This document shows, piece by piece, positions 1 to 43,664 of a DNA stretch of 43,664 bases; positions within the stretch are counted from its first letter, which is position 1; every line of letters begins with the position of its first letter. The notes beneath the pieces are model-generated. The model had not been told where the DNA came from and ran no database searches. It saw only the letters and a list, made by a program, of their open reading frames with translations. The position numbers and the translations under genes are program-made. Source of the stretch: Pseudobutyrivibrio sp. ACV-2 (GTDB lineage: Bacteria; Bacillota; Clostridia; Lachnospirales; Lachnospiraceae); assembly GCF_900107545.1 (NCBI RefSeq), contig NZ_FNQZ01000020.1, positions 1-43,664 on the forward strand, given 5' to 3'.

Positions 1-320
<320 letters not shown>

Positions 321-394
321 AAGGTAAAGATATGTAGAAAGATAATTCTTTAAAGCTGTATGAAGTTTTGAGGTTGCTATAGTTTTGAAAATGT

Positions 395-468
395 GGCGAG
401 ATAGCTCAGTTGGCTAGAGCACGCGGTTCATACCCGCGGTGTCGAGGGTTCGAATCCCCCTCTCGCTA
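395..468 (+). tRNA. tRNA-Met (anticodon CAT)
   Basis: The acceptor stem GGCGAGA pairs with TCTCGCT, with a G-T wobble at the outermost pair. The D-arm TAGCTCAG, anticodon CAT at 429-431, and the T-loop GTTCGAATC are all present. The CCA end is not encoded. It lies where a 5S rRNA gene would often be found, directly after the 23S gene, and is probably part of the rrn transcript. Elongator versus initiator identity was not resolved, although the paired first base argues for an elongator. Confidence 0.93.
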
Positions 469-478
469 CTAATATTAT

Positions 479-552
479 GTGTGTGTAGCTCAGCTGGATA
501 GAGCACTTGGCTACGGACCAAGGTGTCGGGAGTTCGAATCTTCTCACGCACG
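479..552 (+). tRNA. tRNA-Arg (anticodon ACG)
   Basis: The acceptor stem GTGTGTG pairs with CACGCAC with one wobble. The anticodon stem CTTGG/CCAAG encloses the loop CTACGGA, giving anticodon ACG (read as ICG after A34 deamination). The T-arm has GTTCGAAT with two wobble pairs. CCA is not encoded. It follows tRNA-Met by 10 bases and is followed directly by a terminator, so it is the last gene of this rrn/tRNA transcript. Confidence 0.92.
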
Positions 553-559
553 CTTTGTG

Positions 560-595
560 TAGACGTTAAATCATAATGATTTAACGTCTATTTTT
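560..595 (+). terminator. Rho-independent terminator of the rrn-tRNA transcript
   Basis: A perfect 14-bp stem (560-573 with 577-590) has a 3-base TAA loop and runs into a T tract. It lies 7 bases after tRNA-Arg. Confidence 0.9.
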
Positions 596-750
596 ATAGT
601 AATAATTAATAAAAATAATATGATTATTCGTTAGAATCTATCAAGATAAATACATTAAGATATATTGACTTTTTTGAATTCAAGTCGTAACCTACTATCG
701 CTGCCTAAATATAGATGGTGGCGATTATTTATATAGGACAGGTAATAAAA

Positions 751-1620
751 ATGAATGTAAAATCAATAATTAAGGAGATAGTAGTTCTTACAGTAGCTAC
801 TTTAATAATTGGAGCAGCTGTATTCTTTTTCCTTATGCCAAGTCATGCTTCTGTAAGTAGTATTTCAGGATTTGCTATAGTACTAACCAATTTTATTCCA
901 TTTTCAGTATCTACAATTACTATGGTTTTAAATGTAGTTTTGTTGATAATTGGATTTATAACGTGCGGTCCAGAGTTTGGATATAAAACAGTTTATACAT
1001 CAATTTTACTTCCAGTAACTATTGGTTTATTTGAGAGGCTTCTTCCTAACTACACATCACTTACTGGAGATGCTGCGTTAGATGTTGTTTGTTACATTTT
1101 TACTGTTAGTGCAGGTACAGCAATATTGTTCAATAGAAATGCATCGTCTGGTGGTTTAGATATCGTTGCAAAGATTTTAAACAAATATCTACGTATTGAT
1201 TTAGGAAAAGCTATGTCGGTTTCTGGAATGTGTATAGCATTATCTTCAGCGTTAGCATATGATTCTAAAACGGTTATATTAAGTATTCTAGGAACTTATT
1301 TAAATGGTGTTGTGCTTGATCATTTTATCTTTGATCAGAAGTTAAAGCGCAGAGTATGTATTGTTTCTCCTTATGAAGCTCAGATACGTGATTTTATATT
1401 AAATGATTTACATAGTGGTGCAAGTGTATATAAAGTTACAGGTGCATACCGTATGGAAGAACATGACGAAATCATTACCATCGTGGATAAAAGTGAATTC
1501 CAAAAACTTATGGCTTATATAGATAAAGTGGATCCAAAAGCCTTTGTTACTGTTTATAAGGTTAGTGATATGCAATATCAATCAAAAAATATGCCAGAAA
1601 GAGTCTTTAAAGACCTATAA
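751..1620 (+). CDS. YitT family membrane protein (YitT_membrane + DUF2179)
   Basis: This is a predicted inner-membrane protein of the YitT family, whose transport role is not firmly known. The N-terminal two thirds is a series of hydrophobic helices carrying family motifs such as FGYKTVYTS and NASSGGLDI. The last ~75 residues form the soluble DUF2179 domain (around VTGAYRMEEHDEIITIV). The start is placed at ATG 751, preceded by a CAGGT ribosome-site-like sequence and giving 289 aa. An in-frame ATG at 715 is less likely because it lies inside a small hairpin (697-725). The gene is monocistronic as far as can be seen. Confidence 0.85.
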   Translation: MNVKSIIKEIVVLTVATLIIGAAVFFFLMPSHASVSSISGFAIVLTNFIPFSVSTITMVLNVVLLIIGFITCGPEFGYKTVYTSILLPVTIGLFERLLPNYTSLTGDAALDVVCYIFTVSAGTAILFNRNASSGGLDIVAKILNKYLRIDLGKAMSVSGMCIALSSALAYDSKTVILSILGTYLNGVVLDHFIFDQKLKRRVCIVSPYEAQIRDFILNDLHSGASVYKVTGAYRMEEHDEIITIVDKSEFQKLMAYIDKVDPKAFVTVYKVSDMQYQSKNMPERVFKDL

Positions 1621-1700
1621 TTAATGATTATTTTATATTTATTTTATTGAAACATATAGTTTGATTAGATATACTAAATCTCTAGAAATGAGATTAAAAT

Positions 1701-2288
1701 ATGAAAATTATAGTTAGTGAGAAAACAAGAGAAAAAATAAATATCGAATATGCAAGATTTATAAAGGACCCTAATAATTTAGCTCGGCTCAAGATGAAAC
1801 TCACATTAAATCAAAGGATTTTTTTGGAGTCACTTCAAGAAGCGTATGATAATTCAAATAATATCCAGGAGGAAGATAGGCAATTGCTTCTTCAGGAAGC
1901 TATATTGACATTTAACGCTGAGCCTGAGCTCGTTCCAAATGTTCCTATAGATTTAATGAAGAAGAAAGTAACTTTTAAAGAGTCTGTAGATGATTTTGAA
2001 CAGCTATTGATCCTTATAAAAGTGTGGAAAAATTCTATTAGAAGGTCAAAGCGACCAATAAACAGATTGGCTATTTTTTTTGCTAGATGGTCTAAAATAA
2101 TACTTTATCCTTTTTTTGTAGCCACACTTACGGCTGCATTCACTTCAATTCTTACGACAACTAGTACTGTTTTTGCATATAATTATTTAGATACAAAGTA
2201 CATTGGTATAGCTATAGTGTCAGCTTTTGTATCTTTAGCAGCCGGCAAAGGAATATATCTGAGGATTGTTTCAGAAAACTTAGTCTAA
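1701..2288 (+). CDS. Hypothetical protein with two C-terminal membrane helices
   Basis: The function is not recognised. The 195-aa protein has a charged, mostly helical cytoplasmic region (residues 1-130), then two hydrophobic segments at about 139-160 and 168-187 separated by a short loop. The C-terminus carries a basic residue and would lie on the same side as the N-terminus. The ribosome site is weak. It lies 80 bases after the YitT-like gene in the same direction and could share its transcript. Codon use matches the neighbours, so it looks like a real gene. Confidence 0.6.
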   Translation: MKIIVSEKTREKINIEYARFIKDPNNLARLKMKLTLNQRIFLESLQEAYDNSNNIQEEDRQLLLQEAILTFNAEPELVPNVPIDLMKKKVTFKESVDDFEQLLILIKVWKNSIRRSKRPINRLAIFFARWSKIILYPFFVATLTAAFTSILTTTSTVFAYNYLDTKYIGIAIVSAFVSLAAGKGIYLRIVSENLV

Positions 2289-2410
2289 TTCGCATTTTAT
2301 AGGTTTTATTTTATGATTTATTATGAGATTATAAAATAATGATAAATCATGGTGCGCAATAAGAATTAAGAAAAATAGTTTGTTATTTTAACAGAAATAT
2401 TATAAATAGG

Positions 2411-2439
2411 TTGACGTCATTGAATAGATAGCGTACAAT
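2411..2439 (+). promoter_or_regulatory. Predicted sigma-A promoter of the rib operon
   Basis: TTGACG (2411-2416), a 17-base spacer and TACAAT (2434-2439) lie about 20 bases upstream of the FMN riboswitch, where the rib transcript should begin. In the 124 bases before the promoter only an AT-rich inverted repeat is visible (2313-2324 with 2339-2350), without a T tract. Confidence 0.7.
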
Positions 2440-2459
2440 CAATCCATAAATTGAATAGA

Positions 2460-2566
2460 ATCTTCAGGGCAGGGTGCGATTCCCTACCGGTGGTATAGCC
2501 CACGAGCCGCAAGGCATGATTCGGTGAAATTCCGAAGCCGACAGTAAAGTCTGGATGAAAGAAGAT
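2460..2566 (+). promoter_or_regulatory. FMN riboswitch (RFN element)
   Basis: The aptamer binds flavin mononucleotide and shuts off riboflavin synthesis when FMN is plentiful. Visible hallmarks are the closing helix ATCTTC/GAAGAT, the conserved AGGGCAGGGTG and GATTCCCTACCGG segments, the GAGCCGC junction, the TCGGTGAAATTCCGA arm and the GCCGACAGT / AGTCTGGATG stretches. It sits between a good promoter and ribD. A terminator hairpin follows at 2589 and probably serves as the expression platform. Confidence 0.95.
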
Positions 2567-2588
2567 ATTATATGTTAGTAAAATTATG

Positions 2589-2620
2589 CTCTGAGAATAG
2601 ATTATTCTCAGAGTTTTTTA
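2589..2620 (+). terminator. Riboswitch-associated terminator (first of two)
   Basis: An 11-bp perfect stem (2589-2599 with 2603-2613) with a 3-base loop is followed by six T residues. It starts 23 bases after the FMN aptamer, so it is the likely FMN-dependent terminator. The competing antiterminator was not worked out. Confidence 0.85.
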
Positions 2621-2635
2621 TTATTTTGGTATTGT

Positions 2636-2668
2636 AAAAGCTCTGGAGAGGATTCCGGAGCTTTTTTT
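2636..2668 (+). terminator. Second tandem terminator before ribD
   Basis: A 10-bp stem (2638-2647 with 2654-2663, one G-T pair) runs into a T tract. Two terminators in series between aptamer and ribD would tighten repression. Alternatively, this hairpin could be one branch of the antitermination structure. Confidence 0.75.
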
Positions 2669-2712
2669 GTTTCACATTAATGGATTAAAAAGGCTGTTTG
2701 TCAGGAGGGATT

Positions 2713-3810
2713 ATGAAAGAAAAAATGTTCATGAAACGAGCAATAACGCTGGCTAAATTAGGCGCTGGGTTTGTTAATCCTAACCCTATGGTAGGAGCGG
2801 TGATTGTTAAGGATGGGAAAATAATAGGAGAAGGATACCATAAAAAATATGGTGACTTACATGCTGAGCGAAATGCTTTAAAGGACTGTAGACAACGAGG
2901 AAATGATTCAACAGGAGCAACATTATATGTAACGTTAGAGCCATGTTGCCATCACGGGAAGACTCCACCTTGTACTGAAGCAATAATAGAAAGCGGAATA
3001 ACAAGAGTAGTAATAGGTACACTAGATGTAAATCCAATTGTGTCAGGTAGAGGGGCAGAAATACTAAGAAATAGCGGTATAAGAGTTGAAACTGGATTGT
3101 TAGAGAAAGAATGCAAAGAATTAAATTGTATATTTAATAAATATATGACAGAAAAACGACCTTATGTTGTCATGAAATATGCAATGACAGCAGATGGGAA
3201 AATAGCCACAGTTTCTGGTGAATCAAAGTGGATAACAGGAGATTTGGCCAGAGAAAATGTTCATAGGCTTAGGAAGAAACTATCAGCGATTATGGTGGGG
3301 GTATCCACAGTTATTGCTGACAATCCCAGATTAGATTGTCGACTTGATGAGCCAGTGAACAATCCAGTGAGAATTATATGTGATTCGCATTTGCGTACGC
3401 CTCTTGACTCACAGGTTGTAAAGACTGCAAATGATATAGAAACTATTATAGCAACTTCATCTGAAGATAAAACGTTGATACAAGAATACGAAAAAAGGGG
3501 TTGTAAAATTATTGTTGTACCACAAAGCAAAAATGGAGTGGATCTCAATCATCTAATGAAATTAATAGGTGAGATGGGAATAGATAGTGTTTTGATAGAA
3601 GGTGGAGGAACACTGAATTATAGTGCATTGGAGAGTAAAATTGTTGACGAAATTCATGTACATATAGCTCCTAAGATTTTTGGTGGCAGTAGTAAATCAC
3701 CGGTAGAAGGTATTGGAATATCCGATATAAATCAGGCAATTAAACTAAATCCAATAAATACAATTTGGGCTGGTGAAGACTTAATTATAGAAAATGAGGT
3801 GATTTACTAA
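2713..3810 (+). CDS. ribD: Riboflavin biosynthesis bifunctional deaminase/reductase RibD
   Basis: RibD deaminates the 2,5-diaminopyrimidine ribosyl phosphate made from GTP and then reduces its ribose chain with NADPH. The N-terminal deaminase domain has the zinc motifs H50-A-E52 and PCC...PPC (C78 and C87). The C-terminal reductase domain begins near residue 145 and includes GESKWITG and the LIEGGG motif. The start is ATG 2713 because AGGAGGG lies just upstream. An in-frame TTG 15 bases earlier would put that ribosome site inside the gene. The resulting length is 365 aa, normal for the family. It is the first gene of the FMN-controlled operon, and its stop overlaps the ribE start (TAATG). Confidence 0.95.
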   Translation: MKEKMFMKRAITLAKLGAGFVNPNPMVGAVIVKDGKIIGEGYHKKYGDLHAERNALKDCRQRGNDSTGATLYVTLEPCCHHGKTPPCTEAIIESGITRVVIGTLDVNPIVSGRGAEILRNSGIRVETGLLEKECKELNCIFNKYMTEKRPYVVMKYAMTADGKIATVSGESKWITGDLARENVHRLRKKLSAIMVGVSTVIADNPRLDCRLDEPVNNPVRIICDSHLRTPLDSQVVKTANDIETIIATSSEDKTLIQEYEKRGCKIIVVPQSKNGVDLNHLMKLIGEMGIDSVLIEGGGTLNYSALESKIVDEIHVHIAPKIFGGSSKSPVEGIGISDINQAIKLNPINTIWAGEDLIIENEVIY

Positions 3811-4394
3811 TGTTTACAGGCATTGTGGAGGAACTTGGAAAAGTACAAAGAGTCAGTAGAGGAAGCAGGGAACAGCGTATTATTATTTCCTGCAAATCAA
3901 TATTAGAAGATATTCATTTAGGGGATAGTATTGCTGTAAACGGCGTGTGTTTGACGGTTGTTGAATATAATACGGTGGGGTTTTCTGCAGATGTAATGAA
4001 TGAAACTTTTTCACGCTCTAGTCTAGGGACTCTAACTTCAGGTAGTAAAGTGAATCTTGAACGCGCCATGGCCTCGAATGGTAGATTTGGTGGTCACATA
4101 GTTAGTGGACATATAGATGGGACAGGGATAATAAAAAGTATTCGCAGAGATAGTAATGCTGTTTGGTTTGAAATCGGTACAGACGATTTTATTCTTGATG
4201 GAATCGTTGAGAAGGGCTCTATCGCTATAGATGGAATAAGCTTAACTGTAGCAGAAATAGGAAAAAAAACTTTTAAGGTATCAATAATTCCTCACACACT
4301 TGATGTAACAGTCCTTGGTAGTAAAAAAATTGGCGATAAAGTGAATTTAGAAAATGATGTTATAGGTAAATACGTAAAAAAATATTTAACATAG
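3810..4394 (+). CDS. ribE: Riboflavin synthase alpha subunit
   Basis: This enzyme dismutates two molecules of 6,7-dimethyl-8-ribityllumazine to riboflavin and the pyrimidine precursor. The sequence begins with the family signature MFTGIVEELG and shows the internal duplication of two lumazine-binding domains, the second starting near GGHIVSGHIDGTG. At 194 aa it is slightly shorter than many homologues but complete. The start overlaps the ribD stop by one base, which suggests translational coupling, and GAGGTGA lies upstream. The gene is called ribC in some Bacillus nomenclature. Confidence 0.95.
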   Translation: MFTGIVEELGKVQRVSRGSREQRIIISCKSILEDIHLGDSIAVNGVCLTVVEYNTVGFSADVMNETFSRSSLGTLTSGSKVNLERAMASNGRFGGHIVSGHIDGTGIIKSIRRDSNAVWFEIGTDDFILDGIVEKGSIAIDGISLTVAEIGKKTFKVSIIPHTLDVTVLGSKKIGDKVNLENDVIGKYVKKYLT

Positions 4395-4406
4395 AAAGGG
4401 AAAATA

Positions 4407-5603
4407 ATGGAAAAAGAGCTTATCAAAAAAGCCATACAGGACCTGAGGGCTGGCAAAGTCATAATGGTAATGGATGATGAAGGAAGAGAAAATGAAGGCG
4501 ATTTCATTTGTGCGGCTGAGTCAGTAACTACTGAGAATGTTAATCTGATGGCCTCTGTTGGAAAGGGGCTGATATGCATGCCAATGAGCGAAGAAATTTC
4601 CAATAGACTTGCATTATCGCCAATGGTTACACACAATACCGATAATCATGAAACCGCATTTACGATATCCATTGATTACGTAGATACTACTACCGGAATA
4701 TCTGCAGAGGAAAGAGCGCTTACAGCTAGGAGCTGTGTGAATACAGAAGCTTCTCCATTAGATTTTAGACGCCCGGGTCACATGTTTCCTCTTATTGCAA
4801 AAGCAGGAGGAGTAATTGAACGCCCAGGTCACACGGAGGCTACAGTTGATTTGATGAAGCTTGCAGGCTTGAAAGAATGTGGTCTTTGTTGTGAGATTAT
4901 GGCAGATGATGGAACGATGATGCGAGGGGAGGAGCTGAAAAAGCTCGCCAATGAATTAGGAATGACATTCATTACTATTCCTCAATTGATTGAATATCGC
5001 AAGGTATATGACAAGCTAGTAGAATGTGTTTCAATTGCAAAAATGCCAACCCGTTATGGTGAATTTATGGCTCATTGTTATATCAATATATTAAATGGTG
5101 AGCATCATGTTGCCTTGGTAAAGGGGGATATTAGTGATGGCAAAGACGTTCTTTGTCGAGTTCACTCAGAATGCCTTACAGGTGATGTGTTCGGTTCTAT
5201 GCGATGCGATTGTGGACAGCAGTTTGATGCAGCAATGAAGGCCATCGCAAAAGAGGGGCGAGGTGTACTTCTTTATATGAGGCAAGAGGGACGAGGTATA
5301 GGTCTTGTTAATAAATTAAAAGCATACAAGCTACAGGATGAAGGGATGGATACTCTTGATGCCAATTTGGCTTTAGGTTTTCCAGGAGATATGAGGGAGT
5401 ACTATACGGGCGCACAGATATTAAAGGATCTTGGAATAAAATCTTTGGACTTACTTACTAATAATCCTGATAAGGTATATCAACTTACAGATTATGGAAT
5501 GGAGATTTCAAGAAGAGTGCCAATTGAGATTGAAGCTAACAAATATGACGTATTTTACTTAAAAACAAAAAAAGCAAGAATGGGACATATGTTAGAAGTA
5601 TAG
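4407..5603 (+). CDS. ribBA: Bifunctional DHBP synthase / GTP cyclohydrolase II
   Basis: This fused enzyme supplies both precursors of riboflavin. The N-terminal half makes 3,4-dihydroxy-2-butanone 4-phosphate from ribulose 5-phosphate ([11 protein letters not shown] and [11 protein letters not shown] motifs). The C-terminal half opens GTP. The zinc ligands of GTP cyclohydrolase II are seen as C256, C267 and C269 ([10 protein letters not shown]), followed by the RQEGRGIGL motif. At 398 aa it has the usual length for the fusion. It is the third gene of the rib operon, 12 bases after ribE, with a GAAAGGG ribosome site. Confidence 0.96.
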
Positions 5604-5615
5604 GAGGATAGTAAA

Positions 5616-6083
5616 ATGAAAATTTATGAAGGAAAGTTAGTATCACAAAACATCAAAGTGGGAATCGTAGTTGCTCGATTTAATGAGTTTATTACTTCAA
5701 AGCTTTTAGCTGGTGCTATTGATGGGTTGAAAAGGGAAAATGTAAATGAAGACGATATTGAAGTAGCATGGGTTCCAGGTGCATTTGAGATTCCTTTAAT
5801 TGCTAAGAAAATGGCAAATAGCAAAAAGTATGATGCTGTTATTTGTCTTGGAGCTGTAATCAGAGGTGCAACATCACATTATGATTATGTTTGTTCAGAG
5901 GTGTCTAAGGGGATAGCACAGGTTAGCCTTGGGGCAGAAATTCCTGTTATGTTTGGGGTTCTTACCACGGATACTATTGAGCAGGCTGTTGAAAGAGCTG
6001 GTACAAAAGCTGGCAATAAGGGATTTGAGTGTGCTCAAGGTGCCATAGAGATGGTTAATTTAATTAAAAATCTTCAACAATAG
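5616..6083 (+). CDS. ribH: 6,7-dimethyl-8-ribityllumazine synthase
   Basis: RibH condenses the dihydroxybutanone phosphate with the ribitylaminopyrimidine to form the lumazine. The family motifs [31 protein letters not shown] and FGVLTTDT are all present. At 155 aa it is full length. A strong GGAGG site precedes the ATG. It is the last gene of the operon. The 126 bases that follow, up to the HAD gene, contain no clear terminator. Confidence 0.96.
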
Positions 6084-6209
6084 AAATAGAGTATAAGAAA
6101 AATTTGGTATTTAACGATATAGATGAAGGACTAGTGTTACTAGATGCTGCTTTTAATTTCTTAAAATGAGAGATTGACTAAGTAAACTTGGATTGATAAG
6201 ATACCAATT

Positions 6210-7022
6210 ATGAAATATAAAGCTATAGCATTGGATTTAGACGGAACTCTTTTAAATAGCAAAAAAGAGATTAGCAAAAAGAATAAAGAAGTAATAATGA
6301 AAGCAGCAAAGGCAGGTGTTGTTATAATCCTTGCCTCGGGTAGACCTATCCCTGGAGTTAAAAAAATTGCAAAGCAGCTTCATTTAGAAGAAGTAGGAGG
6401 ATACATACTCTCATATAATGGAGGAATGATTATCAATTGTAAAACAGGAGAGGTTATTCGCAGGGAGACTATTCCTGAAAAGTATTATGCTGATATTGTT
6501 CACATCGCCAATAAATTTGATGTCACCACATTGACCTATGATGCAGAGGGCATCATTACAAATAATGAAAACGATAAATACGTACACATCGAATCGCAAA
6601 TCAACAATATTCCAATCAGACAGGTGTTTCATTTAGAGGAAGAGGCCCAGATTGATCCACCAGTAAAATTTTTGTGCACAGGTGAACATAAGGAACTAAA
6701 AAAGGTTCAGGCAAAGCTTGATGAAAAGCTAAATGGTGCTGTAAACGTATTCTTTTCAGAGCCATTTTTCCTTGAGATAACACCTCAAGGAATTGAGAAG
6801 GCATCCTCGCTTGAAATCTTGCTTCGAAGTCTTGACATAGACAGGAAAAATCTAATTGCCTGTGGTGATGGCTACAACGACATTCCTATGATGCGCTATG
6901 CAGGTCTTGCAGTTGCCATGGAAAATGCGCAAGCTGAGACAAAGGAATGGGCTGATTATATTGCACCAACCAATGATAAGGATGGAGTTGCAGTAGCAAT
7001 AGAAAAATTTATAAAAGAATAA
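6210..7022 (+). CDS. HAD superfamily phosphatase, Cof subfamily
   Basis: This is a cytoplasmic Cof-type haloacid dehalogenase phosphatase, a family that often acts on sugar phosphates, FMN or pyridoxal phosphate. The catalytic motif DLDGT (D9, D11) opens the protein, the SGR motif II is at about residue 43, and the metal motif GDGYNDIPM is near residue 220. The length of 270 aa is typical. Its place after ribH makes it a candidate for the phosphatase that dephosphorylates the ribitylaminopyrimidine 5'-phosphate, as other Cof-type HAD enzymes do, but that is inference. The ribosome site is weak. Confidence 0.88.
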   Translation: MKYKAIALDLDGTLLNSKKEISKKNKEVIMKAAKAGVVIILASGRPIPGVKKIAKQLHLEEVGGYILSYNGGMIINCKTGEVIRRETIPEKYYADIVHIANKFDVTTLTYDAEGIITNNENDKYVHIESQINNIPIRQVFHLEEEAQIDPPVKFLCTGEHKELKKVQAKLDEKLNGAVNVFFSEPFFLEITPQGIEKASSLEILLRSLDIDRKNLIACGDGYNDIPMMRYAGLAVAMENAQAETKEWADYIAPTNDKDGVAVAIEKFIKE

Positions 7023-7031
7023 TACATATTT

Positions 7032-7061
7032 AAGGAGGCTCCTATCGAGCCTTCTTTTTTT
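7032..7061 (+). terminator. Rho-independent terminator after the HAD gene
   Basis: A stem of about 9 bp (7033-7041 with 7047-7055, one wobble pair) is followed by a run of T residues. It closes the rib-HAD unit. Confidence 0.85.
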
Positions 7062-7170
7062 GAAAGTAAAAAAATATTTAGTGACATAACTGTGACAATT
7101 CAATTGCTATACTTCTCAATATCAAATGAACGAGTTGATAAATACTTTATATAACGAGGAGGAAACTTAA

Positions 7171-9372
7171 ATGGTTAAGAGACAAATGTGGGTTAGAAAA
7201 TTTGCATGTGGTATGGCAGCGATTGCTATGGTTTCAAATGTTGGTGCAGTTACAGCGTATGCTGCAGAAAATGATGATTTGGCAATTACAGGTTATGTAG
7301 ATGAAAGCGTACCAGAAGAAGCTCAGAAAGAAGAAGCTCAGAACGGAGAAGCTCAGAACGGAGAAGCTCAGAACGGAGAAGCTCAGAACGAAGAAGCTCA
7401 GAAAGAAGAAGCTCAGAACGAAGAAGCTCAGAAAGAAGAAGCTCAGAACGGAGAAGCTCAGAAAGAAGAAACTCAGAAAGAAGAAACTCAGAACGAAGAA
7501 AGTCAAAACGAAGAAACTCAGCAAGAAGAAGTTCAGAAAGCAGATGCTCAGAAAACAGTTGAGAAAGAAACTGTAGATCTTTACATGTTACTTGCTAATA
7601 CATTATGTAAAGATAAAGCCTCAGAAGAAAACAAGGAGCAGGTGAAAACATCTGAAGGTGAAGTCAAAACTGACGAGAGTAAGGCTGAAGAGAAAAAAGA
7701 AGAAACTCCAGTGCACAGAGCAGATGCAGGTATTTTTTCAATAATGGAGTTTTCTAATAGTCGATATGTTTATTATGATGATGGAACTTGTAGTGAAATC
7801 AAAATAAATGATGATAAAAGTGAAACTTTAGTAGAAAACAAACCATATACTAAAGAAGATTATTGTAAGGCTTACCTTGGTTACAATTTCTTAAATTATA
7901 TTGCATTAGGTCGTGAAAAAAGCGATGAAATAAGAAAGATGGATAAACAACAGCTTATGGAGTTCATTGAAGAATGTAACAAGAAACCATATTATGATGT
8001 GGACGAATTATATCATAAATATATTCCTAATTATGGTGGTGAGTACAAATCAGAATTATTTGAATTAGCTATTAAAAGTGCAAATGAAGGAGTAATGCAG
8101 ACCAATGGACAAGCTGCAGCAAATTTGGTTGGAGACGTTGAACCAATAAAATATGCTGAAAACTCAATAAAAAACATTGTTACAGGTTTAGCAGGTCAGA
8201 ATGTGGTTGTTCCAGATTCTGTATATAACAATGATTTTGTTGAAATCAACAATATGGAAGATGATCCAATCACAAAAAACAATGATTATGTTGACTCTAT
8301 AATTTTAAGAAATCAAGACAATAACTTTATTAATTTTGCCAAAGATGGAATGTCACGTGCAAAGTCAATCGCTGAAATTAGACAGGACAAGAATCTTTCT
8401 GATATTCAAAAAACTATTAAGGTGGCAGAGCTTATAGGAAGTACAAAGGAATGGGATGAGGGAGAAGGAAATGCAACTATCCTAAAGAATATGGCAGCAG
8501 CATCCCAGGCTCTGATTGCAAATGAAAACGGTGATAATAGCACAAAGACTATGTATGAGGCTATTTACAATTTTAATAAGCATGATTGCTTGTTCTCAGG
8601 TGAAGTTATAACTAAGTCAAAGGGATTTATAGAGACAAGAGTTAGCAGCTTTGTACGTAATTGCGAAATCGTTATGGAATGTTTAAAAGCTCATAACCAA
8701 GTTGCTAAATTGACTGAGGAGCAGGTAAAAACTTTAGATCCAGAGACTAAGGCTGTTTATGATAGAATTCATGGTGATTCTGCTACAGTATTTAGCAAGA
8801 TTAAAACAGTGGCTGAAATCTTCTTAGGCAGCGATAACGCCGATGGAACACATAACGCTGGAGTTGCAGATACTGCCAGAGAATATGGTAAAAAGGATAG
8901 ATGTACATATATTAATTATGGAAAAAATGGAGCTGGTATCAAATTAAATAATAGGCTCAGTTCAAAGGAAGCTAATGACTATACTATTGGTAAATTTACA
9001 GATATAAATGCTATTAACGAGAAAGTTAATAATAGTCCGCTGACTACTGATGACTTAAATAATATTTTTGAAAGAGCAGCTAAGCAGGGAAAGACTGTAA
9101 AGAATTATCTATCAGAGGTAGGCTTTGATACAAGCAATATGAATAATGGTGTTATTCTCACAGGTTCTTATGATGACAGACCAGAATATGTTAATGCTGG
9201 CATTACTATTTCTGTAGGAAGAGGTACAATGGGATTAAAGGGTGTCGGTGTAGATGATACTTCATGTAAAGAACAGAAAGTTGGAATTACAGAACATGAG
9301 CATAGAGTATTTTGGACATGTGATACCAGATTAGAAAACAAGCTACCTATTTTTACATTTGAAGCAAAGTAG
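7171..9372 (+). CDS. Secreted protein with glutamate/glutamine-rich pentapeptide repeats
   Basis: The function is not recognised. The 733-aa protein begins with a signal peptide (residues 1-31, cleavage likely after AYA). A highly charged linker follows, made of about 16 imperfect copies of a five-residue unit such as EEAQK, NEEAQ or NGEAQ (residues ~49-128). The remaining ~550 residues form a globular, mainly helical region without a domain I can name. There is no LPXTG motif or membrane anchor at the C-terminus. A strong AGGAGGAAA ribosome site precedes the ATG. The next gene, a secreted NagZ-like enzyme 43 bases downstream, is probably co-transcribed, so an envelope or wall role is plausible. 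Confidence 0.7.
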   Translation: MVKRQMWVRKFACGMAAIAMVSNVGAVTAYAAENDDLAITGYVDESVPEEAQKEEAQNGEAQNGEAQNGEAQNEEAQKEEAQNEEAQKEEAQNGEAQKEETQKEETQNEESQNEETQQEEVQKADAQKTVEKETVDLYMLLANTLCKDKASEENKEQVKTSEGEVKTDESKAEEKKEETPVHRADAGIFSIMEFSNSRYVYYDDGTCSEIKINDDKSETLVENKPYTKEDYCKAYLGYNFLNYIALGREKSDEIRKMDKQQLMEFIEECNKKPYYDVDELYHKYIPNYGGEYKSELFELAIKSANEGVMQTNGQAAANLVGDVEPIKYAENSIKNIVTGLAGQNVVVPDSVYNNDFVEINNMEDDPITKNNDYVDSIILRNQDNNFINFAKDGMSRAKSIAEIRQDKNLSDIQKTIKVAELIGSTKEWDEGEGNATILKNMAAASQALIANENGDNSTKTMYEAIYNFNKHDCLFSGEVITKSKGFIETRVSSFVRNCEIVMECLKAHNQVAKLTEEQVKTLDPETKAVYDRIHGDSATVFSKIKTVAEIFLGSDNADGTHNAGVADTAREYGKKDRCTYINYGKNGAGIKLNNRLSSKEANDYTIGKFTDINAINEKVNNSPLTTDDLNNIFERAAKQGKTVKNYLSEVGFDTSNMNNGVILTGSYDDRPEYVNAGITISVGRGTMGLKGVGVDDTSCKEQKVGITEHEHRVFWTCDTRLENKLPIFTFEAK
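7315..7554 (+). repeat. 15-bp tandem repeat coding for a pentapeptide
   Basis: About 16 imperfect head-to-tail copies of a 15-base unit (for example GCTCAGAACGAAGAA) lie inside the secreted protein gene. The early copies are nearly identical and later ones diverge (ACTCAG, AGTCAA, GTTCAG). Because the unit is a multiple of three, changes in copy number keep the frame. The repeat also leaves another plus-strand frame and one minus-strand frame open, which creates false ORFs. Confidence 0.95.
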
Positions 9373-9415
9373 AGTATTCTTATTATAATAATACGGGGAG
9401 AAAAGGAGGACATTA

Positions 9416-11248
9416 ATGAAAAGAGGATTAGCACTATTAACAGCTTTAGTTGTTGGTACAACAACACTATTCAGCCAGTCGGCAATCACTGCCCAGGCAA
9501 AGGCAAATACCATTGAAGCTATGGTACAGGAAATGCCAGTAGAGCAGAAGGTGGCCCAGATGTTTATGCCATCCTTCAGATATTGGGGTACTGGCGATGA
9601 CAAAAAAGGAGTTACGGAATTAAATGATGAGCTTAGGTCTACTTTAAAGAAGTACCATTTTGGTGGAGTGATTTTATTTGGACAGAATGCTCAGAATGCA
9701 AAACAGACTACAGAGCTTGTAGCTGATATGCAAAAGGCTAATCTACAGGGTGGAGCCACTTCATCACTACTGATTTCAATTGATCAGGAAGGTGGTTATG
9801 TCTCACGTTTAAATACTGGAACTCAAATGCCAGGAAATATGGCAATAGCTGCTACAGGAAATCCTGATAATGCATATAAGGTTGCCCAGATTATGGGCGA
9901 GGAGCTTGCAGTACAGGGAATTAATCTGGATTTTGGTCCTGTAATGGATGTAAACAATAATCCAGCCAATCCTATAATTGGTGTTCGTTCATTTTCAGAT
10001 AAGCCAGAGGTAGTAGCAAAATTTGGCCAGCGATATATTGATGGTCTTCATGCAAATGGAGTTATGTCTGCCTTAAAGCATTTCCCTGGTCATGGTGATA
10101 CTGCAACAGATAGCCACACAGGACTTCCACTTATCGATAAATCATATGATGAGTTAAAGCAGTTTGAGCTTATTCCATATGCATCAGTTGCTAAATCTAC
10201 TGATTTTATTATGACAGCCCATATTCAGTATCCGCAGATTGAAAAGGGTACTTATGTTTCAAAGAAGACTGGTGAGGTAATTAATCTTCCAGCGACTCTT
10301 TCAAAGACAATTCTTACGGATATTCTGAGAAAGGATTTAGGATTTGATGGAGTAATCGTAACAGACGCAATGGACATGGATGCTATAAAAGAACATTTTG
10401 ATAGAATGGATGCTGCAAAATATGCTATCAATGCAGGAGCTAATTTGCTACTTATTCCAGTAGATTTAACTACAGTAGCAGACCTTCAAAGCCTGGATGA
10501 ATATATTGCAGGAATCGTAAAAATGATTCAAAGTGGTGAGATATCTGAGGCAAGAGTAAACGATTCTGTTACAAGGATTCTAAATGTAAAAGCAAAGTAT
10601 GGATTGCTATACGATGATTCCCTTAATAAGATTTCAAAATGGTCAAGAATCCAGCCATCAGTAAATCTGGCAGAAAGTGTTGTAGGCTGCAAGGAGCATC
10701 ATGATGTGGAATGGAAGATGGCACTTCAAGCAATCACTTCTGTTAAAAATGATGATGCATTCCCAATTGCCACAAACAAAAAGGTTACTGTTTTATATCC
10801 AGCAGAAAATCAAAAGCTTTCAATTACTTATGCTATCAATAAATTAAATGAAAGTGGCATCAAGGTTGATTCAAACAATGTAAATGCAATCTGTGTAAAG
10901 GATTTTGCAAATGTAGATGTTAATAAAGCATTAGAAGGAGCTGATGAAGTAATATGTATTTCAGCTACCTATTCAGCAGAGGTTAAAAATAAGGACTTTG
11001 TTAACAGTGTAATCAAAACGGCTCATGCAAATAACGCAAAGGTAGTTTTAGTAAGTGCGCATCTGCCTTATGACAGTGCACTTTATCCTGAGGCTGACGG
11101 AATAGTTGCTTGCTACAGCGGCAAAGGTATGCCAGAGCTTCCTACAGGAATGCCAAACAACAAACAGTATGGTGCAAATCTTCCAGCTGCAATTTTTAGC
11201 ATTTTTGGTGGTTCTAATCCAACTGGAGTAATGCCAGTCAGCTTCTAA
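9416..11248 (+). CDS. Secreted glycoside hydrolase family 3, NagZ-like beta-N-acetylhexosaminidase
   Basis: The enzyme probably releases N-acetylglucosamine from muropeptides or other beta-linked chains. It has a signal peptide (residues 1-28, cleaved after AQA). The GH3 catalytic domain carries the NagZ signature KHFPGHGDTATDSH, with the Asp232/His234 dyad that replaces the usual acid/base residue. The predicted nucleophile is Asp317 in VTDAMDMD. A second domain from about residue 430 resembles the C-terminal domain of Bacillus-type NagZ. The length of 610 aa fits the two-domain secreted type. A strong AAGGAGGA ribosome site is present, and a terminator follows. Confidence 0.9.
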   Translation: MKRGLALLTALVVGTTTLFSQSAITAQAKANTIEAMVQEMPVEQKVAQMFMPSFRYWGTGDDKKGVTELNDELRSTLKKYHFGGVILFGQNAQNAKQTTELVADMQKANLQGGATSSLLISIDQEGGYVSRLNTGTQMPGNMAIAATGNPDNAYKVAQIMGEELAVQGINLDFGPVMDVNNNPANPIIGVRSFSDKPEVVAKFGQRYIDGLHANGVMSALKHFPGHGDTATDSHTGLPLIDKSYDELKQFELIPYASVAKSTDFIMTAHIQYPQIEKGTYVSKKTGEVINLPATLSKTILTDILRKDLGFDGVIVTDAMDMDAIKEHFDRMDAAKYAINAGANLLLIPVDLTTVADLQSLDEYIAGIVKMIQSGEISEARVNDSVTRILNVKAKYGLLYDDSLNKISKWSRIQPSVNLAESVVGCKEHHDVEWKMALQAITSVKNDDAFPIATNKKVTVLYPAENQKLSITYAINKLNESGIKVDSNNVNAICVKDFANVDVNKALEGADEVICISATYSAEVKNKDFVNSVIKTAHANNAKVVLVSAHLPYDSALYPEADGIVACYSGKGMPELPTGMPNNKQYGANLPAAIFSIFGGSNPTGVMPVSF

Positions 11249-11272
11249 TAATGTATAATGATTAAAAAGTAA

Positions 11273-11300
11273 AGGGCACAAACACTGTGCCCTCTATTTT
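11273..11300 (+). terminator. Rho-independent terminator after the GH3 gene
   Basis: A perfect 8-bp GC-rich stem AGGGCACA/TGTGCCCT (11273-11280 with 11286-11293) with a 5-base loop is followed by a T-rich tail. Confidence 0.82.
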
Positions 11301-11339
11301 ATGATTTATGAAAAAAGGGGTAATACAAGGAGAACTGTT

Positions 11340-12635
11340 ATGACAAAAAATGATTTTGCATTAACACCGCCTATGGGGTGGAACAGCTACGATTATTATG
11401 ACACCACAGTCAATGAAGCGCAGGTGAAAGCCAATGCGGATTTTATGGCAAAGCATCTAAAGCAATTTGGCTATGAATATGTGGTTGTAGATATCGAGTG
11501 GTATTCAAATGATGCTGGAACCAAACGAAACGAATATCAGTACATTCCATTTGGAGATGATGAAATTGATGAATATGGAAGATTTATTCCAAGTCCAGTC
11601 AGATTTCCATCATCAAAAAATGGGGCAGGCTTTAAGCCATTGGCTGATTATTGTCATGAGCTGGGGCTCAAATTTGGTATACATATTATGAGGGGAATTC
11701 CTCGAACTGCTGCTGAAAGACATCTGCCGGTTTTGGGCACATCTGTTACAGCTGCAGACATTGCAAATCCAAGCAGTATCTGTGGTTGGAATCCAGATAT
11801 GTATGGTGTTAAAAATGCCATAGAGGGTCAGGCCTACTATGATTCAATTATTAATCTTTATGCAAGCTGGGGCGTGGATTTTATCAAATGTGATGACATC
11901 TGCGATTCATGGATGTATAAACCAGAGGACTTTAGTGGCTGGCATGAGACCAGAATGCTTCACGAGGCTATTATGAAATCAGGCCGTGAGATAGTGCTCA
12001 GCCTTTCTCCAGGACCGGCACACATCGATAAGGCTTTTCATTATCAGGAAAATGCAAATATGTGGCGCATTACAGATGACTTTTGGGATAAGTGGGAGCT
12101 TCTTAAAAATATGTTCTGGCGCTGTGAAATGTGGCAGGATCATGTAAAAACCGGATGCTTCCCAGATTGTGATATGCTTCCAATAGGTATAGTGGGAGGT
12201 GGCTTTGGTGAAGAACGCTTAAGTAATTTTACATATGATGAGCTTCAGACAATGATGACTCTTTGGAGCATGTTCCGTTCACCACTTATGATAGGTGGAG
12301 AGCTCACAAAAATGACTGAAGAAGATGTGGCATTACTTACAAACAAATATTTACTTACATTTATGGAAGATGGCTGGAAAGCAAGTCAGGTATATAGGGA
12401 TGACACAAAAGCTATATGGAAGACTAAAAATGCTGCCACTGGCCAATTCGCATTTGCGATATTTAATCTTTCGGATGAATACAGAGATTTTGATGTGGAT
12501 TTGGAAAAGTTGCTTCAGTCAAAGGTTGAAACACTAAAAATTAAAGATATATGGACAGATAATCTGTATGAAGTGGACAGCAAGCCTGTATTTACCATAC
12601 CACTTCATGGAGTTAAGGTATTCATAGTACAGTAA
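11340..12635 (+). CDS. Glycoside hydrolase family 27 (alpha-galactosidase-like), cytoplasmic
   Basis: The GH27 fold is shown by PPMGWNSYDYY at the N-terminus, the nucleophile region FIKCDDICD (Asp185) and the acid/base region PDCDMLPIG (Asp278). GH27 enzymes remove alpha-galactose, alpha-N-acetylgalactosamine or beta-L-arabinopyranose, and the substrate cannot be told from sequence alone. There is no signal peptide, so it would act on imported oligosaccharides. The start is ATG 11340, chosen because AAGGAG lies 7 bases upstream. The reading frame is open 39 bases further up, into the preceding terminator. The resulting length is 431 aa. The segment GIHIMRGIPR between the barrel strands is distinctive. 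The gene is flanked by terminators on both sides. Confidence 0.88.
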   Translation: MTKNDFALTPPMGWNSYDYYDTTVNEAQVKANADFMAKHLKQFGYEYVVVDIEWYSNDAGTKRNEYQYIPFGDDEIDEYGRFIPSPVRFPSSKNGAGFKPLADYCHELGLKFGIHIMRGIPRTAAERHLPVLGTSVTAADIANPSSICGWNPDMYGVKNAIEGQAYYDSIINLYASWGVDFIKCDDICDSWMYKPEDFSGWHETRMLHEAIMKSGREIVLSLSPGPAHIDKAFHYQENANMWRITDDFWDKWELLKNMFWRCEMWQDHVKTGCFPDCDMLPIGIVGGGFGEERLSNFTYDELQTMMTLWSMFRSPLMIGGELTKMTEEDVALLTNKYLLTFMEDGWKASQVYRDDTKAIWKTKNAATGQFAFAIFNLSDEYRDFDVDLEKLLQSKVETLKIKDIWTDNLYEVDSKPVFTIPLHGVKVFIVQ

Positions 12636-12642
12636 TAACGAC

Positions 12643-12674
12643 AAAAAAGCAGTTCGGTTTGAACTGCTTTTTTG
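12643..12674 (+). terminator. Rho-independent terminator after the GH27 gene
   Basis: A 13-bp perfect stem (12643-12655 with 12661-12673) has an A tract on the left and a T tract on the right, so it could also work on the other strand. Confidence 0.9.
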
Positions 12675-12885
12675 CATTTCAAGAGACAACAATAAGAGTA
12701 AATATCAGAATATATGTGAAATCTTTTTGAAATATAAGATTTATACAAAGCATTTCTTGTATTTGTTGATAAAATCATATATAAGTACTGACACTTATAA
12801 TTGGCCATGCCTATAATTTTTATCAAGCAGTCTTATCTATGTGGAATGCTTGGTTATTCAGATAAAACAGGGGAATTCAGGTAAC

Positions 12886-14994
12886 ATGAAACAAAACAGG
12901 ATTAAATTAACTGCAATTGTATTAATAAGTATAGCTGCAAATGTATTACTGTACTATTTTATGTATACTTTTGGGCTACCTCTTTATTTTGATACTGTTG
13001 GAACGATTTTTACGACAATAGTTGCAGGACCATTTTTTGGAATACTTACCGGGTTTGCTACAAACGTAATAGGTATGATTAGCAATATTGAAACTATTTA
13101 CTATTCCTCAATTAACTCACTTATAGCCCTTGCAACCTTTTCATATGTGAAAAAGTATTCTATTAACCGAATTTATAATATTGCTGGGCTCACAATCAGA
13201 CTGGCAACTCTTACTGGAGTTCTGGCCACAATTATTCAGTGGGTATTATTTGATTTTCAAAATTCTGTAGTTGGAAATAATGCCGCTGAGATTGCTGAAA
13301 TAACTGGCATGCATATAGTAATTCCTACGTTAATTCTAAATATTTTAATTAATATTCCAGATAAAGGGATGTCCATTGTCATAGTTCGTTTGGTGTTAAA
13401 GCTGTTCCCTGAAAATTTTGCCGATGATATACAGCTTTGTACACTAAGACAGGCTGTCCGTCCAAAAATGGAAGTGGAAAAAAGAAAAAAGGGGGTTAAA
13501 TGGATCAGGCATTCTGTTCGCACAAGAGAAACTCTGACTTTAGTTATGACATCATCCATAATCGTTATTGCAATGGCCTGCATTGGCTTTCGTCTGTACT
13601 ATCAGAACGAAAAAAATTCAATGAAGGAAAACGTTTATAATGCGGCAGCCTTTGTGGCTGAAATGATAGATCCTAAATTAGTTGATAGGTTTAATAAAAA
13701 TGGTGTAAATGCCGTTGGATATCAGGAGACAGAAAAACTATTAATTATGATAAGAGATAGTGTCCCTGAAATTTCAAGTCTCCATGTGACGGAAATTAAA
13801 GAAGATGGATATCATGTGATTTACGACTTGGCAAAAGAAGATATGGTTAAACACAATCCTGGGGATGTTGTTCCTTTTGAGGAAGGATTTAAGCCATACA
13901 TAGCAAAAGCCATTGCTGGTGAAGACATTGAACCAATCGAAGAGGCGACAATTAGACATTGGACTTACACAATATTTTATCCGGTTAAGGATGATGAGGG
14001 AAAAACGGTTTGCTATGTAAGCTGTTATGTATTGCTGGTTTATTTGGCAGGATATATGTTTAAATTCCTACTAAAAGTGCTTTTTATATTAGCCGGATTA
14101 TACCTGCTTTTGGTAGCATATGAGCTTTGGCGTACCAGCATTAATACCACCTATCCGATAACTGCCATTACAGAATGCGTGGATCATTTTTCTGATAATG
14201 GCGATGATCAAACAAGTCTTGATGAAAACGTTAAAAAGATAAGAGCCATTGATATTCGAACTGGCGATGAAATAGAAAAGCTTTATAAGACTATATGTGA
14301 TATGGCTCTGAATCAGGCTGAACAGATGCGAAATATCAGGCGCCTATCTGAGTCCACCATGAAAATGCAGGATGGATTGATTATAACTATGGCTGATATG
14401 GTTGAAAGCCGCGATTCCGACACAGGGGCTCATGTTCAGAAAACTGCAGCATATGTAAAAATAATTGTGGAGGGCCTTAAAGAAAAAGGGTATTACCCTG
14501 AAAAGATTAATGCAAAATTTATGTCAGACATTGTAAGGTCTGCTCCTCTTCATGATGTAGGAAAAATAAATATCTCAGATAAAATTCTTAACAAGCCAGG
14601 AAAGCTGACAGATGAAGAATTTGAAATAATGAAAACTCATACAACTGCAGGTAAGGAGATTATGGAAAAAGCCATTTACACTGTAAAGGGTGGAAGCTAT
14701 TTAAAGGAAGCCAGAAATATGGCAGCATATCATCACGAAAGATGGGATGGTAAGGGATATCCTGATGGTCTGCATGGAGAAGTAATCCCTTTATCTGCAA
14801 GAATAATGGCGGTGGCAGATGTTTTTGATGCCCTGACATCGAAGCGTGTATATAAGCCTGCTTTTGAATTGGAAAAGGCATTGGATATTCTAAAAGAAGG
14901 CGCTGGCACACAGTTTGATCCAAAATGTGTTGAAGTATTTTTGGAAGCTGTACCTGAAATAAAGGTTATTCTCAAGAAATATAATGAGATTTAG
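12886..14994 (+). CDS. Membrane HD-GYP domain protein, predicted cyclic-di-GMP phosphodiesterase
   Basis: HD-GYP enzymes hydrolyse cyclic-di-GMP. The catalytic domain is at the C-terminus, with H556-D557 (HDVGK), the HTTAGKEI helix and HH(616-617)ERWDGKGYPDG, all intact. The N-terminus is a multi-helix membrane region (residues ~5-170) resembling the substrate-binding component of ECF vitamin transporters, e.g. PLYFDTVGT and GPFFGILTGF. A second membrane pair encloses an extracytoplasmic domain (~230-370), followed by a HAMP-like linker. The likely start is ATG 12886 (702 aa); an in-frame GTG lies at 12841. The next gene starts 20 bases after the stop. The N-terminal resemblance is a pattern judgement and was not tested by alignment. 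Confidence 0.85.
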   Translation: MKQNRIKLTAIVLISIAANVLLYYFMYTFGLPLYFDTVGTIFTTIVAGPFFGILTGFATNVIGMISNIETIYYSSINSLIALATFSYVKKYSINRIYNIAGLTIRLATLTGVLATIIQWVLFDFQNSVVGNNAAEIAEITGMHIVIPTLILNILINIPDKGMSIVIVRLVLKLFPENFADDIQLCTLRQAVRPKMEVEKRKKGVKWIRHSVRTRETLTLVMTSSIIVIAMACIGFRLYYQNEKNSMKENVYNAAAFVAEMIDPKLVDRFNKNGVNAVGYQETEKLLIMIRDSVPEISSLHVTEIKEDGYHVIYDLAKEDMVKHNPGDVVPFEEGFKPYIAKAIAGEDIEPIEEATIRHWTYTIFYPVKDDEGKTVCYVSCYVLLVYLAGYMFKFLLKVLFILAGLYLLLVAYELWRTSINTTYPITAITECVDHFSDNGDDQTSLDENVKKIRAIDIRTGDEIEKLYKTICDMALNQAEQMRNIRRLSESTMKMQDGLIITMADMVESRDSDTGAHVQKTAAYVKIIVEGLKEKGYYPEKINAKFMSDIVRSAPLHDVGKINISDKILNKPGKLTDEEFEIMKTHTTAGKEIMEKAIYTVKGGSYLKEARNMAAYHHERWDGKGYPDGLHGEVIPLSARIMAVADVFDALTSKRVYKPAFELEKALDILKEGAGTQFDPKCVEVFLEAVPEIKVILKKYNEI

Positions 14995-15014
14995 GAAGAA
15001 AGGTTGTTTTTACT

Positions 15015-18000
15015 TTGAGACATTTTACTATTAAAAATGCGAAAAAGTTAATAGTCCTTTTAATTGCGTTGCTGCTTTTGGCACCAGCAAAGGTGAATCA
15101 TGCTGCAGATAAGGACAGCAATGAAGTGGCAAAATCTGGTGGTGGCTATGCACTGTCTGGTCAGCTCCCTCAGGTAGGATATACAGCAAAGATTTATGAT
15201 GCATCAAACGGACTTGTTACCTCAGATGCAAATTGCGTAATGTGTGCTAGCGACGGAGCAATCTGGATAGGTAGCTATGGTGGAATCATCAGATATGATG
15301 GAACTACTTTCGTCAGGCTGGAGTCCAGTGAAGGTCTCACAAGTGGCAGAACTATTTTTGAGGATTCTTCAGGTAGAATTTATATCGGTACAAATGATAA
15401 TGGTGTTGTAGTTCTAGATGGTGACAACCGCACTCATTACACATATAAGGAAGGCCTTCCATCATCATCCATAAGAGCATTTGCGGAAGATGATGAGGAA
15501 AATGTTTTTATTGGAACAACATCTGGCTTGGCTTATCTTAATCCAGAGGGGCAGCTTTGCAAAATTGATGATGAAAGAATTAATCATGAGAGAGTCCTTA
15601 GACTGGTTTCAGATGTATCAGGTATTATTTATGGTCAGACCTCAAGCGGAACAGTTTTTTCTATAATTGATTGTAAGATTTCAGCTGTATATACTTCCAG
15701 AGACCTTGGTATAGACGATATAACCTCAATTCTTGCAGATCCAAAGGTTTCAGGAAAAGTATATTTTACCACAGAAAGCTCTTCGGTATATTATGGAACC
15801 TTTGGCGCCAGAGCTTTTAACATGGAACGTATTTTGACTGACGGAATATCCAATCTTCATTGGATTAGCTATGACTGTGGCAGAGTTTGGGTTTCATCTA
15901 AGGATGGATTTGGATACATCGACAAGCAAAAGCATTTCCATCTGGTAAAACATCTTCCTACAAATACATCAATCGAGATGACAACCTCTGACTATCAGGG
16001 AAATCTGTGGATAGCTTTATCTACAGAAGGAGTTATGAAGGTTGTTACAAATAATTTTTCTGACATAACAGAAGAAGCTCAAATCAGGGATGCTGTTACT
16101 AACGCTGTATGTACCTACAATGGCTATTTATATATTGGTACTGATTATGGCCTTTATGTGGTTGATAGGGAAAATCATGCTTATGATAACGAATTGACCT
16201 ATATGCTAAATGGCTCAAAAATCAGATGCATTATGAAGGACAAGGCAGGAAATCTTTGGATTTCAACCTATACAAATGGAAAGGGATTAGTCTGCCTTAA
16301 AGCCTCAGGAGAGATAGTTTCTTATACCCGTGCTACTGGTATGCCTACCAACCAGGTTAGAAGTACTAACGAAACTGATGATGGAAAAATATTAGTTTCT
16401 ACAAATGCAGGCTTGGTCATAATTAAGGACGGAGAAATTATAAAAACTGTTGGGGAAGAAGATGGAATCAGAAATACCGTCTTTTTTACAGCTGTAGAGT
16501 CAAAGGACGGCAGAATCTATGTTGGTACGGATGGAGATGGAATTTATATAATAGACAATAATAAAATCACTAGAATTGGGCGTGACGAAGGTCTTACAAG
16601 TGATGTTGTATCTCAAATTAAGTGGGATGCGGAAAATGAAGTATATTGGATAATCACTTCAAATTCAATTGAATATATGAAAAATGGTGCTATCTACAAC
16701 GTGCCAACATTTCCATACAATAATAATATTGATATTATTTTGGGCGATAATGGTAATGCCTGGGTACTTTCAGCCTGTGGAATTTATAGCGTTCAAATGG
16801 AAGAGATGCTTAATAATAGAGTTGAAAACTACAGGCTATATACTATAGATAACGGTATGCCATATGGAATTACATCGTTGTCATATAGCACAATGGATGA
16901 CGATGGAAATATGTTAATAGCTGGTCGTCATGGTGTTATAGGCGTTAATATGACCCGTTTCTTTGAGATAGATGCAGATGTAAAAGTAGGTTTAGGCGGT
17001 ATATTCTGTGATGGTGAAAAAATAATTCCAAATGAAAATGGAAAATATATTATTCCTACTTCAGGGGAACGTATCCGTATTATACCGTCAGTTATGGACT
17101 ATTCGATGTTAAATCCTACTGTCCATGTATATATGACTGGACTTGATGATAAAGGTGTAATTGTTGGAAAAAGTGAATTAGGCCCAATAGAGTACACAAA
17201 TATACCTTATGGAAAATATAAACTTCATATTGAAGTCTTGGATAATAACACTGATGAGGTTATTAAGGATGATGTATTTGACATCTATAAAAGACCTCAT
17301 TTGATGGAGTTTATTGTATTTAGAGTATTTGCCTTGGCAGCAATTGTAGTTATTGTGGGCATAGTCATTTACCAGATAATGCAAAATAAGGTAATTAAAA
17401 GGCAATATGATGAGATAATTCAGGCAAAGAATGAAGCTGAAAGAGCTAACACTGCAAAGAGTAGATTCCTTGCCAATATTTCTCATGAGATTAGAACCCC
17501 AATCAACACAATAATAGGTATGAATGAAATGATTACCAGGGAAAATCCTGAAGGGGTGCCAAAAAACTATTTCCTGGCAATGATGAATTACTCATTTGAT
17601 ATTAGAAGTGCTGCAGACTCACTTTTGAGTCTTATTAATGATCTTCTTGATATGTCAAAAATTGAATCAGGAAAGATGCATCTTGTAGAAGAGGAATATG
17701 ACCTGCAGGAGATGATCAGGTCTGTTGCAAGCATGATCAGGGTAAAGAGCACCCAAAAGGAATTGACCTTTGACATAGTTGTGGATGAAATATTGCCAAA
17801 ACGTCTTTACGGAGATGATGGAAAAATTAAGCAGATAGTCATAAATCTGCTTACTAATGCTGTCAAATATACAGATGATGGTGGCTTTATTTTATCGGTA
17901 TCTATGCTTAAAAGAGAAGATGATGTGTGTGATATCAGCTTCGTTGTAAAGGATACAGGAATAGGTGTTAAAGAAGAGGATTTAGATAAAATATTTACAG

Positions 18001-19250
18001 CTTACGAGCGCCTGGATGAGGTAAAAAATAGCGCTATCCAAGGCACTGGACTTGGACTTGATATTTCAAACAGATTTGCAGAGCTCATGGGTGGTAGTCT
18101 TACATTAGAGAGTACCTACGGCGAAGGCTCTGAATTCACCCTTACGGTTTCACAAAAAGTAGTAGACAGTACACCGATTGGCGTTTTCACCGAACGAGAA
18201 GAAACATTTGCAAAGGGACCATATATTCCAAAATTTATAGCACCAGATGCAGATGTTCTTGTAGTTGATGATAACCCGATGAATCTTAATGTTATCAAAA
18301 ATCTGCTGAAAGCAACAAAGGTATTTGTGACCACAGCTTCAAGTGGTGTTGAATGTATCGAAAAAATACAACAGGACAAATTCCACATTGTACTGCTTGA
18401 CCACATGATGCCGGAAATGGATGGTATCGAAACTCTTGAGAAAATCCGTGAGATAGATAAGGAGCTTCCAGTCTATGCTCTTACCGCAAATGCGGTAGCA
18501 GGAGAAGAGTTCTATACCTCTAAGGGCTTTAATGGATATCTGTCAAAGCCTGTGGATAGCGAAGCCTTAGAGCGCACCATTATGAAGCATATTCCAGAGG
18601 AAATGATGGAAAAGGCTACAGAGGCTGATGTTGAAGAGGACCTTGATGAAATCCCAATCGACCTTGTTTGGATAAGTGATATTACAGACATTTCAGTGCC
18701 AGATGGAATTAGAAATTCAGGTGGTATAAAAAACTTTATCTTTGCCCTTAAGCTTTTCTACGACACCATTGATGATAATTCAGAGGTTATTGAAAATGCA
18801 TATGAAAGTAAAAATATAAGACTATACACCATAAAGGTACATGCCTTAAAGAGTTCAGCAAGAATTATAGGCGCTATTCCACTTTCTACGTTAGCGGCCT
18901 CACTTGAGGATGCTGGCAACCATGAGGATGTGAAATTCATCGAAAATAATCACAGGAAATTCATGGATGATTACTATGCATTTAAGGAAAAGCTAAAGCA
19001 TATAGAGGAAGGAACTGAAGATAGTAGCAATAAGGAGCCTATACCACAAGATGAACTAAAGGAAGCGTATGCAGCCCTAAAGGATATGATTCCGCAAATG
19101 GATTACGATGCGGTTGAGATGATAGTTGAACAGCTTAAGGAATACAAGCTTCCAGCAGAAGATAGTGAAATCATTTCAAAAATCGAAAAGCTGCTTAGAA
19201 GCTTTGACTGGGATGAAATGGAAACTTTAATTACAGAAAAACTTCAGTAG
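15015..19250 (+). CDS. Beta-propeller hybrid two-component histidine kinase with REC and HPt domains
   Basis: This 1411-aa one-protein phosphorelay is of the Reg_prop/Y_Y_Y type. Order: signal sequence (1-31); extracytoplasmic seven-bladed propeller repeats (~40-640, e.g. NGLVTSDANC, EGLTSGRTIF, GNLWISTYT); Y_Y_Y domain (~660-745); membrane helix (~764-787); HisKA with H824 in NISHEIRTPIN; HATPase (~925-1045); receiver with D1129 in LLDHMMPEMDG; and HPt with H1276 in VHALKSSAR. The TTG start is supported by the signal sequence that begins at once and by AAAGG upstream. Relatives in gut Bacteroidetes sense carbohydrate breakdown products, but here no target operon is visible nearby. It is probably co-transcribed with the HD-GYP gene before and the response regulator after. 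Confidence 0.9.
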   Translation: MRHFTIKNAKKLIVLLIALLLLAPAKVNHAADKDSNEVAKSGGGYALSGQLPQVGYTAKIYDASNGLVTSDANCVMCASDGAIWIGSYGGIIRYDGTTFVRLESSEGLTSGRTIFEDSSGRIYIGTNDNGVVVLDGDNRTHYTYKEGLPSSSIRAFAEDDEENVFIGTTSGLAYLNPEGQLCKIDDERINHERVLRLVSDVSGIIYGQTSSGTVFSIIDCKISAVYTSRDLGIDDITSILADPKVSGKVYFTTESSSVYYGTFGARAFNMERILTDGISNLHWISYDCGRVWVSSKDGFGYIDKQKHFHLVKHLPTNTSIEMTTSDYQGNLWIALSTEGVMKVVTNNFSDITEEAQIRDAVTNAVCTYNGYLYIGTDYGLYVVDRENHAYDNELTYMLNGSKIRCIMKDKAGNLWISTYTNGKGLVCLKASGEIVSYTRATGMPTNQVRSTNETDDGKILVSTNAGLVIIKDGEIIKTVGEEDGIRNTVFFTAVESKDGRIYVGTDGDGIYIIDNNKITRIGRDEGLTSDVVSQIKWDAENEVYWIITSNSIEYMKNGAIYNVPTFPYNNNIDIILGDNGNAWVLSACGIYSVQMEEMLNNRVENYRLYTIDNGMPYGITSLSYSTMDDDGNMLIAGRHGVIGVNMTRFFEIDADVKVGLGGIFCDGEKIIPNENGKYIIPTSGERIRIIPSVMDYSMLNPTVHVYMTGLDDKGVIVGKSELGPIEYTNIPYGKYKLHIEVLDNNTDEVIKDDVFDIYKRPHLMEFIVFRVFALAAIVVIVGIVIYQIMQNKVIKRQYDEIIQAKNEAERANTAKSRFLANISHEIRTPINTIIGMNEMITRENPEGVPKNYFLAMMNYSFDIRSAADSLLSLINDLLDMSKIESGKMHLVEEEYDLQEMIRSVASMIRVKSTQKELTFDIVVDEILPKRLYGDDGKIKQIVINLLTNAVKYTDDGGFILSVSMLKREDDVCDISFVVKDTGIGVKEEDLDKIFTAYERLDEVKNSAIQGTGLGLDISNRFAELMGGSLTLESTYGEGSEFTLTVSQKVVDSTPIGVFTEREETFAKGPYIPKFIAPDADVLVVDDNPMNLNVIKNLLKATKVFVTTASSGVECIEKIQQDKFHIVLLDHMMPEMDGIETLEKIREIDKELPVYALTANAVAGEEFYTSKGFNGYLSKPVDSEALERTIMKHIPEEMMEKATEADVEEDLDEIPIDLVWISDITDISVPDGIRNSGGIKNFIFALKLFYDTIDDNSEVIENAYESKNIRLYTIKVHALKSSARIIGAIPLSTLAASLEDAGNHEDVKFIENNHRKFMDDYYAFKEKLKHIEEGTEDSSNKEPIPQDELKEAYAALKDMIPQMDYDAVEMIVEQLKEYKLPAEDSEIISKIEKLLRSFDWDEMETLITEKLQ

Positions 19251-19272
19251 AGCACACAAAAGGAGAGGCAAG

Positions 19273-20028
19273 ATGGAAAGCAAAATGATTGTAGTGGGGG
19301 AAAAGGAATCATTTATCGTCAGGGTTCTTATTCAAAAGGCAACGGCTGCCGGCTGTAAGACAAAATTTGTCCATTGGTCTGTTAATGATATCAATAGTAG
19401 CCTTGAAAAAGATATGCTGATTACCTTTTACATTGATGAAAATGACGTTCCCCAGGAGGATGTTATTCATTTTCTCATTGATAATATGGAAAACATGGGG
19501 CTACAAATGATTCTCATTGGTGAGCAAAGCGATATAGATGCCATGGAAAAATTTTTCCCTAAGCATCTGATATATCAAGCCTTTGGCAGACCGGTGGATA
19601 ATGCAGTTTATACCCAGTCAGTCAAAGAGTTTTTTGAGAAGGAAGCAAAGGGCGACTTCAAGAAAAGCATTCTTGTTGTAGATGATGACCCACAATATCT
19701 AACACTTGTCAGGGAATGGCTTCGTGACTCCTATAAGGTATCCATGGCGAATTCTGGCATGCAGGCTATAAAATGGCTTGCTAAAAATAAGGTGGATTTG
19801 ATTCTTTTAGACCATGAAATGCCTGTCACAAGCGGACCACAAGTTTTGGAAATGCTTCGCAGTGAGCCTGAAACAAAAAATATTCCCGTAATGTTTCTCA
19901 CAGGAAAAGGTGACAAGGAAAGTGTTATGGCAGTAGTGGCACTTAAGCCGGAAGGATATTTTTTAAAGACAATAGACAAAAAGGAATTATTAGATAAGCT
20001 TCAGGCCTTTTTTATAATGCAAAAGTAA
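19273..20028 (+). CDS. Response regulator with C-terminal receiver domain
   Basis: The second half is a typical CheY-like receiver (residues ~130-250) with ILVVDDDP, the phospho-acceptor D180 in LILLDHEMP, the T/K pair FLTGKG and LKTIDKKELL. The N-terminal ~125 residues look like a receiver-like fold without a clear acceptor (MIVVGEKESFIVRVL at the start), so this may be a tandem receiver with one degenerate half. There is no DNA-binding or enzymatic output domain. It starts 22 bases after the hybrid kinase with an AAAGGAGAGG site and probably takes phosphate from its HPt domain, passing the signal on by protein contact. Confidence 0.85.
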   Translation: MESKMIVVGEKESFIVRVLIQKATAAGCKTKFVHWSVNDINSSLEKDMLITFYIDENDVPQEDVIHFLIDNMENMGLQMILIGEQSDIDAMEKFFPKHLIYQAFGRPVDNAVYTQSVKEFFEKEAKGDFKKSILVVDDDPQYLTLVREWLRDSYKVSMANSGMQAIKWLAKNKVDLILLDHEMPVTSGPQVLEMLRSEPETKNIPVMFLTGKGDKESVMAVVALKPEGYFLKTIDKKELLDKLQAFFIMQK

Positions 20029-20073
20029 TTAAGAGTAATTCAGATAGTAATGTACATTCAGGAGAAGGTTTAA

Positions 20074-20922
20074 ATGTATAGATTTTTTCAAACCTATCAA
20101 TTGGATATTATGTTGATACTTTGCGGAGTAAGCTTGACCATGACATTGCTTCTTTTCATCACCAGATTTCTTCCTAAAAGAAGAAAATGGAGTCTAATTT
20201 TCATGGAGATAGCTGCGGCCCTTTTGCTGTATTTTGACAGGACTGCTTATATATATTCCGGTGATGTATCTGCCATGGGATATTTTATGGTTAGGCTATC
20301 CAATTTTATGGTCTTTCTCATGACTCCAACCATCGTTCTTACATTTGGATTTTGTCTGGTTGATGCACTTAACAAGGGTGAAGAAATACAAATAGTTCCA
20401 AAAAGACTTGTTATTGTGGGTATAGCAGCATTGGTAGCAATGATGCTTGCAGTGGTATCCACATTTACAGATATGTATTATTACTTTGATGAATACAATG
20501 TCTATCACAGGGGGCCACTCTTTTTATTCAGCTATATAATCCCTGTATTGGGACCTTTGATTCAATACACTGTAATATTTCAATATAGAAAAAGATTTAG
20601 TGTATTTTTATACACTGCCTATACGCTATACATTTTCTTGCCTATAGTGGCAGGTATAGTTCAGATATTTGCATATGGAATCTCCATAGTAAATATGGGG
20701 ATGGTTTTTGTCTCCATATCCCTTTATATATTTACATATCTTGATATAAATGAAGAGGTCATCAGGGCTCACACCATTGAGCTTGAAAATATAGAAAAAG
20801 AAAAGAAGAGTATGAAACGACTCTTCGATCAGACCGCTAATGCTCTTGTAAAAGCCGTGGAAAAAAAGGATGAATATTTAAAGGAAATTCTGCAAAAAAG
20901 GCTGAGATTGCCAGAGATATAG
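20074..20922 (+). CDS. Seven-helix membrane sensor, 5' part of a frame-split 7TM/HD-GYP gene
   Basis: The zero-frame product is 282 aa. It has seven hydrophobic helices between residues ~8 and 225, then a cytoplasmic helix (HTIELENIEKEKKSMK) and the start of an HD-GYP-like domain (NALVKAVEKKDEYLK). The last 13 residues after L269 have no family resemblance and end at TAG 20920. The expected HD-GYP continuation is found in the -1 frame from 20883. The change of frame coincides with the heptamer U UUA AAG at 20877-20883. A simple one-base deletion (or sequence error) is the plain alternative. The N-terminus has an AGGAGAAGG ribosome site and follows the response regulator by 45 bases. Confidence 0.75.
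   Translation: MYRFFQTYQLDIMLILCGVSLTMTLLLFITRFLPKRRKWSLIFMEIAAALLLYFDRTAYIYSGDVSAMGYFMVRLSNFMVFLMTPTIVLTFGFCLVDALNKGEEIQIVPKRLVIVGIAALVAMMLAVVSTFTDMYYYFDEYNVYHRGPLFLFSYIIPVLGPLIQYTVIFQYRKRFSVFLYTAYTLYIFLPIVAGIVQIFAYGISIVNMGMVFVSISLYIFTYLDINEEVIRAHTIELENIEKEKKSMKRLFDQTANALVKAVEKKDEYLKEILQKRLRLPEI
20877..20883 (+). other. In-frame slippery heptamer T TTA AAG at a frame junction
   Basis: In the zero frame the codons read TAT TTA AAG, so the heptamer has the X XXY YYZ form of -1 frameshift sites. Slipping here gives K then GGA AAT TCT GCA, which restores the HD-GYP-like reading (KGNSAKKAEIARDIAKEAG). The -1 frame is open only downstream of TGA 20871-20873, and the zero frame stops at 20922. The junction must therefore fall within these 50 bases. 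A Shine-Dalgarno-like AAAGGA sits 6 bases upstream, a spacing in the range of bacterial stimulators. Confidence 0.45.
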
Positions 20923-22460
20923 CAAAGGAAGCTGGGCTGAGTGATGAGGAATGTGAAGAGGTTTATTATGCCGCCCTGTTGCAGAATGTAGGTAGAATTG
21001 GATTACCAGATAGCATCATTGGAAAGACAAGTATGCTATCGTCCTTTGAAGAGCAGCTTCTTAAGCAGGAGCCTGTTTTGAGTGGAGAAATTCTTTCTAG
21101 CATTACCGAATATCCATATTTAAGCTTAGGAGCCAGATACAGTTGTGAAAGCTATGATGGAAATGGATATCCGGAGGGGCTTTCAGGAGAAAATATTCCA
21201 GAGATTGCAAGGATAGTAGCGGTTGCCGACGCTTATGTAGATATGTCGTCAAAGAAAATAAACCGCAATCCAATTCCTGAACCTATGATTAGGGAAGATT
21301 TTGTAAAAAATGCAGGGATTAAATTTGACCCGGTCTATGCAAATATCATGGTTAAACTCATCGATAATAATGATTTTAAGATAGTTCCTGAGGCAGAAGA
21401 CGAGCTTATAACTGAGCTTGAATGTAAACAATATAGAGACAATTTCTCCAAGGGTATAGAGGTTACAGGTTTTGTAAAAAACATTACCTTTTTTTCTGTC
21501 AAAGCTGAAGATGACAGTCAGTTTAGTCAGCCATCTATTGTTTTGTTTGATTCCTTTGACAGGCATGTTCATGTGGATGAAATGTCGATTTCTGCTTTTA
21601 GATATACAGAGTATGGAGAGCTGTGGTTTGATGGCCATAGTATATCTACCAATGTGAGAAATATGCAGGTGAATGTTTCTGATAAAGAAACGGATCAAAG
21701 TATGCCAAAGCTTTTCAAGGAGGCAGGAAAAATCGAATCCAGGTACAGAATTTCTGCATGCCGTTATGAAGATCATGTAAAGATCATCATGGAAAATAAT
21801 GGAAAGTTAGTAGAGGCAATCATCGCCCTTCCAGATAAAACGAAATCATTATTTATCGGTCTTACAGGTGAGAATTGCATTATTTCAAGTATTAATGTTG
21901 AAGAAACCGATATTCAAACAAAGGAAAATGACATCGAAAGAATCGAAGATGAAATTGATTTTAAGGACAGAATGGAATCAGATGTTCCTAATGTACAGAT
22001 AGACCGAACCAGATCTGATGCCACCGAGGGAATCGAGGTTGTAGATGACCGTATACTTTGTTTTCATTCTATGACGTTACCATCAGGCAGCTTTATCTGG
22101 CATTGTCCTTATATTGTTCTATTTTATTCTGAGGACAAAAAAGTCTTTGGAGAGGGATACAAGGAATATGCCATGATAAAGATAAACGGTGAGGACGATG
22201 GCTCTAAAGAAGATGCTGATAATAAATTTTTCATGGAAAAAGGAGAGGACTTCAAAGATTGGGAAATTTTCAAGCATTTATGTAAGCAGGGTATAGAATG
22301 CAAAGTTACCTTTAAACGAAAAGGAAATAAAATCACTTTGCATACCGAGAACCTTGGAATAAAGATTTCAAACACCACAATTTTGCATGAAGGAAATGAA
22401 AAGGTTTATGTTGCAATCACTGGAGATCAGGTGGCTTTGACGGATATTAGAGTAAGATAA
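20883..22460 (+). CDS. Degenerate HD-GYP domain plus two C-terminal beta-sandwich-like repeats (3' part of the frame-split gene)
   Basis: The first ~150 residues align by eye with HD-GYP domains but lack the metal-binding residues. The usual HDxGKI is QNVGRI, the HHExxDGxGYP motif is SCESYDGNGYP and the first GH is GN, while DGNGYPEGLSG is kept. It is therefore probably a catalytically dead, possibly cyclic-di-GMP-sensing domain. Two similar C-terminal modules (~190-340 and ~370-525) contain phrases such as SLFIGLTGENCIISSINVE and KVYVAITGDQVALTDIRV, suggesting a duplicated lectin- or concanavalin-like sandwich. No ATG or GTG with a ribosome site opens this frame, so it must be made by frameshifting from the 7TM part or be a broken gene. 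The combined product would be about 795 aa. Confidence 0.65.
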   Translation, partial: GNSAKKAEIARDIAKEAGLSDEECEEVYYAALLQNVGRIGLPDSIIGKTSMLSSFEEQLLKQEPVLSGEILSSITEYPYLSLGARYSCESYDGNGYPEGLSGENIPEIARIVAVADAYVDMSSKKINRNPIPEPMIREDFVKNAGIKFDPVYANIMVKLIDNNDFKIVPEAEDELITELECKQYRDNFSKGIEVTGFVKNITFFSVKAEDDSQFSQPSIVLFDSFDRHVHVDEMSISAFRYTEYGELWFDGHSISTNVRNMQVNVSDKETDQSMPKLFKEAGKIESRYRISACRYEDHVKIIMENNGKLVEAIIALPDKTKSLFIGLTGENCIISSINVEETDIQTKENDIERIEDEIDFKDRMESDVPNVQIDRTRSDATEGIEVVDDRILCFHSMTLPSGSFIWHCPYIVLFYSEDKKVFGEGYKEYAMIKINGEDDGSKEDADNKFFMEKGEDFKDWEIFKHLCKQGIECKVTFKRKGNKITLHTENLGIKISNTTILHEGNEKVYVAITGDQVALTDIRVR

Positions 22461-22511
22461 AATAAATTATTAAAGAACAAAAATTGTATTCAATTAAATC
22501 AAATAAATATG

Positions 22512-22540
22512 TTGATTTCATCCCCTTCATTTAATAATAT
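22512..22540 (+). promoter_or_regulatory. Predicted sigma-A promoter of the MATE gene
   Basis: TTGATT (22512-22517), a 17-base spacer and TAATAT (22535-22540) lie 33 bases before the MATE start codon. Confidence 0.5.
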
Positions 22541-22573
22541 AGTCTAAGATTTTTAAGAGAAGGATATATTGTT

Positions 22574-23947
22574 ATGAAGGGGTTTACAATTTCAAAAAGC
22601 AAAACTATCGATTTTACAGTAGGAAAGCCATCCAGCCTGATTATGCAGTTTTTCTGGCCGCTATTAATGACTAGCATGTGCCAGCAGCTGTACAACTTTG
22701 TGGATTCTATGATTGTGGGACGAGGCATCAGTGATAATGCCCTGGCTGCAGTTGGAAATATGGGGTCACTGTTCTTTTTGATAGTTGGATTTTCATTTGG
22801 CTTGGCAAATGGATTTGCCATTCTCATTGCACAAAGCTTTGGCGCAAAAGATTTTGAAGAACTGCGTCACAGAATAGCAGGAACTATAGAGCTTGGTATA
22901 GTACTTGCCATAGGACTTACTATTTTTAGTGTGCTGTTTTTACCAAATGCATTATCGTATTTACGAACTGATCCTATCATTATGGCGGATTGTCTTAAGT
23001 ATGGTTATATTCTTTTTGGTGGATTGTTTGTAGGAATTGCCTACAATATTTCAGCAGCCATTTTACGTTCACTAGGAGATAGCCAGACTCCACTTATTTC
23101 TATTATAGTATCCTCAGTTACAAATCTTTGCCTGGATAGCTTATTTATTTTCGGTTTAAAATCAGGAGTAGAGGGAGCTGCAATAGCAACTATTATTGCA
23201 CAGATAGTTTCAGTTATTATCTGCCTAAAAAAGCTTTTTTCTATTGAGATTATCAGACTATCAAGGGCTGATTTTAAGGATAATACAAGAGTATTTGGAC
23301 TGCTTATTTCTAACGGACTTCCTATGGCACTTATGAATTCCATCACTGCCATAGGACTTATGGTGGTTCAATATTTTGTAAATGGATATGGTGTTATTTA
23401 TACAGCAGCCTATGCGGCAGGTAGCAAATATCTTAATCTGTTTATGAATCCTGCGGCTACCACAGCAAACGCAATTAGTGCATTTACCAGCCAAAATTAT
23501 GGTGCTAAATTATATGAACGTATTGTAGAGGGCATTAAGTATGGCCTTAAGATGGTAACATTTTTCTATATAGTGCTAGGCGGCATCATGGTGGTGTTCC
23601 CTGCAAATCTTGCAAGAGTGTTATTGTCAGGTGAGGAACAAATCAGACTGGTGTGCATTTTCCTTCCTACCTGTGGAGTGATGCTGATTTTCCTTAATGT
23701 ATTATTCATAGTCAGAGCAGCAGTTCAGGGAATGGGCAAACCAATACTTCCAATGATTTCTGGTATTGTTGAGATGGTACTTAGAACATTTGTAATATCA
23801 TTTTTCCTTGGCAGAATCGGTTATAGAGCTACCGCATTTGCGGAAATTTCTGCATGGATAGGTGCGCTTATTATTAACGCATATGCGTTAGGATTGTACC
23901 TAATACCACTTGTAAAAGGAGATAAATTTGAGACTGTACGAGAGTAG
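22574..23947 (+). CDS. MATE family efflux transporter
   Basis: This is an integral membrane antiporter of the multidrug and toxin extrusion family, which exports cationic drugs or metabolites using Na+ or H+ gradients. The 457 aa form the usual twelve helices. Family landmarks include VDSMIVGRGISDNALAAVG in the first repeat, FGLANGFAILIAQSFGAKD, and PAATTANAISAFTSQNYGA in the second repeat. The start has an AGAAGGA site 9 bases upstream. The following membrane protein gene begins 41 bases after the stop and may share its transcript. The substrate is unknown. Confidence 0.92.
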   Translation: MKGFTISKSKTIDFTVGKPSSLIMQFFWPLLMTSMCQQLYNFVDSMIVGRGISDNALAAVGNMGSLFFLIVGFSFGLANGFAILIAQSFGAKDFEELRHRIAGTIELGIVLAIGLTIFSVLFLPNALSYLRTDPIIMADCLKYGYILFGGLFVGIAYNISAAILRSLGDSQTPLISIIVSSVTNLCLDSLFIFGLKSGVEGAAIATIIAQIVSVIICLKKLFSIEIIRLSRADFKDNTRVFGLLISNGLPMALMNSITAIGLMVVQYFVNGYGVIYTAAYAAGSKYLNLFMNPAATTANAISAFTSQNYGAKLYERIVEGIKYGLKMVTFFYIVLGGIMVVFPANLARVLLSGEEQIRLVCIFLPTCGVMLIFLNVLFIVRAAVQGMGKPILPMISGIVEMVLRTFVISFFLGRIGYRATAFAEISAWIGALIINAYALGLYLIPLVKGDKFETVRE

Positions 23948-23988
23948 TCTCTAATTTTAAGCGGGCACTCTGAGAGGGAGGTAAGCTT

Positions 23989-24750
23989 ATGTATTTAAAT
24001 ACAAAAAGACATTATCTTTCAAAAGCAATATGCATTTCTTCCCTGGTTAGTTTGGTTGCACAGATATTAAACGCAATTGCAAGAATTATATTTTCCTCTC
24101 ATTTGCCTGAGCCGGATATGTTAAACAGCGCCGTTTTCACATTTAGTGTTGTCACTCAGGTTGGCGTTATTGCCTTTATTTTTATTATTTTTCTTTCTTA
24201 CATTAAGAAAATGCGTCATCTGACAAATATAATAAATGCAGATGACGCTGATGAATTTGCAGTTCTTCAAAAGCAATATATTCCAGACTCAATATCTACC
24301 CTCAGAGGGGAATCTATCTATCAGCTCCTTGAAATCTGGGCTGTTATTTTGCTTTTCGTACAAACCATATCCCTTGTATCTAATTACAAATATAGGAATT
24401 TTGTCAGTGAATTATATGATATTATACCTATGGATAATTATGAAAATGCAGTTACTTTTTCTGCAATCTATAATTCTACCCACGGATTTAAATATATAGG
24501 AATGTTTTCGGCCATTGTTATCGGCATTTTTGTGACAGCAGTTTTTCTGAAGGATAGATTTTTAAAGGTACTTACTACCTGTATTACAGGATTTTTCGTG
24601 TTGGCCTTTACTATTTTTCAGATGGTGACTTTTTATACGCAGCTAAAGATAATAAGTATCGTATGGACATCTGTTATATATCACGGCCTTGAGACTATTG
24701 GTCTTATTGCTTTTTCTATATATTTAGCAAAACACTATAAAGGATTGTAA
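23989..24750 (+). CDS. Hypothetical six-helix membrane protein
   Basis: I do not recognise the family. The 253-aa protein has about six hydrophobic helices (around residues 9-33, 44-70, 102-128, 165-185, 190-218 and 223-250) and a short charged loop after the second. A strong AGGGAGG ribosome site is present. It lies between a MATE transporter and an sce7726-like gene, with 4 bases to the latter, so the three are probably one operon. No catalytic motif is evident. Confidence 0.65.
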   Translation: MYLNTKRHYLSKAICISSLVSLVAQILNAIARIIFSSHLPEPDMLNSAVFTFSVVTQVGVIAFIFIIFLSYIKKMRHLTNIINADDADEFAVLQKQYIPDSISTLRGESIYQLLEIWAVILLFVQTISLVSNYKYRNFVSELYDIIPMDNYENAVTFSAIYNSTHGFKYIGMFSAIVIGIFVTAVFLKDRFLKVLTTCITGFFVLAFTIFQMVTFYTQLKIISIVWTSVIYHGLETIGLIAFSIYLAKHYKGL

Positions 24751-24754
24751 ATTA

Positions 24755-25402
24755 ATGCTAAAGGATAAAGACATCAGGGAAGGCCTATTTGATTATTTAG
24801 AAATTGAATATGGTAAAATACGTATATACGAAGAAAAGATGATTGGAAAATCAAGAGCGGATGCATACATGGTGATAGATAATGCTCTTGTAGGGATAGA
24901 GATAAAGTCAGACGCAGATACCTATACCAGACTTGAAGGTCAGATAAAGGATTACGATAAATACTTTGAATATAATATGGTAGTGGTAGGCAGTAGTCAC
25001 GCCATGCACATCGAGGAGCATGTACCAGAGCATTGGGGGATTATCACAGTAGATGAAGTAGACGAGATGCCAGATTTTTATTTTTTAAGGAGACCTGTTT
25101 TAAATGAAAAAGCAGATGTAAGCAAAAAGCTAGAATTGCTTTGGCGTCCGGAGCTTTCTATTATCGTTGAAAAATATCAGCTTCCAGCTTACAAAAGCTT
25201 AAGCAAGCCTGCACTTAGAAAAAAACTTATGGAAAAATTAGAGGTTTCTCAGATAAATGAATCTATAAGTGAGATATTATTCGAGCGAGACTACGAAAAA
25301 ATGCTTTCAGAGATTAATGAATATAGAAAGGCTAAAAATCCTAGAAGACGTGGTCCTAAAAAAGCTACAAGTGTAAAAAGAGTCAGAAGATTGTCAAAGT
25401 AA
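24755..25402 (+). CDS. sce7726 family protein (PD-(D/E)XK nuclease-like fold)
   Basis: The N-terminal ~110 residues resemble the sce7726 family, a predicted restriction-endonuclease-like fold. The likely active-site pattern is D in RADAYMVID followed by the E-x-K of GIEIKSDADTY, then QIKDYDKYFEY and VVVGSSHA. The C-terminal half is charged and ends in a basic tail (RRGPKKATSVKRVRRL), consistent with nucleic-acid contact. The length is 215 aa. Such proteins are often found in accessory or phage-linked DNA, but here no other mobile gene is visible. The actual activity is unknown. Confidence 0.75.
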   Translation: MLKDKDIREGLFDYLEIEYGKIRIYEEKMIGKSRADAYMVIDNALVGIEIKSDADTYTRLEGQIKDYDKYFEYNMVVVGSSHAMHIEEHVPEHWGIITVDEVDEMPDFYFLRRPVLNEKADVSKKLELLWRPELSIIVEKYQLPAYKSLSKPALRKKLMEKLEVSQINESISEILFERDYEKMLSEINEYRKAKNPRRRGPKKATSVKRVRRLSK

Positions 25403-25461
25403 TTAATTATGCATAGTTTATTCAATTTTGAAATGCTGTATTTTGAAATTTAAACATTTAC

Positions 25462-25491
25462 GGAGTTTTGCAGTGCAAAACTCCATTTTTA
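25462..25491 (+). terminator. Rho-independent terminator after the sce7726-like gene
   Basis: A perfect 9-bp stem GGAGTTTTG/CAAAACTCC (25462-25470 with 25476-25484) has a 5-base loop and a T tract. Confidence 0.85.
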
Positions 25492-25493
25492 TA

Positions 25494-25521
25494 TTGAAAT
25501 ATAATTTTTTTATGCTATTAT
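25494..25521 (+). promoter_or_regulatory. Predicted promoter of the amino-acid ABC transporter
   Basis: TTGAAA (25494-25499), a 16-base spacer and TATTAT (25516-25521), with an extended TG at -15/-14, lie 34 bases before the start codon. Confidence 0.6.
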
Positions 25522-25555
25522 ATGTATAAAAATACATTAAGAGGAATAAATATAC

Positions 25556-27058
25556 ATGAAAAAGAAATTATCGCTATTACTCTTAGGTTTAACAACAGCT
25601 CTGATGATAGGCTGTGGTGCTAAGGCTGAGAGCACAGGAAAACAGATTAATTCTGCAGACGATTTAGAGGGAGCAAAGATTGGTGTCCAGCTTGGAACCA
25701 TCGGCGATATCTATGTCTCTGACATGGAAGGAGACGAGGCAGGCACTACTGTAGAGCGTTACAACAAAATCACAGATGCTGTCCAGGCTCTTCGTCAAGG
25801 CAAGATTGACTGTGTCATCGTTGATGAGCAGCCAGCCATCGCCACCACAAAGGACGAGAAGAATCTTGAAATCTTAGAGGAGCCATTCGAATTAGAAGAA
25901 TATGCTATCTGTATCGCAAAGGATAATAACGAACTTCTTGAAAAGGTAAATGGCGCACTTGCAGAGCTTAAGGAAGAAGGTGTTATCGACCAGATTAATG
26001 CAAACTATATCGGCGATGATACAAAGGGAACCTGCCCATATGTTTCTCCAGAGGGAATAGAATATACAGGTACACTTGTAGTTGCTACAAATGCAGCATT
26101 TCCACCATATGAATACTATGAGGAAAGCAAGCCTGTAGGTATTGATATGGAGCTTATAAAAGCTGTTGGTGACAAGATTGGTCTTCAGGTTAAAATCGAA
26201 GATATTGAGTTTGACAGTATTATCAATGCTGTAGATTCACACAAGGCTGATGTGGGTATTGCTGGTATGACTATGACAGAAGAACGTCTTAAGTCAATCA
26301 ATTTCTCTGATCCATACACCACATCAAAGCAGGTCATCATTGTAAATAATGGTGCTGGTGCAGGCAACAGCCTTGGATTTGTCGATAATTTCAAACGAAA
26401 CTTTGTTGATGATAATAGATGGAATTACCTATTTAAGGGTCTTATTAATACACTTATAATCGCACTTTGTGCCGTAGTTGCAGGTGTAATTATAGGTTTC
26501 TTGGTTGCTATAGTTCGTGTTACATATGACAAGACTGGCTCAATGGTATTTTTAAATGCCATTTGTAAGCTTTATCTTACAATCATCCGTGGTACTCCTA
26601 TGATGATTCAGCTTTTGATTATTTACTATGTAGTATTCAAAGCTGTAAATGTTCCAAAGATTCTTGTAGCCATTATCGCATTTGCGATAAATTCAGGAGC
26701 ATACGTTGCAGAAATAATGCGTGGTGGTATTATGTCAATCGACGGTGGTCAGATGGAGGCTGGTCGAAGCCTTGGTCTTGATTACAAGCAGACAATGACT
26801 TCAATCATCCTTCCACAGGCTGTTAAAAATGTACTTCCTGCACTTGGAAATGAGTTTATTTCACTTATTAAGGAAACCTCAATCTGTGGTTACATTGGTC
26901 TTATGGATTTAACTCGTGGTGGTGATATTATCAGAAGTATTACCTACGAGGCATTCCTTCCACTTATTGCAGTAGCCCTTATATATCTTATTATTGTTCA
27001 GGTTCTTAACATGGGAGTTGGCAAACTTGAAAAGTCATTACGTAAGAGTGAACAATAA
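25556..27058 (+). CDS. Amino-acid ABC transporter: lipoprotein binding domain (permuted) fused to permease
   Basis: One 500-aa chain combines a solute-binding domain and a His/Glu/Gln-type permease (HisM family). A lipobox (LMIGC, C20) anchors the N-terminus. Residues ~34-155 match what is normally the second lobe and C-terminus of family 3 binding proteins ([17 protein letters not shown] ... [16 protein letters not shown]). Residues ~171-264 match the normal first lobe ([19 protein letters not shown] ... [15 protein letters not shown]). The lobes are therefore in swapped order. The permease follows (~290-495), with the EAA-like segment [14 protein letters not shown]. The ATPase gene follows 17 bases on. 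A polar amino acid such as glutamine is the likely cargo. Confidence 0.88.
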
Positions 27059-27075
27059 TTAAAGGAGAAATTAAA

Positions 27076-27813
27076 ATGAGTAACGAAGTATTAATAAAGG
27101 TTGAGAATCTTTCAAAATCCTACGGGAAAAATGATGTTCTTTCAAATGTAAATATGCAGATTGAAAAGGGAGAGGTTATTGCTATCATTGGCCCTTCAGG
27201 CTGTGGTAAGTCTACATTTATCCGAACCCTCAATCAGCTTGAGAATGTAACAGGTGGTTCTATTTATCTAGATGGCGAGGAAATCACAAAAAAGGGAGTT
27301 GATATAAATGATGTTCGCCGTCGCGTGGGAATGGTTTTCCAGCACTTTAATCTTTTCCCACATCTTACAATCCAAAAGAACCTGACACTAGCCCCTGTAA
27401 AGCTTGGACTTATGAGCCAGGCTGAGGCTGATAAAAAAGCAACTGAGCTTTTAAATCGAGTTGGACTTGCAGACAAGGCTAGTGCATATCCTGACAGTCT
27501 TTCAGGTGGACAGAAGCAGCGTATAGCAATTGCTCGTACACTTGCAATGAATCCTGAAGTAATTCTTTTTGATGAGCCTACATCGGCTCTTGATCCAGAA
27601 ATGGTAGGAGAGGTTCTTTCTCTTATGAAGGAGCTTGCAGATGATGGAATGACAATGGTGGTTGTAACTCACGAAATGGGATTTGCAAAAGAGGTTGCAG
27701 ACCGCGTTATGTTCTTTGATGAAAAGGGAATAAAGGAAGAAGGCACTCCAGTCGAAATCTTCCAGTTCCCAAAGAGCCAGAGATTAAAGGATTTCCTTTC
27801 AAAGGTATTATAA
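27076..27813 (+). CDS. Polar amino-acid ABC transporter ATP-binding protein
   Basis: This is the ATPase that powers the adjacent binding-protein/permease fusion. It shows Walker [11 protein letters not shown]-loop [10 protein letters not shown], signature LSGGQKQR, Walker [15 protein letters not shown] and the switch histidine in [10 protein letters not shown]. At 245 aa it is the normal length for GlnQ/HisP-type subunits. It has an AAAGGAGAA ribosome site and is followed by a terminator, so the transporter is a two-gene operon. A glnQ-type role is likely, but the exact amino acid is not shown by the sequence. Confidence 0.95.
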
Positions 27814-27865
27814 TTAAATATTTTTTCACCTCTCAGTGGTGGCAGTGCTGCTTGTTTAGAGGTGT

Positions 27866-27895
27866 GCCTTCAACTTTCGTTGAAGGCTTTTTTTT
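27866..27895 (+). terminator. Rho-independent terminator after the ABC transporter
   Basis: A perfect 9-bp stem GCCTTCAAC/GTTGAAGGC (27866-27874 with 27879-27887) is followed by eight T residues. Just upstream, CACCTCT (27827) can pair with AGAGGTG (27858) to form a second hairpin with a long loop. Confidence 0.9.
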
Positions 27896-27944
27896 ATATT
27901 TCAAAAGAGTATAATAAGATTATTCTTTTTTAGGAGATGATGAA

Positions 27945-29114
27945 ATGGAATCTACACTTAGACGTACATGGGCAGAGATTAATCTTGATGCCATTGCGTA
28001 TAATTACACAAAAATAAGAGAAAAAATCGGTAAAGATGTAAAGTTTCTTGGAGTGGTAAAGGCTGATGCTTATGGTCATGGAAGCATACAAGTAGGCCAC
28101 CTCTTAGAGGATTTAGGTGCCGATTATTTGGCAGTCAGCTCTGCAGATGAAGCTTTGGAGCTTCGTTTAAATGGAATAAAAATGCCTATATTAATCCTGG
28201 GTCATACCCCAAAGGAGCAGGTGGGGCGTCTTATAGAATTTGATATTACCCAAGCCATCACCTGCAAGGCGAAGGCTGATGAATACAGTGCAGAAGCAGT
28301 GAAATGTGGTGGCACTTTAAAGGTACACATTAAGGTTGATACAGGAATGTCTCGCCTTGGATATCTTTGTGACAATGGTTATTTTGAAACAGGAGTAGAG
28401 GGCATTGTAGAAGCCTGCAACATGCCAGGTCTTAACGCAGAAGGCATCTTTACTCATTTTGCAGAAGCAGATGAGCATGGTGAGGAAAAGGACAGATATA
28501 CAAAGCATCAGTTCGAGCTTTTTATGAACGTTATAAATGCTGTAGAGGAAAAACTTGGACGCAAATTTCAGATACGACATTGCGCTAATACAGGAGCGAC
28601 TGTACGTTTCCCAGAAACCTATCTTGATATGGTACGACCTGGTTTATTGCTTTATGGTTATGGTGAATTTGCTCACCAGATGAATCTCAAGCCAGCCATG
28701 ACTATGAAGACTACAGTAAGCACCATAAAGATTTATCCAAACGGCACAGAAATCAGCTATGGCGGCATGTTTGTCACAGATAAAAAGACCCGTATAGGTG
28801 TACTTCCATACGGCTACGCTGATGGTTTTCTTCGCAGCCTTTCCAATAAATGCAGCTTATATACCAAAGAGGGCCCTGCCAAGCTTCGTGGAAAAATATG
28901 CATGGATATGTGCATGATAGACATAACAGATATGCCAACGGTAGATGTTGGAAGTGAAGTAGAAATCTTCGGAGAGAAAAACTCCATTGACACCCTTGCA
29001 GATGCCGCAGGCACCATCCCATACGAACTAACCTGCGCCGTAAGCAAACGCGTTCCACGTATCTACATTCGCGACGGAAAAGTCATTGAAAAAGAATTGA
29101 TGCTTCGCATGTAA
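27945..29114 (+). CDS. alr: Alanine racemase
   Basis: This PLP enzyme interconverts L- and D-alanine for peptidoglycan. The PLP lysine is K39 in VVKADAYGHG, and the catalytic tyrosine is likely Y291 in PYGYADGF. HCANTGATVRFPE and DMVRPGLLLYG are family signatures. The length of 389 aa is normal. There is an AGGAG site 8 bases upstream. The last ~45 codons have a marked preference for C at the third position, unlike the rest of the gene, and a long hairpin element lies 64 bases after the stop. Confidence 0.95.
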   Translation: MESTLRRTWAEINLDAIAYNYTKIREKIGKDVKFLGVVKADAYGHGSIQVGHLLEDLGADYLAVSSADEALELRLNGIKMPILILGHTPKEQVGRLIEFDITQAITCKAKADEYSAEAVKCGGTLKVHIKVDTGMSRLGYLCDNGYFETGVEGIVEACNMPGLNAEGIFTHFAEADEHGEEKDRYTKHQFELFMNVINAVEEKLGRKFQIRHCANTGATVRFPETYLDMVRPGLLLYGYGEFAHQMNLKPAMTMKTTVSTIKIYPNGTEISYGGMFVTDKKTRIGVLPYGYADGFLRSLSNKCSLYTKEGPAKLRGKICMDMCMIDITDMPTVDVGSEVEIFGEKNSIDTLADAAGTIPYELTCAVSKRVPRIYIRDGKVIEKELMLRM

Positions 29115-29178
29115 CGGGGCTGTTAAAAAATTCCCCTAATAAAAAGTAAGTAAATTTTTAAAAGCAATAAAGCTCCTA

Positions 29179-29280
29179 AGTGAGCCAATTACGTAGACAA
29201 GCCCAGGTACTACTTTTGGTGAGTATAGCGAAAGCGATACCAAAAGTAGTACCTGGGCTTGTCTGCGTAACTGGCGGACT
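29179..29280. repeat. Long hairpin element, copy 1 (IR-1)
   Basis: Arms 29179-29220 and 29239-29280 are almost perfectly complementary, with a central run of 22 perfect pairs and only three unpaired positions further out. The loop contains a GAAA tetraloop on a short G-C stem. The outer end shows AAGT-GA-GC opposite GC-GG-ACTA, and the right arm carries TCTGCGTAAC. Copy 2 shares these motifs but has a different stem sequence. There is no T tract after the stem on either strand, so it is not a standard terminator. It lies between the convergent alr and GGDEF genes. Confidence 0.85.
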
Positions 29281-29296
29281 AAAGATTAAAGTCCAC

Positions 29297-30853
29297 CTAT
29301 TCCTTCCCATCCTTCATTTCTTTTTTATTCTTATACATCAGGTCGTCAGCTCTACGAAGCACCACTTCCACTCCGCTGTCTGTTTCTGGATCAAAAATTG
29401 CCCATCCAATAGCTGCTGACACCCTTTCCCAAGGTTCCAAAGAACTATCAGAAGTGGATTGTTTCACACATTCCTTGAATTCATATACCTTTTGTGGGCA
29501 CTGCTTGTAATCTTCATTTTGAAGAATAACCACAAACTCATCGCCCCCAATTCTAAAAACAGGAGAGTGTGAAAATACACTACAAACTGTTTCACATATC
29601 TTCATGATTGCCAGATTGCCTTTATCATGTCCGTAATGGTCGTTGATATATTTAAGGCAATTCAAATCAACCATAACGATACCAAACTCCTTGTAGTTTT
29701 CGCTGTGGATTTTGTATTCAATACTTGCCTCAGTTGCATCATAGGCGGTTTTGTTTCTCACCCCGGTAAGAGCATCTTTGTGAGCAAGCTCATTGGCCTT
29801 TCTTATTTTTTCCTGAGCTTCTGTAAGAGCCTCATTTTTTTCTAACAGTGTGTTCATGTAATCGCCAATTTCGATTATCATTGTTGCCACTTGTTGTGCT
29901 AAATCTGAAATCTCATCCGATCCCTGTATATCATGTGTGATAGTGACAGCCAAAGAAGAATCCTTGTGGTCAGTGAAGGATTGGATATCGCGTTTCAGCT
30001 GAACAAGTCTTGATATATATTTCTTTTGTAGCATAAGACTTAATATTGCAGCAAAAACGACTGACAATAAAGCCATAATAATAATCACATTTACAGTATT
30101 GTTAAGTATTGTAGTATTGACCTTTTTGACTTCCACATCCGCACAAACCAGGCCCATTTTTTGTCCATTTACCCATAGTGGATAATAGTTTGCGTAGGTG
30201 TGTCCGTATTCGTTATTAAAGATATCGTAACCGTCCAGTTCTCGACCAGCTTGCCAAGTATCCCACATATGAGGGTATAGGTCCACTGGTTCTTCAATAT
30301 CTAAATTTAACTTCATGTAATCTTGATTGTCTATTGTTATAGTTTCCGGTATCGCATCCAGCACATAATACATATGATAAGGTTCGCCCGTAGGAGTGAT
30401 GTAATAAACATATGCTACACCAAAGTTATATTTTACCTGGGAATAAACATGAAGCCAATATTCATGCTTATATGTACCGTATAGAATTTGAAGATCTTCA
30501 GGCATATCAAGATAATCAACGTCTATTCCTAATGATTTTCCAGGATAGGTGCTATTGTATTTTTCATAGAAAGCAATCTTTGCTGGATGATAATTTCCAT
30601 CATAGGATAGAGGAATTCTGATTTTGTCGCCATAAGTAAGCAATATCTGTTGATAGGCTATAAATTCTTCACCATCGGCAGACATCATATTTCCCAAATA
30701 GGTAACAATGTTTTCAAGATTTTGTTCATTTTGAATTTTATAATTTCTGGATTGAGACAGATAACTACTAAGTCCTGTCATTATAATGATTGACAGAACG
30801 AGTATTAGAAAAAAAGAATAAAGTTGTTTGCTTAAACTTGTACGTGTTGTCAT
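29297..30853 (-). CDS. Membrane-anchored diguanylate cyclase (GGDEF)
   Basis: It is predicted to make cyclic-di-GMP from two GTP. An N-terminal membrane helix (~10-30) and a second one (~230-252) enclose an extracytoplasmic sensor of about 200 residues that looks Cache-like. A HAMP-type linker and coiled coil lead to the cyclase domain with the intact active site GGDEF at 436-440 and KDALTGVRNKTAYD at its start. There is no RxxD inhibitory site before GGDEF. The start codon lies in the loop of an 11-bp hairpin and no ribosome site is visible. It is downstream of the YgjV-like gene by 40 bases on the same strand. Confidence 0.9.
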   Translation of the reverse strand: MTTRTSLSKQLYSFFLILVLSIIIMTGLSSYLSQSRNYKIQNEQNLENIVTYLGNMMSADGEEFIAYQQILLTYGDKIRIPLSYDGNYHPAKIAFYEKYNSTYPGKSLGIDVDYLDMPEDLQILYGTYKHEYWLHVYSQVKYNFGVAYVYYITPTGEPYHMYYVLDAIPETITIDNQDYMKLNLDIEEPVDLYPHMWDTWQAGRELDGYDIFNNEYGHTYANYYPLWVNGQKMGLVCADVEVKKVNTTILNNTVNVIIIMALLSVVFAAILSLMLQKKYISRLVQLKRDIQSFTDHKDSSLAVTITHDIQGSDEISDLAQQVATMIIEIGDYMNTLLEKNEALTEAQEKIRKANELAHKDALTGVRNKTAYDATEASIEYKIHSENYKEFGIVMVDLNCLKYINDHYGHDKGNLAIMKICETVCSVFSHSPVFRIGGDEFVVILQNEDYKQCPQKVYEFKECVKQSTSDSSLEPWERVSAAIGWAIFDPETDSGVEVVLRRADDLMYKNKKEMKDGKE

Positions 30854-30865
30854 GGTACAAGTTTA
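30833..30865 (-). promoter_or_regulatory. Perfect inverted repeat enclosing the GGDEF start codon
   Basis: TAAACTTGTAC (30833-30843) and GTACAAGTTTA (30855-30865) are perfectly complementary 11-base arms with an 11-base loop that contains the ATG (30851-30853). In the mRNA the start codon would be presented in the loop of a strong hairpin. The repeat could also be a protein-binding operator. Confidence 0.7.
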
Positions 30866-30893
30866 GCATTTAAATATGTATTTTTAGTTAAAA

Positions 30894-31448
30894 TTAGAAA
30901 GGTAATGGATTATTTTTATCTTTGATTATGCGATATACACCAATTAAGCTAGTCATTAGTGAAAAGCAGTCAAATGCGAAAACTGTCCAGTTGCTTAAGA
31001 TGAAATCGTAGGTTCCAAAGCATAGGATACTACCGATGCATCCAAGCTTAATGATAAGGTCACTCTTTGAACTAAGGGTTAGGGTAATAAGTGTGGCCGC
31101 TAAAAATGGAAGCCAGTCCATAATTCCATGGGTGCCAGCATTCATAGGAAGCCATTTGAACCATACGTTATAGAGTGAAATATAAGTGATAGTGCCTTGT
31201 AAAAGAATAAAGAACACTTTGAGTGGAGTGTTAAGATTCCATTTAAGGCAAATAATATTTCTGATAAGACTAATCATATTTCCTACAACTGCAGAGATTC
31301 CACCAATGCAAGCGTAAGAAATGGAGAATAATATGAATTGAGCATTTTGAGCAATGAGTACGTTGCGTTTTCTTTTAATATATCCGATTGCAACCATCAA
31401 TATGCAGGCTAATATAGCAAATATTTGACTTACTAAAAATAAATTCAT
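30894..31448 (-). CDS. YgjV family inner-membrane protein
   Basis: A 184-aa protein with about five or six hydrophobic helices resembles the YgjV family (QNAQFILFSISYACIGG, GNMISLIRNII). The function of the family is unknown. An AAAGAGG ribosome site precedes the start. It is transcribed away from the leuD/leuC cluster and toward the GGDEF gene, which it may be co-transcribed with. Confidence 0.78.
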   Translation of the reverse strand: MNLFLVSQIFAILACILMVAIGYIKRKRNVLIAQNAQFILFSISYACIGGISAVVGNMISLIRNIICLKWNLNTPLKVFFILLQGTITYISLYNVWFKWLPMNAGTHGIMDWLPFLAATLITLTLSSKSDLIIKLGCIGSILCFGTYDFILSNWTVFAFDCFSLMTSLIGVYRIIKDKNNPLPF

Positions 31449-31579
31449 AATTTTATAACCTCTTTATATGTTAAAAGTGTAGCCTTTTACTAAGGAAATG
31501 GAAGGCTTATAATTGTTTCAGAGTTTAATGATAATCCATAGTTGTGTTTATTTAAAGTTTTAATTGAAAAACAGATAAT

Positions 31580-31607
31580 TTAACTCTTTAAATCGTTAAA
31601 GAATTAA
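31580..31607. promoter_or_regulatory. Palindrome (possible operator) upstream of the dehydratase cluster
   Basis: Twelve-base arms (31580-31591 and 31596-31607) are complementary apart from one position, with a 4-base ATCG centre. A possible -10 TAAAAT at 31610-31615 follows at once and a weak -35 (TTTAAA, 31587-31592) would lie inside the palindrome. A repressor bound here could block the promoter. The first dehydratase gene starts 38 bases downstream. Confidence 0.5.
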
Positions 31608-31645
31608 TGTAAAATAGACAGAAAATAAATGGAGGATATAACATT

Positions 31646-32113
31646 ATGGGTAAAGTTTTTCGTTTTCATAAAGATGTAGATACCGATCAAATTATCGCAT
31701 CACAATATCTGCTTTTTCCCACAATCGATGAGATGAAGGAGCACACCTTTGAGTCTCTAAATTCGGATTTTGCATCGCAGGTAAAGCCTGGTGATTTTGT
31801 AGTAGCTGATGAAAATTTTGGTTGTGGCTCATCAAGAGAGCAAGCACCTAGTGTACTAAAGGCTTTGGGAGTGAAGGCAGTTATTGCGAAATCTTTTGCC
31901 CGTATTTTTTATAGAAACTCAATCAATATTGGCATGCCTGTAATTGTCAGCAAAGAGCTATATGACGTGGTAAAGGATGGCGACGAAATGGATTTAGATC
32001 TTCAAGCCGGCAAAATCACAATAGGCGACAAAGAATACTCTTGCACAAAGCTCCCAGCCAAAATGCAGGAAATTCTGGATCAAGGTGGCCTAATCGCGTC
32101 GTTGAATAACTAA
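31646..32113 (+). CDS. Isopropylmalate dehydratase family small subunit (pair 1)
   Basis: This is the swivel-domain subunit of a two-part aconitase-family dehydratase (LeuD, HacB or DmdB type). Motifs are KDVDTDQIIASQYL at the N-terminus, NFGCGSSREQAP and KSFARIFYRN. The specificity loop after YL is LF and lacks the arginine typical of homoaconitase, which suggests a less polar substrate such as isopropylmalate, citramalate or dimethylmalate. The length of 155 aa fits the short archaeal/clostridial type. There is a GGAGG site. The last ~30 codons are rich in third-position C. Hairpin copy 2 and the large subunit follow. Confidence 0.88.
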   Translation: MGKVFRFHKDVDTDQIIASQYLLFPTIDEMKEHTFESLNSDFASQVKPGDFVVADENFGCGSSREQAPSVLKALGVKAVIAKSFARIFYRNSINIGMPVIVSKELYDVVKDGDEMDLDLQAGKITIGDKEYSCTKLPAKMQEILDQGGLIASLNN

Positions 32114-32164
32114 TGGCGTCTACCCCATTCATTTACTACGCAGAAAGAAAGCTTACCAACTTTA

Positions 32165-32258
32165 AGTGAGCTGGTAGGCTACAAATTTTAGATGTCTAAA
32201 GGGTCGCATTCTAAGCTGAGCGTAGACATCTAAAGTTTGTAGCCGTAACCAGCGGACT
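32165..32258. repeat. Long hairpin element, copy 2 (IR-2)
   Basis: The stem joins 32165-32199 to 32222-32258. It shares with copy 1 the outer AAGT-GA-GC / GC-GG-ACTA with the same 2x2 mismatch, and the right-arm CGTAAC. The rest of the stem is different in sequence but self-complementary (GCTGGT/ACCAGC, GGCTACAAA/TTTGTAGCC, TTTAGATGTCT pairing). A single A on the left faces GTA on the right. It fills the gap between the small and large subunit genes and ends about 20 bases before the ribosome site of the latter. Confidence 0.8.
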
Positions 32259-32294
32259 ATAGGTAATCGCACAACCAAAAAGGAGACTAATAAC

Positions 32295-33542
32295 ATGGGA
32301 ATGACAATAGCTGAGAAAATTATTGCAGCTGCCGCAGGAAAAGAAACCTGCAAAGCCGGTGATATAGAAACAGTTACACTGGATAAATTAATGAGTAATG
32401 ATGGCACCACTCATCTTACCATAGATATGTACAACAATCTTAAGAATCCGCACATAGCAGACCCTGAAAAACTGGTATGGATTGTGGACCACAATATCCC
32501 TTCTGACAGTCCAAAGACTGCAGCCAGCCATAAAAAGATGCGTGATTTCGCCAGAGAGCATGGCATCACATTTTATGAGGGCGAAGGTGTTTGCCATCAG
32601 ATAATGATGGAAAATCAAGTTCGTCCAGGCGAGTTAATATTTGGAGCGGACTCACATACCTGTGCATATGGAGCTCTTGGCGCTTTTGGTACTGGCGTGG
32701 GATGTACTGATTATTTATATGCTATGGTTACTGGCACATCATGGCTTTTGGTACCAGAAACTATCCGTTTTAATCTTCACGGCAATCTTAAAAAGGGCGT
32801 ATATGCTAGAGATTTGATTCTGACTATCATCGGAAAGATTTCAGCAAATGGAGCCAACTATAAGGCTATGGAATTCGCTGGAGATGGACTTAAAAATCTT
32901 TCTATTGCAGATAGAATTTCAATTTGTAATCTTTGTGTAGAGGCTGGCGCTAAAACAGCACTTATGGAGGTGGACGGTGTTGCACTTTCTTATCTAGAGG
33001 AGCATGGCCGTATACCAAAGGCTATTTATAAGTCAGATGATGATGCAGTATTTTCAGAAGTATTTGACATTAATTTATCTGAGATTGAGCCAATAGTGGC
33101 AAAGCCTCATTTCGTAGATAACGTAGTACCCGTCAGTGAATGTGAGGGAGTAAAGATTGACGAGGCCTTCCTTGGCAGCTGTAACAATGGACGAATCGAG
33201 GATTTACGTGTGGGAGCTGAAGTGATAAAGGGCAAGCATGTTGCAGATAAGGTACGATTCTTGGTAGTTCCAGCAAGCCGAGCTGTTTACAAGCAGGCTC
33301 TTAAAGAGGGACTTTTAGATATTTTCATGGAAGCAGGAGCAATGGTAATGAATCCTAACTGCTCTGTATGCTGGGGCGCTTGCCAGGGCGTAATAGGAGA
33401 AGGCGAAACCCTAATCTCCACCGGCACCCGCAACTTCAAAGGAAGAGCGGGCCACAAGGATTCCTTCGTATACCTAGCATCAGCGGCCACCGTCACCGCG
33501 TCTGCGATAAAAGGATATATTACTAGCACTGATAACCTATAG
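32295..33542 (+). CDS. Isopropylmalate dehydratase family large subunit (pair 1)
   Basis: This is the [4Fe-4S] subunit of the aconitase family. The cluster cysteines are seen in GSCNNGRIEDL and in CSVCWGACQG. GADSHTCAYGALGAFGTGVG is the substrate/cluster region. The length of 415 aa is typical of the LeuC/HacA clade. GSCNNGR replaces the more usual GSCTNGR. The start has AAGGAG. The last ~55 codons switch to third-position C and to rare-looking CTA and GCG codons. Hairpin copy 3 begins three bases after the stop. It forms a complex with the preceding small subunit. Confidence 0.88.
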   Translation: MGMTIAEKIIAAAAGKETCKAGDIETVTLDKLMSNDGTTHLTIDMYNNLKNPHIADPEKLVWIVDHNIPSDSPKTAASHKKMRDFAREHGITFYEGEGVCHQIMMENQVRPGELIFGADSHTCAYGALGAFGTGVGCTDYLYAMVTGTSWLLVPETIRFNLHGNLKKGVYARDLILTIIGKISANGANYKAMEFAGDGLKNLSIADRISICNLCVEAGAKTALMEVDGVALSYLEEHGRIPKAIYKSDDDAVFSEVFDINLSEIEPIVAKPHFVDNVVPVSECEGVKIDEAFLGSCNNGRIEDLRVGAEVIKGKHVADKVRFLVVPASRAVYKQALKEGLLDIFMEAGAMVMNPNCSVCWGACQGVIGEGETLISTGTRNFKGRAGHKDSFVYLASAATVTASAIKGYITSTDNL

Positions 33543-33544
33543 AA

Positions 33545-33630
33545 CAAAATCTAGCAGACAATGATTAGCATTCTGTAAGAGACGTGTTAGTCGATGGAAG
33601 AATGCTAATTATTGTCTGCGTAAGATTTTG
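33545..33630. repeat. Long hairpin element, copy 3 (IR-3)
   Basis: The stem joins 33545-33574 with 33599-33630. Left CAAAATCT pairs with AGATTTTG. A single A on the left faces GTA on the right, exactly as in copy 2. Then GCAGACAAT pairs with ATTGTCTGC and ATTAGCATTCT with its complement. The right arm shares GTCTGCGTAA with copy 1. It lacks the outer AAGTGAGC/GCGGACTA ends of copies 1 and 2. It begins three bases after the pair-1 large-subunit stop and ends about 10 bases before the next ribosome site. Confidence 0.78.
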
Positions 33631-33655
33631 CACACAACGAAAAGGGATAAACAAA

Positions 33656-34135
33656 ATGAGTAGAATTTGGAAATTAGGCAACGACATAGACACTGATATC
33701 ATTCTGCCTACAGAATACCTTGCATTTGAAACAGTAACGGAGATGAAGCCATATGCTTTTTCTCCACTGCGTCCAGAACTGGCATCTTCGATTCAGCCGG
33801 GAGATATGATTGTGGCAGGCAATAACTTCGGCTGCGGCTCATCAAGAGAGCAGGCGCCAGAAGTTGTAAAAGCACTTGGGATTTCATGCATTGTTGCAAA
33901 ATCCTTTGCGCGAATCTTTTTCAGAAACGCTATCAATAATGGTTTGCTTCTCATCGAACAGCCGGATTTGTATGATGAGGTTAATGAGGGGGAAGAGGCA
34001 GAAGTTATCCCAGGCAAAGAGATAATTGTAAATGGTAAATCCTATCCTATAGCAAGTCTCCCTGATAATCTTACAGAGATTCTAGAGGCTGGCGGACTTG
34101 TAAAGGCAATGAGAAAACGAAACGGATTAGATTAA
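33656..34135 (+). CDS. Isopropylmalate dehydratase family small subunit (pair 2)
   Basis: This is a second small subunit, clearly related to pair 1 (NFGCGSSREQAP, AKSFARIFFRNAINNG). The loop after YL reads AF instead of LF, which may mark a different substrate. The start is ATG 33656, preceded by AAAGGGA. The longer frame from GTG 33584 would run through hairpin copy 3 and is unlikely. The length is 159 aa. Unlike the three genes followed by hairpins, its 3' end keeps the usual A/T-ending codons, and the large subunit gene follows only 13 bases later. Confidence 0.88.
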   Translation: MSRIWKLGNDIDTDIILPTEYLAFETVTEMKPYAFSPLRPELASSIQPGDMIVAGNNFGCGSSREQAPEVVKALGISCIVAKSFARIFFRNAINNGLLLIEQPDLYDEVNEGEEAEVIPGKEIIVNGKSYPIASLPDNLTEILEAGGLVKAMRKRNGLD

Positions 34136-34148
34136 TTTGGAGAATGTA

Positions 34149-35390
34149 ATGGGACATACTTTAGTTGAAAAAATAATTGGAAATAAAGTTGGACATGAGG
34201 TGAAGCCAGGTGATATTGTCACTGTTGATGTAGATTGGTGCATGATTGACGATATCATGGTTCCATTTGCTGTCCAGAAATTTGAGGAGATGGGCTTTAA
34301 AGAAGTGGCAAAGCCAGATAGTGTAGTGCTGATTTATGATCATTTCCTTCCGGCAACTCAGGTAGATGATAGCAGACATTTCAGAGCAGGTGATGAGTTT
34401 GCAGAAAAATATGGCATCACTCGTGTTCATAGAACTGATGGAATCTGTCATCAGCTTATGACTGAAGCAGGATATGTAAAGCCAGGAGATATTTCTTTTG
34501 GTACAGATAGTCATACAGTAACTTATGGTTGCGTGGGTGCATTTGCTACAGGTATCGGATATACGGAGATGGCAGGAATTTTAGGCACAGGCCAGCTTTG
34601 GATAAAGGTACCTGAGACCATCAGAATTGAAATAGATGGAACCTTGCCAGGTAACGTTACCTCAAAGGATATCATTCTTAAAATCATTGGTGATTTAACT
34701 GCAGCCGGTGCCACATATCAGGCCATCGAATTTGCAGGAAGCACAGTGGATGCCATGAGTGTTGCAAGCCGTATGACCATGTCCAATATGTCTGTGGAGG
34801 CAGGGGCTAAATGTGGTCTTTTTGCACCTGATGAAAAGACCTGTGATTATTGTAAGATTCCTTATGACGATAGTATCAAGGCTTTGACACCAGATGGTGA
34901 TGCAAGCTATTCAAAGATTTTGAGATACAGAGCAGAGGATTTCGTGCCAGTTTGTGCTTGCCCTTCACTTGTAGATAATATCAAGCCTGTGTCCGATTTA
35001 AAGGGCACAAAGGTAAATCAGGTGTTCCTTGGTTCTTGTACAAATGGAAGATTAGAAGACTTAAGAGCGGCTGCCACTATTTTAAAAGGTAAGCATGTTG
35101 CTCCTTACGTAAATATGATTGTAACACCAGCAAGCCGAAAGATTTATCGTGAGGCGCTTGCTGATGGTACACTTGAAATTCTGTCAGATGCCGGTGCTAT
35201 CATCACTACACCAGGCTGTGGACTTTGCTGTGGTAGAGGTGGCGGAATCCTTACAGATGACGAGGTGGTAGTTGCTACCAACAATCGTAACTTCCTTGGA
35301 AGAATGGGAACCAGCAAGGTTAAGATATTCCTTGCCAGTCCAGTAACCGCTGCAGCCACAGCTATAGCAGGAGAAATTGTAGAAGGCTAG
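34149..35390 (+). CDS. Isopropylmalate dehydratase family large subunit (pair 2)
   Basis: This is the second [4Fe-4S] large subunit. The cysteine motifs are GSCTNGRLEDL and CGLCCGRGGG, with an additional cysteine next to a ligand, and GTDSHTVTYGCVGAFATGIG. The sequence NRNFLGRMGTSKVKIFLASP resembles the LeuC/DmdA group (3-isopropylmalate or 2,3-dimethylmalate dehydratase). The start is placed at ATG 34149 with TTGGAGA upstream (413 aa); the TTG at 34137 is too close to the ribosome site. The stop overlaps the convergent CobW-like gene by four bases. No leuA or leuB is nearby. Confidence 0.88.
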   Translation: MGHTLVEKIIGNKVGHEVKPGDIVTVDVDWCMIDDIMVPFAVQKFEEMGFKEVAKPDSVVLIYDHFLPATQVDDSRHFRAGDEFAEKYGITRVHRTDGICHQLMTEAGYVKPGDISFGTDSHTVTYGCVGAFATGIGYTEMAGILGTGQLWIKVPETIRIEIDGTLPGNVTSKDIILKIIGDLTAAGATYQAIEFAGSTVDAMSVASRMTMSNMSVEAGAKCGLFAPDEKTCDYCKIPYDDSIKALTPDGDASYSKILRYRAEDFVPVCACPSLVDNIKPVSDLKGTKVNQVFLGSCTNGRLEDLRAAATILKGKHVAPYVNMIVTPASRKIYREALADGTLEILSDAGAIITTPGCGLCCGRGGGILTDDEVVVATNNRNFLGRMGTSKVKIFLASPVTAAATAIAGEIVEG

Positions 35391-36316
35391 GCAAATAAAG
35401 CCTTTACCTTGTCAGCATCAATTTCCTCGCCGATTACTATAAATACTTCCTGTCCAATCTCCATTTCTGATAATTCAAAATCAGCTTTGGTGACATTGAA
35501 CTGGTACCATTTTTCATCTTCTTTAAAGAAGCCTTTTGCTCTGAAAATCTTTCCATAGGATTCATCAGACATTAATGTATTAATTTTATCTTTAAGACTG
35601 TCTTTTTTCATTGGTAGCTCAAGGAAATAGACAGTCTTATATTTTGCATCATCAGTTCCCAGTTTTTTTACGTAGGAGTGCTTTGTGTAACCACTATTAG
35701 AAATTAAATCATAGTCCTTATCTTCAAGTTCATCCCATGACTTCGTAAATACGATATCATCAATATTTTTATCAAGGTTAGATTTTACAGCTGCTTCTTT
35801 TAAATGTGATATGGTTGCTGTGATTTGATCTTCGTTAGCCAGTTGAGTGCGGCTTAACACAATAATGCCAGCATTTGCAATCTGTGAGGCTAAAAAGAAG
35901 TCAGAAGTATCTGATAAAGAATCCTCTAATTTTGCATCAACTATAGTAATTACATTTCCTATTTCATACCATCTATCAAGCGGTTCATCTCTTAGCGAGT
36001 CAAAAAATTCGTCTATATCAAAAATTCCTGAAGGCTCTATTATAACTCTGTCGTAGCCACTCATTCCCATAGATATAAGTTTTGTTTTGAAGCGTCTTCT
36101 ATGACAGTCGGCATCGCATCCTCCGGCCACCATTTCAAGCTCGCAGTTGTCGCCTCTCAAATCATTAAGCAGGAGCATATCTACATTTACCGCGCCATAG
36201 TCATTTTCCAGGATTCCAATTTTTTGACCCTTATCAATAAAATGTTTTGCGTATTTTTTTAGAAAGGTTGTTTTTCCACTTCCTAAAAATCCTGTAATAA
36301 GATCTACTTTTATCAT
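35387..36316 (-). CDS. CobW/P47K family GTPase
   Basis: This is a G3E-type GTPase, a family of metal chaperones. Walker A is GFLGSGKTT (residues 9-17), switch I has ENDYGAVNVD, and the C-terminal CobW domain is near residues 225-305. The usual metal motif CxCC is replaced by GGCDADCHRR (C67, C71), and the switch II segment reads EPSG instead of ETSG. The metal or client is therefore hard to guess. GAGGA precedes the start. It converges on the pair-2 large subunit with a four-base overlap. Confidence 0.85.
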   Translation of the reverse strand: MIKVDLITGFLGSGKTTFLKKYAKHFIDKGQKIGILENDYGAVNVDMLLLNDLRGDNCELEMVAGGCDADCHRRRFKTKLISMGMSGYDRVIIEPSGIFDIDEFFDSLRDEPLDRWYEIGNVITIVDAKLEDSLSDTSDFFLASQIANAGIIVLSRTQLANEDQITATISHLKEAAVKSNLDKNIDDIVFTKSWDELEDKDYDLISNSGYTKHSYVKKLGTDDAKYKTVYFLELPMKKDSLKDKINTLMSDESYGKIFRAKGFFKEDEKWYQFNVTKADFELSEMEIGQEVFIVIGEEIDADKVKALFA

Positions 36317-36364
36317 TTTTGTTCCTCGTAAGCTATATTTGTGACAATTATTTTTAACAATTCT

Positions 36365-36392
36365 TTGATATTATAACACGTAGTGCTATAAT
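36365..36392 (+). promoter_or_regulatory. Predicted extended -10 promoter of the PfkB gene
   Basis: TTGATA (36365-36370), a 16-base spacer and TATAAT (36387-36392) preceded by TGC form a near-consensus extended promoter, 32 bases before the start codon. Confidence 0.75.
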
Positions 36393-36424
36393 CAAGTCTT
36401 GTATTTTTTTTAAAGGAGTAAAAA

Positions 36425-37345
36425 ATGGGAATCGTTGTTTTAGGAGCAGTATTTATCGACATTAAGGGACATTCTACAGCCAGCTACATACCTGCAGGTA
36501 GAAATGTAGGAACAGTAGAGGAAGTGCATGGTGGTGTCAGCCGAAATGTTGTAGAGGATATAGCAAACGTAGAGCTTCGTCCTACCTTTGTCAGCCTTGT
36601 AGATGAAAGTGGAATCGGTACAGGGGTGCTTGAAAAACTCAACAATCATAAAGTAGACACAAGATTTGTAAGACGTACACCTGATGGAATGGGAAAATGG
36701 CTTGCAGTATTTGATAATCACGGTGATGTTGTTGCATCCATTTCTAAAAGACCTGATTTATCTGAGATTAACAATATCTTAGATGAACAGGGCGATGAGA
36801 TTTTTAAAGATGCAGATAGTATTGCCTTAGAAATTGATATGGAAAAGGATACTATCAAGCGAGTTTTTAAATTTGCGGAAAAATATAATCTTAAAGTTTA
36901 TGCTGCGGTTTCTAATATGAGTATTGCAGTGGAGAGAAGGGATTTCTTAAAGAATGTTGAATGCTTCGTATGCAATCAGCAGGAAGCAGGAATTTTATTC
37001 ATGGATGATTACTCTGAGAAAACTGCAGAGGAAATGCAGGAGATTCTTGCAAAGAAAATTCAGGGCGCTCAGATAAAGAAAATGATTGTTACTATGGGTG
37101 GCATCGGTGCAGTTTATGCAGACATAGATGGAAAGACAGGCTTTGTACCAGCCAGAAAAGTAGACGTAAAGGATACAACAGGTGCAGGAGATTCCTTCTT
37201 TGCAGGTGTTACCATTGGACTTACCTATGGAAAAACAATAGAAGAGGCCTGTGAGATTGGTTCTACACTTGCAGCATCTGTTATTGTTACATCTGACAAT
37301 GTTTGTCCTAGGTTTTTACCAAGCGAGTTTGGTATTGAAATTTAA
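36425..37345 (+). CDS. PfkB family carbohydrate (or nucleoside) kinase
   Basis: This is a ribokinase-fold kinase. The catalytic motif DTTGAGDSFFAG carries the base D256. The N-terminus has GAVFIDIKG and GGVSRNVVEDIANV, a layout close to pseudouridine- or ribokinase-type members, though the substrate cannot be fixed. The length of 306 aa is normal. A strong AAAGGAG site and a near-consensus promoter suggest good expression. The GGDEF gene begins 31 bases downstream and may be co-transcribed. Confidence 0.88.
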   Translation: MGIVVLGAVFIDIKGHSTASYIPAGRNVGTVEEVHGGVSRNVVEDIANVELRPTFVSLVDESGIGTGVLEKLNNHKVDTRFVRRTPDGMGKWLAVFDNHGDVVASISKRPDLSEINNILDEQGDEIFKDADSIALEIDMEKDTIKRVFKFAEKYNLKVYAAVSNMSIAVERRDFLKNVECFVCNQQEAGILFMDDYSEKTAEEMQEILAKKIQGAQIKKMIVTMGGIGAVYADIDGKTGFVPARKVDVKDTTGAGDSFFAGVTIGLTYGKTIEEACEIGSTLAASVIVTSDNVCPRFLPSEFGIEI

Positions 37346-37376
37346 GGCTAAGGCTTAATTTCAAGGAGTAGGGGTT

Positions 37377-39050
37377 ATGGAGACGGGGTTTGTTAAAAGA
37401 ATTGTTACTGCTATATATAGCATTGTAATAATTTTTATAATTGTAGCTAGCTTTGGATATTCCAATCAGGATACTGCAAAATTCTACGAAAACTATATAG
37501 AATTTGATAAAGGTTGGCTTAACAAAGGAATAGAAATAGGATTGCCATATGATAATGATCAGGAGTTTGTAGTAGAAAACACCTTGCCACAGGTTTATGG
37601 TGATCAATACCTGGTTATGAAATGCTATTATGACAATATTTCAGTTTATATAGATGGAGTGGAGGTTTATCGTTCATTAGACAATTATTTGTTTGGTCGC
37701 TCGTCTAATGTGGGCAAAAAAGAAGCACATGTTCTACTAAAACCAGAGTATTCAGGCAAAAAAGTTGAGGCTAAAATACAATTACAGCATTCGTTATATG
37801 GTGCGGAATTTTATGATTGCTATATTACTACCCGCTCAGGCTATGGCATCATTACCTTGAAAAAGCAAATGCCAGCTGTAGTCCTCTTTGTAATTTTAGT
37901 TTTCTCTGGCATTTGGGAGATGCTTATTTCCATTCATTTTATAATACGCAAATCCTTGATTCTTAGAAAGCTTTCCTTTGAGGCATTATTCTTTGCAGGA
38001 TTGTTTTCGTTATTGTCTGGCATATGGCTTATTTGTGGTACAAGACTTCCACTAATTATATGGGGAAATAATACGGGCTTTGCCATTCTCGAAATTGTAA
38101 CATTTTTACTGATGCCGCTTGCATTTTTAGAGCTTATCAGGGCAGTAAACTTTAGGGTAAGCCTTAAAGACAATATCCTGGACGGGATAGTTGCGACATC
38201 TATAGCACTTTCATTCATACTGTGCTTAACAGGTGTTATTGAATGGGGCAATATTGTTGTCTTTGGACATTTAATAGACATATTCCTTATTTTCCTTGCT
38301 GCTTATTATTCATATACCAGTCTAAAGGAAGAAAAGAGAAAAAGTGAGAGAAAATTGATTGCTGCAGGCAATTGCCTGTTTTTGTTAGTATGTGTAATAG
38401 CTCTAGGAATGTACATAAATAACATTGACAGTGACTATAATATCTTAGTTATAATTGGCCTTATAGTTTATATATCTACCCAGATAAGTCTTATATATAG
38501 ACGAATAGGCCTTAAAGTAGAAGAAGAGGCTGAACTGGTTCAGGTAAAAGAGCTCGCTTATACTGACGAACTGACCAAGCTAACCAATCGGAGATATTTC
38601 TATGAAGAGGTTAAATCCATAGAGGATAGAAATCTATCACCTGATGCAACGGTGGTATATTTTGATTTAAATAGGTTAAAATATTACAATGATACCTTAG
38701 GTCATGACGCTGGTGATGAACTCATTGTGGCAGCTGCTGACTGTATAAGAAAAGCGTTTTCTGATAATAGTACTTCAGTTATATCAAGAATGGGTGGTGA
38801 TGAATTCGTTGCTATGTTTATAGCAGGTGAAAAAGAATTGAAAAAACGTTTGGAACTTTTTTATAAATATACAGCAGAATGGAAAGGAAAGTATGTTTCA
38901 GACGTAAGTGTATCCGTTGGGGTTGCCTCATTAAGGGAATATCCAAATGCCACTGTAAATGAACTATGTAAATACGCGGATGATAAGATGTATTATGCTA
39001 AAAAAGAATATTATGCGTATAAAGGTATAGACAGGAGAAAAGGGCATTAA
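37377..39050 (+). CDS. Multi-helix membrane diguanylate cyclase (GGDEF)
   Basis: A signal/anchor helix (~8-28) is followed by an extracytoplasmic beta-rich domain (~30-160) and about seven membrane helices (~160-370), a layout like 7TMR-DISM sensors. The C-terminal cyclase domain starts at AYTDELTKLTNRRYF and has an intact GGDEF at 473-477. There is no RxxD inhibitory site. The length is 557 aa. It has an AAGGAG ribosome site. It is predicted to make cyclic-di-GMP in response to an external or membrane ligand. Confidence 0.9.
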   Translation: METGFVKRIVTAIYSIVIIFIIVASFGYSNQDTAKFYENYIEFDKGWLNKGIEIGLPYDNDQEFVVENTLPQVYGDQYLVMKCYYDNISVYIDGVEVYRSLDNYLFGRSSNVGKKEAHVLLKPEYSGKKVEAKIQLQHSLYGAEFYDCYITTRSGYGIITLKKQMPAVVLFVILVFSGIWEMLISIHFIIRKSLILRKLSFEALFFAGLFSLLSGIWLICGTRLPLIIWGNNTGFAILEIVTFLLMPLAFLELIRAVNFRVSLKDNILDGIVATSIALSFILCLTGVIEWGNIVVFGHLIDIFLIFLAAYYSYTSLKEEKRKSERKLIAAGNCLFLLVCVIALGMYINNIDSDYNILVIIGLIVYISTQISLIYRRIGLKVEEEAELVQVKELAYTDELTKLTNRRYFYEEVKSIEDRNLSPDATVVYFDLNRLKYYNDTLGHDAGDELIVAAADCIRKAFSDNSTSVISRMGGDEFVAMFIAGEKELKKRLELFYKYTAEWKGKYVSDVSVSVGVASLREYPNATVNELCKYADDKMYYAKKEYYAYKGIDRRKGH

Positions 39051-39114
39051 AACTATTTACAAGTGACATCCATTGCGTCTATAATGAGGACTTGAAAGGA
39101 TTTTAGCAGTTATT

Positions 39115-39288
39115 ATGATTGATATTGACAACACAAAATACAGACAGATGTATTTTGATATAGACGGGACAATAAAACAGGAGACATACGTGTTTCATAG
39201 AGAGATGACTGCAGAGGAACAGCGGCACTATGAGTATCTGGTTTCTGATTCTAATCAGATGACTATTTATGATTTTATAAAAGGTTAA
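39115..39288 (+). CDS. Small hypothetical protein (57 aa)
   Basis: A 57-codon ORF encodes an acidic, soluble peptide beginning MIDIDNTKYRQM and ending MTIYDFIKG. A ribosome-site-like AAAGGA lies 14 bases upstream, which is rather far. A strong terminator directly follows the stop, which supports it being a transcribed gene. No family is recognised. It follows the GGDEF gene by 64 bases. Confidence 0.5.
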   Translation: MIDIDNTKYRQMYFDIDGTIKQETYVFHREMTAEEQRHYEYLVSDSNQMTIYDFIKG

Positions 39289-39291
39289 TAT

Positions 39292-39336
39292 ACTCCAAGG
39301 CTTTGAGTAATCAAGGCTTTGGAGTTTTGTTTTTTG
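39292..39336 (+). terminator. Rho-independent terminator after the small ORF
   Basis: A 15-bp stem (39292-39306 with 39311-39325, two wobble pairs) with a GTAA loop is followed by TTTTGTTTTTT. Confidence 0.9.
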
Positions 39337-39376
39337 TTATATAAATTTTTATAATCAAAAGAGTATGGAGAAAGTT

Positions 39377-39991
39377 ATGAGCCTTATAAATGAAAGTGTG
39401 ATGAGTTTTAGTTGTAAACTGGCTTCAAAAACCTCAGTTCCAGGAGGAGGCGGGGCAAGCGCTCTTGCCGCTGCAGTGGGAACGGCTCTCGGAAGTATGG
39501 TAGGCGAGTTTACTATTGGTAAAAAAAAGTATGCCGATGTGGAACAGGACATAATATCGCTTATGAAAAAAGCAGATGATATTAGATTTTCACTCCTAAA
39601 ATGCATTGATGATGATGCAATAGCATTCGAACCATTATCCAAAGCTTACTCTATTCCTAAAGATGAACCAGGCAGAGATGAGGTTATGGAGAAATGTCTG
39701 AAGGATGCAGCGCAGGTACCATTTAGAATATTAGAACTGGCTTGTGATGCTATTGATTTACAGCAGGAATTTGCTGATAAAGGATCTGTAATTATGATTA
39801 GTGATGCTGCTACAGGAGTTGCTCTTCTTGAGGGGGCAATAAAAGGCGCTGCTGTAAATGTTAAAATCAACACTAAATCGATGAAAGATAGAGATTATGC
39901 TTGTGATTTAGAAAAAAAAGTAGATGCATTACTAAAGGAATACATAGTTAAGGCAGAAAATATATATATTGGAGTATGTAACAGAATGTAG
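39377..39991 (+). CDS. fchA: Cyclodeaminase/cyclohydrolase family protein (FchA-like)
   Basis: This is a folate enzyme of the formimino-THF cyclodeaminase / methenyl-THF cyclohydrolase family. Motifs are KTSVPGGGGASALAAAVGTALGSMVGEFTIGKK near the N-terminus (given here as its key part PGGGGASAL), DDDAIAFEPL and KGAAVNVKINTKS. The length is 204 aa. The start is ATG 39377 because GGAG lies 5 bases upstream; an ATG 12 bases earlier would place that site inside the gene. It is followed 52 bases later by a folD homologue, so it probably acts as the methenyl-THF cyclohydrolase in one-carbon metabolism. Confidence 0.85.
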   Translation: MSLINESVMSFSCKLASKTSVPGGGGASALAAAVGTALGSMVGEFTIGKKKYADVEQDIISLMKKADDIRFSLLKCIDDDAIAFEPLSKAYSIPKDEPGRDEVMEKCLKDAAQVPFRILELACDAIDLQQEFADKGSVIMISDAATGVALLEGAIKGAAVNVKINTKSMKDRDYACDLEKKVDALLKEYIVKAENIYIGVCNRM

Positions 39992-40043
39992 TGTATATAT
40001 TATATTAATTACATTCAATTCATGATAGTTGGCTGGAGGGAAC

Positions 40044-40901
40044 ATGGCAACACTATTAAAAGGGAAAGCAGTAGTTGATAGCTTAAATAATGATTTAATC
40101 AAAGAAGTTGATTATTTAAAAAAATTAGGAATTATACCTACACTTGGAATACTTCGTGTAGGAGAACGACCTGATGATATATCATATGAGCGAGGTGCTC
40201 TGAAAAGATGCGAATTAATAGGGGTAGAGGTTAGAGTAATTGCTCTACCAGAGGATGTATCCGAACAGGAATTTTTTGACACTCTCGAAGGCTTAAATAA
40301 AGATTCAAACATACATGGAATTCTTATGTTCCGACCTCTTCCAAAACATATAGATGGCGAAAAGGCTCGTACCATGTTGCTTGCATCAAAAGATGTGGAT
40401 GGTTGCACAGATTTGTCTTTGGCAGGTGTATTCACAAACACTAATCTTGGGTTTCCGCCATGTACTGCCGAGGCGGCAATGGCGATATTAAAGTATTATA
40501 ATATTTCTGTTTCAGGAAAGAAGGTAGCTGTAATAGGCAGATCTCTAGTAATAGGCAGACCTGTGGCGATGATGCTTATGCATGAAAATGCTACCGTTAC
40601 TATCTGTCATACTAAAACAACTGATGTACCTTCTATCACGAGGGATGCAGATATTGTTGTAGTTGCTTCTGGTCAGATGGAAAGTATTGGAAAGGAATTT
40701 GTAAAAGAAGGACAGATTATTATTGATGTTGGAATAGGCTGGAATGAGCAAAAAGGAAAACTCTGTGGCGATGTATGCTTTGAAGAAGTAGAGGATATTG
40801 TTGATGCAATAACACCTGTTCCAGGTGGGGTTGGTGGTGTCACTACAAGTATTTTAGTAAAACATGTTGTGGAGGCCGCAAAAAATATTACTAATAACTA
40901 A
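40044..40901 (+). CDS. folD: FolD-like methylene-THF dehydrogenase lacking the catalytic lysine
   Basis: The protein has the FolD fold: DVDG in KDVDGCTDLSLAG, GRSLVIGRPVAMML in the NADP site and TPVPGGVGGVTTSIL at the C-terminus. In ordinary FolD the pattern YVxxK contains the lysine needed for cyclohydrolase action. Here the ungapped match is Y48-ERGA, so that lysine is A52. K54 aligns with the next, non-catalytic lysine. The PGGVGPMT motif is also changed to PGGVGGVT. The dehydrogenase half could still work. The start is ATG 40044 (285 aa) with GGAGGG upstream. The neighbour FchA could supply the missing cyclohydrolase. Confidence 0.88.
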   Translation: MATLLKGKAVVDSLNNDLIKEVDYLKKLGIIPTLGILRVGERPDDISYERGALKRCELIGVEVRVIALPEDVSEQEFFDTLEGLNKDSNIHGILMFRPLPKHIDGEKARTMLLASKDVDGCTDLSLAGVFTNTNLGFPPCTAEAAMAILKYYNISVSGKKVAVIGRSLVIGRPVAMMLMHENATVTICHTKTTDVPSITRDADIVVVASGQMESIGKEFVKEGQIIIDVGIGWNEQKGKLCGDVCFEEVEDIVDAITPVPGGVGGVTTSILVKHVVEAAKNITNN

Positions 40902-41001
40902 ATATAAATTAATTGATAATTCAATTTGCTAAAAATGGAGAAAAATATTCAAAGAACATATATAATGTAATAAGTATATTTAATATGTGTGGGAGAATGT
41001 T

Positions 41002-41661
41002 ATGAAATTAGAACAGTTAGAGGCTAAACAAGCAGTTTCTTTAGAGGTTTTGATTGGTGGCTCATCCTTTGAAATTAAAACTGAGGTTGTAGGCACCAAT
41101 GCTGGTACAGGAGTTTTAGTTAAGCCATATGTCTATAATGGAACGGTTGTTGATTTTACAAACGGTTCTCCTAAAAGCATGTCTTTTAATCTTCATTGTA
41201 TTGATCCCCATACAGGTGGCAGAGTAGTCTGGAAAAATGTAGTAGTTAATCTTGTTACTTTCAAAAATGTTGATTACTATGCAATTGACTCTAGTTCATT
41301 TGGAAATGTAGCGGCGTCAAGTGAGCGGCGAGAAGATGCTCGAGTATCATTAAATATTCCTGGATCTGCCAGCATGGAAGATGGAAGGCGCTTCTCTATA
41401 ACTATGCTTGATGTTAGTGATAGTGGAGTGTCATTTATTGGAGATGGCAATAGAGTTACCATTGGAGATATTGTGGAAGTTAACTTTGCTGACACTGCCA
41501 AGGGCTCTGATTTTAGTTTAGCGATTATATGCCGAATAGTACGAGCGGAAGCTGAGCATAATGGAATATTTTATGCTGGTAAGATTTTAGAACGAGACAA
41601 TAAGTTATTAGCTTACCTTTGTTTTAAAGGAATAGAATCAAAAGAGGCCAGAAAGAATTAG
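41002..41661 (+). CDS. PilZ domain protein, predicted cyclic-di-GMP receptor
   Basis: The C-terminal half (~105-210) is a PilZ domain with the ligand motifs RxxxR (R110 and R114 in ERREDAR) and DxSxxG (D137, S139, G142 in DVSDSGVSF). The N-terminal ~95 residues form a separate beta-rich domain similar to the YcgR N-terminal region. The start is ATG 41002 with GGGAG upstream (219 aa). It lies apart from flagellar genes, so its target is unknown. A TATAAT at 40961 may be its -10 box. The next gene begins 8 bases after the stop. Confidence 0.88.
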   Translation: MKLEQLEAKQAVSLEVLIGGSSFEIKTEVVGTNAGTGVLVKPYVYNGTVVDFTNGSPKSMSFNLHCIDPHTGGRVVWKNVVVNLVTFKNVDYYAIDSSSFGNVAASSERREDARVSLNIPGSASMEDGRRFSITMLDVSDSGVSFIGDGNRVTIGDIVEVNFADTAKGSDFSLAIICRIVRAEAEHNGIFYAGKILERDNKLLAYLCFKGIESKEARKN

Positions 41662-41669
41662 GTAAAACT

Positions 41670-42572
41670 ATGGGCGACGATAATAATCTTAAACAAGAAC
41701 TATATTATATGGTGCGTCTTACTTCCAAGTATGACTTTTCAGATACGAATGTTGTTGAGGTGATTCTGAGACTTGAAAATGAAAATTGTATATTAGACTC
41801 TGTTTTTGGGCGTCGCTTTAAAAGGCGAATTTCTGATATTGCTTCAGGAAATGTTGTAGATAGCAGCTGTGTAATCTGCGGTCAGCCAACAACAAATAAA
41901 GTAATCTGTAACCATTGCATGGAAACTATTGGTGGTAGTGAATATGCAAAGGGGCACCCTCAACAAGTCGAACTTGAAAGAAAGTTCAATTTGAAAAATA
42001 ATATTTCCTATCTGTTAAAACAATTTAGGGCAAAAAAAGATACAGACAAGAAAAAGATAAATACTGATGTAACAGGGAAGCTTGCCAAGATAGGGTTAAA
42101 AGAAATATTTAAAGTAATTGCAGTAGTGTTCTTAACATTTCTTTTGATAGCCCAGATATGGGTACTTTCAGTTTGGCGTTATATTAACAAATTTAATCCA
42201 ACAGAAGAACCAGCAATTTCATCTTTTGAACCTACGTCAGTTTTATCAGAAGAAGAGGCGAAGCAGCAAATAGCTCTCGATTTTCCAGAAGAAGCAGGAT
42301 ATACCCTAACTTTTGCCAGAATGGATAAAGATTTTGTTGGTCGATTTAAATTAAAAAATGGAACATGCTGCGAAGATGTTGAAGAACAGCTTTCGGATGA
42401 TGAAAGATACGATTACTTCTTTACAGAAGATGTGTATATTTTTTATATATCTTATAATGAAAAATATACAGCAAAGGTAGGAATAGCGGAAGTAAATAGT
42501 GAAGGTAATATTTTGGTGCTTGGTGTATTTAATGATGGAAGAAAAACTGATTGCCATTACAAATATAGATAG
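41670..42572 (+). CDS. Hypothetical zinc-ribbon membrane protein
   Basis: The function is unknown. The 300-aa protein has an N-terminal region with a CxxC...CxxC zinc ribbon (C67, C70, C80, C83), a basic segment, one membrane helix (~146-169) and a C-terminal extracytoplasmic domain (~175-300) rich in acidic and aromatic residues. The gene starts 8 bases after the PilZ gene, so the two are probably translated from one mRNA and may act together. The ribosome site is weak (TAGGT). Confidence 0.68.
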   Translation: MGDDNNLKQELYYMVRLTSKYDFSDTNVVEVILRLENENCILDSVFGRRFKRRISDIASGNVVDSSCVICGQPTTNKVICNHCMETIGGSEYAKGHPQQVELERKFNLKNNISYLLKQFRAKKDTDKKKINTDVTGKLAKIGLKEIFKVIAVVFLTFLLIAQIWVLSVWRYINKFNPTEEPAISSFEPTSVLSEEEAKQQIALDFPEEAGYTLTFARMDKDFVGRFKLKNGTCCEDVEEQLSDDERYDYFFTEDVYIFYISYNEKYTAKVGIAEVNSEGNILVLGVFNDGRKTDCHYKYR

Positions 42573-42672
42573 TAAAACAATTACACTTCACAAATATAAC
42601 ACAATAATCTGCTAGAATATCAAAAGCTTCAGGGATGAAGTTCTAAAAAAGTTATATTAGGGGTATTGTTTT

Positions 42673-43131
42673 ATGAAGTTAAGACCTGAAGAGGAGACCA
42701 GACTGAGGCACATTCTTGAGCCACTTAAAAGTGACAAAAGGATTCAAAGGATGAAGAAATATATTCAGCATGGTCGTGTTAGCACTTTTGATCATGTAGA
42801 GAGTGTCACAAGAGTAAGTTACTGGTTAAATAAGAGATTGCATATTGGAGCAGATGAACAAGTTTTAGCTATTGGTGCATTTCTTCATGATTATTATCTT
42901 TATGATTGGCATGAAACAGATAATGGACATGGTTTACACGGGTTTTCTCATTCTACTACTGCAAAAGATAACGCAGTTAGGCATTTTGGGATTGGACAAC
43001 GAACACAATCTGTTATTGAATGTCACATGTGGCCGTTAAATATCACTAAAATTCCACGAAGTAGAGAAGCATGGATAGTCTGTATAGTGGATAAATACGT
43101 ATCAACTAAAGAAACTCTTTTATGCAGATAA
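42673..43131 (+). CDS. HD domain phosphohydrolase-like protein
   Basis: This is a 152-aa soluble HD-superfamily protein. Likely metal residues are H41 (STFDHVESV), H72-D73 (AFLHDYYLYDW) and a later histidine/aspartate set (HGFSHSTTA, ECHMW, CIVDKYVS). Such small HD proteins act on nucleotides or related phosphates, but the substrate is not known. An AGGGG site lies upstream. It is the last protein-coding gene before the next rrn operon. The C-terminus is complete and short. Confidence 0.8.
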   Translation: MKLRPEEETRLRHILEPLKSDKRIQRMKKYIQHGRVSTFDHVESVTRVSYWLNKRLHIGADEQVLAIGAFLHDYYLYDWHETDNGHGLHGFSHSTTAKDNAVRHFGIGQRTQSVIECHMWPLNITKIPRSREAWIVCIVDKYVSTKETLLCR

Positions 43132-43217
43132 ATGCGATGATAGTTATAAAGAGACTACTACATAGTTGTTTAATGCAATTGTAAATGTTTTTTATACTTA
43201 CATACAATCAATATATT

Positions 43218-43249
43218 AGCTCAACTGGTTTCATTCAGTTGGGCTTTTT
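43218..43249 (+). terminator. Rho-independent terminator before the next rrn operon
   Basis: A 10-bp stem (43218-43227 with 43236-43245, one wobble pair) and a T tract end the HD gene transcript and insulate it from the rrn promoter. Confidence 0.85.
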
Positions 43250-43355
43250 GTTAATTTAATTACAAATGTAAATTTGAATATAGTGTTTGCACAATTCATA
43301 CAAAAGGTCTTTTTTTCGACAATAGATTTACTTTGATAAAATGACAAAAAAACAC

Positions 43356-43384
43356 TTTACATGTGTGTGGTTGGATGATATTAT
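43356..43384 (+). promoter_or_regulatory. Predicted rrn promoter
   Basis: TTTACA (43356-43361), a 17-base spacer and TATTAT (43379-43384) form a near-consensus promoter. A second, weaker set (TTCGAC at 43315 and TAAAAT at 43337) lies just upstream and may be a tandem promoter. The start point would be near 43391. Upstream DNA is very AT-rich, as expected for a UP element. Confidence 0.6.
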
Positions 43385-43664
43385 AATCGAGCACTGAGGG
43401 ACAGCAAGTCACACAGAGCAAAAAATAAATGAAGATTGATAACTGAACAGTGAAACAAACCTTGAATTAATACAAGTTATTTATAGTTAACATGTATCCT
43501 TGAAATTCATTTAAGTTTCTTAAAGAAACGAAACCTTTAATAAGCGAATATGAATTCTTGAATTCATATTCTAGTAAGAATCTTTGATTCTTACATTTAC
43601 AGTAAACAAGTCAGTTTTGTGCTGACCTGGAATTGAACTCAAGCAACTTCGGTTACTTACATAT
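43385..43664 (+). promoter_or_regulatory. Probable leader of the next rRNA operon (window ends before 16S)
   Basis: No ORF is found after 43131. The stretch TTGATAACTGAACAGTG resembles the conserved segment found upstream of 16S or 23S genes in Firmicutes. Five hairpins follow in series: GTTTCT/AGAAAC (43515-43529), a 12-bp palindrome (43546-43571), GTAAGAATC/GATTCTTAC (43574-43594), GTCAG/CTGAC (43610-43626) and a UUCG-capped stem (43641-43658). The 16S gene itself is not in the window, so the identity is inferred. Confidence 0.55.

Follow-up and report, generated by a model that had tools for sequence, protein, structure and literature searches.

A genus-specific family of dispersed intergenic hairpin repeats in Pseudobutyrivibrio with a constant folded shape and variable stems

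Three long hairpins in a 43,664-nucleotide stretch of DNA from Pseudobutyrivibrio sp. ACV-2 (contig NZ_FNQZ01000020.1, forward strand; the whole stretch is here called the window) are members of a Pseudobutyrivibrio-specific family of dispersed repeats, present between genes in dozens of copies per genome. The repeat unit is approximately 90 to 110 nt long, with a constant folded shape and mostly variable letters. Our analysis shows that pairing on the GUAA-carrying strand is held by selection and that species gain and lose hairpin sites. We favour, as probable, the reading that this is a genus-specific, REPIN-like miniature repeat and that its hairpin, as part of the mRNA, works in cis.

The preliminary description of this DNA had placed hairpins at 29179-29280, 32165-32258 and 33545-33630, and all three are present at these places. 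Copy 1 (29174..29285, + strand; apical type A) lies between alr and a convergent GGDEF gene. Copy 2 (32160..32263, + strand; apical type B) lies between a LeuD-like and a LeuC-like gene and ends 5' of the ribosome binding site, and copy 3 (33537..33638, + strand), from a subfamily with the outer stem CAAAATCT/AGATTTTG, lies between the LeuC-like and a second LeuD-like gene. RNA folding energies of copies 1, 2 and 3 are -75.7, -52.6 and -44.8 kcal/mol, with z values of -12.8, -7.6 and -8.9, and none of the 200 dinucleotide shuffles of each copy folded as well, in agreement with the claim of self-complementary stems. An inverted-repeat list for the window (arms of at least 16 nt, spacing of at most 200 nt) has 11 entries, of which only these three have arms above 20 nt that are more than 85% complementary. 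The shared marks can be read from the sequence as claimed: the outer AAGT-GA-GC/GC-GG-ACTA is common to copies 1 and 2, CGTAA occurs in all three (29266..29270, + strand, in the right arm of copy 1), GTCTGCGTAA occurs in copies 1 and 3, and a single A faces GTA in an asymmetric internal loop of copy 2 (A at 32176..32176, GTA at 32245..32247, + strand) and of copy 3 (33553..33553 and 33620..33622, + strand). A T tract 3' of the stem is absent from all three, also as described.

Copy 1 lacks the A/GTA loop because TTACG in its left arm (29189..29193, + strand), which takes the place of the loop kept by other copies, is the exact complement of the right-arm CGTAA. These are extra letters compared with the ten other rows of its alignment, and they look like a fill-in of the asymmetric loop that used the opposite arm. 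The apical motif of copy 1, the 18-mer GAGTATAGCGAAAGCGAT with a GAAA tetraloop (29221..29238, + strand), was found in 15 named loci, ten of them from Pseudobutyrivibrio, and only those ten matched R2, one of two covariance models used here.

The other model, R1, was built from 16 training sequences, with copy 2 included and copies 1 and 3 excluded. It scored copy 3 at 55.2 bits (E 1.9e-12) and copy 1 at 42.8 bits (E 4.1e-9), both outside its training set, and its training member copy 2 at 105 bits (E 9.1e-26); R2, with copy 1 among its 11 training sequences, scored that copy at 102.6 bits. The matches of copies 3 and 1 to a model built without them, together with 44 occurrences of the right-arm word GCGTAACNRGCGG (at most one mismatch) in the source genome vs two of the reversed word, show that the shared marks go beyond chance. 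R1 gave at least 65 matches in the source genome (64 places, one matched on both strands) and at least 18 to at least 130 matches in each of 25 of the 28 congeners, the highest number in genome G028; these copy numbers are lower bounds because only the best 13 to 150 candidates per genome were scored. Genomes G015, G017 and G018 are poor in copies. From a list of 103 R1 matches 14 were dropped (opposite-strand doubles, repeats of a place shared by two loci, and three matches that were weak, overlapping or partial). Further copies in related genomes, on which the preliminary description had staked its case, were thus found by R1 in 28 of the 29 genomes of the genus, including all 21 good ones, and R2 matched in all 29. 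The genus is a group of gut bacteria. In a sample of 299 genomes of the family, R1 had no match in any of the 297 from other genera (strict filters, best 13 candidates scored in each), and a laxer search, scoring the best 99 candidates in each, gave no match in the 39 other-genus genomes of a 40-genome sample. At the gathering score, Rfam matches in the window were limited to LSU rRNA, two tRNAs and an FMN riboswitch, with no hairpin match; at E up to 1 four hairpin loci gave six matches, all below the gathering score and none relevant. The open-access literature yielded no description of such a family, which is weak evidence of absence, and the terms "Butyrivibrio" and "Lachnospir" are absent from the main text of PMC3733652, PMC2267715 and PMC12306157.

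The conserved hairpin has an outer stem at its base. A single A facing GUA comes next, then CAAG/CUUG and a variable stem, and the apex carries one of a few motifs. For stems and mismatches, 186 rows were reduced to 177 places and 173 unique copies of other loci, 165 of which have the strict A/GTA form; of the other eight, one is a fragment and most have GTG, ATA, GGA or TTA as their loop letters. The variable stem has 21-23 bp in 141 of the 165 copies, a figure that leans to type B because the best-scoring loci making up the sample (80 stretches of G028 for its 130 matches) are mostly of that type; type-A stems are longer. An alignment of 85 rows from one genome, all kept for covariation (two were dropped elsewhere, an opposite-strand double and a weak match), has 94.4% of its cells paired, with double changes in 27 of 32 pairs. 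The double-change cells number 643, against 186.7 after shuffling and 38-67 for controls made by sliding, in an alignment that was fitted to the structure, which favours its score. The test proposed earlier for a structured RNA family, many intergenic matches to a covariance model together with covariation, gave a positive result. Compensatory variation, also proposed earlier, stands in part: at the site of copy 3, where orthologues from six other genomes were aligned, double changes occurred in place at 13 of 33 pairs among seven orthologues, but many hairpins at shared sites look replaced rather than slowly changed (see below).

Stem mismatches are strongly asymmetric, with 128 G-T vs 9 A-C in the 165 hairpins, and 28 vs 1 in 25 hairpins found by a word, with no covariance model used. 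Therefore the GUAA-carrying strand is selected to fold, and the earlier suggestion of selection on a folded strand holds for one strand. The lead of G-T persists in antisense copies (16 vs 4 A-C), and host-transcript selection is therefore not the whole explanation. A-C makes up a smaller share of the mismatches in ++ copies (2 A-C, 88 G-T) than of those in -- copies (4 A-C, 16 G-T; Fisher p 0.0097).

The 83 copies analyzed in G028 comprise 55 ++, 14 +-, 13 -- and 1 -+ (gene contexts from a simple longest-ORF caller), so that 69 follow a gene in their own sense and one lies between divergent genes. An ORF of at least 50 codons spans two of the 83 examined copies and is absent for the other 81. 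By a simple pattern, 12 of the 83 have a T tract after the stem, and five of 13 antisense copies have an A tract, equal to a T tract on the transcribed strand; judged by sequence, this T-tract minority looks like terminators. Of 66 copies between codirectional, skew-following genes, 54 point along the local GC skew, which was read at hairpin loci only, where genes themselves shape the skew, and with borders placed by eye. At convergent ends only 5 or 6 of 14 copies do so (three border choices), which argues against replication setting the orientation and disfavours replication-strand targeting. The skew of the contig is oddly unequal, with about 0.7 Mb plus and 2.7 Mb minus. The positions of the copies fit mRNA stabilisation as a candidate role, one named as a hypothesis in PMC3733652. 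Stem lengths and positions fit several candidate mRNA roles equally, and the stem of 21-23 pairs would make a suitable putative RNase III site.

Several observations point to turnover of the hairpins. Inner parts are 0.666 alike within genomes vs 0.606 between genomes. The comparison with the best paralogue is a best-of-many choice, which favours turnover. A list of 60 same-orientation pairs at shared sites, seven of them within one genome and some places listed twice, was reduced to 47 distinct different-genome pairs; 23 of these are no more alike than the median of unrelated copies, 14 are above the 95th percentile of likeness, and eight are at least 0.9 alike. Loci L093 and L264 have flanks 91 and 96% alike with unlike hairpins, and L118 and L144 (flanks 91 and 84% alike) differ in apical type between the two species, A in one and B in the other. 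Occupancy changed at least eight and six times at two leu sites in a 27-genome tree, with sites labelled by hand and 10 of 24 inner branches weak. Some copies lie inside the apical part of another copy (a nested-pattern search gave seven matches; L011, a type-A copy whose loop is enlarged, and L173, where a copy has a partial one behind it, were not counted, and L270 was added). Right halves trail a full copy at locus L003 of the source genome and at the leu site of G023. In 40 paralogue pairs with inner parts more than 0.9 alike (two of 83 copies skipped), the lower and outer stems differ, with an identity of 0.47-0.75 at most positions, so simple copying of the whole element does not explain them; their flanks are near background except that positions -28, -17, +21 and +27 are raised to 0.5-0.6, in part because nested copies share outer parts. 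A syntenic 87.5-kb block, 92.4% alike in G003 and G002, has one copy in common and one in G002 only. The latter, the one clean pair, is a 90-bp element with no clear target-site duplication, and deletion is as likely as insertion.

No gene for movement was found when Y1 transposases and reverse transcriptases were searched for in the 29 genomes. Y1_Tnp (PF01797) is present in 10 of them (8 of the 21 good ones), with no match in G003, G004, G012 and G022, which have at least 62-90 R1 matches each. Reverse transcriptase (PF00078) is present in 15 of the 29, with none in G003, G004, G012 and G021, which have at least 62-107. Neither presence tracks copy number, and both movers were rejected. The same applies to a composite transposon, since eight ORFs between neighbouring hairpins were located and all seven scanned (two of them orthologues) encode ordinary metabolic or membrane-protein domains. 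Viral spread was likewise discarded: the apical 18-mer has no exact match in viral contigs, and R1 and R2 match none of the six viral contigs that contain the right-end word. Of the earlier notion of a single-stranded DNA mobile element, the dispersal is supported by within-genome likeness, turnover and nesting; a Y1-type transposon is not supported.

Intercistronic mRNA hairpins such as the REP/BIME elements of E. coli are found between a stop codon and the ribosome binding site that follows it. The Pseudobutyrivibrio copies are similarly placed, and differ in that their stem letters are free and their internal and apical motifs conserved. Like the stem-loop sequence families of bacterial genomes in PMC2267715 they are dispersed and structured, but the main text of that paper does not mention Butyrivibrio or Lachnospiraceae, and the present family is presumably hard to cluster by sequence because its stems differ. 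The family also resembles REPINs, high-copy extragenic hairpins that spread within genomes and in which, as reported in PMC3116915, spacer length and hairpin-forming capacity matter and compensatory changes are common. Being high-copy, extragenic, palindromic and alike within genomes, the family agrees with REP/REPINs. A DNA-level REPIN or MITE, mobile as a folded single DNA strand through the action of a transposase (Y1, RAYT-like, or another) and with incidental mRNA effects, would account for these properties, for the nesting, and for the antisense G-T excess, which host mRNA selection does not predict. Set against REPINs, however, the family has no resident RAYT that tracks its copies, and no unpaired GTAG/GGAG or CGTC foot: the left-arm GTAG belongs to the stem, with its A as the only unpaired letter. 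The asymmetric loop, specific to one strand, and the excess of G-T indicate that a single strand folds, and the orientation of the family follows genes, departing from skew at convergent ends. With Y1 genes also missing from copy-rich genomes, we regard this explanation as rather unlikely.

Host cis-elements alone, acting as terminators, as RNase III sites or to stabilise messages, at fixed inherited sites and drifting fast under structural constraint with no mobility, would fit the same-orientation sites shared across species, the eight closely alike pairs, the stem lengths and occasional T tracts, the scarcity of A-C in ++ copies, and the in-place changes at the site of copy 3. Like flanks with unlike hairpins or with different apical types, frequent flips of occupancy and nested copies speak against them, and we find this account improbable. 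Variable, intergenic stems whose base is conserved and that have extrahelical bases are also reminiscent of integron-like attC or other recombinase sites read as a folded strand. The attC R-box is GTTRRRY, which the conserved basal words do not yield, and all seven genes scanned between neighbouring copies look like ordinary chromosomal ones, making this explanation scarcely credible. A mutational artefact is slightly less far-fetched, but still very doubtful: replication template switching would keep perfecting inverted repeats and give complementarity and covariation with no selection, and PMC8794818 reports RNA hairpins created and maintained in this way, a mechanism able to keep arms complementary, of which the filled-in loop of copy 1 is a likely example. 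It is a process and not a family, however, and alone it does not explain the bias, since strands should then be equal and the A/GUA loop, strict in nearly all copies, should be erased.

For the favoured genus-specific repeat acting in cis, we infer that the elements are non-autonomous and REPIN-like. The transcribed hairpin would work in cis, so that copies would be tolerated or kept; its most likely role would be that of a barrier or a site of processing by which messages are separated or protected, in intercistronic and in 3' positions. Template switching of DNA from arm to arm would partly keep the pairing near-perfect, and selection would retain the asymmetric A/GUA loop and the G-U pairs. 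A bolder and unlikely version is a mobile RNA-shape element, in which the folded sense RNA, recognised via the A/GUA loop, CAAG/CUUG and the apical motif, would be copied back into DNA with a preference for loops of hairpins in transcribed gaps. Old copies would then be invaded at the loop and replaced, and the right halves at L003 and the G023 leu site would be replacement scars.

The family provides a large natural set, with dozens of copies per genome in many related genomes, in which the shape is kept and the letters turn over. Two open questions thereby become testable, namely whether compensatory change originates by point mutation or by template switching, and whether short repeats in bacteria are to be seen as selfish DNA or as useful RNA. 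Since repeat families defined by shape are easily missed by sequence clustering, other genomes may hide similar families.

The three hairpins of the window belong to a dispersed, turning-over family whose members lie in intergenic gaps and have a fold of one strand under selection. Their existence and placement, as claimed in the preliminary description, are borne out by the sequence, by folding and by the inverted-repeat listing, and all the marks listed there are present. Copy 1 (29174-29285) has a gene for alanine racemase on one side and, on the other, a convergent GGDEF gene; copies 2 (32160-32263) and 3 (33537-33638) lie on either side of a LeuC-like gene within a leuD-leuC-leuD-leuC array. 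The two successive LeuD-LeuC-like pairs occupy 31646-35390; their LeuC-like proteins are 41% identical, and two such LeuC-like matches are present in 26 of the 29 genomes of the genus. The window also carries an FMN riboswitch at 2456-2570 (114.9 bits).

The outer stem of the hairpins is often TAGATGAGC/GCGGACTA with a mismatch of the G-A/G-G type, and elsewhere has another sequence that is still paired. Inward of it follow a T-A pair and a single A opposite GTA (the A/GTA loop), then a G-C pair and three to four variable pairs, among which A-A and T-T mismatches are frequent. Next come CAAGC/GCTTG and a variable stem, and last the apical part, of which there are few types: type A has a GAAA tetraloop, type B a tandem GA and a short stem, and copy 3 and others have shorter forms. 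Among 83 rows from the copy-rich congener G028, the left T and A as well as TTG are found in all 83, CAA in 73, GTA in 80 and GTAAC in 78. Between the A/GTA loop and the apical part there are 21-23 aligned pairs in 141 of 165 copies, a set made up mostly of type B; type-A stems are longer. We infer a three-dimensional reading of these motifs.

The own genome contains 44 places with GCGTAACNRGCGG (at most one mismatch) and two with the reversed word; 25 of the 30 places for which a locus was available contain a hairpin in which 14 or more of the first 20 positions above the loop are Watson-Crick matches. The covariance search suggested in the preliminary description found matches (E 0.01) in 28 of 29 genus genomes with model R1, trained on 16 type-B sequences, and in all 29 with R2, trained on 11 type-A sequences. 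With R1 there are at least 65 matches at 64 places in the own genome, 0, 1 and 7 in G015, G017 and G018, and at least 18-124 per genome in the remaining 25; G028 searched by itself gave at least 130. The three copy-poor genomes (R2 counts 1, 1 and 10; 82-86% complete) are suited to a gene-content contrast. Among 299 genomes of 298 genera sampled from the taxonomic family, under strict filters, only the two sampled from this genus matched, and in a 40-genome sample with laxer filters only the own genome did. An 18-base apical word occurs at 15 named loci, ten of them from Pseudobutyrivibrio and all with an R2 match, and the other five without one. Pseudobutyrivibrio is the genus of this family, to which no Rfam family corresponds.

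The stem covariation claimed earlier is very strong, and is seen in place at copy 3's site too. Template switching during replication could alone yield complementary arms (PMC8794818), and copy 1 resembles the outcome of such a switch. Template switching should treat both strands alike, yet in alignments scoring Watson-Crick matches only, G-T mismatches outnumber A-C by 128 to 9 (p 4e-28, nominal since related copies are not independent), and by 28 to 1 in a hairpin set found without a covariance model. Therefore the GTAA strand folds under selection, and the proposed selection on folded RNA or single-stranded DNA holds, as either of the two. Divided by gene context, G-T and A-C counts are 88/2 for sense copies between codirectional genes, 17/2 at convergent ends, 16/4 for antisense copies and 4/0 between divergent genes. 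The ratio is lower in antisense than in codirectional sense copies (Fisher p 0.0097), which fits selection in sense transcripts; the skew nevertheless persists in antisense copies (p 0.012), fitting either arrival with sense-strand G-U pairs already in place or selection on the element itself.

In G028, 55 of 83 copies are codirectional sense, 14 lie at convergent ends, 13 are antisense and one is divergent; 12 of the 83 have a T tract. Of the 89 copies in a mixed set, 57 have a ribosome-binding-site-like word plus a start codon no more than about 80 nt downstream, compared with 8 when the other side and strand are given the same test; the hairpin is sense to the right-hand gene in 62, opposite in 24, and no such gene was found for 3. 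Such placement argues against a function as promoter and fits an intercistronic or 3' one. Codirectional genes follow the local GC skew at 66 of 68 sites, so gene and replication direction are not separable there. By a rough skew estimate, hairpins run along the skew at 54 of the 66 skew-following codirectional sites and at 5 or 6 of 14 convergent ends (p 0.00018 for 5/14).

Turnover was seen by comparing 60 pairs of loci that match in both flanks; in 7 of these the two loci are from the same genome. Among the 47 distinct pairs of orthologous hairpins from different genomes, likeness does not exceed that of the median unrelated copy in 23, lies above the 95th percentile in 14 and is 0.9 or higher in 8. 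The hairpin is more conserved than its flanks in L088/L089 (identical cores, flanks 81-83%), while L093/L264 have unlike hairpins despite flanks 91-96% alike, and L118/L144 differ in apical type at the same site. Mean likeness is 0.666 within and 0.606 between genomes, and a G028 copy often has a best match of 0.9-0.98 among its 82 paralogues. Close paralogues fall to near-background identity outside the element, but they diverge already in the lower and outer stems. Mapped on a 27-genome leuC tree, the two leu sites require at least 8 and at least 6 state changes. Within a block 92.4% alike, G002 has a 90-bp element that is absent from G003; the target is not clearly duplicated, and G003 may equally well have lost the element by deletion.

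Complete copies also lie inside the apical part of others (L225, L227, L250, L270 and L279 in G028; L156 in the own genome). In locus L003 (1421-1640, contig C38 of the own genome), two right halves, both running from the apical motif onward, come after a full type-A hairpin, and at the leu site of G023 a full copy precedes a right half that corresponds to the solitary element of G024. Both look like loop invasion with later loss of the old left arm; the L003 halves are possible scars of repeated invasion. In the same gene gap of three genomes (L096, L098, L213), an opposite-orientation pair with left ends overlapping by about 10 nt is kept across species. Where other genomes have the copy-3 type, the leuC-leuD gap of five congeners (L173, L175, L176, L177, L179) is occupied by another hairpin-like repeat, GCGCGAGGAAGAGG...GATGGCTTCCGGGAGC with variants, that does not seem related to the family.

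As movers, a Y1 transposase (in 10 of 29 genomes) and a reverse transcriptase (in 15 of 29) were rejected, neither tracking copy number, and no mobile gene lay between neighbouring copies in the seven cases scanned. The mover may be extinct or a host process. The closest known elements are REPINs, likewise described as hairpins with compensatory changes (PMC3116915), but two of their defining features, the unpaired tetranucleotide foot and the resident RAYT, were looked for and do not characterise this family, which in part works like a REPIN and is not classed as one. If transcribed, the RNA hairpin would most likely separate or protect cistrons and, as its stem comprises two turns, might be an RNase III substrate.
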